The position numbers and the translations under genes were made by a program. A stretch of 58,608 nucleotides of DNA from an uncultured Ignavibacteriales bacterium (GTDB lineage Bacteria; Bacteroidota; Ignavibacteria; Ignavibacteriales; Ignavibacteriaceae). Of this stretch, positions 1 to 58,608 are shown in pieces. The DNA lies in NCBI GenBank assembly GCA_903929035.1, contig CAIYTF010000160.1, positions 10,001 to 68,608 on the forward strand. The letters run 5' to 3'. Numbering within the stretch: the first letter of the stretch is position 1; each line of letters begins with the position of its first letter. The notes below the pieces were generated by a model. The model searched no databases. It saw only the letters and a program-made list of their open reading frames with translations, and had not been told where the DNA came from.

Positions 1-18
1 CATTTTTCTATTTGGATA

Positions 19-47
19 TTGCAAATGAAAAACCTGCTTTGTATATT
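19..47 (+). promoter_or_regulatory. Sigma70-like promoter for first T9SS gene
   Basis: TTGCAA at 19-24 and TATATT at 42-47 are separated by exactly 17 bases, the classical spacing for a housekeeping sigma factor. The coding start at 113 is about 65 bases downstream and has an AAGGA ribosome binding site. Seen directly; promoter function is inferred. Confidence 0.5.
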
Positions 48-112
48 AACTTATAACAAATTATTCAATAACTATCCCGTGTTACTATCAAAGTTAACCG
101 GAAAGGAAAAAA

Positions 113-1246
113 ATGAAAACTATGCACTATTATTTTCACTTGTCTTTGTTTGTATTATTGCTTTCATATACAGCAGAAGCACAAATTACTATTACATACT
201 CGGATGTCAAAACAGCATTGGCGCCCGGGAAAACTTTCGTTCATCGTGAAGATACTCTTACAAAGCAGATCAATATAGGAAACTTAGGCCAAACCTCTTG
301 GGACTTCACATCATTGCTAAGCAATTTCACGCAAACCAATTCATCATATAATATTTCATATATACTTGCATCGACTGCTCCAACCACGGAGTACTTTCCT
401 TCTGCAAATATTGGGCAATATTTTAAACAAACAGTAAACGGAATGCCAAGTGATGTATATTCGTTTTTTCAGTTGAGTACTTCCACTTCTTCATTAAATT
501 TACTAGGGACTACCATATCAACAACCATTCAGCCCGGTGTTGTTCAGTCTATGCGTTTCACAAAATCAGTACCTGAGAATTGGTTACAACTTCCGTGTTC
601 TTTGGGTACATCCTGGTCAACAGAGTTTTCCGATACCATACAAATATCAGTAGGTGGAACACCAACAGGCAATATTGAATACCACAATAATTATATTTCA
701 GATTCCGTGGATGCCTATGGGACTATAACATTCCCCGGCGGCGCAGCATCGCAGGCTTTAAGAATCAGGCGCGATAAACGATCAACTACGAAATTTTCAA
801 CTTCAGCAGATATTACTTATTCCAGAGAAATTTCATATTTGATTTTGACAAAAGAGGGTGAATCTATCAAAATTACAGCAAAAGATACTACCGCTGCAAG
901 CAACGGATATATTATTGCTGATAAGATATCAGGTGAATCTAAGGGTTCTACTACAGATATAATAACAGCAAGTGCTAAAGTAAATGATTTCAGACTTTTG
1001 CAGAATTATCCGAATCCATTCAACCCCGAAACAAAAATCGCTTTCGAATTATCAAAGGCAGGCAGAATTGAGCTTTCAATATTCAATTCATTAGGTCAAA
1101 AACTTGGTGTAATAGCTGAAGGAAACTATCCCCCCGGAAGATTTGAAAAATCATTTAACGGCAGCGGATTATCAAGCGGTATCTACTTTTACGTGTTAAC
1201 TACCGATAACCTCGTGCTAAGACAGAAAATGATATTGATGAAATAA
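113..1246 (+). CDS. Secreted T9SS-sorted protein of unknown function
   Basis: 377 residues. A Sec signal peptide lies at residues 1-23 (hydrophobic LSLFVLLLSY, then AEAQ). The middle, about 24-290, is Ser/Thr-rich, beta-strand-like and not recognised. The last 85 residues are a Por/T9SS type A C-terminal sorting domain: LLQNYPNPFNPETKI, then SIFNSLGQKLG, SSGIYFYVL and a basic end. In T9SS organisms this domain directs export across the outer membrane and surface anchoring or release. The ATG at 113 follows GGAAAGGA at a good distance. A strong intrinsic terminator follows, so it is probably monocistronic. The substrate or role of the mature protein cannot be told. Confidence 0.85.
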   Translation: MKTMHYYFHLSLFVLLLSYTAEAQITITYSDVKTALAPGKTFVHREDTLTKQINIGNLGQTSWDFTSLLSNFTQTNSSYNISYILASTAPTTEYFPSANIGQYFKQTVNGMPSDVYSFFQLSTSTSSLNLLGTTISTTIQPGVVQSMRFTKSVPENWLQLPCSLGTSWSTEFSDTIQISVGGTPTGNIEYHNNYISDSVDAYGTITFPGGAASQALRIRRDKRSTTKFSTSADITYSREISYLILTKEGESIKITAKDTTAASNGYIIADKISGESKGSTTDIITASAKVNDFRLLQNYPNPFNPETKIAFELSKAGRIELSIFNSLGQKLGVIAEGNYPPGRFEKSFNGSGLSSGIYFYVLTTDNLVLRQKMILMK

Positions 1247-1254
1247 ATTTTCGG

Positions 1255-1291
1255 AAAGCCCTCACATTTGCAAAAAATTTGAGGGCTTTTT
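1255..1291 (+). terminator. Rho-independent terminator of the first T9SS gene
   Basis: A perfect 10-bp stem (1255-1264 with 1280-1289, GCCCTCA/TGAGGGC core) is followed by a T run, 9 bases after the stop codon. Seen directly. Confidence 0.85.
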
Positions 1292-1346
1292 ACTATCGGG
1301 CTTTTTGAGAAATCCTCCGGCATTCAATTTGAATAACCGCCGGCGT

Positions 1347-1374
1347 GTGCCGCTTGCGGTGTTTCTTACCCGCG
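1347..1374 (+). repeat. Dispersed short repeat, copy 1
   Basis: The 28-base segment beginning TGCCGCTTGC and containing GTGTTTCTTAC recurs in inverse orientation at 16301-16326. The two copies differ by one substitution and a two-base indel. Both are intergenic. The origin is unknown; a small repetitive-element fragment is likely. Confidence 0.55.
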
Positions 1375-1566
1375 GATAACCGGCAACCAACAACACCCTT
1401 TGCCCACGGGGAAAAAACTATCCTCAAGCAGAAGTGGTTCGCATTTATAAAGCATTTACTTTTACACTCGGCATAGTTATAGTTAAGAATTCCTGATAAA
1501 AATTAAGTAAACCATCGGCTCGCGGCAGTGCCGTTAATTTTTGAAACCTCTTATTTTGTGTTATAT

Positions 1567-1594
1567 TTGAGTTAAATAATAATTACCATATATA
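1567..1594 (+). promoter_or_regulatory. Possible promoter with overlapping dyad
   Basis: TTGAGT (1567-1572) and TATATA (1589-1594) are 16 bases apart. The -10-like box lies between the arms of the dyad ATTACCA/TGGTAAT (1582-1603), an arrangement that would suit an operator. Start codon TTG 1653 is about 58 bases downstream. Inference only. Confidence 0.35.
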
Positions 1595-1652
1595 CTTGGT
1601 AATCGCGGATACTTACGATCTAATTTTTTTTCATAAACACATCGAGGTATAA

Positions 1653-4600
1653 TTGAAGAATAATTCGTACAGCAGCAAGAACACTATCGGAAAAAGAAAT
1701 TACTTCCGGTTTTCTTTACTATTGCAGTTTTTCTTGACATTTATTTTAGCCTGCAGCACTTACCCGCAGTTGAGTGAAGGCGGTCAGCCATATAGTTTCA
1801 CCCTGCAGTTGAAATCATCTTATAACGAAATTTCAACACCGCGCATAGATAAACAAGCCCTCTTAAAAGAAGATGAGTTTGAGCAGGCAAAGGGAGTTCC
1901 ATTTAGATTTGGATTCTCACGTGAAGTAAATTTTTCTCTGCAAAATTCGGGCACTTGGGAAACACTTCCCGATGGTGCTAAGTTGTGGCGGCTAAAAGTT
2001 ACCTGCCCCGGTGCTGTTTCAACTAACCTTGTATATAAAGATTACTTTATGCCTCACGGTGCTAAGTTATTTTTATATAATGATAAACAAACAGAGGTCA
2101 TTGGAGCTTTCACTGAAAGAAATCATAGTCCGGATGGAACATTTTCAACGGGTATAGTACGCGGAAGTTCTGTAACTTTGGAGTATTATGAACCCGCGAA
2201 CGTACCTGTTCCCGGACGTATTGTTATCTCGAACATAGTTCACGGGTACAAAAACGTATTCAAGGAATATCCGTTTTGGGAAAAAGATTTAGGTACTTCC
2301 GGTTCTTGCAACATTAACGTGAACTGTACTCAAGGCGATAACTGGCAAAACGAAAAACGCGCTGTTGCAATGATTCTGACTTCAGGCAATTCACGCGTTT
2401 GTTCAGGCGCGATGATTAACAACGCGCGACGTGATTTGATGCCATATTTTCTTACAGCAAATCACTGCATTGTTTCCGGCAATCCCAACACGTGGATTAT
2501 TATGTTTAGATATGAAAGCCCTGACTGCAGCATTATAGATGGACCGCTGAATTATACACTGTCAGGAACAACAACAAAAGCGGCAAATGCCAATTCTGAT
2601 TTTGGATTGCTTTTATTAAATCAATCCGTCCCAGATAGTTTTAAGGTTCACTATTTAGGATGGAATGCAAATGATGCCGCGGCAAGCTCCGGTGCCTGTA
2701 TTCATCATCCCGATGGTGATATAAAGAAAATATCTATTTCTGTTACACCAAACACGCGGGGCACTTGGTCAGATACACCTGAAAATTCCCATTGGAATGT
2801 TGTTTGGAGCGAAGGTGTTACCGAGCCCGGTTCTTCCGGTGCTCCGCTTTTCGATCAAGACCACAGGGTTATCGGGCAATTGCACGGCGGTCCTTCTGCC
2901 TGCTCGTCAGAAGATAAGTCTGATATGTTCGGTATGTTCTCGATGTCGTGGAACTATGGAACAACTCCTTCAACGCGATTGAAAGACTGGCTTGACCCTG
3001 ATAGCACCGGCACATTAACTCTTAACGGGTGGGATCCGTCAATCGGGGATGCCGATACAGTTCCTCCAACACAAGTAACTGATTTACATACCTCGGCAAA
3101 GGCATCATCATCAATTACTTTAGCTTGGACTGTACCAACGGATACTTCTTACGGCGGTATTATGGCTTATGATGTACGGTACTCGCTTACTCCTATTACC
3201 GATGCCGCCAGTTTCAATAATGCCGCGAAAGTTCCTTTTATAGGCTTACCAAAACCCGCGGGGCAGCTTGAAACTTTGCGCGTTGACGGTCTTGAATTCC
3301 AAACTGCATATTATTTTGCTTTGCGTTCATCAGATTTCTGGAAAAATGTTTCAAAAGTTTCAAATATTTTTCAAGATACGGCACTTGCTGCTCCCAAAAT
3401 TGATGTAACACCGAGAGCAGTCACCGACAGCTTGATTCCTAATCAAGTTAAAAAAGATACTATCCTATTAAAGAATGTTACACTTGCACCATCAACACTA
3501 AATTATTCCATCACGTTTGAGAACAATACTTTTCCTGCAAAACCATTGGTGCAGATAGTGCCTTTGCAGGAAAAAGCAAATATTAAACAAGCCAATAAGA
3601 ATGATAAAAGCAACGGAATAAGTTCGGGACAAGCTGTCTATGGAAGCGGCGGGCCTGATGCCTTTGGTTACAAATGGATTGACAGTGACGACCCAAATGG
3701 TCCCTTGTATGTCTGGAATGATATTGCCTCGACAGGAACCGCGGTAACTTCTTGGATTCCTAGCGGCTCATTTGACGGTGCCGATGAGGGCTATGCCGGA
3801 CCATTCCCGTTTGGTTTTAATTTCAAATTCTATGGGCAGTCAAAGCAGCAGGTTTATATTTCAAGCAATGGTTTGTTAGTTTTTACTGCACCTATAACAA
3901 ATTTATACACCAATTCAGTAATTCCTGAAATAGCCAAACCAAATGAATTTATTGCTCCGTTTTGGGATGACCTTGACTGCAGTTCTCAAGGAGCTGTTTA
4001 CTATAAGCAGGATGGCAATAAATTTATTGTTCAATATTCAAATGTGAAAAATTTCTCCGGATCAAGTTCGCTTACTTTCCAAATTGTTCTCTATTCAGAC
4101 GGAAAGATAATGTTCTATTATAATTATATGGAGGGAACACTTACTTCCGGAACAACAGGTATTGAAAACGCTGACGGAAACATTGGTCTGCAAATAGCAT
4201 ATAATGCCGATTACATTAAAAATAACTTAGCCGTTAAGATTGCTTCTGCACCTGATTGGCTTGCCGGAACAAATCTTTCCGGTCAATTAAACAGTAATCA
4301 ATCTGCCGCGATTGTTCTTTCAATAGAAAGTAAGGATTTTGCTCAGGGAACGTATTCAATGGATATGAAAATCGCGAGCAATGATCCATTGAATCCTTTT
4401 GTGGCTGTACCTGTTAAAATGATATTGACTGACAGCATCCCTGATAAAGCAAATACGTGGGAAAGCTCATTGACATTAAAAGATGCAGGTAATTTATCGC
4501 GAACATTAATCTTTGGTATGACCTCAAGCGCGACTGACGGCATAGATACTTCGCTTGGCGAGCTTTCACTTCCGCCTTTGCCGCCGACAGGCACTCTTGA

Positions 4601-5966
4601 TGTACGATTTGAAATGCCGATTGTCCCGCTTGAATATTCAATAAAAGACTATAGAAAAGATACACTCCAAAGTGCCGAATGGAATATAAAGTTCCAGACA
4701 GGCGCGGGAGGATACCCTGTAACTTTCGCTTGGAATCCTTCGGCATTACCTTCAGGCACCTTCACTTTGAAAGATATCGTTACAGGAACTATCGTTAATG
4801 TTGATATGAAAGCTCAAGATTCTGTAAGGATCACCAACCCGGGCATTACCGCCGTGAAGATTGATTATGCAAAACAATTATGCAGGGCTGTGGCTTTGGT
4901 GGCAGGATGGAATTTGGCTGCAATACCGCTTCTTCCTGCAAATGCAGCCGCGATTGCAGTCTTCCCTGCAGCAACATCACAAATGTTTACTTTCAATAAC
5001 GGTTACACTTCGCAAACTACTTTAACTGCCGGAAAAGGCTATTGGGTTCGTTATTCTTCAGCAGCAAATATTCCGATTTGCGGTACTTCTTCTTCAGGCG
5101 ATATAGCACTGTCAGCCGGATGGAACTTGGTTGGCGCGTATAATTCAACTATACCGGTTAGCAGCATTTCAACAACTCCTGCAGGTATCATTAATTCAAG
5201 TTACTTTGGATTCAGTAACGGGTATGTTCAGGCAGCCAATCTTGAACCCGGTAAAGGCTGCTGGATTAGAACATCGCAGGCAGGCACCTTAAATTTGCCG
5301 GTTGGTGTTGTTGCTAAATCAGGTGCTGAAGCGGTTTGGCAGATTGATAAGAGCTGGAGCAAAATAATAGTTACGGACAAAACCGGAAATTCTGCAACGC
5401 TATACGCGGCAAAAAACGGTGTCAATACATCAACACTTGATCTGCCTCCTGTTCCACCCGCGGGAATTTTTGATGTTCGGTTTGCATCACAATCGTTAGT
5501 TGAAAACTTAGGCAGCGAGGCTAAAGCTATTTCAATCAGCGGTGCGACATATCCTGTTGAAATTAGAGCTGAAGGAATTGACTTGTCAGTAAAAGACAAA
5601 GCCACCGGCAAACTTCTTAACAGCGTGGTAAAATCCGGTTCATCAATTGTTATTGCAAATGAGAATATCAATTCAATTGAAGTGAGCGCGAATATAAAAC
5701 CCGTTGCTTTTGAATTGCAGCAAAACTACCCGAATCCGTTTAATCCATCAACAATGATTCGCTTCGGGCTTCCGGAAAACGCGCGAGTTCGTTTAACAAT
5801 TTATAATCAAATTGGCGAGCAAGTTGCAGAGCTTGTAAACGGGCAGATGGAAGCCGGATATCATCAGGTAACTTGGAACGCGGCTAATATGAGTTCGGGT
5901 GTTTATTTTTATGAAATTAGGGCAGATAAATTTAGGGCGGTTAAGAAATTAATTTTTATGAAGTAA
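1653..5966 (+). CDS. Multidomain secreted trypsin-fold protease with T9SS sorting domain
   Basis: 1437 residues, starting at TTG with GAGG upstream. Signal peptide about 1-39. The protease domain resembles lysyl endopeptidase-like family S1. His271 is in TANHC, Asp316 in NSDFGLLLL and Ser395 in GSSGAPLF, followed by a second GGPSAC stretch. Paired cysteines occur around 219-303. After it come a fibronectin type III-like domain (about 467-560), a nidogen-like stretch (about 665-870, PFGFNFKFYG and YISSNGLLVF), and two AGWNL-containing repeats (near 1090 and 1160). A C-terminal T9SS domain (QQNYPNPFNPST to KKLIFMK) ends it. All three triad residues are present, so it should be an active exported peptidase. 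The non-protease domains probably serve binding or cell-surface display. It could be processed into separate chains. Confidence 0.85.
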   Translation: MKNNSYSSKNTIGKRNYFRFSLLLQFFLTFILACSTYPQLSEGGQPYSFTLQLKSSYNEISTPRIDKQALLKEDEFEQAKGVPFRFGFSREVNFSLQNSGTWETLPDGAKLWRLKVTCPGAVSTNLVYKDYFMPHGAKLFLYNDKQTEVIGAFTERNHSPDGTFSTGIVRGSSVTLEYYEPANVPVPGRIVISNIVHGYKNVFKEYPFWEKDLGTSGSCNINVNCTQGDNWQNEKRAVAMILTSGNSRVCSGAMINNARRDLMPYFLTANHCIVSGNPNTWIIMFRYESPDCSIIDGPLNYTLSGTTTKAANANSDFGLLLLNQSVPDSFKVHYLGWNANDAAASSGACIHHPDGDIKKISISVTPNTRGTWSDTPENSHWNVVWSEGVTEPGSSGAPLFDQDHRVIGQLHGGPSACSSEDKSDMFGMFSMSWNYGTTPSTRLKDWLDPDSTGTLTLNGWDPSIGDADTVPPTQVTDLHTSAKASSSITLAWTVPTDTSYGGIMAYDVRYSLTPITDAASFNNAAKVPFIGLPKPAGQLETLRVDGLEFQTAYYFALRSSDFWKNVSKVSNIFQDTALAAPKIDVTPRAVTDSLIPNQVKKDTILLKNVTLAPSTLNYSITFENNTFPAKPLVQIVPLQEKANIKQANKNDKSNGISSGQAVYGSGGPDAFGYKWIDSDDPNGPLYVWNDIASTGTAVTSWIPSGSFDGADEGYAGPFPFGFNFKFYGQSKQQVYISSNGLLVFTAPITNLYTNSVIPEIAKPNEFIAPFWDDLDCSSQGAVYYKQDGNKFIVQYSNVKNFSGSSSLTFQIVLYSDGKIMFYYNYMEGTLTSGTTGIENADGNIGLQIAYNADYIKNNLAVKIASAPDWLAGTNLSGQLNSNQSAAIVLSIESKDFAQGTYSMDMKIASNDPLNPFVAVPVKMILTDSIPDKANTWESSLTLKDAGNLSRTLIFGMTSSATDGIDTSLGELSLPPLPPTGTLDVRFEMPIVPLEYSIKDYRKDTLQSAEWNIKFQTGAGGYPVTFAWNPSALPSGTFTLKDIVTGTIVNVDMKAQDSVRITNPGITAVKIDYAKQLCRAVALVAGWNLAAIPLLPANAAAIAVFPAATSQMFTFNNGYTSQTTLTAGKGYWVRYSSAANIPICGTSSSGDIALSAGWNLVGAYNSTIPVSSISTTPAGIINSSYFGFSNGYVQAANLEPGKGCWIRTSQAGTLNLPVGVVAKSGAEAVWQIDKSWSKIIVTDKTGNSATLYAAKNGVNTSTLDLPPVPPAGIFDVRFASQSLVENLGSEAKAISISGATYPVEIRAEGIDLSVKDKATGKLLNSVVKSGSSIVIANENINSIEVSANIKPVAFELQQNYPNPFNPSTMIRFGLPENARVRLTIYNQIGEQVAELVNGQMEAGYHQVTWNAANMSSGVYFYEIRADKFRAVKKLIFMK

Positions 5967-6378
5967 TTTATCATTTGGACAAAAATATCCGCTGTTCTAT
6001 GGAAAAGGGGGACTCTACAAATTATGGACTTTATTAAAATTCGCCTTTTGAGAAGGAATATTTGGTAAAACTCGGTCAGATTTTTATTATAGAGGAAATA
6101 ATAAAAAACCCCGACGCTGGGGGGAACATCGGGGAGCTGTTGTATGTTTACAGGTCAGGGGAGAAACCTGCAAACGAGGCACTTAAAATTAATAAGAGTT
6201 TCTAATATCTCCAAATTATTTTTCATTATTTTCAAAAATTATTTAAAAACCCTCAAACCGATATGAAACCAAAAATTATCATTCATTAAAATAAAAAAGT
6301 TTTCCCTCTTAATTGTTTTTATATTAAATTGATATTCATTATTACAAAATAATTAATTATTATGAATAAGCGAAAGCT
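5967..6378. other. Intergenic region with hairpins, possible small RNA
   Basis: 412 bases without a convincing reading frame. It contains the - strand terminator at 6103-6134 and a small hairpin, CAGGT/ACCTG, at 6151-6170. The rest is very AT-rich leader to the response regulator. See the matching finding on a possible - strand transcript. Confidence 0.5.
6103..6134 (-). terminator. Intrinsic terminator facing the - strand
   Basis: The 6-bp stem CCCCGA (6109-6114) / TCGGGG (6129-6134) is bordered on its left by AAAAAA, so on the - strand the hairpin is followed by TTTTTTAT. The T run sits on the side that would end leftward transcription, although both flanking genes run rightward. Confidence 0.5.
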
Positions 6379-6783
6379 ATGACAGAACCAACAAAAGAAA
6401 AAGAACTTCCTAATCTTCTCCTTGTTGAAGATAACGTGGAAAATAAAGATGTTATAACATATTTTATACGTGCTATCAGCAAGGTTGACTCTACCATTGA
6501 TGGACCAAGCGCGATTGAAATGGCAAAAGCCAAGAAGTATGATATTATTTTAATGGACATTAATCTTGGCTTAGGAATGAATGGTTTAGAAACCACCAAA
6601 CGCATCCGTATGATTGAAGGTTATGAAAAAATTCCTATTGTTGCAGTTACGGCGTATGCAATGGTCGGCGATAAAGAAATATTTATCGATGCAGGATGTA
6701 CCCATTATATTTCTAAGCCGTTCTCAAAACAAGAAATAGTTGATCTAATCAAGAGTATTATCTTAGATAGAGACACCGAGTAG
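6379..6783 (+). CDS. Single-domain response regulator (CheY-like receiver)
   Basis: 134 residues forming one receiver domain and nothing else. Acidic pocket Glu17-Asp18 (LLVEDN), phosphoacceptor Asp60 in ILMDINLG, conserved Thr91 in AVTAYA and Lys113 in SKPF. No DNA-binding or enzymatic output domain is present, so it must act by protein contact, for example as a phosphorelay intermediate or on a motility or kinase partner. It lies 70 bases upstream of a TonB-dependent receptor and a YfiR-like gene on the same strand and may be co-transcribed with them. The receiver type resembles those in hybrid sensor kinases, so it may be a detached receiver. No partner kinase is encoded nearby. Confidence 0.9.
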   Translation: MTEPTKEKELPNLLLVEDNVENKDVITYFIRAISKVDSTIDGPSAIEMAKAKKYDIILMDINLGLGMNGLETTKRIRMIEGYEKIPIVAVTAYAMVGDKEIFIDAGCTHYISKPFSKQEIVDLIKSIILDRDTE

Positions 6784-6854
6784 TACTATTTCGGTTCTTT
6801 TATTAATTGCGTCTTTATATACGGATGCAATATTTATTTAAACCTATATATCTT

Positions 6855-8846
6855 ATGGTTCATAAGCGGCTGGTTACTGCCTTAGCAGCAACGTTTCTGT
6901 TATCGTTACTGTTTCAGCCTTTTGCGCGAAGCCAAAGTAACGATATTAATTCTGTTTCTCTTGAATCACTTCTCGATGAGCAAGTTTCTACCGCGTCAAA
7001 ATATTTTCAGCCCCAGAGCAACGCGCCTTCTTCAATAACCGTTATTACTTCCGTGGATATTGAGCAATCCGGTGCAGCCTCCCTGCAGGAAATCCTCCAG
7101 TTTGTCCGCAGTTTCTATATTAGTTATGACCGCAATTACCATTATCTCGGAGTAAGAGGATTCAGCAGACCGGCTGATTATAACGATAGAATATTACTTT
7201 TGTTAAACGGGCATACACTTAACGATATTGCCTACGGGCAAGCAACATTTGGCACTGAATTCCCGATTAACCCTTCACTCATTGATCATATCGAGGTTGT
7301 ACGCGGCGCAGGATCATCCGTTTACGGCTCTTATGCTATGTTCGCGGTTATTAATATTATCACCAAGACTCCCGGTACCTTCGAGGGTACAAAACTCTCT
7401 GCAGAAATCGGCACGGATAAGAGTTCCGCGGTACGTTTCCTATTCGGAAAACATTTATCAGACGCGTCAGGCTTTATGCTCTCAGGAACTGGTTCAATGG
7501 TCAAAGGAAACGATTTGTATTATAAAGAATACGCGGATATTAACAATGGTATTGCTTCAGGCAAAGACCGCGACCATAACGGAAATTTATTTTTTAACTA
7601 TTTTAACGGCGATTTTTCCGCGCAGGCAATGTATTCTTCGCGATACAAGCAGGTACCAACAGCCTCGTACTCCGGAATTATTAACGATCCTGATGAATAT
7701 ACCATAGACAGCAAGGGGCTTCTTGAATGCACGTATTCAAAAAAGTTATCTGTTCATCACTCGATAAGTTCACGTATCTATTGTGATTATTACCATTTCA
7801 ATGGCAATTATCCTTTTATAGGTGATAACGGCAAAACCATAGAAGAAGATAATAATACTGCACAATGGGCAGGATTTGAAATTACCGCGAATTGGTCACC
7901 CGCTGAGAATCTAAATTTTATATATGGCGGCGCGTGGCAATCGGCATTTGATAATGATTTTAGCACCAGAGTTGACAGCAGATATATTGTTAATGCTGAA
8001 TATTTGCAAAATACAGCATCTGCCTATTTACAGACCGATTATCAGCTTTTCTCCGAACTCGCGTTTAGCGCGGGAGCGAGGGTTGATAAAATTAAAAATT
8101 TAGCAGCTTCCCTATCGCCGCGCGGAGCAATTATTTGGAAACCTTACACGGAAACAACCATTAAGTTTATATACGGGACAGCTTACCGCATTCCTAATAT
8201 TTACGAGTTATATTATTTTGATCGTATGACAACTAAGCAAAGTACGGGGCTTAAAACAGAGAAGATTAACTCAACGGAATTGACGATTGAACATAGGCTT
8301 GCAAAAAATTTATTCTTCTCAATAACAACATTTAATAATTTGCTCAGTGATTTGATTGATACCCGTACTGATCCGGCAGACACGTTAAGTTATTTTCAAA
8401 ATATAAGTCACGCGACATCAAGAGGAATAGAATTTGAAATACAATCCTCTTGTATAGATAAAATTCGCGCGAGTATAAACTATTCGCTGCAAACCGCTTT
8501 TGGTGACAACAACGAGAAACTTCCTAACAGTCCGCGCGGCATTGCAAACTTTCGCGTTAGTTACACGTTTCTGCCCAAAACATTTGCCGCGCTTAGTATG
8601 CATTATGAATCACCCCGTATTTATGAAGCATCTCACGTAACTGCAGAAAGTTCTTCAACCTCCGCGTTTTTACTGACAAATTTTCTTCTGCAGACAAGCA
8701 TAGCTCATCCTGACCTGACATTCCGGCTAAAAGTAAACAATCTGTTTAACGTTGATTATTCCTACCCTGTTAATTTCGAGTTTCTGCAGAAAGAGATACA
8801 GCAAGACAGAAGAACATTTATTTTCACAACGCGATATCAATTCTGA
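6855..8846 (+). CDS. TonB-dependent outer-membrane receptor
   Basis: About 663 residues from ATG 6855. The frame is open back to TTG 6807, with another ATG at 6825. The 6855 start is chosen because it places a basic n-region and hydrophobic h-region (MVHKRLVTALAATFLLSLL) at the N-terminus. A plug domain follows: SSITVITSVDI, ILQFVRSFYISYD, LGVRGFSRP, RILLLLNGH, IDHIEVVRGAGSSVYGSYA and VINIITK. A beta-barrel continues to a terminal aromatic residue, TTRYQF. Such receptors import iron chelates, cobalamin or glycans with TonB energy, or sense them. The substrate cannot be read from sequence. The next gene, YfiR-like, overlaps its stop codon by one base, so the two are translationally coupled. 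Confidence 0.9.
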   Translation: MVHKRLVTALAATFLLSLLFQPFARSQSNDINSVSLESLLDEQVSTASKYFQPQSNAPSSITVITSVDIEQSGAASLQEILQFVRSFYISYDRNYHYLGVRGFSRPADYNDRILLLLNGHTLNDIAYGQATFGTEFPINPSLIDHIEVVRGAGSSVYGSYAMFAVINIITKTPGTFEGTKLSAEIGTDKSSAVRFLFGKHLSDASGFMLSGTGSMVKGNDLYYKEYADINNGIASGKDRDHNGNLFFNYFNGDFSAQAMYSSRYKQVPTASYSGIINDPDEYTIDSKGLLECTYSKKLSVHHSISSRIYCDYYHFNGNYPFIGDNGKTIEEDNNTAQWAGFEITANWSPAENLNFIYGGAWQSAFDNDFSTRVDSRYIVNAEYLQNTASAYLQTDYQLFSELAFSAGARVDKIKNLAASLSPRGAIIWKPYTETTIKFIYGTAYRIPNIYELYYFDRMTTKQSTGLKTEKINSTELTIEHRLAKNLFFSITTFNNLLSDLIDTRTDPADTLSYFQNISHATSRGIEFEIQSSCIDKIRASINYSLQTAFGDNNEKLPNSPRGIANFRVSYTFLPKTFAALSMHYESPRIYEASHVTAESSSTSAFLLTNFLLQTSIAHPDLTFRLKVNNLFNVDYSYPVNFEFLQKEIQQDRRTFIFTTRYQF

Positions 8847-9424
8847 TGTACTGCTTATCTTTCCTGCACTTGCTCTGTTTTCTCTTTTCATTAAACAAGA
8901 GTTTACTTTCGCAGGAGATGCCTGTACCTGTTGAAGTGCAATACCCTTTACTTTTGAAAATAATTTCGTTTGACCATAATTTTAATTCTAAAATACATAA
9001 CAATATTATTATAATTGGTATTATCTATCAAGAAAGAAACATAAATTCAAAAGACTGTGCCGAAAATTTATTAGATGCGGCAGAAAATTCTCCAATCAAA
9101 ACAGCTTTTGGGAAGCAAGTGATTTTGGAGATGATAAACATTTCTAATGCTGCTGAAGGTTTACGAAAACTAAATAGCGGTGAATATTCTATTCTCTATA
9201 TAGCCCCGCTGCGTGCCTTTGAATTATCTAAAATTACATCAATAGCAGAAAACCAAAAAATTCTGACTTTTACAGGAGTGCCCAAGTACGTAAATGAAGG
9301 AATCAGCGTAGGAATAGATATACAATCGGATAAGCCACGTATAGTAATAAATCTAACGTCTGCACTGTCCGCGGGCTGCGATTTCCACCCGCAGCTTTTA
9401 AAGATAAGTCGAATTGTGCAATAA
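8846..9424 (+). CDS. YfiR-like (DUF4154) periplasmic protein
   Basis: 192 residues. ATG at 8846 overlaps the receptor stop as TGATG. N-terminal hydrophobic signal-like segment (CLSFLHLLCFLFSL). The remainder fits the DUF4154/YfiR pattern: a beta strand NNIIIIGIIYQ, then YSILYIAPL, GISVGIDIQSDKPRIVINL and the family-typical end LLKISRIV. In Pseudomonas YfiR is a periplasmic repressor of a membrane diguanylate cyclase. In many other genomes DUF4154 genes sit beside TonB-dependent receptors and sensor kinases, as here. I infer a role in passing an envelope signal. No diguanylate cyclase or histidine kinase follows in this operon. Assigned from motif resemblance, not a database search. Confidence 0.7.
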   Translation: MYCLSFLHLLCFLFSLNKSLLSQEMPVPVEVQYPLLLKIISFDHNFNSKIHNNIIIIGIIYQERNINSKDCAENLLDAAENSPIKTAFGKQVILEMINISNAAEGLRKLNSGEYSILYIAPLRAFELSKITSIAENQKILTFTGVPKYVNEGISVGIDIQSDKPRIVINLTSALSAGCDFHPQLLKISRIVQ

Positions 9425-9523
9425 TTGTTAGAAGAACAAATTTCCCTTTTTGCCCCAAAACGCGATATATTGCTTCTTGCTCCCGCCTGCTCTTTCGCCA
9501 ATGCAAATTTGTTATACACACCC

Positions 9524-9552
9524 TTGATTTATAAATTTAAATATTGTATAAT
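9524..9552 (+). promoter_or_regulatory. Sigma70-like promoter of the Rpn-family gene
   Basis: TTGATT (9524-9529), a 17-base spacer and a perfect TATAAT (9547-9552). An AAGGA ribosome binding site (9566-9570) lies 5 bases before ATG 9576. Confidence 0.65.
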
Positions 9553-9575
9553 TCATTAGTAAAATAAGGATAGAA

Positions 9576-10520
9576 ATGCGATTAGTTAACGATAAAGTAT
9601 TTAAACGGGTATTTGGCGCGGAATCCGGCAAAGAGATATTGGCGGATTTGCTGAACGCGATATTGGACTACCCCGAAGATGAGAAAATAACCGAATTAAC
9701 CCTGATGAATCCGTTCAGCGAGGTGAATTATGCCGATGAAAAGACCTCTATAATGGATATGAAAGCGAAAGACAAACAGGGAAGAAGTTATAATATAGAA
9801 GTTCAGATAATAGCCCCGACTGATTACGTGAACAGGGTGGTGTATTACTTGTCGAAATTATTGAGCGGGCAATTGAAAGCGGGGGAAAACTACCGGCATC
9901 TGACTAAGACAATAAGCATTTCAATAGTGAGCGATAAAGCATTGTTTGATACGCTGAAAAATTTTCACAATATATTCCGATACAAGCATATCACGGAAGA
10001 TTACGAATTAGGCGATGTAACGGAGCTGCACTTTATAGAATTAACAAAGTTTATAAAAACACGCCCTGAAGAATTGCATACGAAATTGGACAAGTGGGCA
10101 AGCCTGCTGAAATTCGGAGAAATGTATAAAGAGAGCGGTTACTACCCTGAAGAATTAACAAAAGACAATGAAATAGCAATGGCAATAGAACAATTTGGAC
10201 AAGTATCGGCGGATGAAAGATTCAGGTACTACCTGATGGATATAGAAAAATCCGAACGAGATCGCGTATCGGATATGGAGAACGCGATTGAAGAAGGAAT
10301 GCTTAAGGGTATTCGTGAAGGAATGCAAAAAGGTATTCGCGAAGGAATGCAAAAAGGTATTCGCGAAGGAATACTTAAAGGTAAGGACGAAGGAATACAA
10401 GAAGGAATACTCAAAGGTAAGCTTGAAGTTGCATCGGGAATGCTGGCTAATAAAATACCCAAGTCCGTTATATTGCAAGTAACCGGACTAAGTGAGGAAG
10501 ATATAAACAAAATCAACTGA
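9576..10520 (+). CDS. Rpn/PD-(D/E)XK nuclease-transposase family protein
   Basis: 314 residues. N-terminal NDKVFKRVFG is the hallmark opening of the Rpn/TIGR01784 family (often labelled putative transposase). The PD-(D/E)XK core is visible as Asp61 in MDMKAKD and Glu75-x-Gln77 in NIEVQ. The C-terminus (residues 240-283) is a highly charged tandem repeat with unit EGMxKGIR, encoded by near-identical 24-bp DNA repeats. It ends in a small helical segment, VILQVTGLSEEDINKI. E. coli Rpn proteins are DNA endonucleases that promote RecA-independent recombination; other members are implicated in phage defence. It has its own promoter and Shine-Dalgarno sequence, so it is probably expressed as a single gene. 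Confidence 0.85.
   Translation: MRLVNDKVFKRVFGAESGKEILADLLNAILDYPEDEKITELTLMNPFSEVNYADEKTSIMDMKAKDKQGRSYNIEVQIIAPTDYVNRVVYYLSKLLSGQLKAGENYRHLTKTISISIVSDKALFDTLKNFHNIFRYKHITEDYELGDVTELHFIELTKFIKTRPEELHTKLDKWASLLKFGEMYKESGYYPEELTKDNEIAMAIEQFGQVSADERFRYYLMDIEKSERDRVSDMENAIEEGMLKGIREGMQKGIREGMQKGIREGILKGKDEGIQEGILKGKLEVASGMLANKIPKSVILQVTGLSEEDINKIN
10293..10388 (+). repeat. 24-bp tandem repeat inside the Rpn-family gene
   Basis: Four head-to-tail 24-bp units starting GAAGGAATGC begin at 10293, 10317, 10341 and 10365. Units 2 and 3 are identical; 1 and 4 have diverged. Each encodes eight residues of the EGMxKGIR repeat, so copy-number change would keep the frame. Confidence 0.85.
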
Positions 10521-10605
10521 TATGGCTATAGAATAACTTTATTTTTCGCTGTAATTAGCGAACTTTTAATTCAATTTCCTCAGATGTAAAAATAAAATAG
10601 GCATT

Positions 10606-11064
10606 ATGCAATCAATAACCAATGAATCCGTGAAAAAATCTGTTGTTATGCGCGTTGAATTACTTTCAGAAACAGACGAGCGGCTCTGGGGGAAAATGAG
10701 TATTTCTCAAAATGTTTGCCATATGGCAGATCAATTGCGGCTCGCGCTGGAACAAAAGGAATCTAAGTTCACTGGCAATTTCTTCTTAACAGCCATAATG
10801 AAGCGGCTTATTATGATGGGGCTTCGTGTCCCAAAAGGAAAAGTGGAGACAGTAAATGAACTGAAACAGGGTATAGGCGGCACTAAACCCGGCGATTTTG
10901 AAAAAGACAAGGGATCCCTAATTAATCTTATTGAACAATTCTATTTTCAATATGAACCCGGCAAAAAAGTAATGCACCCTGCATTCGGAAAACTTTCGCG
11001 GGATGAGTGGGGTAAACTTATCTATACTCACTTGAATCATCATTTGGAACAATTTGGAAGATAG
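10606..11064 (+). CDS. DUF1569 / DinB-fold small protein
   Basis: 152 residues, no signal peptide. The pattern WGKMSISQNVCHMADQLRLAL near residues 28-50 and a C-terminal HPAFGKLSRDEWGKLIYTH followed by NHHLEQFG match the DUF1569 branch of the DinB four-helix-bundle superfamily. Conserved histidines (CHMAD, YTHLNHH) could bind a metal, as in thiol S-transferases of this fold. The biochemical role is unknown. It is preceded by an 85-base gap after the Rpn gene and followed closely by an MFS transporter, with which it may share a transcript. Confidence 0.75.
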   Translation: MQSITNESVKKSVVMRVELLSETDERLWGKMSISQNVCHMADQLRLALEQKESKFTGNFFLTAIMKRLIMMGLRVPKGKVETVNELKQGIGGTKPGDFEKDKGSLINLIEQFYFQYEPGKKVMHPAFGKLSRDEWGKLIYTHLNHHLEQFGR

Positions 11065-11100
11065 TTTTCAAGCTCAAATCTGCTATTCGTGAATAGCATA

Positions 11101-12330
11101 ATGGATACAAGTGACGCCTACGCGTCACTTAAAATAAAAGATTATCGCAGGTTCATTACTGCCCGGTTTCTTCAAACTCTTTCTGTTCAGATGCAGTCGG
11201 TTATAGTTGGCTGGCAGGTATATGATATTTCACACGATGCACTTTCGCTTGGAATGATAGGACTTTCTGAAGCAGTTCCTTTTTTGCTGATCGCTCTTTT
11301 TGCTGGTCACGTTGCCGATACCGTAAACCGTAAAAAGATTATTCTAATATCAAGTACTGTTTATATGCTGTGCGCGGTTATGTTGTTTATTGTATCAATT
11401 TCAATATTGCCTTTAATAACTAAACTTGGTGTTTATCCTATCTATGCAGTCATTTTTATCACGGGTGTCGCGCGGGGATTCCTTTTCCCTGCAACAAGCG
11501 CGCTCGCTGCTCAAATTGTTCCTCGTGAACTCTATGGCAATGCCGTCACGTGGAATAGCATTGTCTGGCATATTGCTGCAGTGACGGGTCCGGCAATAGG
11601 AGGACTATTATGCGGATTCTACGGTATTGCTCCGGCTTACGGCTTAGTCGCGATACTCTCGGTATTTTGTATTTTTTATTATTTGTTTGTAACCTCTAAG
11701 CCGCTTCAGAAAAAGATAAAAGATGAAACAATTTGGGAAAGTCTCACATCAGGATTAAAATTTGTCTTTTCTAATCAGATAATTTTGAGCGCGATCAGCT
11801 TAGATATGTTCGCGGTATTCTTTGGCGGAGCTGTTTCAATTCTACCCATTTTTGCCGATCAAATATTGCATACGGGTGCAAAAGGCTTGGGCTTTTTGCG
11901 CGCGGCTCCCGCGGTTGGCGCGATAATTATGTCGATTGTGCAGACACAAAAACCCCTTTTCAAGCGTGCAGGTAAATATTTACTCTTCTGCGTTGCAGGG
12001 TTTGGAGTAACAATAATTTTATTCGCGCTGGCAAGAAACATTTATGTCGCCCTGATTTTACTGGTACTCAATGGAATGTTTGACAACGTCAGCGTGATTA
12101 TGAGGGGTACGATTATGCAGATATATACCCCGGACGAAATGCGCGGGCGTGTCGCGTCGGTAAACAGCATCTTCATTGGTTCATCAAACGAATTAGGTTC
12201 ATTTGAATCTGGTGTCGCGGCTAAATTTATGGGTCTTATACCCTCTATAATTTTTGGCGGCACTATGACTCTCGCTGTAGTTGGTGCCGTGAGAAGGTTA
12301 GCTCCAAAACTAAAAAAATTAGAATTATAG
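11101..12330 (+). CDS. MFS transporter of the EntS-like (MFS_3) type
   Basis: About 409 residues from ATG 11101; a GTG in frame at 11089 is the alternative start. Motifs of the MFS_3 family: YRRFITARFLQTLSVQMQ at the first helix, GWQVYDISHD, the loop 2-3 motif GHVADTVNRKK, and a C-half start near LSAISLDMFAVFFGGAV. About 12 hydrophobic segments are evident. Relatives include the enterobactin exporter EntS and many macrolide-efflux-like proteins. It most likely exports a small molecule across the inner membrane. No siderophore biosynthesis genes are present in the window, so the substrate is open. Confidence 0.85.
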   Translation: MDTSDAYASLKIKDYRRFITARFLQTLSVQMQSVIVGWQVYDISHDALSLGMIGLSEAVPFLLIALFAGHVADTVNRKKIILISSTVYMLCAVMLFIVSISILPLITKLGVYPIYAVIFITGVARGFLFPATSALAAQIVPRELYGNAVTWNSIVWHIAAVTGPAIGGLLCGFYGIAPAYGLVAILSVFCIFYYLFVTSKPLQKKIKDETIWESLTSGLKFVFSNQIILSAISLDMFAVFFGGAVSILPIFADQILHTGAKGLGFLRAAPAVGAIIMSIVQTQKPLFKRAGKYLLFCVAGFGVTIILFALARNIYVALILLVLNGMFDNVSVIMRGTIMQIYTPDEMRGRVASVNSIFIGSSNELGSFESGVAAKFMGLIPSIIFGGTMTLAVVGAVRRLAPKLKKLEL

Positions 12331-12391
12331 CCGCAAATTTCCTAACTGTTTAGAATGAATTATTTTAGACAATTGAATTTTATAATACTCT

Positions 12392-13531
12392 ATGAATAAG
12401 AATCTAAAAATCATAATTATCGGACCTGCATATCCTTATCGCGGCGGAAACTCGCTATTTGTTTCGCATCTCTACGATATTCTCAAAAATGAATTTGATG
12501 TAAAAGTATATAACTATAAGCTGCTATACCCATCATTTTTGTTCCCCGGAACCACGCAATATGATGAAAGCGACTCTCTTATCAAGAAAGCTCCTAATGA
12601 ACGCCTTATCAATTCTATTAATCCTTTTAACTGGTTTTCAGTTGCCGCGCTGCTAAAAAAAGAGAATGCTGACCTGGTAATTTTCGACTGGTGGCACCCT
12701 TTTTTTGCTTTCTGTCATTATACAATTTCTTCAATGATCCGTTCTAAGTATCGCGGCAAAATATTATTCATCACTGAAAATTTCATTTCCCACGAGGGCA
12801 GCATTTTCGACCGTGTTCTAACCGCTATTGGGCTAAGGCACGCTGATATATTTATCTCGCTGTCTGAACGGGTGACTCAAGACTTATCGGTGTTTGCACC
12901 GAATAAAAAAGTTTACAAGAGCGAACTTCCTATATATGATTGTTATGATTTTAATCAAGCCCCTCCATCAAAAAGCCGATTTGGTTTTCCTGATGATGCC
13001 ATTATTCTTCTCTTTTTCGGCTATATCAGGAAATACAAAGGGCTTGATATCCTAATACAATCAATGCCGGAAATGCTGTCTGTTAATAAGAATCTTAGGC
13101 TTCTTATTGTTGGTGAATCCTATGAACAGATTAATATCTATACAGAATTGATTTCTAATTTAGAAATAGAGGATAAAATCTTTCTTATCAACAGTTTTGT
13201 ACCAAATGAAGCTGTTGGACAATATTACTCGCTCGCGGACTTAGTTATCCTGCCTTACAGGAGCGCGACGCAAAGCGGAATTTTGAATATTGCTTTCGGG
13301 TTTGGTAAGCCGGTGCTTGCAACCCGCGTGGGGGGATTAATGGAATCAATTGAAGAAGGCAAAACGGGATTTTTAGCAGAACCGGAGAATACTCATTCGC
13401 TTGTTAATGGGGTGAAGCAGTTTCTTACTGCAAGAACCACCGTTAATTTTGAAAAGGAAATCTTAGCTAAAAACCGGACTAACTTATTTTATTCTATACC
13501 CTCGATGATTAAAGAGATACTCAATGGCTAA
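12392..13531 (+). CDS. Glycosyltransferase family 4 (GT-B fold)
   Basis: 379 residues. The N-terminal half begins with KIIIIGPAYPYRGGNSLFVSHL, the glycine-rich acceptor-side loop of GT4 enzymes. The C-terminal nucleotide-sugar domain shows LLFFGYIRKYKGLDILIQS, LLIVGESYE, LADLVILPYRSATQSG and GFGKPVLATRVGG, ending with EEGKTGFL. The usual GT4 motif ExFG is represented by the SATQSGIL region. It should transfer a sugar from an activated donor onto a lipid, polysaccharide or protein in the cytoplasm. It stands alone, without a polysaccharide cluster around it, and donor and acceptor cannot be assigned. TATAAT at 12381-12386 is only 6 bases before the ATG. Confidence 0.85.
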   Translation: MNKNLKIIIIGPAYPYRGGNSLFVSHLYDILKNEFDVKVYNYKLLYPSFLFPGTTQYDESDSLIKKAPNERLINSINPFNWFSVAALLKKENADLVIFDWWHPFFAFCHYTISSMIRSKYRGKILFITENFISHEGSIFDRVLTAIGLRHADIFISLSERVTQDLSVFAPNKKVYKSELPIYDCYDFNQAPPSKSRFGFPDDAIILLFFGYIRKYKGLDILIQSMPEMLSVNKNLRLLIVGESYEQINIYTELISNLEIEDKIFLINSFVPNEAVGQYYSLADLVILPYRSATQSGILNIAFGFGKPVLATRVGGLMESIEEGKTGFLAEPENTHSLVNGVKQFLTARTTVNFEKEILAKNRTNLFYSIPSMIKEILNG

Positions 13532-13598
13532 ATTTTATTTTTCGGATATTGTTTCACAAACTGAAGCTATGTCCGTAATCTCTATATAAAGGAAAACG

Positions 13599-14648
13599 AT
13601 GAACCGCTTATTATCATACATTACTATTTTATTATTTATCACTGCAATATGCTCAAAACTCTTCGCGCAAAACAAAGACACGATTACAGTTGCTTTCTGG
13701 AACACTGAAAACCTGTTCGATATATACGATGATAAAGAAAAGAACGACAATGATTTTCTTCCGACATCAAAAAAACAGTGGACTATAGAAAGATATACCG
13801 CGAAACTCCAACACCTCGCGCGCGTTATTAAAGATATGAACGCCGGACGCGGTCCCGATGTTCTGGGATTAGCGGAAGTGGAAAACAAAAAAGTTCTGGA
13901 AGATTTGTTAGAGCAGAATCTTGCAGGTATGAACTACCGGATTGTTCATTACAATTCCCCCGATAAACGCGGGATTAGTGTCGCGCTCATATTCAAGTCA
14001 AATTTATTAGAGTTACTTGATTCATCTGCTGATACTGTTCATCTCGAGAGGAATCATACAACACGGTTAATTCTTCACACGGTGCTAATGACCAAGAGCA
14101 AAGACACCTTAAATTTTTTCGTCAATCATTGGCCATCGCGTGTTGGAGGAATGTATGAATCCGAATTACATCGTGTATCAGCCGCTCAAACAGCACGCAA
14201 CAGCGTGGATAAACTTTTACAAATCAATCCTTCGGCGGCAATAGTTATTATGGGCGACTTCAATGATGAACCTGATAACAAATCAATTTCTGAAACACTT
14301 GGAGCAGAACATTTGATATGCGGCAAAGTTAATACTAAATATACCCTGCACAATCTTGCTTGGGTAAGAAAAAATAATGGTGAAGGAACACTTTATTATC
14401 GCGGTCAATGGAATATGCTCGACCAAATTATTGTTTCGACCCAGCTGCTAAAATCCAAAAATAAATCAGCTTATGCTTTATGCGAAAGTTTTGAAATATT
14501 TAAGCCTGATTATATGGTGAAAAAGGATAGGAAACATACAGGTGCTCCATTTCCAACGTATGCAGGAAAAAAATATTTAGGCGGATATAGCGATCATTTC
14601 CCTGTAAACGCGAAAATTATTATCGGGAACGCGAAAGGCAAAAAATGA
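13599..14648 (+). CDS. Secreted endonuclease/exonuclease/phosphatase-fold protein
   Basis: 349 residues with a Sec signal peptide (residues 1-24, hydrophobic ITILLFITAICS, ending FAQ). The EEP catalytic set is complete: Asn/Glu in FWNTENLF, Glu in LAEVEN, His in VNHWPSR, Asp/Asn in MGDFNDEP and the terminal SDHFPV. This fold includes secreted nucleases and phosphodiesterases that use a divalent metal. The signal peptide and WNTENLFD motif resemble the extracellular nuclease-like branch common in Bacteroidota. Its last four bases overlap the start of the SDR gene (ATGA), indicating one operon. Confidence 0.9.
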   Translation: MNRLLSYITILLFITAICSKLFAQNKDTITVAFWNTENLFDIYDDKEKNDNDFLPTSKKQWTIERYTAKLQHLARVIKDMNAGRGPDVLGLAEVENKKVLEDLLEQNLAGMNYRIVHYNSPDKRGISVALIFKSNLLELLDSSADTVHLERNHTTRLILHTVLMTKSKDTLNFFVNHWPSRVGGMYESELHRVSAAQTARNSVDKLLQINPSAAIVIMGDFNDEPDNKSISETLGAEHLICGKVNTKYTLHNLAWVRKNNGEGTLYYRGQWNMLDQIIVSTQLLKSKNKSAYALCESFEIFKPDYMVKKDRKHTGAPFPTYAGKKYLGGYSDHFPVNAKIIIGNAKGKK

Positions 14649-15337
14649 AGAAGAAAGTTTTAGTTTTCGGTGCTTCAGGTGTGCTTGGACGAGGTGTTTG
14701 CGAGTCGCTTTTAAAAAATAATTATGACGAGTATTTCTTTTTCGATCGAAATGAAACGATATTCTCATCGAATAAATTAATACACTACGTACCAATTACT
14801 GACTTGACCAACGCGGGAAATGTACGAACAGCATTAGAACGCGTGCCGGTGTTCAAAGATGATAAAGTATTCCTATTCAGCACTATTGGCGGCTTATTCG
14901 GCGGCAATCCCGCGTGGGATACTGAACCGGGGGCAATGCAAAAAATGTTTCAGATTAACTTCGACACCAACTATTTTATTTTGCAGCAATTCGCGTTGAT
15001 AGTGAAACGTTGCTCGGGCGGCGGTGCCTGTTTTACATCAGCGTTTACTTCGCTCTATCCTGAAGCGGGGAAAACTGAATATGGCGCGGCTAAAGCAGCT
15101 CTTAATTATCTCGTGCAGTCTGCTTCATTAGAAGGACGCGAAATAAAATTGAGCGTGAATGCTATTGCTCCATTCATAATAGATACACCGGCAAACAAAG
15201 TATGGCTGTCAGAATCCGAAATTAACACCGAAACTATTATGAAGCCCAAAGAGATTGGCGAACTCGTGCATTCTCTATTTTCACATTATCGCTTTGTCTC
15301 CGGTAATGTTATTAAATTAGGATATCGATTTCCATAG
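14645..15337 (+). CDS. Short-chain dehydrogenase/reductase
   Basis: 230 residues. The nucleotide-binding motif is GASGVLGRG near the N-terminus, and the active-site pair YGAAKAA follows a serine-rich strand, FTSAFTSLYPEAG. The C-terminal PFIIDTPANK matches the usual PG-T segment. It should bind NAD(P)H and oxidise or reduce a small carbonyl or alcohol; the substrate is unknown. Overlap of 4 bases with the upstream secreted phosphatase/nuclease gene implies translational coupling. Its stop codon is only 9 bases from the MITE-like insertion that begins at 15347. Confidence 0.85.
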   Translation: MKKKVLVFGASGVLGRGVCESLLKNNYDEYFFFDRNETIFSSNKLIHYVPITDLTNAGNVRTALERVPVFKDDKVFLFSTIGGLFGGNPAWDTEPGAMQKMFQINFDTNYFILQQFALIVKRCSGGGACFTSAFTSLYPEAGKTEYGAAKAALNYLVQSASLEGREIKLSVNAIAPFIIDTPANKVWLSESEINTETIMKPKEIGELVHSLFSHYRFVSGNVIKLGYRFP

Positions 15338-15346
15338 GCAGATAGG

Positions 15347-15687
15347 TAGGGTTTCCTGAAAAAGTCAAAAGGTTTATTCGCCGTTCCTAAATGGCACCCA
15401 CTTACCTGCCAACTATTCATCGGCGCGGACAAATAGGCACAAAAGTATTGATTTGCTCCATAAAAATGCCTAAAAATAGCATTTTGATAGCTAATAGAGT
15501 TTAAACTTCAAATTCCGGTTGATTTAGGTTATTGAATCGGATTCCTTTGCATTAAATTGCTTTTTAGCAAGTGCACGGAAAAACGCGGATTATGCTCAAA
15601 AAGCGTGCACCTATAAATTATCTAAATCCATTTGAACCGCGTTATTATTGTACAATATCGCTCTTTTGACTTTTTCAGGAAACCCTA
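15347..15687. mobile_element. 341-bp MITE-like element with perfect 25-bp inverted ends
   Basis: Bases 15347-15371 (starting TAGGGTTTCC) are the exact reverse complement of 15663-15687. The interval has no coding frame. Both outer ends are TA, as expected if a TA target was duplicated in the manner of IS630/mariner-type elements. No transposase is present, so it would be mobilised in trans. The right end lies inside a methyltransferase gene and supplies its stop codon. The terminal symmetry is directly visible; the family assignment is inference. Confidence 0.8.
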
Positions 15688-16005
15688 ACTATTAAACTCT
15701 TTCAAATACAAATCAAGTTCGTGAATGCTCGGTGTAGATGTCTTAGCAGTTGTTATTAATCTGGCTAATGGATTAAGATCAGTTCCCACTGAATTAATAT
15801 TTCGTAGATTTGCTTCAACAAACGAGGTACCTGTCCCGCAATAGGGGTCGAAAAGCAACTCCGCTTTATCGCCATATTTGTCAATGATTCTTCCTGCAAC
15901 CTGTGGTATCATCATAGCCGGATTGGAATGATAGCAATGAGTAAACATCTTGGTATTAGATGCTCTAAAGTCCCAAGAGTAATCGGTATATTTTTTATCT
16001 ATCAT
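15685..16005 (-). pseudogene. N-terminal remnant of a DNA methyltransferase
   Basis: 106 residues remain. FDPYCGTGTSFVEA (residues 52-65) is the S-adenosylmethionine motif I of an amino-methylating DNA methyltransferase, followed by GTDLNPLARLI. The catalytic DPPY/NPPY motif and the target-recognition part, which should follow, are missing. Reading stops at TAG at 15687-15685, made by the inverted end of the 341-bp element. No continuation of the protein is seen beyond the element, where the SDR gene begins. The fragment cannot be a complete enzyme. It begins 21 bases after a 59-residue frame on the same strand. Confidence 0.8.
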
Positions 16006-16026
16006 AACCTATAATGAAAAGTCTCT

Positions 16027-16206
16027 CTAAATTTTTGCTGAACTCATAATGTTGTAAAGTTGATTAAAGACTTCCTTCCAAGCATTTTCTTTGTTCTCTG
16101 CTGAATCAATAAATGAATCTATCCTGCTTATTGTTGGCGGTAAGTATTCCTTTGAGATAATCTGTTTTAATACTTTCAGTTCATTCTTATCAAAAGGATA
16201 GACCAT
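16027..16206 (-). CDS. 59-residue small protein upstream of the methyltransferase remnant
   Basis: Starts ATG at 16206 and ends TAG at 16027. The product is mostly charged and helical, beginning MVYPFDKNELKVLKQII and containing SRIDSFIDSAENKENAWKEV. Upstream ACGGAG provides a plausible Shine-Dalgarno 7-9 bases before the ATG. It is not recognised. Its place immediately ahead of the methyltransferase gene suggests it belonged to the same restriction-modification operon, perhaps a small accessory or regulatory protein, but no helix-turn-helix is evident. Coding status rests on codon content, the ribosome binding site and operon position. Confidence 0.5.
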   Translation of the reverse strand: MVYPFDKNELKVLKQIISKEYLPPTISRIDSFIDSAENKENAWKEVFNQLYNIMSSAKI

Positions 16207-16300
16207 ATAGGCTCCGTAAAATGATTAATTGAATTATGTTTAATGTGCAAAATACAAAAATCATTACTCTTACCAAACCGACATCAAGCTGAAAGGTATG

Positions 16301-16326
16301 CCGCGTAAGAAACACTGCAAGCGGCA
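16301..16326 (-). repeat. Dispersed short repeat, copy 2
   Basis: Reverse complement of the segment at 1347-1374, with one substitution and a two-base deletion. It lies in the 293-base gap between the small methyltransferase-associated gene and the terminator of the ribosomal cluster. That gap otherwise shows no gene. Confidence 0.55.
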
Positions 16327-16446
16327 TATACCCGTGCTTTATTTAAATTTAACCTTTCCATATTTTTTACTCGGTAGATTTATTCAACTTTTTATCGGTT
16401 TGGGATAAAATGATGCCAAAAGCGGGGGGTAATTTGATGCAAATAC

Positions 16447-16477
16447 AAAAAAAAAGAGCAGGAATTCACCTGCTCTT
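16447..16477 (-). terminator. Terminator of the ribosomal super-operon
   Basis: A perfect 9-bp stem (16454-16462, AAGAGCAGG, with 16469-16477) and 6-base loop, followed on the - strand by a run of nine T. It is located 22 bases after the rplQ stop and closes the 31-kb - strand block. Confidence 0.9.
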
Positions 16478-16499
16478 CTTAATTATATTCAATAGGCTA

Positions 16500-16970
16500 T
16501 TATTGCCCAGTATCTCCTAAAGCCTTTGCTTTTTCAGAATTTTTCTTGTTTTTTTCGTCTCTGTTGGCTTCTCTTGCTTCTCCAATGGATTTCTTTTGCT
16601 CATTGGTTGCAGCATTATAATCAACCAACTCGATGATTGCCATCTCGGCTGCATCACCGCGTCTTCTGCCCAAACGGACAACTCGCGTGTAACCGCCTTT
16701 TCTGTCACCAACGGTCACTGCAATATTAGTAAATAACTCTTTTACTACCGGTTTGTCTTTCAAATCATCCATTATCAGACGCTTGCTGTTCAAGTCGCCC
16801 TTTATTGCTTTAGTAATGATAGGATCAACAAAAGTACGGAGTTCTTTAGCCTTTGCCAATGTTGTTGTAATTCTTTTATGTTCTAAAAGTGATGTAGTAA
16901 GGTTACGCAGCATTGCACGCTTATGCGATGCTGTTACTCCTAATTTACTTCCTTTAACGCCATGCTTCAT
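16500..16970 (-). CDS. rplQ: 50S ribosomal protein bL17
   Basis: 156 residues, opening MKHGVKGSKLGVTASHKRAM with the conserved RRRGDAAEMAIIELV near residue 100. The core of about 120 residues is followed by a charged Lys/Glu-rich tail of some 35 residues, longer than the E. coli protein. bL17 binds 23S rRNA near the exit-tunnel side. Last gene of the alpha group, 19 bases after rpoA and just before the terminator. Confidence 0.97.
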   Translation of the reverse strand: MKHGVKGSKLGVTASHKRAMLRNLTTSLLEHKRITTTLAKAKELRTFVDPIITKAIKGDLNSKRLIMDDLKDKPVVKELFTNIAVTVGDRKGGYTRVVRLGRRRGDAAEMAIIELVDYNAATNEQKKSIGEAREANRDEKNKKNSEKAKALGDTGQ

Positions 16971-16989
16971 CTGTTTACCTTATACGCGT

Positions 16990-17985
16990 TTAATTTGAAT
17001 CATTATCATCTTTTAAGTACTTGCTAATATCCATTCCAAACTCAAGACCAAGACTTTCAACAATCTCGGTTAACTCTGCAAGGGATTTTCTGCCGAAGTT
17101 ACGGAACTTTAACATTTCCGACTCTTCACGTTTCACCAACTCGGAAATTGATTTAATATTCGCTGCCTTCAGGCAATTATGCGCGCGGACACTCAACTCC
17201 AGATCATCAATACCGGTTGTGAGAATTTTGCGGACACGTTCCTTTTCAGTGTCTTTCTTTTGCTCAACCACGTTATCCTCGGGTTCGAGATCTAAATTGA
17301 TAAACAACTGTAAATGATCTCTGAGTATCTTTGCTGCCTGTGTCAGTGCATCATCCGGTGAAATTGACCCATCCGTAAACACTTCCATTGTCAGTTTTTC
17401 GTAATCATTCTTATCGCCGATACGAACATTCTCGATATCATATCGAATATTCTTAATCGGAGTATAAATAGAATCAATTGCTATCATTGTCAGTGGAAAG
17501 TCTGCTGCTTTATTTTCAACAGCCGGAACATATCCTCGACCGCGGTCAATTCTTAATTCAACGTCAAATTTTGCGCTTTTACTCAAGGTTGCTATGTGCA
17601 AGTCAGGGTTTAACACTTCCACTTCAGCACTATTCCGCAAAATATCCGCCGCGGTAAACTCACCTTCACCGCTTAATGTAAATTCGACCTTAATTGGTTT
17701 CTTATTAATTAATTTCAGTCTGACCTGTTTAAGGTTCAGAATAATTTCAGTAACATCTTCAACAACCCCCGGAATCGTTGAATACTCGTGTAATACATCA
17801 CTAAATTTAACTGCAACAATTGCCGCTCCCGTGAGCGATGACAGCAGTGCGCGGCGCAATGAATTTCCCAGCGTAACGCCAAAACCACGCTCTAACGGCT
17901 GAAGCGAAAACTTCCCGTATGAAGAAGTATAACTTCCTTCATCAAGAATTACTCCCTCAGGCATTTTTAGATTCGTATTGCTCAT
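16990..17985 (-). CDS. rpoA: RNA polymerase alpha subunit
   Basis: 331 residues. The N-terminal dimerisation domain includes PLERGFGVTLGNSLRRALL; the C-terminal domain (about 250-320) includes LELSVRAHNCLKAANI, the helix that touches UP-element DNA, and FGRKSLAEL. Alpha dimerises and nucleates assembly of core polymerase. It lies between rpsD (29 bases) and rplQ, the standard alpha-operon order. Confidence 0.98.
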   Translation of the reverse strand: MSNTNLKMPEGVILDEGSYTSSYGKFSLQPLERGFGVTLGNSLRRALLSSLTGAAIVAVKFSDVLHEYSTIPGVVEDVTEIILNLKQVRLKLINKKPIKVEFTLSGEGEFTAADILRNSAEVEVLNPDLHIATLSKSAKFDVELRIDRGRGYVPAVENKAADFPLTMIAIDSIYTPIKNIRYDIENVRIGDKNDYEKLTMEVFTDGSISPDDALTQAAKILRDHLQLFINLDLEPEDNVVEQKKDTEKERVRKILTTGIDDLELSVRAHNCLKAANIKSISELVKREESEMLKFRNFGRKSLAELTEIVESLGLEFGMDISKYLKDDNDSN

Positions 17986-18014
17986 TATTATTTTTACCTT
18001 TTCTGTTATTAAAC

Positions 18015-18641
18015 CTACTTAGAATAAAGCTCCACAACCAACTGTTCGTTAGCATTGAGAGGAATCTCAGAACGTTCCGGAATTTGCAGGAAGACACCGC
18101 TTAACTTAGCTTTGTCTATAGTCAACCAGGAATAGAGACTATCCTTCATTCTTTTCAATGAGCTGTGAATCATATCAAGCTTTTTGCTTTTTTCTCTTAC
18201 TTTAATCACGTCACCCGGCATTACCAAAAATGACGGGATATCAACTAATCCATCATTCACGATAATGTGACGATGACAAACTAATTGGCGCGCTGATTTG
18301 CGCGAAGGAGCTAAGCCTAAACGATAAACTACATTATCTAATCTTCTTTCAAGAAGCTTAACCAAGTTTTCGCCTGTTCTTCCTTTTTGACGCGATGCTT
18401 TTTCAAAATAATTTCTGAATTGTGTTTCCAGCAATCCATAAGACCTTTTGATTTTTTGCTTTTCACGCAACTGGATTCCGTATTCCGAAACCTTGCTTCT
18501 TCTGGACAATCCGTGCTGTCCAGGCGCGTAATTGCGCTTCTCAATAGGGCACTTTTCAGTGAAACACTTTTGCCCTTTGAGCATTAATTTTTGTTTTTCT
18601 CTTCGACATAACTTACAAACTGAACCAGTATATCGGGCCAT
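18015..18641 (-). CDS. rpsD: 30S ribosomal protein uS4
   Basis: 208 residues. Cys9, Cys12, Cys26 and Cys31 form an intact zinc-binding N-terminus (the C+ form), then NYAPGQHG. The S4 RNA-binding domain includes [20 protein letters not shown]. uS4 starts assembly of the 30S body and in many bacteria represses its own operon. Located 21 bases after rpsK. Confidence 0.98.
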
Positions 18642-18662
18642 TATTAATACTTCTCCGTAAAA

Positions 18663-19052
18663 TTAAACTCTTCGTCTCTTGGGCGGTCTGCAACCGTTAT
18701 GCGGAATTGGAGTAACATCTCGTATTGACGATATTTCCATTCCTGCCTGTGCTAATGCTCGTATAGCGGACTCTCTGCCGGAACCGGGCCCTTTCACTCT
18801 CACTTCAACTTTTCTCAAGCCCATTGAAAATGCTTCTTTTGCTGCTGCTTCGCTGGTAACCTGAGCTGCAAATGGCGTGTTTTTCCGCGAACCTTTAAAT
18901 CCGTTTCTTCCAGCGGAAGACCACGATAGTGTATTGCCATATACGTCAGTCAATACCACTAGCACATTGTTAAATGTAGCTCTAATGTGTGCTATCCCGT
19001 GAGCATCAACTACTGATTTCTTTTTTGTTTTCTTAACTACTACTTTAGCCAA
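18663..19052 (-). CDS. rpsK: 30S ribosomal protein uS11
   Basis: 129 residues with a Lys-rich N-terminus, then the uS11 signatures [34 protein letters not shown] and the C-terminal [18 protein letters not shown]. The protein lines the platform of the small subunit next to mRNA in the E site. Spaced 24 bases after rpsM. Confidence 0.98.
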
Positions 19053-19076
19053 AGATCAAAACTCCTAAATTAAACC

Positions 19077-19460
19077 TTATTTCTTAGCGGCAACTTTTTT
19101 CTTGCCGGCAACTGTCTTTCTCTTACCTTTTCTCGTCCGAGAATTAGTCCGTGTTCGTTGACCTCTTGTTGGCAAACCTCTACGATGGCGTAACCCTCTA
19201 TAAGCTCCAATGTCCATTAAGCGTTTGATGTTCATCTGAACTTCAGAACGAAGGGCACCTTCTACTTTATAATCTGCCTGAATTACTGAACGGATAGCCG
19301 CTACTTCATCCTCGGTTAACGCCGATACGCGTTTATCCGGGCTTATCTTTGCTTTCTCTAATATCTCCGCTGCAATATGTTCTCCGATTCCGAATATATA
19401 CTGTATGCCGTAGAATATTTTTTTACTCTTTGGAAGGTCAACGCCTGAAATACGTGCCAA
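19077..19460 (-). CDS. rpsM: 30S ribosomal protein uS13
   Basis: 127 residues: [20 protein letters not shown] at the start and [20 protein letters not shown] near the end, then a Lys/Arg tail that would reach toward the A- and P-site tRNAs. uS13 forms a bridge from the small-subunit head to the 50S. Follows rpmJ by 26 bases. Confidence 0.98.
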
Positions 19461-19486
19461 GAATAAATCTCCTTTACTAAGTTAAA

Positions 19487-19600
19487 TTAACCTTGACGCT
19501 GTTTGTGCTTTGGATTATTGCAAATCACACGAACAACGCCTTTTCTCTTAATTATTTTACAATTTTCGCATATCTTGCGAATCGATGAACGTACTTTCAT
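19487..19600 (-). CDS. rpmJ: 50S ribosomal protein bL36
   Basis: 37 residues, [20 protein letters not shown] and so on to KHKQRQG. Cys11, Cys14, Cys27 and His32 make a complete zinc ribbon, so this is the zinc-dependent (C+) form. It lies 10 bases after infA and ahead of rpsM, its standard place in the spc/alpha region. ATG at 19600, TAA at 19489-19487. Confidence 0.97.
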
Positions 19601-19610
19601 ATTTTTTCCG

Positions 19611-19829
19611 CTATTTATACCTATATGTAATTCTGCCCTTTGTTAAATCGTACGGGGACATTTCCACCGATACTTTGTCGCCAACCAATATCTTGATAAA
19701 ATGCATTCGCATTTTACCAGAGATATGGGCAAGAATCTCGTGTCCATTATCTAACCGCACTTTGAAATGCGCGTTCGGCAACGTTTCTAAGATTGCTCCA
19801 TCTACTTTTATTGGTCCTTGTTTAGCCAT
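19611..19829 (-). CDS. infA: Translation initiation factor IF-1
   Basis: 72 residues, a single OB fold: [42 protein letters not shown] and [15 protein letters not shown]-1 occupies the ribosomal A site during initiation. The segment KMRMHF replaces the common KMRKNY. The start codon abuts the map stop codon (19830). Confidence 0.98.
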
Positions 19830-20591
19830 CTAACAAATTGTTAAAATTTCCGGTTTGACACCATTTACTAATATTGTATGCTCAAAATGCGCTGATGCTG
19901 AACCATCTTTTGTTACTACTGTCCATCCATCACGCGATGTTTTTACTTCATATCCACCGGCATTAATCATTGGCTCAATCGCCAAAGTCATACCTGTTTG
20001 AATTTTCGGTCCGTTTCCCTTTTTACCATAATTTGGAATTGATGGATCCTCGTGAAGATGTTTCCCAACTCCGTGACCACATAAGTCCCTCACTACAGAA
20101 AAACCGTTCGCTTCAACATAACTTTGAACTGCATAAGATATATCCCGTATCCGGTTTCCTTCTACTGCCTGTTCTATACCAAGATACAATGACCTTTCAG
20201 TTACATCCATCAAACGCTGTTTTTCCCTGTCTATTTCGCAAATACCTATTGTAGTTGCACCATCGCCATAAAACCCCCTTTTTACTACACCAACATCAAG
20301 GGAAAGAATATCACCTGACTTTAATTTCTTTTCTCCGGGAATTCCGTGAACTACTTCGTCATTTACAGAGCAACAAAGTGCTGCAGGAAAAGAATCAGAT
20401 GTTCCATCAGGATAGCCCTTAAATGCAGGAATTCCATCTTGACTTAAAATGTAATCTTCAGCTATATCATCCAATTCCCTTGTTGTCATCCCCTCTCTAA
20501 CCGATTTTCTTAGCAGAACTAATGTCTCTGCAACAATTCGGCTGCTCTCTCGAATATAATCGATAGCTTTGCCGGTTTTAATATATATCAC
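19830..20591 (-). CDS. map: Type I methionine aminopeptidase
   Basis: 253 residues. Metal ligands are in place: Asp pair in SLDVG and YGDGA, His in GHGVGKHLHEDP, Glu in IEPMI and Glu in HFEHTIL; substrate His in EVVHGIPG. No N-terminal zinc-finger extension. It removes the initiator methionine from nascent chains. It follows secY by 6 bases and abuts infA. The adk gene often found between secY and map is absent here. Confidence 0.97.
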   Translation of the reverse strand: MIYIKTGKAIDYIRESSRIVAETLVLLRKSVREGMTTRELDDIAEDYILSQDGIPAFKGYPDGTSDSFPAALCCSVNDEVVHGIPGEKKLKSGDILSLDVGVVKRGFYGDGATTIGICEIDREKQRLMDVTERSLYLGIEQAVEGNRIRDISYAVQSYVEANGFSVVRDLCGHGVGKHLHEDPSIPNYGKKGNGPKIQTGMTLAIEPMINAGGYEVKTSRDGWTVVTKDGSASAHFEHTILVNGVKPEILTIC

Positions 20592-20597
20592 TAAAAA

Positions 20598-21926
20598 CTA
20601 TCTTCTGCCTTTTAGTTTTCCGGCTTTCATAAATCCGTCATAATGCCGCATCAACAAATGGCTTTCTATTTGCTGCAGTGAGTCTAATGCAACACCAACA
20701 ATAATAAGCAAACTTGTACCTCCAAAAAATTGCGCGAACTTAGGCGAAACATTAAATTTCGATACGAAAGAAGGCATAATTGCTATTATCGCGAGGAATA
20801 TTGAACCCGGCAATGTTATTTTTGTAAGAATGTTATCAATAAAATCCGACGTGTGTTTACCCGGCCTGATACCAGGGATAAAACCACCCTGTTTTTGCAT
20901 ACTCTCGGCAACTTCTTTCGGATTAAAAGCAATAGCTGTATAAAAATAAGTAAAGAATATAATTAAAATCGCGTAAAATCCCGAGTAAACAAATGACTGA
21001 TATGAAAAATATTGCGCAACTTTTATTAAAATAGCATTTTCCGGAAAGAATGATGCTATCGTCTGCGGGATAAACATTATCGATTGCGCGAAAATAATAG
21101 GCATAACACCTGCTGTATTTACTCTCAATGGAATAAACTGCGTGTTGCCGCCATATTGTTTCCGACCAACAAACCTTTTCGCATACTGAACAGGTATTCG
21201 GCGGGTTCCTTGTGTAATCAATATTACACCTGCAATAACCAGCACCATAACTATTAATAATACTATTTCAGGTATCAAACTTCTTTGACCGCCGCGAAGT
21301 AACTGCAGTTCATCCAAAATAGCATACGGAAACCGGTCAACAATACCAATGAAAATAATTAATGAAATACCGTTTCCGATTCCTTTTTCAGTGATCTGCT
21401 CACCCATCCACATCAAAAATATTGTTCCCGAAGTAAGTACGATAACCGCTGAAAGTCTCCATAAAAATGACGGATCGGGGATAATGTGCATTCCAGAAAC
21501 ATCTAAAGAGGACAAACGTATAGTCACACCCCACGATTGAAGGGCTGCAATTAACACCGTGAAATAACGTGTTAGCTGCGTTATTTTCTTCCTTCCCTCT
21601 TCGCCTTCTTTTGAAAGTTTCTGAAAGTAAGGAACAAATGCACCCAGCAATTGTATGATAATCGAAGAACTGATGTATGGCATAATTCCAAGCGCGAAAA
21701 TAGCGGCATTGGAAAAAGCTCCTCCCACGAACATATCGTACAAACCAAACAACGTGTTATCTTGATTACTGTTCATTTGCTGCGCGAGCAGCGAAGCATC
21801 TACACCGGGAATAGTTATATGTGCTCCAATACGCACGATAATCAGCAAAGCAAGTGAATAAATAATTCTCTGCCGCAGTTCGTGTATCTTGAAAATATTT
21901 CTAAACGAATCCGTTAATCGTGACAT
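20598..21926 (-). CDS. secY: Protein translocase channel subunit SecY
   Basis: 442 residues with ten hydrophobic helices. Recognisable blocks: IHELRQRIIYSLALLIIVRIGAHITIPGVD, FALGIMPYISSSIIIQLL, TEKGIGNGISLIIF, IPVQYAKRFVGRKQYGG and GFIPGIRPG. It forms the inner-membrane channel with SecE, which is encoded at the other end of the same block. Follows rplO by 8 bases. Confidence 0.98.
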   Translation of the reverse strand: MSRLTDSFRNIFKIHELRQRIIYSLALLIIVRIGAHITIPGVDASLLAQQMNSNQDNTLFGLYDMFVGGAFSNAAIFALGIMPYISSSIIIQLLGAFVPYFQKLSKEGEEGRKKITQLTRYFTVLIAALQSWGVTIRLSSLDVSGMHIIPDPSFLWRLSAVIVLTSGTIFLMWMGEQITEKGIGNGISLIIFIGIVDRFPYAILDELQLLRGGQRSLIPEIVLLIVMVLVIAGVILITQGTRRIPVQYAKRFVGRKQYGGNTQFIPLRVNTAGVMPIIFAQSIMFIPQTIASFFPENAILIKVAQYFSYQSFVYSGFYAILIIFFTYFYTAIAFNPKEVAESMQKQGGFIPGIRPGKHTSDFIDNILTKITLPGSIFLAIIAIMPSFVSKFNVSPKFAQFFGGTSLLIIVGVALDSLQQIESHLLMRHYDGFMKAGKLKGRR

Positions 21927-21934
21927 TTCAATCT

Positions 21935-22399
21935 TTATGCAATTTGAATGATAATTCCGCCCAGTGCTTCTATCTTTGCTTTTGCAGAGGCACTGACTTG
22001 GAATGCTTGAATTTCAACTTTAACTTTTAGATCACCCACACCCAAAATTTTATATGGACGCGAAGATGAAAGCAACCCTGCCTTATGTAATGCATCCGGA
22101 TTGATAGTTGAACCAATTATTTTGCCGCTATCCAATGCTTTTTGCAGCTGGTACAGATTTATTGTTTGATAAACAACTTTAAATGGACTATTGAATCCAA
22201 ATTTCGGTATTCTTCTCTGCAGCGGCATCTGACCGCCTTCAAACCAAGCACGATATTTCGCACCTGAACGAGACATCTGACCATTCATACCGCGGGTAGA
22301 TGTTCCACCGTGTCCTGAACCTTCACCGCGTCCGACTCTTTTTCTTTTTTTTGTGGCACCTTTTGCAGGGTGCAAATTGCTTAAAATGTCCATTGCCAA
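21935..22399 (-). CDS. rplO: 50S ribosomal protein uL15
   Basis: 154 residues. The N-terminal Gly/Arg-rich extension KKRKRVGRGEGSGHGGTSTRG is typical and threads into 23S rRNA; the C-terminal globular part includes VKVEIQAFQVSASAKAKIEA. Located 6 bases after rpmD. Confidence 0.97.
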   Translation of the reverse strand: MAMDILSNLHPAKGATKKRKRVGRGEGSGHGGTSTRGMNGQMSRSGAKYRAWFEGGQMPLQRRIPKFGFNSPFKVVYQTINLYQLQKALDSGKIIGSTINPDALHKAGLLSSSRPYKILGVGDLKVKVEIQAFQVSASAKAKIEALGGIIIQIA

Positions 22400-22405
22400 A
22401 TCCGT

Positions 22406-22603
22406 TTATTCTTCTGTAAATTCTTCAACTGTTACAAGGTGCTTCACTTTATTCACCATTCCGCGAATTTGCGGTGTATCGGTTTTAATAGTCACATAAT
22501 GAGGTCTGCCTAAGCCGAGTGCCTCAATTGTTCTTTTTTGATCTATCGGACGATCAATGATACTTCTAACTTGTGTAATTTTTAATTTCTTCATCATATT
22601 CAA
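22406..22603 (-). CDS. rpmD: 50S ribosomal protein uL30
   Basis: 65 residues: KKLKITQVRSIIDRPIDQKR, then EALGLGRPHYVTIKTDTPQIRGMVNKVKHLV. Start could be ATG 22603 or the adjacent Met codons three and four residues in (NMMKK). Three bases separate it from rpsE, so it is tightly coupled. Confidence 0.95.
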   Translation of the reverse strand: MNMMKKLKITQVRSIIDRPIDQKRTIEALGLGRPHYVTIKTDTPQIRGMVNKVKHLVTVEEFTEE

Positions 22604-22606
22604 TTT

Positions 22607-23119
22607 TTATGAATTAAACAATTCGTTCAATGTCATAGCACGACGACCTGCCATTGTTCTTGCATCTATGAGATTTACCAGCGCATCAAGAGTTGCTTTA
22701 ACCTGATTATGAGGGTTGCTTGAACCTAATGATTTAGTTAAAACATCCTGAACACCAGCCGATTCCAGCACTGCTCGAACGCCGCCGCCGGCAATTAATC
22801 CTGTTCCGGGAGACGCGGGTTTTAACATAACCCTGCCTGCACCATACTTTCCGATAATTGTATGAGGTATAGTGCCTTTGTGAAGTGATACTTTCACCAT
22901 ATTCTTTTTAGCATCATCAGTACCTTTTGAAATAGCATCTGAAACTTCATTCGCTTTACCTAACCCGACACCAATCACGCCATTTCCATTGCCAACCACT
23001 ACTATAGCGTTGAAACTGAACCGCCGCCCGCCTTTTACAACTTTTGCAACACGATTAATGTGGACAACTTTTTCTTTTAGATTATCCGCGTCAGTAACTC
23101 TTAAATTCTTAGATTTCAC
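22607..23119 (-). CDS. rpsE: 30S ribosomal protein uS5
   Basis: 170 residues. S5 domain: [34 protein letters not shown] and the C-terminal GPGTGL-like segment [21 protein letters not shown]. uS5 helps decoding accuracy and 30S assembly. A tRNA-Gln gene lies between it and rplR, an unusual interruption. Confidence 0.97.
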
Positions 23120-23151
23120 TTATGTTCTCCGAACAAATATTATATTGTTTG

Positions 23152-23222
23152 CTGCCGAGAGAGGATTCGAACCTCTGCATACGGCTCCAAAGGCCGCTGT
23201 CCTACCGTTAGACGACTCGGCA
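23152..23222 (-). tRNA. tRNA-Gln(TTG) inside the spc operon
   Basis: 71 bases. Acceptor TGCCGAG pairs with CTCGGCA, the anticodon stem GCGGC/GCCGT surrounds loop CTTTGGA (anticodon TTG), and T arm AGAGG/CCTCT flanks TTCGAAT. CCA is not encoded. It lies 32 bases upstream of rpsE and 5 bases downstream of rplR, in the operon direction, so it would have to be cut out of the ribosomal-protein mRNA. Confidence 0.92.
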
Positions 23223-23227
23223 ATAAA

Positions 23228-23593
23228 TTAAAATTTTAATCCGCCTGCACGTGCGCCTTCAGCAACTGCCTGCACTCTGCCGTGGTACCTATATCCGTTA
23301 CGATCGAAAACACAGGTAGTTATATTCTTTTCACTCGCTTTTTTTGCCAAGAACGCTCCAACAATTTTACTCTTTGTTGTCTTGCCTTTCGCGCCTTTAA
23401 TATCTTCTGAAATCTCTTTCGAGAGAGAAGAAACTCCAACGAGAACATTGCCCCGAGTGTCATCTATCAACTGAACATAAATCTGATTTAAGCTCCTATA
23501 AACTGACATTCTCGGCTTCTCCGGCGTTCCGGACATTTTTTTCCTGATCTTTATTTTAGACCGCTCTCTGGAATTAGATATTTTCGTGATCAT
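23228..23593 (-). CDS. rplR: 50S ribosomal protein uL18
   Basis: 121 residues: basic N-terminus, RKKMSGTPEKPRMSVYRSLN, IYVQLIDDTRGNVLVGVSSL and the C-terminal FDRNGYRYHGRVQAVAEGAR. uL18 binds 5S rRNA. It ends 5 bases before the embedded tRNA-Gln gene. Confidence 0.97.
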   Translation of the reverse strand: MITKISNSRERSKIKIRKKMSGTPEKPRMSVYRSLNQIYVQLIDDTRGNVLVGVSSLSKEISEDIKGAKGKTTKSKIVGAFLAKKASEKNITTCVFDRNGYRYHGRVQAVAEGARAGGLKF

Positions 23594-23609
23594 TAATTCT
23601 GTTCCTTAC

Positions 23610-24150
23610 TTATTTTCCGGCTGTTTTTCCGGCTTTTCTTCTGATAACTTCGGTACTATACTTAATTCCCTTACCTTTGTACGGCTCAGGTTTTCTAAAT
23701 GAACGCAACTTCGCTGCAACTGCTCCAACTAACTGTTTATCGATACCTGATACAATAATTTGAGTATTTATAGGCGATGTCAATGTAATTCCTTCCGGCG
23801 GAATAAAATATATAGGGTGCGAATAACCTATTTGCATCAATAAGTTAGCCCCCTTTCATTTCTACTTTATATCCAACGCCGATTATATCCAAGGTTTTAT
23901 TAAAACCTTCTGTGACACCAACAACCATATTATTAATCAGCGCGCGGGTCAAACCGTGTAATGCCCTGTTTTCCTTAATATCATTTTCTCTGGTCACAGT
24001 CAGTTCATTGTCTTTCACATTAACACCAACTGTTTTTCCATAAGATTCCTGCAATTGGCCCTTTGGACCTTTTACTTTTACCACATTGTCTAACACAGAA
24101 ACGGTAACACCGCTTGGTATAACAATTACTTTTTTTCCTATTCGTGACAC
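23610..24150 (-). CDS. rplF: 50S ribosomal protein uL6, interrupted by a +1 frameshift
   Basis: The gene is split between two frames. The first 101 residues (24150-23845, [14 protein letters not shown] to YKVEMKGG) end at a stop directly after a run of five G. The rest (to 23610, [26 protein letters not shown]) is in the next frame. With four G instead of five the frames join as [13 protein letters not shown] and give an uninterrupted 179-residue uL6 of normal length. The protein is essential and every neighbour is intact, so a homopolymer sequencing or assembly error is most likely. Programmed +1 slippage on GGG-GG or a recent mutation are the alternatives. Confidence 0.9.
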
Positions 24151-24169
24151 TTCAAACTCCGGCTATATT

Positions 24170-24568
24170 TTACCAAACTTCACAAAGAATTTCGCCGCCG
24201 ACATTTTCTTTTTTGGCTTGGCGTTCAGTCATTAAACCTTTAGATGTGGAGACTATTGCAACTCCAAACCCATTCAATACTCGCGGAAGATTTTCCACAG
24301 GTGAATAAGTCCGCAAACCGGGCGTACTAATGCGCTTTAATCCGGTTATAGCACTTTGCCCGTTTGAATATTTTAAAGCAATACGGATAACATTCTGTTT
24401 ATTATCTTCAATAACCATAAAGTCGTGAATATATTTCTGCGACTTTAATATTTCTACAATTCCTTTTTTCATATTTGATGAAGGAACATCAACTCTTTTC
24501 TTTTTCGCTTTAATCGCGTTGCGGACTCTTGTTAAGAGATCTGCAATTGGGTCTGTTGTTGCTGACAT
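24170..24568 (-). CDS. rpsH: 30S ribosomal protein uS8
   Basis: 132 residues: DPIADLLTRVRNAIKAKKKR at the N-terminus and the C-terminal IVSTSKGLMTERQAKKENVGGE. uS8 binds helix 21 of 16S rRNA and in E. coli represses the spc operon through an mRNA mimic. Located 19 bases upstream of the frameshifted rplF. Confidence 0.97.
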   Translation of the reverse strand: MSATTDPIADLLTRVRNAIKAKKKRVDVPSSNMKKGIVEILKSQKYIHDFMVIEDNKQNVIRIALKYSNGQSAITGLKRISTPGLRTYSPVENLPRVLNGFGVAIVSTSKGLMTERQAKKENVGGEILCEVW

Positions 24569-24578
24569 ATTTATCCTT

Positions 24579-24848
24579 TTACCAACTGGCTTTCATTACG
24601 CCCGGAATTTCTCCGCGAAGGGCTTTTTCTCTAAAAACTAATCTCGATACGCCAAATTTTCTTAAAAATGCTCTTTGACGACCTGTTACTGCGCAACGGT
24701 TACGCTGACGAATCAACGAAGAATTTCTTGGCAATGCCTGCAATTCATCATAGTTGCCTTCTTTTTTCAATTCCGCGCGTTTAACTTTATATTTTTCGTA
24801 AAGTTCTTTTCTTTTTGCTTCACGGGCGAATAAACTTTTTCTTGCCAT
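24579..24848 (-). CDS. rpsN: 30S ribosomal protein uS14, zinc-free form
   Basis: 89 residues, the long type without the two CxxC pairs: [20 protein letters not shown], then [21 protein letters not shown]. It needs no zinc, in contrast to the zinc-containing uS4, bL36 and bL33 encoded in the same window. Ten bases upstream of rpsH. Confidence 0.97.
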
Positions 24849-24860
24849 ATCGGTCCTTTA

Positions 24861-25529
24861 CTACTTAATTTCTTTTTTTCTGAATGGTAACCCGAATGCT
24901 AACAATAATTCATAAGCTTCGTTATCTGTTTTAGCAGTTGTTACTATCGTAATATCCATTCCCAATACTTTCACTATTTTCTCGGCATTTATTTCAGGAA
25001 AAATAATCTGTTCCTTAACACCAATCGTGTAGTTGCCTCTTCCGTCAAACGATTTATCGGACAATCCTCGAAAATCACGTACACGGGGTAATGCAACATT
25101 AACAAAACGATCAAGAAATTCGTACATCTTATCTCTGCGCAATGTTGTTTTAACGCCAATGCTCATACCTTCGCGAAGCTTGAAATTCGAAATAGCTTTT
25201 TTCGCTTTTCTAATAATGCTTTTTTGACCCGTTATAGTTTCCATAGTCTTAATTGCTTCTTCAAGCACTTTCTGGTCACCAACCGCTTCGCCTACGCCCA
25301 TATTAACAACTATCTTGTCAATCTTTGGTACCTGCATCACGCTTGTATATCCAAATTTACCGGTTAACACCGGAACTATATTAGTTTTATATACATTACC
25401 AAGACGTGACGGAACACGCTGTTCTGGTTCCTTAACCTCCGGCTTAGCATCTTCAACTGCTTTCGTTGAATCTTTTTTCTTTACTTTTGCCGGCGCAGCA
25501 GCAGGTTTTGTTGATTTCTTTTCAGCCAT
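24861..25529 (-). CDS. rplE: 50S ribosomal protein uL5 with N-terminal extension
   Basis: 222 residues; the family is usually near 180. The core starts about residue 42 ([20 protein letters not shown]) and includes [10 protein letters not shown] and [19 protein letters not shown]. The first 40 residues are Lys/Ala/Pro/Glu-rich and probably disordered ([20 protein letters not shown]). ATG 25529 is the only start that precedes this tail, and the extension keeps normal codons. uL5 binds 5S rRNA and contacts the P-site tRNA. Confidence 0.95.
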
Positions 25530-25562
25530 TTCTCTTATATAATCCTATTGCATAATTCAAAG

Positions 25563-25889
25563 TTAGAACATTTCACCGGATTTGACACTAACACGAGCAT
25601 ATTTCTTTTTGCTCTTTTCATCCAGAATCTTTTGCGATCTTACACGTGTAATTTCGTTCGTTTTAGGGTCAATAAGCATCACGTTTGAGATTTGGATTGA
25701 CATTTCACGTTCAAAGATTCCACCCTTCGGATTTACTTGTGTCGGTTTCGTGTGACGTTTTCTCAAATTTACTCCCTCTATAATTATTCTGGAAGTTTTT
25801 GGGAATACTTTCAATACTTTACCGGTCTTACCCTTGTCGTTTCCGGTTATGACCTTAACTTTATCGTTTTTTTTAATCATCAATTTCAT
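25563..25889 (-). CDS. rplX: 50S ribosomal protein uL24
   Basis: 108 residues with the KOW motif near the start ([20 protein letters not shown]) and the block [19 protein letters not shown]. An alternative start three codons in (MIKKND) would match the usual family N-terminus better. uL24 initiates 50S assembly at the tunnel exit. Confidence 0.96.
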
Positions 25890-25898
25890 ACTTAATTC

Positions 25899-26267
25899 CT
25901 ACAGGACTTCAGGTGCTAATGAAACAATTTTCATAAATTGCTTTTCGCGCAATTCACGGGCAACTGGTCCAAAAATACGAGTGCCCTTTGGTTCGTTCGT
26001 GTTTGAAATCAGCACTGCCGCATTTTCATCAAACCGAATATAAGAACCGTCTTTTCTTCTTACTTCTTTTTTTGTCCGCACGATAACTGCTCTTGAAACT
26101 TCGCCTTTTTTTACCGTGCCATTTGGAGATGCAGATTTTACTGCAACCACGATCAAATCGCCCAATGACGCGTATTGTCTTCCGCTTCCACCCAAAACAC
26201 GAATACATCGTACTCGTTTTGCACCGGAATTATCGGCTACTATTAGATTACTTTCTTCTTGTATCAT
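25899..26267 (-). CDS. rplN: 50S ribosomal protein uL14
   Basis: 122 residues, starting [20 protein letters not shown], with [20 protein letters not shown] and the C-terminal [15 protein letters not shown]. Normal length and composition. It contacts the small subunit in a intersubunit bridge. Sixteen bases after rpsQ. Confidence 0.98.
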
Positions 26268-26282
26268 TGCTGTAAATCCTTG

Positions 26283-26546
26283 CTATTTCACTTTTTCTAC
26301 GATTTCAACTAAACGCCATCTTTTATTCTTGCTCAATGGTCTGGTTTCCATAATTTTAACTACATCACCAATAGAGCATTCACCCTTTTCATCGTGTGCC
26401 ATAAATTTAGTTGTTTTCTTAAAATACTTCTTATATACCGGATGCGGTACTTTTCTTTCAATTGCAACTGTAATGGTTTTCTCCATTTTATTGCTTACAA
26501 CTTTCCCGATTCTTGTCTTGCGTAATGGCCTAATAATCGTACTCAC
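26283..26546 (-). CDS. rpsQ: 30S ribosomal protein uS17
   Basis: 87 residues: [20 protein letters not shown], then [22 protein letters not shown] and [11 protein letters not shown]. An OB-fold protein binding helix 11 of 16S rRNA. Located 26 bases after rpmC. Confidence 0.97.
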
Positions 26547-26571
26547 TTAAAAAAACTCCTTATTCAAATCG

Positions 26572-26778
26572 CTATTTTACAGCTAACTCAGCGTTTTCAC
26601 GCTCGGTTAAAATTGTCGATAAACGTGAAACTAATTTCTTTGTAGAATTAATCTTCGCTGTATTTGTTAACTGCTTTAGAGAGTGCGTGAAACGCAAATC
26701 CAGCAAATTATTTTGTTCTTCAACTATTTGCTTTTTAATTTCTTCGTCAGTTAACTGTCTAATTTCGTGTAATTTCAT
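26572..26778 (-). CDS. rpmC: 50S ribosomal protein uL29
   Basis: 68 residues, two helices: MKLHEIRQLTDEEIKKQIVE, NNLLDLRFTHSLKQLTNTAK. uL29 lies at the tunnel exit beside uL23. Spaced 15 bases after rplP, in the normal S10-operon position. Confidence 0.96.
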   Translation of the reverse strand: MKLHEIRQLTDEEIKKQIVEEQNNLLDLRFTHSLKQLTNTAKINSTKKLVSRLSTILTERENAELAVK

Positions 26779-26792
26779 AAACTTCTTTCTGC

Positions 26793-27212
26793 TTAGGCTT
26801 CCAAATCAGGGCGTCTGGAAACTTTAGTTTGTATTGGCAGCTTGTGCGCGCACAATCGCAATGCTTCATTTGCAATCTCGGGAGAAACTCCCGATACTTC
26901 AAACAAAACACGACCCGGCTTTACTACACAAACCCAAAATTCAGGATTACCTTTTCCTTTACCCATACGTGTTTCCAATGGTTTCTTTGAAACAGGCTTA
27001 TCAGGGAATATGCGAATCCAAATCTTACCATCGCGTTTCATTTTCCTTGATAGTGCAACTCGGCACGCTTCAATTTGCCTGCTCGTAATCCAAGCAGGTT
27101 CAAGTGCCTTTAATCCATAATCTCCGAAAGCAATCGAGCTGCCGCGCTGTGCTTTCCCTTTCATTCTGCCGCGTTGTGATTTGCGGAACTTTACGCGTTT
27201 TGGCAATAACAT
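26793..27212 (-). CDS. rplP: 50S ribosomal protein uL16
   Basis: 139 residues: [60 protein letters not shown] and [20 protein letters not shown]. Organises the A-site region of the peptidyl-transferase centre. All signature blocks are intact. Confidence 0.98.
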
Positions 27213-27235
27213 TTTAAAATATCTCCGATTCTATA

Positions 27236-27877
27236 TTACTCAGAAAACCGCTTGCCTAAGACTTCTCCGCGGCAAATCCAAACTTTAATACCGATTGAAC
27301 CGTAAATTGTCTCGGCCCGCCCGTTAGCATAATCTATGTCTGCTCTAATCGTATGAAGAGGCGTTCTGCCATCTTTATATTGCTCCGTTCGAGCCATTTC
27401 AGCTCCGCCTAAGCGGCCTGAACAAACAATCTTGATTCCATCAGCTCCCATTCGCATCGCAAGCGAAATTGATTGTTTCATTGCACGTCTAAACGATATT
27501 CTTCCCTGTAGCTGATTTGCTATATTTTCAGCAACCAAAAAAGCATCTAATTCAGGACGTTTTATCTCGATAATCTGGATTTTTACATCCTGACCGCTTA
27601 CGGTCTTTAATTCTTGTTCAAGAGAAGTAATTTCTTTACCGCTCCTGCCAATCACCACTCCCGGACGGGAAGTATGAATTGATACCTGAATATTTTTCGT
27701 GGTTCTATCAATTATTATCCGTGAAATACCGGCTTTTTTTAATCTTTGTCTTATGTAAAGACGTAATTTATCGTCTTCCTGCAATTTCTTTGCATAGCTT
27801 TTCTTTTCAAACCAGTTGGATTCCCAACCTCTGATAATTCCTACACGAAATCCTATTGGATTAGTTTTTTGTCCCAA
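27236..27877 (-). CDS. rpsC: 30S ribosomal protein uS3
   Basis: 213 residues: [20 protein letters not shown], a KH domain with VIGRSGKEI (GxxG loop) and the C-terminal domain [20 protein letters not shown]. It guards the mRNA entry tunnel. Ten bases downstream of rplV. Confidence 0.98.
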
Positions 27878-27886
27878 GTATAACTC

Positions 27887-28234
27887 CTACGATTTTTTAG
27901 CTACTACAACTGTTAAATGACACGAACGTTTTCTTACTCTAAAAGCTCTTCCCATTGGGGCTGGGGAAATTCTCTTTACTGTAGGTCCTTGGTTAACAAA
28001 CGTTTCTTTTACGTATAAATCTTCCGGGTCTAATCTCTCGGTCTTCTCTCCGTTATTTATCAAATTTGCAACAGCCGAACGCAGTGTTTTTGCAACATCG
28101 CGTGCCGCGTGCTTCGTATGAAAATGCAATACCTCTAAAGCCCGATCAACCGCCATTCCGCGAACTAAATCAGCAACTAATCGCATCTTTCGCGGTGATG
28201 AAGGAATGTGACGTGTAAGCGCTCTTGCTTCCAT
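27887..28234 (-). CDS. rplV: 50S ribosomal protein uL22
   Basis: 115 residues: [20 protein letters not shown] and the C-terminal beta hairpin region [20 protein letters not shown], which lines the exit tunnel where macrolides act. No deletion in the hairpin is seen. Confidence 0.97.
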
Positions 28235-28253
28235 TTTAATCTATGTTCCTTTC

Positions 28254-28541
28254 TTACTTCGACTTAGAGGATTTTTCAGCTTTTGTTCCCGGATGCGATC
28301 TAAACATACGAGTAGGTGAAAATTCACCTAATTTATGCCCAACCATATTCTCGGTTACATAAACGGGAATCATTTTACGCCCATTATGTACTGCTATCGT
28401 GTGCCCGACAAATTCCGGGAATATTGTAGATGAACGCGACCACGTTTTTATAATCTTTTTCTCGTTTTTCTCATTTAAGGCTCTTAGCTTATTCAAAAGC
28501 TTAACTTCAATATAGGGCCCTTTTTTTACTGATCTTGGCAT
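28254..28541 (-). CDS. rpsS: 30S ribosomal protein uS19
   Basis: 95 residues: [56 protein letters not shown]. It is a head protein forming a pair with uS13. Thirteen bases after rplB. Confidence 0.98.
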
Positions 28542-28553
28542 TACTAAAAAACC

Positions 28554-29381
28554 TTATTTTTTTCTGCGCTTGATAATATATTTATTTGACTGATTTTTCG
28601 GCTTCCGCGTTTTCAAGCCCTTAGCTTTCTGTCCCCACGGAGAAACTGGATGCCCGCCGCCGGATGTCTTTCCTTCGCCGCCGCCCATTGGGTGATCGAC
28701 AGGATTCTGAACAACTCCTCTACTATAAGGACGATAGCCTAACCATCTCCTGCGACCGGCTTTGCCAAGACTTATGTTTTCGTGATCAGCATTACCTATT
28801 GTACCATAAGTTGCCTTGCAATCATTTCTAAATAATCTAACTTCCCCTGACGGCATACGAATTTGCGCGTAATCGCCTTCTTTAGCAACAACCTGTAATG
28901 ATGCACCTGCACTTCTGCCAATCTGACCGCCTTTACCGGGCTTAAATTCCACATTATGTACAAAACTACCTAAAGGCATTTCTTTCAATGGCAATGCGTT
29001 CCCTACCTTTATGTCCGACCCTTTACCGGAAATAACTTCATCACCTACCTTTAAACCCTGCGGAGCAAGAATATATCTTTTCTCACCATCAGTGTAAAAT
29101 AAAAGTGCTATTCTCGCGGTTCTGTTAGGATCGTATTGTATTGACTCAACAATCGCCGGAACGTAGTCTTTATCCCTCTTAAAATCAATAATTCTATATT
29201 GACGTTTATGCCCGCCGCCTCTATGCTTTGATGTAACTCTACCTAAGTTATTCCGTCCGCCGCTCTTAGTAATAGGAGCAAGCAGAGACTTTTCCGGTGT
29301 TGTACTCGTGATTTCCTCGAATGTAGAAATCGACATATGACGAGTGCCGGGAGTATTCGGTTTTAATTTTCTTATAGCCAT
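28554..29381 (-). CDS. rplB: 50S ribosomal protein uL2
   Basis: 275 residues. [20 protein letters not shown] opens; [20 protein letters not shown] and the C-terminal [16 protein letters not shown] carry the conserved histidine near the peptidyl-transferase centre. Normal length. Lies 30 bases after rplW. Confidence 0.98.
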
Positions 29382-29411
29382 TAGTTAAATTCCGCTTTCG
29401 CTTTCAATCTC

Positions 29412-29705
29412 TTATAATTGCTTAAACAAATCAATTTCATCGCCTTTTCTCAGCGCGACAAATGCTTTTTTATAATCAGGTTTCTTTCCCGAAAATCTTC
29501 CGGAGCGGCGAAAAACCATTTTACCTTTTCCTTCAGTAATCGCGGTACGAACTGACACTACCTTAACATTGAATTTCTTTTCAACGGCTTTTTTTATTTC
29601 AATCTTGTTGGCAAAAAGAGCAACTACAAAACTGTAAGTATTATGCTCGCTGGTTAAATGCGAAACTTTTTCGGTAAACAGCGGACGTACAATAATATTA
29701 TGCAT
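29412..29705 (-). CDS. rplW: 50S ribosomal protein uL23
   Basis: 97 residues: IIVRPLFTEKVSHLTSEHNT, FVVALFANKIEIKKAVEKKF, then KVVSVRTAITEGKGK. Docking site for trigger factor and SRP at the tunnel exit. Its start overlaps the rplD stop by 8 bases, implying coupled translation. Confidence 0.97.
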   Translation of the reverse strand: MHNIIVRPLFTEKVSHLTSEHNTYSFVVALFANKIEIKKAVEKKFNVKVVSVRTAITEGKGKMVFRRSGRFSGKKPDYKKAFVALRKGDEIDLFKQL

Positions 29706-30354
29706 TTTCTACCTCTACATTTGAATTTTTACCATATTTCGCGTTAATTCCTGTAATAGCCGTTTTTTGTACCAACAATACTTGATTGTTCAAAATCTCA
29801 TAAGCCGATGCTTTATTTGCTTCAAGAATCTGTACACGGTCAATGTTCCTACCGGATTTATAGACTGCTTCCTGATAATTATTGGTCAGCAACAGAACTT
29901 TCTTACCGCTGAGCTTCAATGCCGACAAAATAGCTGAAAAATCTTTTGTTTTTGGTGCATTAAACGAGAAATCATCAACGATAATAAGCTGATTATCTTT
30001 CACTTTATAGCTTAACGCGGAAACCTTAGCAACGCGCTGCGCTTTTTTAGGCAATGATTGACGATGATCTCTTGGCCGAGGTCCAAATATCGTTCCGCCG
30101 CCGCTCCATAGCGGAGAACGGCTTGTGCCTGCCCTCGCGCCGCCGCGGCCTTTTTGCTTCCACGGTTTTTTACCGCCGCCGTTAACTTCTCCGCGCTCTT
30201 TGGTTTTGCTTGTACCTTGTCTTTGGTTTGCAAGATACATCTTAACAGAAAGATAAATTACGTGATCATTAGGCACCGCACCAAACACGCTTTCATCAAG
30301 CTGAACCTTTTCGCCGGAAAGGCTCCCGTCTATTTTATAAACTTCTAATTCCAT
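29698..30354 (-). CDS. rplD: 50S ribosomal protein uL4
   Basis: 218 residues. The tunnel loop KPWKQKGRGGARAGTSRSPL and GGTIFGPRPRDHRQSLPKKA are complete; the C-terminal part includes NIDRVQILEANKASAYEILN. E. coli L4 also represses the S10 operon by attenuation; whether it does so here is not visible. Confidence 0.97.
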   Translation of the reverse strand: MELEVYKIDGSLSGEKVQLDESVFGAVPNDHVIYLSVKMYLANQRQGTSKTKERGEVNGGGKKPWKQKGRGGARAGTSRSPLWSGGGTIFGPRPRDHRQSLPKKAQRVAKVSALSYKVKDNQLIIVDDFSFNAPKTKDFSAILSALKLSGKKVLLLTNNYQEAVYKSGRNIDRVQILEANKASAYEILNNQVLLVQKTAITGINAKYGKNSNVEVENA

Positions 30355-30359
30355 ATTCT

Positions 30360-31001
30360 TTAATTTGTTTTAAGGATCTCAACAATTGAATTCACTGCTC
30401 CGGGAACCGCGCCCTGTACAAGCAAAATATTCTTTTCGGGAATAATTTTAATGATTTTCAAACCGCGGACAGTAACATTTACATAACCCATTCTACCCGC
30501 CATTTTCATACCCTTAAAAACACGCGAAGGATATGAAGAAGAACCAATTGATCCCGGAGCACGCAATCTGTCGCTTTGACCGTGCGTTGTTCCGCCAACT
30601 CCGCCGAATCCGTGACGGCGCATTACGCCTTGAAAACCTTTTCCTTTTGTTTTTCCGCGAAGTTTCACTTTTTCGCCCACGGAAAATATTTCTACTGTTA
30701 ACTCTGCTCCCACTGTGAACTCGCCCGGATTATCCACTCTAAATTCTTTATGAATCAACGCCGGCTCAAGAGTCAATGCTTTATCAACGTTAATTTTTCT
30801 ATATATTCCGGCCATTGGCTTATTAATATGCTTTTTCTTATTGCCAAAACCAATTTGAATCGCGTTGTAACCGTTTTTTTCTCGTGTTTTTAGCGAAATA
30901 ATGGCACAAGGTCCCGCCTCTATAACCGTTACAGGTATTCTATTGCCGTCCTTGTCAAACACATTCGACATTCCTAATTTTTTTCCAAGAATTCCTGGCA
31001 T
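30360..31001 (-). CDS. rplC: 50S ribosomal protein uL3
   Basis: 213 residues: MPGILGKKLGMSNVFDKDGN, GKTKGKGFQGVMRRHGFGG, and HGQSDRLRAPGSIGSSSYPS, the conserved loop with the glutamine that is methylated in E. coli. Follows rpsJ by 12 bases. Confidence 0.98.
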   Translation of the reverse strand: MPGILGKKLGMSNVFDKDGNRIPVTVIEAGPCAIISLKTREKNGYNAIQIGFGNKKKHINKPMAGIYRKINVDKALTLEPALIHKEFRVDNPGEFTVGAELTVEIFSVGEKVKLRGKTKGKGFQGVMRRHGFGGVGGTTHGQSDRLRAPGSIGSSSYPSRVFKGMKMAGRMGYVNVTVRGLKIIKIIPEKNILLVQGAVPGAVNSIVEILKTN

Positions 31002-31013
31002 ATCATTCGACCT

Positions 31014-31322
31014 TTATAATTTAATCTCTATATCAACACCGGCAGGTATATCTAACTTGCCCAAGGAATCTATAGTCTTAGTGTTTGAATTGTGTATATC
31101 AATAATTCTTTTATGTATAAACAACTGAAACTGCTCACGCGACTTCTTGTCCACGTGCGGTGAACGAAGCACTGTGAAGACTGATTTCTTCGTTGGAAGA
31201 GGTATCGGTCCCGATACAACTGCACCTGTGCTTTTCACAGTCTTTATGATTTTTTCAGTAGATTTATCTATAAGTAAATAATCATACGACTTCAATCTGA
31301 TTCGTATTTTCTGACCTGCCAC
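31014..31322 (-). CDS. rpsJ: 30S ribosomal protein uS10
   Basis: 102 residues: [40 protein letters not shown] and [20 protein letters not shown]. It is also NusE, partner of NusB in antitermination. First gene of the S10 group; a 12-bp perfect hairpin lies between it and tuf. Confidence 0.98.
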
Positions 31323-31350
31323 GATTATGACTCCTTAATTCAAAGAGATA

Positions 31351-31380
31351 TAAAGAGAGAGATAATATTCTCTCTCTTTA
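31351..31380 (-). promoter_or_regulatory. Hairpin between tuf and rpsJ
   Basis: A perfect 12-bp inverted repeat (31351-31362 with 31369-31380, alternating GA/TC) with a 6-base loop. On the - strand it is followed by a pyrimidine-rich but not clean T stretch. It may be a partial terminator, an mRNA-processing site or a stabilising end for the tuf message. Function is inferred. Confidence 0.45.
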
Positions 31381-31399
31381 TGAGAATACTTAAATATTA

Positions 31400-32605
31400 T
31401 TATTTAATGATCTTAGTAACAACACCCGCGCCAACGGTTCTGCCGCCTTCGCGAATAGCGAAACGCAGGCCTTCTTCCATAGCGATGGTTGTAATTAATT
31501 TGATTTTCAGACGAACATTATCGCCGGGCATAACAACTTCGTACCCTTCAGGCAGAGTTGCAACACCGGTAACATCTGTAGTTCTGAAATAGAACTGAGG
31601 ACGATATCCGTTCTGGAACGGCGTATGACGACCGCCTTCATCCTTAGACAAGATGTAAACTTCACCTTCAAATTCTTCGTGCGGAGTAATAGAACCCGGT
31701 TTTGCTAAAACCATTCCGCGTTCAATTTCCTTTTTATCAACTCCGCGCATCAAGATTCCGGCATTATCACCCGCCATCGCGCAGTCTAATTCCTTACGGA
31801 ACATTTCAACGCCTGTGCAGACTGTTTTCTTGTGAATGCCTAAACCGATAAGTTCCATTTCTTCCTGAACCTTAACAGATCCTCTTTCAACACGGCCTGT
31901 AGCAACCGTACCGCGGCCTGTAATTGAGAATACATCCTCAACCGGCATAAGAAAAGGCTTATCCATATCACGTGTAGGAACAGGGATATATTCATCAACC
32001 GCCTTCATTAATTCCCAAATACAATCGAAACGGGGATCATCTGTTGGAGCATTGCTTGATCCGGCTTCTAAAGCCCGTAATGCCGATCCTTTAATAATAG
32101 GAATTTCGTCACCGGGGAATTCATATTTTTTCAAAAGATCTTTTAATTCTTCTTCAACAAGTTCAATTAGTTCTTCATCATCAACTGCATCAACTTTGTT
32201 CATAAACACTACAATACGTGGAACACCAACTTGACGGGCAAGTAAAATGTGTTCGCGTGTTTGAGGCATAGGACCATCAGTTGCAGCAACAACAAGAATA
32301 GCACCATCCATTTGAGCAGCACCGGTGATCATATTTTTAACATAATCAGCGTGACCCGGACAGTCCACGTGCGCATAGTGCCTGTTAGCAGTTGCATATT
32401 CAACGTGAGCAGTCGCGATTGTAATTCCGCGCGCTTTCTCTTCAGGCGCGTTATCGATTGAATCAAATGTTCTTATCTCTGACCATCCCTTCAGGCTCAA
32501 AGCCATTGTGATAGCAGCGGTAAGCGTTGTCTTTCCGTGATCTACGTGTCCAATTGTGCCAATGTTCACGTGGGGTTTGCTACGGTCAAATTTTGCTTTA
32601 GCCAT
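31400..32605 (-). CDS. tuf: Elongation factor Tu
   Basis: 401 residues. GTPase motifs: GHVDHGKTT (G1), [12 protein letters not shown] (G3), NKVDAVDD (G4). Switch regions and C-terminal [15 protein letters not shown] are complete. It carries aminoacyl-tRNA to the ribosome. It lies in the str-operon position after fusA. A second tuf gene, often found in the tRNA-Thr to tRNA-Trp interval, is not present at the other end of the block. Confidence 0.99.
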
Positions 32606-32647
32606 TGATAAATAGTCTCCTATATTTCTTGAAATATCTTATAAAAA

Positions 32648-34744
32648 TTATGCGTGCGCCGATTTTTTACCGGCAGTTTTCTCTGCAATTTCCTCAGCCA
32701 CCGACTTAGGAACCTCGGCATAATGAGCAAACTGCATAGTATAGATTGATCTTCCTTGCGTCATTGAACGAAGCACGGTTGCATATCCGAACATCTCGGA
32801 AAGCGGAACCAATGCTTTTATCACCTGTGCATCTTTACGGGCATTAAATCCTTCGATTCTTCCTCTTCTGGAATTTAAATCGCCCATTACGTCACCGAGA
32901 TATTCCTCCGGTGTAATTACCTCCACATCCATAATAGGCTCTAAAAGAATCGGTCTTGCTTTACGCGCGCCTTCTTTGAAGCCCATTGAACCTGCAACTT
33001 TGAATGAAATTTCATCAGAGTCAACATCGTGATAGGAACCATCGTATAATTTAACTTTAACATCAACTACAGGGAAACCTGCAATAACGCCATTACGCAT
33101 TGCTTCTTGAATACCCGTAGATACCGCGGGGATATATTCCTTTGGAACAACTCCGCCAATAATCCCGTTAATAAACTCGAATCCTTTACCGGGTTCATTC
33201 GGTGAAAGCTCAAGCCAAACGTGACCAAATTTACCACGTCCGCCGGATTGACGAACAAATTTGCCTTCAGCCTGAACTGTTTGCGTGATAGTTTCACGGT
33301 AAGCAACCTGCGGTTTCCCTACATTTGCTTCTACCTTAAATTCCCGGCGCATACGGTCAACTATTATTTCAAGATGCAGCTCACCCATTCCCGATATAAG
33401 CGTTTGTCCGGTTTCTTCGTCAACCTTAATTCTGAATGTCGGATCTTCATCAGATAATTTAACCAATGATTCTGATAGCTTATCTTGGTCAGCCTTTGTT
33501 TTAGGCTCAATTGCAATCTGTATAACCGGCTCCGGAAATACAATTCTTTCCATAACAACAGGGTTTTCCTCTGTGCATAGAGTATCACCTGTTCGGGTAT
33601 ATTTCAAACCTACTGCTGCCGCGATATCACCTGCACGAACTGATGCAACCTCTTCGCGATGGTTAGCGTGCATTCTCAATAGGCGGCTGATTCTTTCTTT
33701 CTTACCGCTCATCGAATTGTATATATATGAACCGGCATCTAATCTTCCTGAATAAACCCTGAAGAATGTCAATTTACCAACAAACGGATCAGTCATTAAT
33801 TTGAACGCCAAAGCTGCGAAAGGCTCCGTTTCACTTACCTTTATAGTAACAGTGTCGCTCATACCCGCGTGATGTGCTTCAAGCACAGGGTTATCATAAG
33901 GCGATGGAAGAAAATCAACCACGGCGTCAAGCAATCTTTGAACACCCTTGTTTTTAAACGATGCACCGCATAGTACAGGAACAATTTTGGCTGCAATAGT
34001 TGCAGTCCGTAAAACTTTATTTATTTCATCTTCTGAAATTTCCGCGCCTTCAAGATATTTCTCAAGCAAAGTATCATCCACATCGGAGACTGCTTCAAGC
34101 ATCTGAGTGCGATATTTTGTCGCGATTTCTTCTAAATCGTGAGGAACAGGGCAAATATCAAACGACATACCCTGATTATCTTCGTGATACATTATTGCTT
34201 TATATGAAATCAAGTCAATAATTCCGGTAAACAAGTCACCCGCGCCAATAGGCAGAGTGAGGGGTATTGCATTGGCACCCAAACGTTCGCGAATCATTTC
34301 AAGAGCATTATAGAAATCAGCTCCTGTTCTATCCATTTTATTAATAAACGCTATTCTCGGGACACCATATTTATCAGCCTGCCGCCAGACTGTTTCCGAT
34401 TGCGGTTCAACTCCGCCCACCGCGCAAAAAAGAGCGACAGCACCATCCAAAACGCGCAGTGATCTTTCCACCTCTACCGTAAAATCAACGTGCCCCGGAG
34501 TGTCTATAATATTAATTTGGCAATCTCTCCAGTGAGTAGTAGTAGCAGCACTCGTGATAGTTATACCGCGTTCTTTTTCCTGCTCCATCCAGTCCATTGT
34601 TGCTGCACCATCGTGCACTTCACCAATTCGATGCAAGCGTCCGGTATAATACAATATCCGTTCTGTTGTAGTCGTCTTACCGGCATCTATATGTGCCATA
34701 ATACCGATATTTCTAACTTTATCTATACTAACTTGAGTAGCCAT
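32648..34744 (-). CDS. fusA: Elongation factor G
   Basis: 698 residues. G1 [41 protein letters not shown]4 [10 protein letters not shown], then domains II-V through [20 protein letters not shown]. Full length for a canonical translocase. Position between rpsG and tuf is that of the housekeeping copy. Confidence 0.99.
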
Positions 34745-34777
34745 CTGTTCCTTGTTCTAAAAATCTCTAACCCGTTA

Positions 34778-35245
34778 TCACCACTTAAAATGGGCAAATG
34801 CTTTATTAGCTTCAGCCATTTTATGTGTATCTTCTTTTTTCTTAATTGAGTTGCCTTCATTATTTGAGGCAGCAATTAATTCAGAAGCCAATTTTGCAGA
34901 CATTGATTTCTCGCCTCTTGACCGTGAATAATCCTTTATCCAGCGAAACGCGAGGGCATTTCTTCTTTCGTAACGAACTTCCATCGGCACCTGATAAGTT
35001 GCGCCACCAACTCTGCGGCTTCTTACTTCAATAATCGGAGAAACATTTGCAAGTGCTTTCTTGAAAACTTCAATACCGGGTTTCTTAGTTCTTTCTTCTA
35101 TAACTTCAAAAGCACGATATAATATATTACGCGCCGTTGACTTTTTGCCGTCATAGGTTAAACTATTAATAAACTTTGAAACCACGACATCATTATATTT
35201 CGGATCTGGTTTAACGTACCGTTTTTCAGCTCTTTTTTTTCTCAT
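34778..35245 (-). CDS. rpsG: 30S ribosomal protein uS7
   Basis: 155 residues: [20 protein letters not shown], then [20 protein letters not shown] and [20 protein letters not shown]. It nucleates the 30S head and binds the E-site codon region. Seven bases after rpsL. Confidence 0.98.
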
Positions 35246-35251
35246 ATATAT

Positions 35252-35635
35252 TTATTTAGTTGTCTTTTTTGCTTTTTTCGTTCCATATTTAGAACGACTT
35301 TGTTTTCTGTCTTGAACACCGTTAGAATCTAAAGTTCCGCGGATAATATGATAGCGGACACCCGGCAAATCTTTCACTCTTCCGCCTCTGATAAGCACGA
35401 TCGAGTGTTCTTGTAAATTATGGCCTTCGCCCGGAATATATGCAGTCACTTCAAGACTGTTCGTTAAACGAACACGCGCAACTTTTCGCATTGCCGAATT
35501 TGGTTTTTTCGGTGTAGTAGTATATACTCTGGTACATACTCCGCGTCTTTGCGGGCAAGCTAACAATGCCGGAGCTTTGTTTTTCTTGGCAATACTCTCA
35601 CGACCTTTGCGCACTAATTGATTTATTGTTGGCAA
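35252..35635 (-). CDS. rpsL: 30S ribosomal protein uS12
   Basis: 127 residues: [40 protein letters not shown] (the segment with the lysine where streptomycin-resistance changes occur, wild type here) and GVKDLPG-like [20 protein letters not shown]. First gene of the str group, with its own promoter at 35678-35706. Confidence 0.99.
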
Positions 35636-35677
35636 AAATTACTCCAAAATTTCAAGTAAAAAAAAATTTAGCCTAAT

Positions 35678-35706
35678 AATATAACGAACGGTTTTATTTT
35701 TGGCAA
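35678..35706 (-). promoter_or_regulatory. Promoter of the str operon
   Basis: Read on the - strand: TTGCCA (35706-35701), 17 bases, TATATT (35683-35678). It lies in the 84-base rpoC-rpsL gap, about 43 bases upstream of the rpsL start. No rho-independent terminator was seen after rpoC, so read-through from rpoBC is also possible. Confidence 0.6.
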
Positions 35707-35719
35707 GTTTATATGCAAA

Positions 35720-38700
35720 TTACTCAACATTTATTATTGATTCCTGCATTTCTTCGCTGTTTTCCTCTATTTCAGGCTCAGGTTCAGTCAAAATAATTGA
35801 CGAGTACTTACGCAAACCCGTTCCTGCAGGAATTAAACGACCCATAACTACATTCTCCTTCAGTCCGCGGAGGTAATCTACCTTTGCGCCTATGGCTGCA
35901 TTCGTCAGCACTTTTGTAGTCTCTTGGAATGATGCAGCAGAAATAAAACTCTCGGTAGAAAGTGCCGCCGAGGTAATTCCAAGCAGGATATTTACAAATG
36001 TTGCCGGTTCCGCTTCACCTGTCACTACTTCTTTCTTTCCTCTTCTGCTCAAATCATTATTGATTTCACGTAATTTATCTTTGCGGATTAATGTTCCGTC
36101 TTTGAGACGCGAATCACCTTTTTCAACAACTAAATAGCTGTCTTGAACCCGCCTGTTTTCTTCAAAGAATTCAGCCTTATCCACGATATCTTCTTCGAGG
36201 AACTTCGAATGTCCCGGATGATCTACTCTAATTTTCTGCAGCATTTGTTTCACGATTACTTCTATGTGCTTATCATTTATCTTAACACCTTGAACGCGAT
36301 AGACTGCCTGAATTTCGTTGCCTAAATACTCCTGAACTGCATTAGGACCCTGTATGCGTAATATATCGTGCGGATTTATAGGTCCGTCAGTAATTTTTTC
36401 GCCCACGGGAATTTCATCGCCATCCTGAACAAGAATGTGCTTGCTCAGTGGAACATTGTATTTCTTTTCATCGGAACCATCAATAGCTGTAACAAAAATC
36501 TCGCGTGAACCTTTTTTGCGTGTTCCAAAACGGACAATACCCTCGATCTCTGATACAATAGAAGGATCTTGCGGGCTTCGAGCTTCAAATAACTCCGTCA
36601 CACGCGGCAATCCGCCCGTGATATCGCGGGTTTTTGTTGTCTGCCGTGAAATTTTCGCGATAATTGTTCCGGGTGTAACCATTTCACCATCATCTACAGA
36701 TAAATATGCTTTTGACGGCAAAGAATAATTTTTCTTAGTCCCATCCGCTGTTTCAATCTCGATAATCGGGCTCTTGGTTTTATCTTTAGGTTCAATAACC
36801 ATTTTTTGCACGTGACCGGTTTGATCATCGGTCAAATGCTGCATTGTAATATTCTCAATTAAATCTATAAATTTAACTTTACCGCTCAAATCCGTTACAA
36901 TAACATCATTATACGGATCGTGCGAGTATAGATGCATTTTCGCTTTTACTTTTTGTCCTTCTTTGACGAGCAGCTGCGCGCCATAAGGAACTGTATATTT
37001 CTTTATTAACTTTTCGTTTTCATCATATAGTTCAATAACGCCGCGTCTGCCGGTAACGATTGTCTCTATTCCAAGAGGACCTTTTTTATCAACAGATAAA
37101 ACACGTGAGAATTTAATCATACCTTCCACGTTTGTCTCGATTACCGACTGGGTCGCTATACGCGATGAAGTTCCGCCAAAGTGGAATGTACGCAGCGTTA
37201 GCTGAGTTCCGGGTTCGCCAATTGACTGCGCGGCAACAACGCCTACGGCTTCGCCAACTTCAACCAATTTACCATTGGTTAAGTTTCTGCCGTAGCATTT
37301 CGCGCAAACACCGTGGCGTGATTCGCAGGTTAGCACTGTACGAATACCAACGGTTTCAATATTTGCTTCTTCAATTCTTTTTGCCACTGCTTCATCTATA
37401 AACTCACCCGCGTGTACAATTAATTTCTCTGAACGGGGGTCAAATAAGTCACCTTGCGAAACGCGACCTATAATACGTTCAGACAGTGCTTCTCGTTCTT
37501 CTTCAACATCCTTAATCGCGCTTACTTCAATCCCGAGAATAGTCCCGCAATCCATTTCACTGATGATAATATCCTGAGCAACGTCAACTAATCGGCGTGT
37601 CAAGTATCCTGCATCTGCCGTTTTCAGTGCTGTATCGGCAAGACCTTTACGTGCACCGTGAGTTGAGATAAAGTATTCAAGAACCGACAAACCTTCTTTA
37701 AAGTTCGCGATTATCGGATTCTCGATAATTTCGCCGGCTTGTCCCGAAAGATTCTTTTGAGGTTTCACCATAAGACCGCGCATACCTGCCAATTGTCTAA
37801 CCTGATCCTGAGAGCCTCTTGCACCGGAATCAATCATCATATGGATTGAATTAAATCCGCCGTCAGCATTTTTTAGCTTGTTCATCAATACACGGGCTAC
37901 ATCGTTTGTCGTGTGTGTCCAAGTATCAATTATAATATTATAGCGTTCATTATCGGTTATGATACCCATTTCGTGCTGTTCAAGAACTTCTTCCACTTTT
38001 ATGTTAGCAGCCTGAATCAACGCTGTTTTTTCCTCTGGAATAATCATATCGCTAAAACTGATTGACAGTCCGCCCGCGGTTGCATAACGGAAACCAATAT
38101 CTTTCAAATCATCAAGGAACTTTGCAGTTACCTTGTTGCCTAATTTCATAAACATTTGACCGACAAAACCGCCGAATGATCTTTTAACTAATAATTGATT
38201 ATAAAATCCCATTTCATTAGGCACGATCTCGTTAAAGATAACGCGGCCCGTAGTGGTTTCAATCATTTCACCGTTAATACGAACTTTAATTTTCGCGTGA
38301 AGACCTATGACACGGCTATTATAAGCCATAATCACTTCTTCGGAGTTCCCAAAAACCATATCTTCGCCAATATCACCATCTTTACGTTTGGTGAGGTAAT
38401 AAGCACCAAGAACAATATCCTGTGTCGGGACAACAACAGGGCTGCCATTTTGAGGCGAAAGAATATTGTGGCTCGAAAGCATCAGCAGCTGCGCTTCTAA
38501 TTGCGCTTCGTGTGAAAGCGGAATATGAACAGCCATTTGATCACCGTCAAAATCCGCGTTAAACGCGGTACAAACCATCGGGTGCAGACGAATTGCTTTT
38601 TCATCAATTAGTACCGGCTGAAATGCCTGAATACCTAAACGATGCAGTGTTGGTGCGCGGTTTAATAGAACAGGGTGCCCGTCAATTATTTTTTCCAAAA

Positions 38701-39970
38701 TTTCCCAGATAACAGGGTCTTTGCGTTCTACAACTTTTTTGGCACTTTTCACGGTTTTGTTATGTCCGCGCTCGATAAGTTTACGGATAATAAACGGCTT
38801 GAATAACTCCACCGCCATATCTTTCGGCAACCCGCACTGGTGCAATTTTAATTCAGGTCCGACAACAATAACAGAACGACCGGAATAATCTACGCGTTTT
38901 CCAAGCAAGTTTTGGCGAAAACGTCCTTGTTTACCTTTTAAGACATCGCTCAACGATTTAAGCGGGCGATTGCTGTCGCTGCGGACGGCACTTCCGCGAC
39001 GCGAGTTATCAAAAAGCGCGTCAACTGCTTCCTGAAGCATACGCTTTTCATTGCGTAAAATAACCTCGGGAGCTTTAATATCTATTAGCCGGCGCAAACG
39101 GTTGTTCCGAATAATAACTCTGCGGTACAAATCGTTCAAATCACTCGATGCAAATCTGCCGCCTTCTAATGCAACCAACGGGCGAAGTTCCGGCGGAATA
39201 ACCGGTATATAACTTAATACCATCCACTCTGGTTTGTTTTCTGCTTTTCCTTCTTTTTCGCGGAATGCTTCCACGACTTTCAGGCGTTTAAGCAGTTCCT
39301 CTTTTTTCTGCTGTGATGATTCAACTGCAAGCTGGTCGCGTAACAGGTGAAATAACTCCTCGATCTTGGTGTTTTTGAGAAGTTCTTTTATAGCTTCACC
39401 GCCGATTTTTGCATAAAATTTGTTTGGATCTGTATCCGGCAGTTTATCATTGCCAACCGACAATGAGTTTAGAATTTCAAAATACTGTTCTTCTGTAATA
39501 AGGTCTTTTCTCTTTAATCCTGTTGGACCCGGATTTAAGACCACGTACGATTCATAGTAAATAACTCTTTCAAGTTCTTTTGTACTGAAACCTAAGAGAT
39601 TTCCGATTTTTGAAGGTAATGATTTAAAAAACCATATATGGACAATCGGAACTGCAAGTCCCAAATGTCCCATTCTTTCGCGGCGTACATTTTTTTGCGT
39701 TACTTCAACACCGCAGCGGTCGCAAATAATACCTTTATAGCGGATTCTTTTATATTTTCCGCAGTAACATTCCCAATCACGGGTTGGTCCAAAAATCTTT
39801 TCACAAAACAATCCGTCTTTTTCGGGGCGGAAAGATCGATAATTAATTGTTTCCGGTTTAGTAACCTCGCCGCGTGAACGTGAAAGGATATCATCGGGAC
39901 TTGCCAACGTAATTGTAAGTTGGGTAACGTCCTTTAATGCACCTTCCATAGCTCTATTATTATTCATCAT
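35720..39970 (-). CDS. rpoC: RNA polymerase beta-prime subunit
   Basis: 1416 residues. N-terminal zinc site Cys68, Cys70, Cys83, Cys86; active-site magnesium loop NADFDGDQM (471-479) with Asp473, Asp475, Asp477; second zinc region near [13 protein letters not shown]; trigger-loop region [20 protein letters not shown] appears as [20 protein letters not shown]. Full length. Transcribed directly after rpoB with 29 bases between. Confidence 0.99.
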
Positions 39971-39999
39971 AAAAGTAAACTCCTAATCTGTTTTCAGGT

Positions 40000-42900
40000 T
40001 TAACGGTGGTCTATCTTAATATCGAGCCCCAATCCTTGAAGCTCTTTAACTAACACGTTAAACGATTCCGGAACATTTGGTTCCTGAATATTTTGTCCTT
40101 TCACTATCGCTTCATATACTTTGGCTCTCCCGGGAACATCATCGCTCTTCACGGTTAATATTTCCTGCAAAATGTGCGATGCGCCATAAGCCTCAAGAGC
40201 CCAGACTTCCATTTCTCCAAAACGCTGACCGCCAAATTGAGCCTTTCCGCCCAACGGCTGCTGCGTTATGAGTGAATATGGTCCTGTTGAACGAGAGTGA
40301 ATTTTATCATCAACCAAGTGGCTTAATTTCAGCATATAAATATAACCGCAAGTAACTTTTTGATGAAATTTCTCACCTGTTCTGCCGTTATATAACTCTG
40401 TTTTACATCCGGCAGGAATGTTTGCTTTTTCTAAATATTCATCAACATCAGAAATTTTCGCGCCGTCAAACACGGGAGTTGCAAATTTTATTCCAAGGTT
40501 CTTGCCAACCCAGCCGAGAGCTGTTTCATAAAGCTGCCCGATGTTCATACGTGAAGGTACGCCAAGCGGGTTAAGTACGATATCTATCGGAGTACCGTCA
40601 GCAAGATGCGGCATATCTTCCAAGGGCACAATTTTAGCCACCACGCCTTTATTACCGTGCCGTCCTGCCATTTTATCACCCACTGATATTTTACGTTTCT
40701 TGGCAACATAAACTTTAGCAAGCTGAATGATACCCGGCGCGAGGTCATCACCGCCCTGAATTTTCAGTTTTTCGCGTACATATTCACTTTCTATATCTGC
40801 AAGATATGAATGGTAGTTCTTAAAAGTAGCACGTATAAGCGTATTTACTTTCTTTGACTCAAACCAATCCAAGTGAAAATCTAAATTAGTTACGTCATCA
40901 AGATTGTGGAAAGTAGTATCTTTAATAACGGTACCGCTTCTCAAAATTGTTTTTTCACCATCTTTAATACCCGTGGTAGTCAATCCTGCACAAAGTATTG
41001 AAAGTTTCGATACTAACAATTCTTTTGCATCTGCTTTGCGCTTCGAGAATGAATTTTCAAGATTATCTAATAACCGCTTTTCCGCTTTTTTCCCATCGGT
41101 ATCTTTGCGTTTTCTGCTAAATTTGATTGTTTTAATAACAGTGCCGCGAAGTCCCGGACTCGCGCGTAAGCAGCTGTCTTTCACATCGCCTGCCTTGTCG
41201 CCAAAAATAGCTCTAAGCAATTTTTCTTCCGGAGTCGGGTCTGTTTCTCCTTTTGGGGAAATCTTACCAACAATAATATCGCCTTCTCTGACTTCAGCAC
41301 CAACGCGAATTACTCCGCTTTCTTCAAGATTCCTGACGGCTTCTTCACTCACGTTAGGAATTTCACGGGTAAATTCCTCTTCACCGCGCTTTGTTTCACG
41401 CGCCTGCGCATCTAATTCTTCAATATGGAATGAAGTAAACACGTCATCCTGAACAAGTTTCTCGCTCAAAATAATAGCATCTTCAAAGTTATAACCTCTC
41501 CAAGGCATAAATGCAACAAATACATTTCGCCCGAGAGCAAGCTCGCCGCCTTGCGTTGCAAAACCATCCGCAATAACATCGCCTTCTTTTACGCGGCTGC
41601 CTACGGCAACAATCGGTTTCTGGTTTATACAGGTCTCTTGGTTCGTGCCGGAAAATTTAATAAGCTTATATGTTATTCTCTTAACATCATAGAAGCTGGT
41701 AACAACTTCATTAGAATCAGATTTAATATCATAGTTAACAATAATTTTGTCCGCGTCAACAAATTCAACAACACCATTGCCTTCTGCAACAATAACTGCT
41801 CTTGAGTCTTTCGCGAGTTTGGCTTCTAATCCGGTACCTACAATAGGGGCTTCAGGACGAACAAGCGGAACTGCCTGACGCTGCATATTTGAGCCCATTA
41901 ATGCTCTGTTAGCATCATCGTGTTCGAGGAACGGAATTAATGCCGCCGCCGCGCTCACGATTTGGGCAGGAGCAACATCCATAAACTGAACTTGATTAGG
42001 GTGTACTATCGGAAATTCACCTCTATGACGTGAACGAACACGTTCATTCACGAATGTTCCGTTTTCGTCAAATTGTTCGTTTGCCTGCGCGATAGTAAAT
42101 TCATCTTCCTGCTCCGCTGTTAAATAGACAACTTCATCTGTAACTTTACTGTCTTTAACAACCCTGTATGGTGCTTCAAGAAATCCGTATCTATTGACAC
42201 GGGAGAAAATTGTAAGCGATGAAATAAGACCGATATTCGGACCTTCAGGAGTTTCAATCGGGCATAACCGTCCGTAATGGGTATAATGAACGTCACGTAC
42301 TTCAAAGCCCGCGCGCTCCCTGGTTAAGCCGCCCGGTCCAAGTGCAGACATACGGCGTTTGTGAGTCAGTTCCGCGAGCGGATTTGTCTGATCCATAAAC
42401 TGTGACAGCTGGTTCGTGCCAAAAAAAGCGTTGATAACACTAGTTATCGTTTTCGCGTTTACCAGTTCGTGAGGCTTCGGGTTTTCAGTTTCGCGAATGT
42501 TTAACCGCTCTTTTATCGTGCGTGCCATTCTTGCAAGACCAACGTTAAATTGCATCTGAAGCTGCTCGCCAACTGTCCGAACACGCCTATTGCCTAAGTG
42601 ATCAATATCATCGTAGGCTTCTAAGCCGTCTTTCAGGCGCATCAGGTACGCGATAATTTCAACAATATCTTCTTTGGTTAAAACAGTTAATGTTTCAGGA
42701 ATATCAAGTTTTAACTTGTCGTTCATTCTATGCCGCCCAACCTCGCCTAGGTCATAGCGTTTATCGTTGAAGAACATTTTATCCAGAAGCCCTTCAGCAG
42801 TTTCCATATCAGGTGCTTCACCGGTTCTTAACTGGCGATAAATAGCAAATAAAGCCTCGGACTTTGTATGCGAAGTATCTTTCTTGAGCGTATTAAGAAT

Positions 42901-43761
42901 AAAGTTTTGATCAACCGAAATATCCGAGCGGATGAATTTAAGTTCTTCTACATCGGCTTCGCTGATGCGGTCTAAGTCATCTTCACTTAGAACACTATCC
43001 CGCGAAAGGAATATTTCACCGGTTGCCATATCAAAAACATCACCGGCAATAGTGCGTCCTAAATAACTTGACAGCTCAGTTTTACTAAGGTTAACTGTTT
43101 CTGTTAATTTGAATAAATCTAATATTTCCTCATCGGTTTCATAACCGATAGCACGCAATAGTGTAGTCGCGGGGAATTTTTTTCTGCGATCAACATAACA
43201 ATAAAGCACGTGATTAATATCTGTTGAAAACTCGACCCACGAACCTTTCAAGGGAATAATTCTCGCCGAATATATAGGCGTGCCATTGGGGTGCAAATTC
43301 TGGGAAAAAGCAACACCCGGCGAACGATGTAATTGTGTTACAATAACACGTTCTGCACCGCTAATGACGAAAGTTGCCTTCTCTGTCATAAAAGGTAAAT
43401 TGCCCAAAAACACGGTATCTTGAATAGCGTTAACATATTCACCCGTGTCAGAGTCTTTTGTCGTGATGCGCAGCGTTGCCTTAAGCGTGGAGGCATAATT
43501 AGAGCCTTTTTCCATACACTCGTGCAAACTTGTCCTTGGTTTATCGATATTATACTCGATAAAATCAAGACGATAATTTTCTTTATTGTCGAAAATTGGG
43601 AAATTTACCAAAAAGACAGATTGTAAGCCCTTATTTTCGCGCTTCAGAGGCGCGACATTGAGCTGCAGAAATTCATTAAACGACTCTTTCTGCACTGCCA
43701 ATAAATCGGGAGCTTCGATCACCGATTTGATTTTGCTAAATGAAATTCTTTTAGTGTCCAA
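40000..43761 (-). CDS. rpoB: RNA polymerase beta subunit
   Basis: 1253 residues. The rifampicin-pocket region FFGTNQLSQFMDQTNPLAEL and HKRRMSALGPGGLTRERAGF is wild-type in appearance; also CPIETPEGPNIGLISSL and the C-terminal GGKAQFGGQRFGEMEVWALE. Complete. Preceded by an attenuator-like hairpin after rplL. Confidence 0.99.
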   Translation of the reverse strand: MDTKRISFSKIKSVIEAPDLLAVQKESFNEFLQLNVAPLKRENKGLQSVFLVNFPIFDNKENYRLDFIEYNIDKPRTSLHECMEKGSNYASTLKATLRITTKDSDTGEYVNAIQDTVFLGNLPFMTEKATFVISGAERVIVTQLHRSPGVAFSQNLHPNGTPIYSARIIPLKGSWVEFSTDINHVLYCYVDRRKKFPATTLLRAIGYETDEEILDLFKLTETVNLSKTELSSYLGRTIAGDVFDMATGEIFLSRDSVLSEDDLDRISEADVEELKFIRSDISVDQNFILNTLKKDTSHTKSEALFAIYRQLRTGEAPDMETAEGLLDKMFFNDKRYDLGEVGRHRMNDKLKLDIPETLTVLTKEDIVEIIAYLMRLKDGLEAYDDIDHLGNRRVRTVGEQLQMQFNVGLARMARTIKERLNIRETENPKPHELVNAKTITSVINAFFGTNQLSQFMDQTNPLAELTHKRRMSALGPGGLTRERAGFEVRDVHYTHYGRLCPIETPEGPNIGLISSLTIFSRVNRYGFLEAPYRVVKDSKVTDEVVYLTAEQEDEFTIAQANEQFDENGTFVNERVRSRHRGEFPIVHPNQVQFMDVAPAQIVSAAAALIPFLEHDDANRALMGSNMQRQAVPLVRPEAPIVGTGLEAKLAKDSRAVIVAEGNGVVEFVDADKIIVNYDIKSDSNEVVTSFYDVKRITYKLIKFSGTNQETCINQKPIVAVGSRVKEGDVIADGFATQGGELALGRNVFVAFMPWRGYNFEDAIILSEKLVQDDVFTSFHIEELDAQARETKRGEEEFTREIPNVSEEAVRNLEESGVIRVGAEVREGDIIVGKISPKGETDPTPEEKLLRAIFGDKAGDVKDSCLRASPGLRGTVIKTIKFSRKRKDTDGKKAEKRLLDNLENSFSKRKADAKELLVSKLSILCAGLTTTGIKDGEKTILRSGTVIKDTTFHNLDDVTNLDFHLDWFESKKVNTLIRATFKNYHSYLADIESEYVREKLKIQGGDDLAPGIIQLAKVYVAKKRKISVGDKMAGRHGNKGVVAKIVPLEDMPHLADGTPIDIVLNPLGVPSRMNIGQLYETALGWVGKNLGIKFATPVFDGAKISDVDEYLEKANIPAGCKTELYNGRTGEKFHQKVTCGYIYMLKLSHLVDDKIHSRSTGPYSLITQQPLGGKAQFGGQRFGEMEVWALEAYGASHILQEILTVKSDDVPGRAKVYEAIVKGQNIQEPNVPESFNVLVKELQGLGLDIKIDHR

Positions 43762-43822
43762 ACTGAACCTCCGTATAAAAACTTATACTATATACCATTA
43801 AGAAGGAAACTGTGTAAAATAT

Positions 43823-43853
43823 AAAAAAAAGACAAGGCGGACCTAACCGCCTT
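43823..43853 (-). terminator. Attenuator-like hairpin between rplL and rpoB
   Basis: AAGGCGG (43834-43840) and CCGCCTT (43847-43853) form a 7-bp stem with a 6-base loop, followed on the - strand by GTC and eight T. In E. coli a partial terminator at this place lowers rpoBC relative to rplJL, and this hairpin probably does the same. Confidence 0.75.
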
Positions 43854-43923
43854 ATCACTCGCGGAAAACAATTATAACCTGCCGAGATGATCTCAACCGG
43901 TTGCAAGCTACAGTCGGTAATGA

Positions 43924-44301
43924 TTACTTTACCTCTACGGCTGCGCCTGCTTCTTCTAATTCTTTTTTAAGTTTTTCAGCTTCATCTTTCGAAATTGCTT
44001 CTTTTACAGTTTTAGGGGCACCATCAACAAGGTCTTTGGCTTCTTTCAAGCCAAGTCCTGTATGAGCGCGAACAACCTTAATAACATTAATTTTCTTTTC
44101 GCCTGCCGATAATATATTAACATTAAATTCGGTTTGTTCTTCAACCGGAGCGGCAGCTGCCGCGGCAGGACCGGCACCCATTACTACAGGGGCTGCAGCG
44201 GTTACGCCAAATTCTTTTTCCAACGCGGTCTTTAATTCAGCCGCTTCAGCTAATGTTAATACTTTAATTTTCTCTACGAGTTCAGCAATTTTGTCTGACA
44301 T
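43924..44301 (-). CDS. rplL: 50S ribosomal protein bL12
   Basis: 125 residues. N-terminal dimerisation helices ([20 protein letters not shown]), Ala/Pro-rich hinge ([20 protein letters not shown]), C-terminal factor-binding domain ([40 protein letters not shown]). It recruits translation GTPases. Located 58 bases after rplJ. Confidence 0.98.
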
Positions 44302-44359
44302 TGATTATCTCCAATTTATAATTTTTTTGTTATTTATCCGATTAGTCGGAGTCTTTAAA

Positions 44360-44881
44360 TTAAGCAGCTTTGGTTTTTGCCACTTCGTCAATCACGCTAA
44401 TCAGTTCTCTGATGACAGCATTAATACTGCCAACGATACCTGATGCAGGTGATGCGATAGCACCAATAACACCCGCGATAACCTCTGCTTTTGACGGCAG
44501 ATTTGAAAGTTCTGTTAATTGGCTTCCGTCAAAGAAGTCGGATTCAATATAACAGGCTTTCAGTTCGAATTTTTTCTTATCATCTAAGAATTTCTTGATG
44601 ATCTTTGCCGGAATTGCAGGATTATCTCCCGCGAATACTATACCGGTCATACCTTTTAAGTGGCCTGCCAGTAAAGGATATTTGCCGGTATCTTTTAGAG
44701 CGCGTTTAACTAACGTATTCTTGAATACTGTATAGTCAACACCCTCTTTACGGAATTCTTTCCTGAGCTTGCTGATGTCCTCGACATTGATTCCCGCGTA
44801 GTTAACCAAAAATATGGAATTACTACTTGTAAGTTTTTCAATAATCGAGGCAACCTGCCCGGGTTTTTCGTCTTTCTTCAT
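44360..44881 (-). CDS. rplJ: 50S ribosomal protein uL10
   Basis: 173 residues: SSNSIFLVNYAGINVEDISK, LRKEFRKEGVDYTVFKNTLV and a C-terminal helix SINAVIRELISVIDEVAKTK that carries the bL12 dimers. It has a good promoter just upstream and only a short leader, so the long L10-type autoregulatory leader is not obvious. Confidence 0.97.
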   Translation of the reverse strand: MKKDEKPGQVASIIEKLTSSNSIFLVNYAGINVEDISKLRKEFRKEGVDYTVFKNTLVKRALKDTGKYPLLAGHLKGMTGIVFAGDNPAIPAKIIKKFLDDKKKFELKACYIESDFFDGSQLTELSNLPSKAEVIAGVIGAIASPASGIVGSINAVIRELISVIDEVAKTKAA

Positions 44882-44933
44882 TTCGTTCCTGAACGATTAA
44901 TTAATTGATCGAGTTTTCGACCTAGAAGCATAT

Positions 44934-44962
44934 ATTACAGTTAATCTGTGCGTAATTTCCAA
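44934..44962 (-). promoter_or_regulatory. Promoter of rplJL-rpoBC
   Basis: On the - strand TTGGAA (44962-44957), a 17-base spacer and TGTAAT (44939-44934). It fills the 82-base gap between rplA and rplJ and would start transcription about 45 bases before the rplJ start codon. Confidence 0.55.
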
Positions 44963-44963
44963 T

Positions 44964-45662
44964 TTAAGCGTGTCCGCCAAACTCATCTTTTGATATCTTT
45001 AAGCCGGGTCCCATTGTTGTAGAAAGGAATATGCTCTTTACATACTGTCCTTTAGCCGCGCTCGGGCGCATTTTAACAATCATATTCAAGAAAGCGCGCG
45101 CGTTATCGGCAAGTGCTTTGGCTTCAAAACTAACTTTCCCAACTGAAGTATGAACTATACCTGCTTTTTCTACGCGGAATTCAATTTTGCCTGCTTTAAC
45201 TTCCCTTACAGCTTTCGCTACATCGGGAGTAACTGTTCCGCTTTTCGGATTTGGCATTAAACCTTTAGGGCCTAGTATCTTTCCGAGTTTTCCAAGGTCT
45301 GCCATAACATCAGGAGACGCGATAACTACATCAACTTCAGCCCAGCCGCCTTTAATTTTTTCTAAATATTCTTCATATCCGGCGTGATCTGCGCCTGCAT
45401 CCAAAGCCTCCTGAATTTTAGGACCTTTGGTAACAACAAGCACTTTCACTTCTTTTCCTGTTCCGTGAGGAAGAGAAACCGTGCCGCGGACCATCTGGTC
45501 AGCGTGGCGGGGATCAACTCCCAGCCTTATAGCACAGTCTAATGACTCGACAAATTTTACTGTTGAATTCTCTTTCAAAACTTTTATTGCTTCTTCAAGA
45601 GTATATTCTTTGTCAACATTTACTTTTTTGCCGATGTTTTGTAATCTTTTTGATAATTTCAT
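44964..45662 (-). CDS. rplA: 50S ribosomal protein uL1
   Basis: 232 residues from ATG 45662 ([20 protein letters not shown]). The frame is open 57 bases further upstream, but that stretch overlaps rplK out of frame and does not resemble uL1. Signature blocks: [40 protein letters not shown]. Forms the L1 stalk that handles deacylated tRNA. Thirteen bases after rplK. Confidence 0.97.
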
Positions 45663-45675
45663 AACTATATTCCTA

Positions 45676-46101
45676 TCAACCTTCGACCGTGATACCCATA
45701 CTGCGGGCGGTACCGGCAACCATACTCATTGCCTCTGCCAAATCATTTGCATTCAAATCAGGCATCTTCAATTTCGCTATTTCTTCAACCTGCGAGCTTG
45801 TTACCTTGCCGACTTTAGTTCTGTTGGATTCGGCTGAACCGCTTGTTATCTTTGCCGCTCTTTTCAACAAAACTGCCGCGGGCGGTGTCTTGGTAATAAA
45901 AGTGAATGACTTATCCGAATAAACTGTTATTACCACGGGGATTACCAATCCATCTTTGTCTGCAGTGCGGGCATTGAACTGCTTGCAGAATTCCATAATA
46001 TTAACGCCTTTTTGACCTAAGGCAGGTCCTACAGGAGGTGAGGGGTTAGCCTTACCGCCGGTTATTTGTAATTTTACGTAGCCGGTTATTTTCTTTGCCA
46101 T
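45676..46101 (-). CDS. rplK: 50S ribosomal protein uL11
   Basis: 141 residues: [40 protein letters not shown], and the C-terminal RNA-binding domain [20 protein letters not shown]. It binds the GTPase-associated centre of 23S rRNA. Twenty-four bases after nusG. Confidence 0.98.
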
Positions 46102-46125
46102 CGCTTTTTAACCTTTCATCGCAAT

Positions 46126-46665
46126 TTATATTTTCTCTAATTCTGCTTGAACAAAATCTATTTCAACAGGTGTTTTCCTGCCAAAAATAGACACTAATAC
46201 TTTCATTTTCATTTTCTCTTCAGAAACTTCCTCAACAGCACCGGTGAAGTTATTGAACGGACCATCAACAATTTTTATCATATCACCAACTCTAAATAAG
46301 CTGTCTATACGTTCGCCATCGATACCTTCTCTAATTCGCCCGATAATGCGTTTAACTTCGTCCGGCAGCAAAGGTGCAGGCGCGGTTTTTGTTCCAAGGA
46401 ACCCCATTACCGCGGGAATATTCAAAATAAAATCTTTTACCGCTATATCCATATCTGCTTGAACCAAAATATAGCCCGGCATAAAGTTTTTTACTTTAGC
46501 GTGTTTTTTTCCCTCTTTTACCTCGAAAACTTTTTCCGTAGGCACAAGAACCTCGGTTATTTTCGATTTCAGCAGCTCGTTTTCACGCAATTCGGAGTCA
46601 ACAATGTTTTTCACCTTGTTTTCGTGACCCGAGAACGTCCGAACGACAAACCACTTTTGATCCAT
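46126..46665 (-). CDS. nusG: Transcription elongation factor NusG
   Basis: 179 residues: WFVVRTFSGHENKVKNIVDS, VLVPTEKVFEVKEGKKHAKV, FMPGYILVQADMDIAVKDFI, then the KOW domain VGDMIKIVDGPFNNFTGAVE. Normal length with no inserted domain. It couples RNA polymerase to ribosomes and Rho. Unusually it lies 180 bases away from secE, with a dispersed repeat between. Confidence 0.98.
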   Translation of the reverse strand: MDQKWFVVRTFSGHENKVKNIVDSELRENELLKSKITEVLVPTEKVFEVKEGKKHAKVKNFMPGYILVQADMDIAVKDFILNIPAVMGFLGTKTAPAPLLPDEVKRIIGRIREGIDGERIDSLFRVGDMIKIVDGPFNNFTGAVEEVSEEKMKMKVLVSIFGRKTPVEIDFVQAELEKI

Positions 46666-46740
46666 TTAATTAAACTTTTCTTTCTTCTTAAAAATATAGC
46701 CGATTTAAGCTAAAACCCTCGCGGGATAAAATCAACCTCT

Positions 46741-46830
46741 AAGGGCTTGTGTAAGAAATAACTTTTACATCTTCTAAAGATAACCTTCGCGATCTTCGCA
46801 TCTTCGCGTGAGAAATTGTTAAGGTTATTT
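46741..46830. repeat. Dispersed palindromic repeat, family A (copy 1)
   Basis: Begins AAGGGCTTGTGTAAGAAATAAC and ends with AAGGTTATTT; the interior carries clustered TTCGCG and CGCGTGAGAAA motifs. The left end and interior match the copies at 52566-52639, 56141-56207 and 57219-57278. The right end is eroded. It separates nusG from secE within the transcribed operon. Confidence 0.65.
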
Positions 46831-46845
46831 ATGAACTCTTTATTC

Positions 46846-47031
46846 CTACTTAAATACACTCCTAAAAACACCGGTAATACCAATATCTATTATATAAGTA
46901 AATGCCGACATAACAAGACACATAACAACCACGATAGTGGTAGATTCCTTTAGTTCATCCTGCGTAGGCCAGGTGACTTTGCGCATTTCCTTGGCAACGT
47001 CATTAAAAAACGCTTTTATTTTCTCTTTCAT
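46846..47031 (-). CDS. secE: Preprotein translocase subunit SecE
   Basis: 61 residues, the short single-helix form: KIKAFFNDVAKEMRKVTWPT, QDELKESTTIVVVMCLVMSA. The amphipathic helix KVTWPTQDEL and one membrane helix are typical. It stabilises SecY. It lies 27 bases downstream of tRNA-Trp in the transcript. Confidence 0.96.
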   Translation of the reverse strand: MKEKIKAFFNDVAKEMRKVTWPTQDELKESTTIVVVMCLVMSAFTYIIDIGITGVFRSVFK

Positions 47032-47057
47032 ACTTCTTCAGGTTAATGATTAAGATG

Positions 47058-47130
47058 CACGCCAGGAAGGACTCGAACCTCCAACTTGCGGTTTTGGAGA
47101 CCGCTGCTCTACCAATTGAACTACTGACGC
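47058..47130 (-). tRNA. tRNA-Trp(CCA)
   Basis: 73 bases. Acceptor GCGTCAG/CTGGCGT (one G-T pair at the tip and one internal), D arm with AATTGG, anticodon stem GCGGT/ACCGC around loop CTCCAAA (anticodon CCA), T arm GGAGG-TTCGAGT-CCTTC. Discriminator G; CCA tail not encoded. Confidence 0.93.
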
Positions 47131-47139
47131 GTAAAAAAT

Positions 47140-47289
47140 TTACTTGGTTTCTTTATGCACGTGATGTTTTCGGCACCACTGGCAATATTTCTTGAATTCC
47201 ACTCTTTGCGGATGTGTTCTTTTATTCTTAGTTGTTGAATAATTTCTTCTTTTGCACTCGGTGCATTCTAAAGTTATGATTTCACGCAT
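47140..47289 (-). CDS. rpmG: 50S ribosomal protein bL33
   Basis: 49 residues: [20 protein letters not shown], ending [17 protein letters not shown]. Cys9, Cys12, Cys36 and Cys39 make an intact zinc ribbon. Start ATG 47289, stop TAA at 47142-47140. It lies between tRNA-Thr and tRNA-Trp, where many bacteria also carry a tuf gene that is missing here. Confidence 0.97.
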
Positions 47290-47314
47290 ATAATTTTCCG
47301 GTTTATAATGTTTG

Positions 47315-47387
47315 AGCTGACGACCGGGATTGAACCGGTGACCTCATCCTTACCAAGGATGTGCTCTACCAACTGAGCTACGTCAGC
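47315..47387 (-). tRNA. tRNA-Thr(GGT)
   Basis: 73 bases. Acceptor GCTGACG/CGTCAGC, D arm TAGCTCAGTTGGTAGAGCA, anticodon stem CATCC/GGATG around loop TTGGTAA (anticodon GGT), T arm CCGGT/ACCGG-type with TTCAATC. CCA not encoded. Confidence 0.95.
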
Positions 47388-47403
47388 AACAATTTATTTT
47401 TAG

Positions 47404-47476
47404 AGCGAGAGACGGGACTCGAACCCGCGACCAACAGCTTGGAAGGCTGTGACTCTACCAACTGAGTTACTCTCGC
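47404..47476 (-). tRNA. tRNA-Gly(TCC)
   Basis: 73 bases. Acceptor GCGAGAG/CTCTCGC, D loop AGTTGGTAGAG, anticodon stem ACAGC/GCTGT around loop CTTCCAA (anticodon TCC), T arm GCGGG/CCCGT with TTCGAGT. CCA not encoded. Confidence 0.95.
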
Positions 47477-47540
47477 GCTCAATGAGATTTAAAACATACT
47501 TATCCCGCTGCAGCGAGATGGGCTCCAAAACCTTAATTTT

Positions 47541-47627
47541 TGGTGGGCGGAGAGGGATTCGAACCCCCAAAGGCGTAAGCCAACGGATTTACAGTCCGCC
47601 CCGGCTCTCCAACTCCGGCGGCCGCCC
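47541..47627 (-). tRNA. tRNA-Tyr(GTA)
   Basis: 87 bases, with the long variable arm expected of tRNA-Tyr (TTGGCTTACGCCTTT region). Acceptor GGGCGG/CCGCCC, anticodon stem GCGGA/TCCGT around loop CTGTAAA (anticodon GTA), T arm with TTCGAAT. Unlike the other four tRNAs here, it encodes CCA. Confidence 0.93.
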
Positions 47628-47716
47628 ATTGTTTTAAAACTAAGGGATTACGAAATTACCTAATTTATTTTAAAAAAACAATAATTTGATAATACTTTTT
47701 TAAATAAATTTTAAGT

Positions 47717-47745
47717 ATTATTGATTTTAGTCTGTTTTCTGTCAA
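47717..47745 (-). promoter_or_regulatory. Strong promoter of the tRNA-secE-nusG transcript
   Basis: On the - strand a perfect TTGACA (47745-47740), 17 bases, AATAAT (47722-47717). It lies about 90 bases upstream of tRNA-Tyr and heads the whole - strand block. The best match to a sigma70 consensus in the window after the Rpn promoter. Confidence 0.7.
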
Positions 47746-47777
47746 AATTTTCATCAGGTTTGTGAATTGTTTGAATT

Positions 47778-47876
47778 ATATTGTCTGAATCACGGATTAA
47801 AGGATTACTCTGATTGCACGGATTTAGCTTCCGGAAATTAACAATTGATAATTTACCATTATTTAACCCGTGATAA
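47778..47876. repeat. Interspersed TTGTCTGAATCACGG repeat, copy 1
   Basis: Starts ATATTGTCTGAATCACGG, continues TTAGCTTCCGGAAATTAACA and ends ACCCGTGAT. It is closely related to 51184-51268, with an extra internal stretch of about 25 bases that repeats CACGGATT. The core resembles an interspersed repeat frequent in Bacteroidota/Chlorobiota genomes (recalled, not searched). Confidence 0.7.
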
Positions 47877-49072
47877 ATATCACACTTTATTTCAAAAAAT
47901 ATTCCTATCTTTTCACCTTAATCAATTATATTTTTCCAAATTTTCGCGAGGCTGTTTTATATGAGAAATTTTTAGTTTTGTTGGTTTTAGGTCTTTTAAC
48001 CTCCGCTTTTCCGCAATGGGTGCCGACCAACGGGCCATACGGAGAAAACATCACCTGTTTTGCGGTAAGCGGTTCGAATTTATTCGCGGGTACTTCTGGC
48101 GGCGTATTTTTATCGACTAATAACGGGATAGAGTGGGCTTGCATTAATAATGATTTGACAAATATTTCTGTTTATGCTCTTGCGGTGAGCGGCTCTAATT
48201 TATTCGCTGGGACTAATGGAGGAGTATATCTGTCAACAAATAGCGGGACAAACTGGACTGCCGTTAATACAGGTCTGGCAAATAGCGTTTATGCACTTGT
48301 CATTAGTGGAACAAACTTGTTTGCGACAACTTTTGGCGGTGTCTATCTGTCGACAAATAACGGAACAAGTTGGACGGTGCTTAACGGTTTGACAGCCACT
48401 AATGTTTATGCGCTTGCCACGGTTGGGTCGAATTTATTCGCTGGGACTGTTGGTGTTGGAATATGGAAATATCCACTGCCCAATGAACTTCTTCCCGTTG
48501 AATTAACGTCTTTCACCGCTTACTCAAAGGGTTCTACCGTAACAATAAAATGGGAAACAGCGACCGAAGTAAATAGTGCATTATTTGAACTTGAAAAGTC
48601 GCAGCCAATAAGCGGTACTCAGCTAAATAATGAAAGTTGGCAGAAAATAGCTTCGATAAAAGCCGCGGGGAACAGCAATTCACCGAAAAATTATTCTTTC
48701 GTTGATGAAACCACCATTGCTGGGAAATATTGCTATCGGCTGAAAATGATTGACAATGACGGTTCATTCAAATACAGCAGTGTCGCGGAAACCAATGTAT
48801 CCGCTCCTGATAATTTTATGTTGGGACAAAACTATCCCAATCCTTTCAACCCTTCAACGGTAATCAACTATAAAATTCCAGCAAGCAGTCCGGTAACGCT
48901 AAAAGTGTTCAACACCCTTGGAAAGGAAATTGCAACGCTTGTCAATACAGATAAACCCGCCGGCAGTTACAACGTAACATTTGACGGCAGCGGGCTAAGC
49001 AGCGGAATTTACTATTACCAATTGAAAGCAGGAAGTTTTATGGAAACGAAAAAGTTTGAATTGCTGAAATAA
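47870..49072 (+). CDS. Secreted BNR/propeller-like protein with T9SS sorting domain
   Basis: Up to 400 residues from GTG 47870. About four repeats of 38-42 residues (roughly 60-205) share SGSNLFAGTNGGVYLSTN and GTSWT, a beta-propeller/Ycf48-like or sialidase-like pattern. A linker beginning LPVELTSFTAYSKGSTVTIK follows, then a C-terminal T9SS domain (GQNYPNPFNPSTVINYK to KKFELLK). The signal peptide is EKFLVLLVLGLLTSAFPQ, but the only in-frame standard start lies 30 codons before it. A nearby ATG (47960) would give MRKFLVLLVLGLL if one A were added, so the 5-prime end may carry a 1-base deletion or sequencing error. Its last 45 coding bases are duplicated at 51128-51172. Confidence 0.75.
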   Translation: MINITLYFKKYSYLFTLINYIFPNFREAVLYEKFLVLLVLGLLTSAFPQWVPTNGPYGENITCFAVSGSNLFAGTSGGVFLSTNNGIEWACINNDLTNISVYALAVSGSNLFAGTNGGVYLSTNSGTNWTAVNTGLANSVYALVISGTNLFATTFGGVYLSTNNGTSWTVLNGLTATNVYALATVGSNLFAGTVGVGIWKYPLPNELLPVELTSFTAYSKGSTVTIKWETATEVNSALFELEKSQPISGTQLNNESWQKIASIKAAGNSNSPKNYSFVDETTIAGKYCYRLKMIDNDGSFKYSSVAETNVSAPDNFMLGQNYPNPFNPSTVINYKIPASSPVTLKVFNTLGKEIATLVNTDKPAGSYNVTFDGSGLSSGIYYYQLKAGSFMETKKFELLK

Positions 49073-49078
49073 GGTTGT
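49028..49078 (+). repeat. 51-bp direct repeat, left copy
   Basis: Covers the last 15 codons and stop of the T9SS gene. It matches 51128-51178 at 50 of 51 positions (G49043 against C51143), exactly 2100 bases away. Both copies are followed by TTGTCTGAATCA-type repeat sequence. Confidence 0.9.
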
Positions 49079-49192
49079 CTGAATCAACCGCGGCTGAGCC
49101 TTGTCCATATTTTATCGGCGGGAGCCGAAAAGTCGCCGGTATTTTGCGCATTCAACGAAATTGGGCACAAATTATCGGCAGTAAAATTATTA

Positions 49193-49223
49193 TTGTGCCA
49201 CGTTATAGTATTTTGTAAATTTG
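49193..49223 (+). promoter_or_regulatory. Bacteroidota-type promoter ahead of the AbiEi-like gene
   Basis: TTG (49193-49195) and TAAATTTG (49216-49223) are spaced as in the -33 TTTG / -7 TAnnTTTG consensus of Bacteroidota. The 16-base stretch TTTTGTAAATTTGTAT is repeated exactly before the DUF1016 gene (51282-51297). Core genes in this window instead show TTGACA/TATAAT-like boxes. Confidence 0.45.
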
Positions 49224-49287
49224 TATAAAAACGGATAAGATCATCGCGACCGATAAACTGCATATTGACAAGCTAAGAGCCGGCTTT

Positions 49288-49983
49288 TTGCCTGATAAAA
49301 GTTTGTTAACAACTGACATCGCTGCTTTTTACAAAGAGCTGGAACCTGATGTAAAACAAACCACTATTAATTGGCGGGTGCATACTTTGGTTCAAATGGG
49401 AGTTTTCAATAGAATAGGCAGAGGAAAGTTAATAATTGGAGAGGGGGAAAACTATACCCCTGTCATTTCCGCTAAGTTAAAGGCTATTCACTCCAAAATC
49501 AGAAAAGAATTTCCCTATCTGAAAATTTGTATCTGGGAAACTTCTGCTCTGAACGAGTTTATGCAGCACCAACCCGGACGATTTTATTTACTCGCTGAAG
49601 TTGAAAAGGAAGCGGCACAATCAGTATTCTTTTTTCTACAGGAATTGAGATATACGGTGTTCATCGAGCCCGGGAAAGACTTTCTTGAAAAATATTCGCC
49701 AATCAGCAAAGAATCCGTGATTGTTAAACCTTTAGTTACAGAAGCTCCAATTCAAAATATAAAAGGTGTAAATACCGCTTCATTGGAAAAAATGTTAGTG
49801 GATATATTTTGCGATGATGTTATTTTCTTGGCGCAGCAAGGTTCGGAAATGCGGACTATTTTTAGAGAGGCACTCGCGAAATATTCAGTGAATCGGGACA
49901 GAATGCTTCGTTATGCAGGCAGACGCGGCAAAAAAGACGGATTTCGTCAATATATAAATTCAATAACCAATTTTCGGCAGTAA
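49288..49983 (+). CDS. AbiEi-like antitoxin / transcriptional regulator (DUF6577-like)
   Basis: 231 residues from TTG 49288, but the frame is open and protein-like back to 49219, adding IKTDKIIATDKLHIDKLRAGF. No ATG, GTG or TTG occurs in that extra part, so a rare start (ATT 49219 or ATA 49225) or a lost ATG is likely. N-terminal winged-helix-like region: LTTDIAAFYKELEPDVKQTT, NWRVHTLVQMGVFNRIGRGK. The following part matches AbiEi-type antitoxins that precede nucleotidyltransferase toxins. By family knowledge it should repress the operon and neutralise the toxin of the next gene, 27 bases downstream. Assignment rests on pattern and on the adjacent AbiEii gene. Confidence 0.7.
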   Translation: MPDKSLLTTDIAAFYKELEPDVKQTTINWRVHTLVQMGVFNRIGRGKLIIGEGENYTPVISAKLKAIHSKIRKEFPYLKICIWETSALNEFMQHQPGRFYLLAEVEKEAAQSVFFFLQELRYTVFIEPGKDFLEKYSPISKESVIVKPLVTEAPIQNIKGVNTASLEKMLVDIFCDDVIFLAQQGSEMRTIFREALAKYSVNRDRMLRYAGRRGKKDGFRQYINSITNFRQ

Positions 49984-50010
49984 TTGCCGTTTACTGCCAA
50001 TTTATAGTAA

Positions 50011-51108
50011 ATGATAAATCAAAAGGAATTATCTCCTGAATGGATTATTAAAGTTTCAAAGGATAACCGCTATGCCGATAAAATATTGGTAGAAAAAGTT
50101 ATTCGCGCATTGCTGTTGTTGGAAGGGCTTGTAAAGGGAAAACTGCATTTCGTGTTCAAGGGCGGAACCGCGTTAATGCTCCATTTAAATTCCACCAAAA
50201 GGCTATCCATAGATATTGACATTATCTTGCAGCAAACTCCCGAGAATTTGGAGGAAATACTTGATAATGCCGCAAAAGCGCAAGGCTTTTTGAGAAAAGA
50301 AATGCATCGCAGAAATGTGCAATCAAAAATAAAAAAAGAGCACTATAAATTTTTCTACACTCCGCTTCACAAATCGAATAAAGAAGAAGAATATGTTCTT
50401 CTCGATATTTTATTTGAAAAGGTAAACTATGAAAAGATAATCCAACTACCTGTTCAATCTGTATTTGTCCCGATACAAGATAAACCTATTTTGGTTGAAG
50501 TCCCTTGCTTCGAAGACCTATTGGCGGATAAACTAACAGCATTCGCTCCTAATACAACCGGCATTCCATATTTCAAAAATGAAGATAGTATGAGTATGGA
50601 AATCATTAAACAACTATACGATATTGGAAATTTGTTTGAGCATATCGATGATATATCCATCATAAAATCGACATTTTATCGTTTCGCGGAAACGGAATTA
50701 TCCTACCGAAATATTAGCGAAATAAACGGTCAAGATGTTTTGGAAGATATTTTCCAAACATCACTCTGCATCGTCACAAGAGGAGCTGACGGCAAAGGTG
50801 ATTTCATACAATTACAATCGGGGATACAACGAGTGAGCGGATATATTTTCTCTGAAAGATATAATATAGAAAAAGCAATTGCCCACGCCTCAAAAGCAGC
50901 CTATCTTTCTACTTTAATAAAGTACAATGCAAAGGAGATAGAAAAATTCAATCACCCGAAACAAATACAAAATCACCAAATCGGCAAACCAATGAACAAT
51001 AGACTAAATAAGCTCAAGAAATCAAATCCTGAAGCATTCTTCTATTGGTACAAAATATTCGAACTGATATGCCTGCATACGGGTGAAATTGATAGATATT
51101 GGGATTGA
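50011..51108 (+). CDS. AbiEii-type nucleotidyltransferase toxin
   Basis: 365 residues. The nucleotidyltransferase core is clear: VFKGGTALMLHLN (Lys50-Gly51-Gly52) and RLSIDIDII with Asp68 and Asp70, followed by the family block LVEVPCFEDLLADKLTAFAP. AbiEii/MenT toxins of type IV toxin-antitoxin systems transfer nucleotides to tRNA or other targets and stop growth during phage infection. The catalytic residues are intact, so the toxin should be active. It is encoded directly after its presumed AbiEi partner. The pair is bracketed by 51-bp direct repeats, indicating acquisition as a cassette. Confidence 0.88.
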   Translation: MINQKELSPEWIIKVSKDNRYADKILVEKVIRALLLLEGLVKGKLHFVFKGGTALMLHLNSTKRLSIDIDIILQQTPENLEEILDNAAKAQGFLRKEMHRRNVQSKIKKEHYKFFYTPLHKSNKEEEYVLLDILFEKVNYEKIIQLPVQSVFVPIQDKPILVEVPCFEDLLADKLTAFAPNTTGIPYFKNEDSMSMEIIKQLYDIGNLFEHIDDISIIKSTFYRFAETELSYRNISEINGQDVLEDIFQTSLCIVTRGADGKGDFIQLQSGIQRVSGYIFSERYNIEKAIAHASKAAYLSTLIKYNAKEIEKFNHPKQIQNHQIGKPMNNRLNKLKKSNPEAFFYWYKIFELICLHTGEIDRYWD

Positions 51109-51127
51109 ACTACATTACCGGCTGTAG

Positions 51128-51178
51128 GCAGGAAGTTTTATGCAAACGAAAAAGTTTGAATTGCTGAAATAAGGTTGT
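51128..51178 (+). repeat. 51-bp direct repeat, right copy
   Basis: Duplicates the 3-prime end of the T9SS gene (49028-49078) 20 bases after the toxin stop codon. The in-frame TAA of the duplicated gene end is preserved although no gene precedes it. Confidence 0.9.
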
Positions 51179-51183
51179 AGAAT

Positions 51184-51268
51184 ATTGTCTGAATCACGGA
51201 TTTAGCTTCCGGAAATTAACAATTGATAATTAACCATTAACAATTATTAAACCCGTGATTCAGACAAT
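51184..51268. repeat. 85-bp palindromic element with perfect 16-bp inverted ends
   Basis: ATTGTCTGAATCACGG (51184-51199) and its exact reverse complement (51253-51268) bound a short AT-rich core, TTAGCTTCCGGAAATTAACA and so on. It is the complete form of the repeat at 47778-47876; a fragment lies at 49074-49087 (GTTGTCTGAATCA). MITE- or REP-like; non-coding. Confidence 0.8.
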
Positions 51269-51286
51269 TTTCCCCCAATAATTTTG

Positions 51287-51294
51287 TAAATTTG
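51287..51294 (+). promoter_or_regulatory. TAAATTTG box directly before the DUF1016 gene
   Basis: Matches the Bacteroidota -7 element and sits 3 bases before ATG 51298, so a transcript would start at or near the ATG (leaderless). Identical 16-base context to that before the AbiEi-like gene. Confidence 0.35.
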
Positions 51295-51297
51295 TAT

Positions 51298-51876
51298 ATG
51301 GATTTAGAAAAGAATTTTATCGTTGAAATCAAATCGATTTTATTTCACGCCAGACAAAAAGCCTATACGGCAATTAACTCCGCTATGGTTGAAGCTTATT
51401 GGCTTATGGGAAAACGTATCGTTGAGGAAGAACAGCACGGAAAAGAACGCGCCGCTTACGGCAAAGGATTGCTTAAAGCTTTGGCAACCGAATTAAGCGC
51501 CGAGTTTGGCAAAGGATTCGATGAAAGGGAGTTGAGGAGGATTCGACAGTTTTATCAAATTTTTCCGATTCGGGGCACACTGCGTCCCGAATTGAGTTGG
51601 TGCCATTATCGTTTACTTATAAGAATAACCTCAGACTCTGCCCGCGACTATTATTTAACTGAAGCCGCCAATAATCAATGGAGTTACAGAACTTTGGAAC
51701 GTAATTCGAATAGCTTATATTACCAAAGACTCTTAAGCTCTCAGGTTAAACAACCTGTAATTGACAAAATGATGCCGAAAACAGAAATGTTTCAACAAGA
51801 CACTCTCGAGTTTATTAAGAATCCGTATGTATTAGAATTTCTGCAACTCCCGTGTAATGCATCCTACAAAGCCTAA
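51298..51876 (+). pseudogene. Truncated DUF1016 (YhcG-type) nuclease gene
   Basis: 192 residues from ATG 51298. The N-terminal DUF1016_N domain is present: AYTAINSAMVEAYWLMGKRI, AYGKGLLKALATELSAEFGK and LSWCHYRLLIRI. It reaches FIKNPYVLEFLQLP, the linker that in full-length proteins (about 340-380 residues) leads into the C-terminal PD-(D/E)XK nuclease domain. Here it stops after CNASYKA, so the catalytic half is missing. Full-length relatives act in DNA repair or defence. The remaining half might still bind a partner, but the gene is most likely decayed. It runs into an unrelated AlkD remnant. Confidence 0.8.
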
Positions 51877-51901
51877 TTTATTAACTTCAGCCAGTAGCAA
51901 G

Positions 51902-52054
51902 ATGGAACCATTAACAACGGTTGAATCCGTTATAAAAGTTTTAGAATCCCTCTATAGCGAGGAAAACATTCTGGGAATGAAACGCTTTGGCATTTCAGCC
52001 GAAAAAGCATTTGGCGTTGGAATGCAGCCATTGAATGAAAAGCAATTTAAATAA
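51902..52054 (+). pseudogene. N-terminal remnant of an AlkD-like DNA alkylation repair gene
   Basis: Only 50 residues. TVESVIKVLESLYSEENILG and GMKRFGISAEKAFGVGMQPL match the opening helices of AlkD-type DNA glycosylases (HEAT-repeat fold, normally about 220-240 residues). It ends at NEKQFK and TAA. The rest of the enzyme is absent. The frame is open 15 codons further upstream, but that part overlaps the end of the DUF1016 gene and is not AlkD-like. A junction of two gene fragments is therefore visible here. Confidence 0.65.
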
Positions 52055-52166
52055 AATTGCACGGGAGAATGAATATAGTCAAAAAAAGGTTATTGTATTT
52101 TAGCAGGCGTGCTTTAACTTTGTAAATTGAATTTATTATTAAATATTTTGAGAATAGAGATATAAG

Positions 52167-52538
52167 TTGCCTAATATACTAATAGCTGAAGACAGCGAGA
52201 TAAATCAAAAACTTATCGCGCATCTATTCCATCGTATGGGCTATCAATTTACTATTGTCGATGACGGTGCTAAAGCTGTTGCAGCAGCCCGCGAGGCAAA
52301 GTACGATTTTATTTTTATGGATATTTTAATGCCGGTCAAAACAGGTTTGCAGGCTGCCAAAGAAATTGTTGCCCAATATCCATCCGGTACTTGTCCCATT
52401 ATTGTTGCATTGACTGCTAATTCTGAAGAGGCAGACAGGCAAGACTGTATAGAGGCAGGAATGCAGGAATTTTTGACCAAGCCAATTCAAATGAGCGATG
52501 TCAAATGCCTAATTGATAAATATTCTAAAAGCAATTAA
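52167..52538 (+). CDS. Single-domain response regulator (receiver only)
   Basis: 123 residues, TTG start with a weak upstream purine stretch. LIAEDSEINQKLIAHLF opens; Glu8-Asp9 acidic pair, phosphoacceptor Asp52 in IFMDILMP, Thr83 in ALTANS, Lys105 in TKPIQM. The sequence is most like the receiver of hybrid histidine kinases (EDSEINQKL). No output domain. It precedes the CheB-CheR-PAS gene by 488 repeat-rich bases, and the two could act together, although they are probably separate transcripts. Confidence 0.88.
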   Translation: MPNILIAEDSEINQKLIAHLFHRMGYQFTIVDDGAKAVAAAREAKYDFIFMDILMPVKTGLQAAKEIVAQYPSGTCPIIVALTANSEEADRQDCIEAGMQEFLTKPIQMSDVKCLIDKYSKSN

Positions 52539-52565
52539 AATAAACTTAATTCATTGGAGAGGCAA

Positions 52566-52639
52566 TTAAGTCCTTGTAAAAAAAATAACCTTCCTTCGCG
52601 TGAGAAAGTGGTAATGTTATTTCTTAACAAGCCATTAAG
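52566..52639. repeat. Dispersed palindromic repeat, family A (copy 2)
   Basis: TTAAGTCCTTGTAAAAAAAATAAC at the left and GTTATTTCTTAACAAGCCATTAAG at the right are imperfect inverted ends; the middle holds TTCGCGTGAGAAA, as in the copy at 46741-46830. Confidence 0.7.
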
Positions 52640-52691
52640 GAAACTATCTTTCTAAATGTGACATAACAAATGAAATTGGTAAAATATTAAC

Positions 52692-52878
52692 CTCACCCCT
52701 TAATCCCATCTCCTTAAAGGAGATGGGAGATGATATCGATAAACGCGTAACTGTTTAGGTACTCTAACAATTCTCCGTTAGGAGATTGAGGTTTGTAGAA
52801 AATAAATAAAACACCCATACCGTTTTTCCGTTAGTATATTATGCAATTCCCTCTCCTTCGGGAGAGGGCAGGGTGAGG
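52692..52878. repeat. 187-bp REP-like inverted element with two hairpins
   Basis: Outer ends CCTCACCC (52692-52699) and GGGTGAGG (52871-52878) are exact inverted repeats. Just inside lie a CCCATCTCCTT/AAGGAGATGGG hairpin (52706-52728) and a CCCTCTCC-TTCG-GGAGAGGG hairpin (52849-52868) with a TTCG tetraloop. Similar CTCACCC plus CCCTCTCC units are known as interspersed repeats in many bacterial genomes. The second hairpin might also slow transcription. Confidence 0.75.
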
Positions 52879-53026
52879 GCTTTCCTTTTTGAAGCTTATA
52901 ATACTTGCACAAGTTACGCGGATTTTGTATTTTACCCATATTGATCTGAGCTATTCCTAAAATCCGTTAATCAGGCAGTTATTTGCACAAAATTTTTTGT
53001 AAACTAAATTTTTAATTGGAGCTTTT

Positions 53027-56000
53027 ATGGCATCTAAGAAAAACAAAAACAAGGATAATAATTCCGGCGATACGCCGGAGCCGGCAAACACCGGGGAGCA
53101 GGTTTTTGCTGGGGATTCTTTTGTTTTGACTAAGGAAAACGGGAATGTATCGGCAGGTTTTCCTATCGTGGGTATCGGTGCTTCCGCGGGCGGGCTGGAG
53201 GCCCTGGAGCTGTTTTTTAAAAATATGCCTAATAATAACGGTATGGCTTTTGTCGTTATTCAGCATCTTGACCCCAATCACATCGGAATTATGCCCGAGC
53301 TGCTACAGCGGCTTACCGCTATGACGGTATTCCAGGCAAGCGATGATCTTATAGTAAAGCCGAACTGTGTTTATGTTATTCCTCCCAACAAGAGTCTTTT
53401 CCTGCTGAATGGCACGCTGAAACTGCTCGATCCCGTTGAAACAAGAGGGCTGCGCTTACCAATTGATATTTTCTTTCGCTCATTGGCAGATGATAAGCAG
53501 GATAAAAGCATCGGCATTATCCTATCGGGTATGGGATCGGACGGCAGTCTGGGTATAAAAGCCATTAAAGAAAAAGACGGCACCGTGTTGGTGCAGTCCC
53601 CTGAAACATCAAAGTTCGATGGTATGCCGCGCAGTGCCATTGAATCCGTCATTGCCGATATCGTGGCACCTGCCGAAGAATTGCCCGCCAAACTTATCGA
53701 GTACCTCAAGTTTATTCCTAGAGTTGCAACAAACGCGGAAATCGACTCCAAAGCCAAAAGCAATCTCGAAAAAATCATCCTCCTGCTCCGCGAACAAACC
53801 GGTCACGATTTTTCATTATACAAAAAAAACACGTTGTTTCGCCGCATCGATAGGCGCAGGGGCATTCACCAGATTGATAAAATACAAACTTATGTCCGCT
53901 TTTTGCAGGATAATCCCAAAGAAATCGAGATACTTTTCAAAGAGCTGCTCATTGGTGTCACGAGCTTTTTCCGCGATACCGCCGTGTGGGAAACACTAAA
54001 AGAAAATGTACTTCCTGACCTGATTAGCGAGCTGCCCAACGGGTACGTGATGCGTGCCTGGGTACCCGCCTGCTCAACCGGCGAGGAGGCTTATTCATTG
54101 GCTATTATTTTTAAAGAAGCTATGGATAAAATTAAAAAAAACAAAAATATTACTTTGCAGGTATTTGCCACTGACCTTGATTCTGACGCCATAGAGATAG
54201 CGCGCAAAGGAATTTTCCCCGCGAATATCGAGGCAGATGTATCCGTGGAGAGGTTAAACCGGTTTTTTACGCCTGTACCCGGGGGCTTCCGCGTGAATAC
54301 GGGAATACGCGAAATGGTGGTTCTTGCTCCTCAAAATGTAATTAAGGACCCTCCATTCACCAAGCTTGATTTTCTATCGTGCCGTAATATGCTGATATAT
54401 ATGGAACCGGAACTGCAAAAAAAACTCGTGGCTCTTTTTCATTACTGCCTTAACCCGGGCGGGATTATGGTATTTGGAACCGCGGAAACCATCGGGTACA
54501 ATAACGAAAAGTTCCAAGAACTTGACGGCAAATTGAAATTTTTTTATCGTTCATCCAAAGGACAGGAAACATCGGAACTGCTTAATTTCCCGAGTTCCTT
54601 TCACCACCCAAAAGTGGCTGAAACCGAAAAACTGATTCAGCAGCAATCCGTTGAAAGTATCCAGAATATCGCGGATCAGATTATGCTTCAGCGGTTTGCA
54701 CCCGCCAGCGTGCTTGTAAACGATAAAGGAGACATAATATATATTACAGGACGCACGGGAAAATACCTTGAGCTTTCCGCGGGGAAAGCAAACTGGAACA
54801 TCTACTCTATGGCTCGTGAAGGTCTGCGCCACGAACTGCCGGGCGCGTTCCGCAAAGCGATGCAACACTTTGATCCCGTGCATATTAGCAGAATTAGAGT
54901 GGGAGCCAACGGCAATTCGCAGATAGTGAATATCACGGTTCAGCGGTTCGAAGCTCCCGATTCAATAAGGGGTATGATTATGGTGGTATTCTCGGATGTG
55001 GCTGCAGTCATTGAACCGGAAATACAGTCCTCTAAACATAAACCCCGAAGTTCATCCGGACGTCAGAAAGAACTGGAGATGTTACTCCAGCGGGGCAATG
55101 AAGATCTGCAGAGTGTCCGCGAGGAAATGCGGAGTACCCAGGAAGAAATGCAAACCTCGCAGGAAGAACTTAAGTCCACCAACGAGGAGCTGCAATCAAC
55201 CAACGAGGAGCTGCAATCAACCAACGAAGAACTCAATACCTCCAAAGAAGAGATGTTGAGCCTGAATGAAGAACTGCAGACTGTCAATTTGGAACTGCAG
55301 AGTAAGGTTAACGATTTCGGGCGGGCAAACGATGATATGAAAAACCTGCTTAACAGCACCGAGATTGCCACGCTTTTCCTTGACAAGGATTTGAACATCC
55401 GCAGGTTCACCGATCAGGTAACCAAAATATTCAAACTGCGCTCCACGGATATCGGCAGACCATTTACTGACTTGGTCACTAATTTGCAATACCCCGAGAT
55501 GGGGCACGATGCTATTCAGGTATTAACAACCTTGGTATTCAAGGAAACCAGGGTTGCCGCGGACAATGGAGCGTGGTTTAATATCCGGATTTTACCATAC
55601 AGGACACTCGATGACCGCATTGAAGGGCTTGTAATAACATTTACAGATATAACCAAAGCCAAGAAAGTGGAAGAAGCCCTGTTAGTTTCTGAAGCCTTTT
55701 ATCGTCAACACTTTGAATCCGCGAAAGACGGGATACTATTCCTCGACGCGGAAACAGGAAAGATAAAGGGAGTGAACTCGTTTTTGACACAGATGCTGGG
55801 CTGCACAAGCGAAGAATTCATAGAAAAAGCAATCTGGGAAATTGGGCTGTTCAAGGGTATAGCCGAGAATAAAGAAAAAATTTATGAAGTTCAGCAGAAA
55901 GAATTTGTCCGCTATAATGATTTGTCCATTGAAACCACCGATGGGCGAAAAATAAATGCCGAGGTCACCGGCAGTATGTATTTGATAGATTCCAAGAAAG

Positions 56001-56089
56001 TTATTCAATTCATTTTTCGCGAAACCGCGGAGCGTAAAAAAACCGAAGAAGCACTGCGGGAAGCTAGGAAAGCAATTGTTAATGGTTAA
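53027..56089 (+). CDS. CheB-CheR-PAS fusion signalling protein
   Basis: 1020 residues. A disordered charged N-terminus (1-40) leads to a CheB methylesterase domain (about 44-230) with triad Ser53 (GASAGG), His80 (IQHLDPNH) and Asp172 (GSDGSLG). A CheR domain follows (about 245-500; VPACSTGEEAYSLA SAM site, DLDSDAIEIARKGIF, SCRNMLIYM). Then come a PAS domain (about 540-650), a long coiled coil (about 678-764) with tandem STNEELQ heptads, and two further PAS domains (about 775-890 and 895-1010). It stops at REARKAIVNG, where relatives continue into a histidine kinase or GGDEF domain. No CheB receiver is present. It probably integrates sensory input with protein methylation or demethylation. Output would need a separate partner, perhaps the lone receiver at 52167. 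Confidence 0.9.
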   Translation: MASKKNKNKDNNSGDTPEPANTGEQVFAGDSFVLTKENGNVSAGFPIVGIGASAGGLEALELFFKNMPNNNGMAFVVIQHLDPNHIGIMPELLQRLTAMTVFQASDDLIVKPNCVYVIPPNKSLFLLNGTLKLLDPVETRGLRLPIDIFFRSLADDKQDKSIGIILSGMGSDGSLGIKAIKEKDGTVLVQSPETSKFDGMPRSAIESVIADIVAPAEELPAKLIEYLKFIPRVATNAEIDSKAKSNLEKIILLLREQTGHDFSLYKKNTLFRRIDRRRGIHQIDKIQTYVRFLQDNPKEIEILFKELLIGVTSFFRDTAVWETLKENVLPDLISELPNGYVMRAWVPACSTGEEAYSLAIIFKEAMDKIKKNKNITLQVFATDLDSDAIEIARKGIFPANIEADVSVERLNRFFTPVPGGFRVNTGIREMVVLAPQNVIKDPPFTKLDFLSCRNMLIYMEPELQKKLVALFHYCLNPGGIMVFGTAETIGYNNEKFQELDGKLKFFYRSSKGQETSELLNFPSSFHHPKVAETEKLIQQQSVESIQNIADQIMLQRFAPASVLVNDKGDIIYITGRTGKYLELSAGKANWNIYSMAREGLRHELPGAFRKAMQHFDPVHISRIRVGANGNSQIVNITVQRFEAPDSIRGMIMVVFSDVAAVIEPEIQSSKHKPRSSSGRQKELEMLLQRGNEDLQSVREEMRSTQEEMQTSQEELKSTNEELQSTNEELQSTNEELNTSKEEMLSLNEELQTVNLELQSKVNDFGRANDDMKNLLNSTEIATLFLDKDLNIRRFTDQVTKIFKLRSTDIGRPFTDLVTNLQYPEMGHDAIQVLTTLVFKETRVAADNGAWFNIRILPYRTLDDRIEGLVITFTDITKAKKVEEALLVSEAFYRQHFESAKDGILFLDAETGKIKGVNSFLTQMLGCTSEEFIEKAIWEIGLFKGIAENKEKIYEVQQKEFVRYNDLSIETTDGRKINAEVTGSMYLIDSKKVIQFIFRETAERKKTEEALREARKAIVNG
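55178..55237 (+). repeat. 21-bp tandem repeat in the coiled-coil coding region
   Basis: ACCAACGAGGAGCTGCAATC-type units of 21 bp at 55178 and 55199 are identical, and a diverged third follows from 55220. They encode the heptad STNEELQ, so repeat-number change would lengthen or shorten the signalling coil by whole heptads. Confidence 0.85.
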
Positions 56090-56140
56090 TTGCGATAACA
56101 CAAATAATTTAACGTGTTGAATTAATATTACCAGTATTGA

Positions 56141-56207
56141 CCTAATGACTTTGTCAAAAAATAACCTTTCGCGTATTCGCGTTATAAATTGTGAACAAGC
56201 CCTAAAG
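56141..56207. repeat. Dispersed palindromic repeat, family A (copy 3)
   Basis: Left end CTAATGACTTTGTCAAAAAATAAC, interior TTTCGCGTATTCGCGTT, right end GAACAAGCCCTAAAG. It lies between the CheB-CheR gene and the SirB1-like gene; the rest of that 246-base gap shows no gene. Confidence 0.65.
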
Positions 56208-56335
56208 TCTTTGTAAGCAATTTCCGATAATGAAAGTAACTGCAAGAATTTGATAGTAAATAAGAAAACAGCAGTCATTTATTAAATAGTTCTTGTATAT
56301 CAGCTATCTTTTCGAATATTATTAGAGTTACGACA

Positions 56336-57160
56336 ATGGTTAACACGAAAATGCTCCCTCATCTGATTAATTTATTAGATGACCCGTCACCTGAAATTAG
56401 AAATTCAGTTCTTTCTGAATTAGATAAATATGGTATGGCACTAGAAGAAGAAATAGTTCACTCGGATATTGAACTTGATCCGCTGCGCAAATTAATGCTT
56501 GAAACAATCTTTGAAAAAAATGACCGTGCCCTGCTTAAGAAAGACTGGATGGCACTTGCAAATATTCAAGATGAAACAAGTAAATTGGAAACCGGTTTAG
56601 AGTTAATTTGCAGTTTTCAAAACGGAAGATTCTATCCCGCCAAACTTTCATCACTCATTGATGAACTTGTCAAAGAATATTATGAAACATATTTAGAACC
56701 TGATACGATTAAGTTGGTTTATTTTTTATTTCAACAAAAGAGATTGAAGGGCGCAGACAGAGACTATTATAACCCGATGAACAGCAATCTCGTTTATGTT
56801 CTTGAGTACGGGCAGGGAATCCCCATAAGTCTTGTTGCTATACTAATACTCGCGGGGCAAAGGCTTGGACTTGAAATAGACGGCTGCAATTTCCCGGGGC
56901 ATTTTCTTGCACGATTCAATCATCCGGTCAGCAGCGAATTAATATTAGTGGATTGCTATAACGGCGGGCATCTTATTTACGAGTCAGATATGAACACGCT
57001 GGCAAAAGATACTCTCAAGCATCTTGCAGGGCTTGCCCACGAAAGAGTGGACAGCATAACTATGCTGCGCAGAGTACTTGGCAATCTTGCTAATTCATAT
57101 CAAAAGAATGGCGATGTTACCAACCAAGAATTTTTTGAAGCACTGTTAGAACGTACCTAA
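56336..57160 (+). CDS. SirB1 / transglutaminase-like family protein
   Basis: 274 residues, no signal peptide. N-terminal helical part (HEAT-like LLDDPSPEIRNSVLSEL), then a Transglut_core2 region: NPMNSNLVYVLEYGQGIPIS, LVAILILAGQRLGLEIDGCN and FPGHFLARF. These fit the SirB1 family, whose members have a transglutaminase-like fold; the histidine of GHF is present but the catalytic cysteine would be Cys199 in DGCNF rather than the classical place, so enzymatic activity is uncertain. The cellular role is unknown. It converges with the aldo/keto reductase gene across a palindromic repeat that may act as a two-way terminator. Confidence 0.75.
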   Translation: MVNTKMLPHLINLLDDPSPEIRNSVLSELDKYGMALEEEIVHSDIELDPLRKLMLETIFEKNDRALLKKDWMALANIQDETSKLETGLELICSFQNGRFYPAKLSSLIDELVKEYYETYLEPDTIKLVYFLFQQKRLKGADRDYYNPMNSNLVYVLEYGQGIPISLVAILILAGQRLGLEIDGCNFPGHFLARFNHPVSSELILVDCYNGGHLIYESDMNTLAKDTLKHLAGLAHERVDSITMLRRVLGNLANSYQKNGDVTNQEFFEALLERT

Positions 57161-57218
57161 ATTGAAAGTTTCATAGTAGATTTCCTTCTTTTCCTGATAC
57201 TCGTTCAGCTGCTTCGTA

Positions 57219-57278
57219 CTTTAGGGCTTGTCCAAAAATAACATTAACAATAGGTTATTTCTTGACAAGCCCTTAAAG
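57219..57278. repeat. Dispersed palindromic repeat, family A (copy 4, most complete)
   Basis: 60 bases with inverted ends CTTTAGGGCTTGTC and GACAAGCCCTTAAAG, next to inner ATAAC/GTTAT arms. It lacks the TTCGCG interior of the longer copies. It sits between two convergent genes (stops at 57160 and 57284). Confidence 0.8.
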
Positions 57279-57283
57279 GTTAA

Positions 57284-58270
57284 TCATTTGTCTATAAATT
57301 TCATAGCCGATTCCGCGTAGCGAAGACCTTTTGTGAAACTCCGCGCGGCAAATTCATTCAGTTTCTCTATATCGGAAGGGGAGAGTTTAACTGCTGTCGC
57401 GCCTATATTTTCCTCGAGATATTTTATTCTTTTTGTTCCGGGAATGGGGACGATAAAATTTCGTTGGGCAAGTACCCACGCGAGCGCGAGCTGCGGAATC
57501 GAACAGTTTTTATCTTTTGCCATCGCTTCAAGTTTTTCAACAAGTGCGAAGTTATGCTTGAAATTATCTTCCGCGAACCGGGGATGAAATCTCCTGTAAT
57601 CTCCATCCGGAATTTCAGCGGTGGATTTAAACGCGCCTGTCAGGAAGCCTCGGCCAAGCGGTGAATAAGCAACGTATGCAATATTTAGTTCTTCACATAA
57701 AGGAAGCAGTTCTTCTTCAGGCTCCCGCGACCACAAGGAATATTCGGTTTGCAGCGCGGTAATCGGGTGAACTTTATAAGCACGGCGAATAGTTGCAGGT
57801 GATGCTTCGGAAAGCCCTAAATATCGTACTTTTCCTTCTGCAACCAATTCAGCCATCGCGCCGACAGTTTCTTCGATAGGAACATTTGGATCTACCCGAT
57901 GCTGGTAATACAAATCAATAACATCTATGCCAAGACGCTTTAAACTCGCGTCGCAGGCTTGCTTAACATATTCGGGCTTCCCGTTCACGCCAAGGAAACT
58001 TCCATCGGCACCGCGGACATTTCCGAACTTTGTCGCGAGTATTATATTGTTTCTATGCTCTTTCAACACTTTTGAAAGCAATTCTTCGTTCTTACCGGTG
58101 CCATACATATCCGCGGTATCAAAAAAATTCAAGCCTAATTCAATGGCGCGATGCAACACTGCTATCGATTCCGCGTCATTGGTTACTCCGTAAAATTCGG
58201 ACATACCCATACAGCCTAAACCGATTTCACTAACAGTCAGGCTGCTCTTGCCTAATGTTTTTGCCTTCAT
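57284..58270 (-). CDS. Aldo/keto reductase
   Basis: 328 residues. Catalytic tetrad visible: Asp51 (FFDTADMYG), Tyr56, Lys81 (ATKFG) and His124 (LYYQHRVDP). The nucleotide-binding end shows [15 protein letters not shown]. The start [24 protein letters not shown] is the typical opening of the AKR11/13-like branch. It reduces aldehydes or ketones with NADPH; substrate unknown. Stand-alone gene on the - strand with an upstream pyrimidine/purine-rich leader (58271-58285). Confidence 0.92.
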
Positions 58271-58443
58271 ATTACAATATTCTTTCTTTTAAATGATGTC
58301 TATTATACTAAGAGTTTGGAAAATAACAAATGAATTAGTCGAAATAAAATATTTGGTTTTATACAGAATGTTATAGAGGCTGAAAAACATCCAAAATACT
58401 TTAAAATATTTCACTAACTTTAAACTTATAAAAAAATTACAAT

Positions 58444-58608
58444 ATGACCAAACAATACTTATCAAATCTATTTTCGACCTTTCAAAAAGGTGACGCGAGG
58501 GAAGAATCCTACTACGAACATCTCTCTTGCTTGATTAAAACCTTTTCCGATTTGCAACGGAAAAAGAAAATAGATGTAACTATTCTTCCAAAGAAAACAG
58601 AAGCAGGC
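58444..58608 (+). CDS. Start of a probable restriction-modification protein, cut by the window edge
   Basis: 55 residues are visible from ATG 58444 and the frame is open at the end. QYLSNLFSTFQKGDAREESY, then YEHLSCLIKTFSDLQ and KKIDVTILPKKTEAG. This fits the N-terminal end of Eco57I/type ISP-like restriction-modification or N6-adenine methylase proteins, where TEAG/CGAPDF leads into a nuclease-like segment. The 173-base gap before it shows no other gene. The call is by resemblance only and could change with the full sequence. Confidence 0.55.
   Translation, partial: MTKQYLSNLFSTFQKGDAREESYYEHLSCLIKTFSDLQRKKKIDVTILPKKTEAG

Follow-up and report, generated by a model that had tools for sequence, protein, structure and literature searches.

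The locus between rplQ and a short-chain dehydrogenase gene

The window (the whole stretch of DNA analysed, 58,608 nucleotides) carries a MITE-type element between an intact gene for a short-chain dehydrogenase (SDR) and the remnants of two restriction-modification (R-M) genes, beyond which lies the ribosomal operon ending in rplQ. The features are the following:

14645-15337, plus strand: intact SDR gene, 230 aa, with its stop 9 bp from the TA of the MITE
15343-15348, plus strand: left flank of the MITE, TAGGTA, matching the consensus TANNTA of the repeat family
15347-15687: MITE-type element, noncoding, 341 bp including a TA on each side (337 bp between the TAs)
15347-15371, plus strand: left terminal inverted repeat, TA-GGGTTTCCTGAAAAAGTCAAAAG
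15663-15687, minus strand: right terminal inverted repeat, identical to the left one when read on this strand
15686-15691, plus strand: right flank of the MITE, TAACTA, also matching TANNTA
15685-16005, minus strand: 106-aa N-terminal piece of a type II DNA methyltransferase, ending in TAG (15687-15685)
16027-16206, minus strand: 59-aa N-terminal remnant of a BsaWI-like restriction endonuclease, with 68% amino acid identity to residues 3-59 of the enzyme encoded on C98, elsewhere in the assembly
16500-16970, minus strand: rplQ, last gene of the ribosomal operon

A preliminary description of this DNA had reported a 341-bp element with perfect 25-bp inverted ends, and this was confirmed: the arms show 0 mismatches over 25 bp and are 97% complementary when extended to 30 bp. 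The element is short, lacks a transposase frame, and is bounded by terminal inverted repeats, which are the properties expected of a MITE. As RNA it folds into a single long hairpin (z = -7.2), and it had no match in Rfam. The stop codon of the methyltransferase fragment is formed at the junction, as had also been recognized from the terminal TA of the element; the flanking TA is followed by G, the first base of the inverted repeat. Copies of the element at C36:24588 and C162:13556 also give a stop to adjoining frames (464 and 410 aa, respectively), so stop donation is not special to the site in the window.

The rplQ gene is followed by a terminator at 16480-16451. The same terminator is followed in a genome of the same genus by a gene for a YsxC/EngB-type GTPase (named by eye from its GTPase motifs), and no methyltransferase or endonuclease relic was found near rplQ in 29 relatives. 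In relatives, exbB/exbD-like or other genes come after the SDR gene, and rplQ never does; the pair that it forms with an endonuclease/exonuclease gene has different genes behind it there. Gene order thus identifies the locus as a rearrangement breakpoint relative to the genus, with the MITE marking the junction of DNA segments of different origins. The 3' end of the SDR gene falls at the same residue as in relatives, and the gene was rejected as the damaged partner on this ground. An imperfect 21-bp inverted repeat (16273-16293 and 16383-16403) lies between the rplQ terminator and the R-M relic.

Remnants of a type II R-M unit and the intact pair on C98

The methyltransferase fragment matched the PADLOC model MTase_II (PDLC03322; E = 3e-32) at positions 17-121 of 446. 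It corresponds to the N-terminal quarter of a methyltransferase of about 418 aa, of which the first 105 codons were kept. The preliminary description called the gene "beheaded," but on the minus strand, where it is encoded, the head was kept and the tail lost. Its reading of the motifs was accurate: motif I (FDPYCGTGT) is present in the fragment, and the catalytic TSPPY, which complete relatives carry about 190 residues later, is missing. A functional type II methyltransferase has both motif I and (T/S/N/D)PPY, so that the copy in the window does not qualify as one. We compared it with 80 relatives from many phyla, and the complete ones are about 410-470 aa long, have (T/S/N/D)PPY, and never stop near residue 106. 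A naturally short methyltransferase was rejected for this reason, and the truncation inferred earlier, against which relatives ending at the same residue would have spoken, is upheld.

The C-terminal three quarters of the methyltransferase are absent beyond the MITE. When the missing 314 residues were searched for in the source genome, the only matches were the gene on C98 and, on C22, a protein of 24% identity. C98 encodes an intact methyltransferase paralogue of 418 aa, 90% identical to the fragment at the amino acid level, and directly upstream of it a 254-aa endonuclease matching PF18643 (RE_BsaWI; 52.1 bits versus a cutoff of 26.2; E = 7e-14). The same restriction gene lies directly upstream of the methyltransferase in 6 of the 80 relatives; no sequence match to the intact C98 endonuclease was found in the PDB. 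BsaWI itself, a member of the CCGG family, cleaves W/CCGGW (PMC4652773), and the pair on C98 is a predicted BsaWI-like (CCGG-family) R-M system. C98 resembles BsaWI-type systems (PF18643; PMC4652773) in having an endonuclease with a type II methyltransferase directly behind it, whereas the window differs from them, with an endonuclease stub of 59 aa and a methyltransferase stub of 106 aa.

The DNA similarity between the two places begins on the methyltransferase side at the MITE, runs to the start of the gene, and resumes after a gap with the first 59 codons of the endonuclease. About 570 bp, measured on C98, were deleted in the window between the endonuclease remnant and the methyltransferase start. 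The codons of the fragment and of its C98 paralogue show 43 synonymous and 11 nonsynonymous differences, and 49 of 60 base changes are at third positions. Because the codon differences are mostly silent, both copies were constrained during most of the time since they separated. Two changes in the fragment nevertheless affect conserved residues: Y28N, where all 80 relatives have Y, and L62F, adjacent to motif I, where L is found in 78 of 80.

The preliminary description concluded that methylation was lost and that any cognate restriction enzyme must be gone too. The first conclusion is not supported: the same assembly holds an intact methyltransferase, 90% identical, beside an intact BsaWI-like gene, and given this pair, methylation of this specificity was probably not lost genome-wide. 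The second was right locally, where a 59-aa remnant is left, but the reason given for it is not established, as the intact pair on C98 probably keeps the specificity in the cell. Correcting this point matters, as the statement that methylation was lost would mislead readers of the methylome of this genome. The assembly comprises 3.36 Mb in 222 contigs with an estimated contamination of 2.2%, so C98 could come from a different organism or replicon, and unassembled DNA could hold the part of the methyltransferase that is missing. The G+C content of C98 (41.7% versus 40.1%) and that of the R-M genes, alike at both places (about 35%), fit its belonging to the same genome, a similarity that does not amount to proof. 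In C98:8000-26000, the intact pair has on one side a type I-like N6 methyltransferase together with specificity subunits and on the other very large helicase/methylase proteins of 2,105 and 1,644 aa, in surroundings that resemble a mobile element or a phage-like island.

The MITE family and the search for a partner transposase

The preliminary description proposed a search for other copies of the inverted end, and these proved abundant. The 23-nt end had 47 matches in the source genome at up to 3 mismatches, versus 0 for a reversed-pattern control, and BLAST placed the element at 71 sites (including end-to-end matches on both strands); with such counts, the recurrence of the ends is not due to chance. 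The element thus occurs in multiple dispersed copies, as MITEs do. Complete copies are 82-94% identical to the one in the window, the nearest being 90-94% identical, and many others are truncated (often at one end), internally deleted, or reduced to ends only. A TA lies directly outside (positions -2 and -1) 36 of 41 distinct ends at loci of the source genome, and a second TA is found 4 bp further out (-6 and -5) in 32 of the 41, other offsets giving 0 to 5. This TANN-TA-GGG pattern reflects either a 10-bp insertion preference or a part of the MITE end itself. The target-site duplication is TA and only 2 bp long. Matching the flanks to paralogous DNA revealed similarities near the copies on C100, C22, and C91 but no true empty site that would prove the duplication.

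The family seems confined to this genome. A search of 60 further genomes of the same bacterial family, one from the same genus among them, did not find the element, nor did searches of plasmids and viral contigs. Its ends, searched in 395 genomes of the phylum, gave besides the source genome just two single matches with one mismatch, neither having a second end within 1.5 kb. We regard it as a degraded, species-specific repeat family of dozens of copies, a new family of a familiar sort. RUP of Streptococcus pneumoniae (PMC2229807) is likewise short and noncoding, with inverted ends, a terminal TA, and many copies; its transcript also forms a hairpin, and its insertion can break open reading frames. 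The window element differs from RUP in length (341 versus 107 bp), in its 25-bp ends (GGGTTTCCTGAAAAAGTC), in the lack of a match in the 60 other genomes, and in that no insertion sequence with matching ends was found.

Identical arms had been taken as a sign of recent movement. This argument is weak, since even the nearest copies reach only 90-94% identity and conserved arms are a feature of the repeat family as a whole, the copy on C93 also having 23-nt ends without a mismatch. Set against eight other copies, the window copy has about 6 private substitutions, and its 5.5% difference from the consensus is at the low end of the family range of 5.5-11%. It belongs to the less diverged members of an old family rather than to a recent burst.

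The same divergence bears on the assembly itself. A repeat present in many copies in a fragmented assembly of 222 contigs is a place where the SDR-MITE-methyltransferase junction could have been created as a chimera. We consider this very unlikely: the interior of the window copy is at least 6% different from every other copy, so that most k-mers through it are unique, and two distinct lesions, together with the substitutions at two conserved positions, point to real decay.

The partner transposase was sought in the source genome among four families (DDE_3, DDE_Tnp_1, DDE_Tnp_1_6, and DDE_Tnp_1_2), and none with the ends of the MITE family (TAGGGTTTCCTGAAAAAGTC) was found. IS630-type transposase genes are present on C11, C188, and C38, and the MITE end is absent around them at up to 6 mismatches within the stretches examined. 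The matches to DDE_Tnp_1 (C165 and C216) and a DDE_Tnp_1_2 remnant (C178) are also without MITE ends, and DDE_Tnp_1_6 had no match. A Pfam scan of 53 open reading frames near MITE ends disclosed no autonomous partner among the 25 most frequent of 89 families. The TA duplication suggests the IS630/mariner class, as had been supposed, but the ends are not shared with any IS630-family transposase found here; the partner element may have died out or may be missing from the assembly. At C11:16799-17254, a two-frame IS630-type insertion sequence, whose ends are unlike those of the MITE family, interrupts a gene for a repeat-rich secreted protein.

Several other copies have neighbors worth recording. 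The copy at C93:23997-24261 is separated by 27-38 nt from the ends of two genes; one encodes a Vsr-type nicking endonuclease and is next to a type II restriction enzyme. Further copies are near genes for a D12-class adenine methyltransferase (C222) and a C5-cytosine methyltransferase (C93). A copy with a truncated end at C22:1854-2196 overlaps a 141-aa frame, resembling ribosomal protein L19, at its 3' end.

How the junction may have arisen

We propose, with a probability of roughly 0.78, that the window holds the relic of a decayed, redundant type II R-M unit with a MITE at the break. A horizontally acquired unit (a BsaWI-like endonuclease gene followed by the methyltransferase gene) would have lodged downstream of the rplQ operon. 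Its endonuclease gene underwent the internal deletion of about 570 bp, and its methyltransferase gene is cut down to the first 105 codons, with the MITE exactly at the break. A cell that loses the gene pair of a type II system is killed if restriction enzyme persists (PMC10273834). Here the loss may have been tolerated, the penalty being presumably lifted because the local enzyme was dead and a second methyltransferase was able to keep the site methylated.

The simplest account of the break, a recent and clean MITE insertion that alone ended the methyltransferase and abolished methylation in the genome, would explain why the arms are perfect and why a stop forms at the junction. A simple insertion should have left the C-terminal three quarters of the gene on the other side of the MITE, and they are neither there nor elsewhere in the assembly, save in the C98 paralogue. 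With the rest of the methyltransferase gone and an intact, unrelated SDR gene stopping 9 bp beyond the MITE, a clean insertion cannot be the whole story; the intact paralogue and the 90-94% identity of the nearest copies also speak against it, and we regard it as extremely improbable. What stands of the earlier interpretation is the MITE type of the element, its many copies, the TA at its ends, the truncated methyltransferase, and the broken local endonuclease, whereas the clean recent insertion, the lost methylation, and the IS630 partner are not supported.

Three routes could account for both the loss and the foreign neighbor. The most likely of them, although we hold it only tentatively and at slightly less than even odds as a step in its own right, is recombination between two MITEs. 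The methyltransferase gene would have been interrupted by one copy, while a second copy had landed next to the SDR gene; by recombining, the two would have removed or moved the intervening DNA and left a single MITE with mismatched neighbors. Both ends of the MITE are intact and both flanks are TANNTA, as expected of real insertion junctions. No mosaic pattern was detected in the window copy, which shares derived bases with the copy C36b along its length, and no reciprocal product carrying the displaced neighbors was found in the stretches examined.

The second route starts from a MITE insertion in the methyltransferase gene, after which a one-sided deletion from or near the MITE end took the C-terminal part together with the DNA up to the SDR gene. 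The missing part does start exactly at the MITE, and truncation at one end is common among the other copies of the family. However, neither arm and neither TA is damaged here, and TAGGTA on the left side conforms to TANNTA, a pattern that a random deletion end would rarely restore; this route is unlikely.

The third route, to which we give somewhat less credence again, reverses the order of events: the relic would have been already truncated and joined to the 3' flank of the SDR gene when the MITE landed by chance at the junction (GATAGG-TA-ACTATT). The normal TA duplication with TANNTA on both sides would follow naturally, and the two changes at conserved residues, together with the deletion in the restriction gene, represent decay independent of the MITE. 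Such an insertion must nevertheless have hit the junction within a couple of bases, as the similarity of the methyltransferase to C98 reaches the MITE.

Beyond this locus, recombination among species-specific MITEs with an unusual 10-bp TANN-TA-NNTA preference might reshape the genome and pare redundant R-M genes near core operons, an extension that we find distinctly doubtful. The decay at the locus is the ordinary decay of a redundant defense system. Its value is that of a small, clear case of a redundant R-M unit dying, in which the endonuclease was gutted, the methyltransferase was shortened, a MITE sits at the scar, and an intact relative was kept. The R and M pseudogenes of Helicobacter muridarum (PMC10273834) are similar in that a horizontally acquired pair was reduced to remnants in a genome with other systems; in contrast to that case, the break studied here carries a MITE, and the assembly retains an intact paralogous pair.
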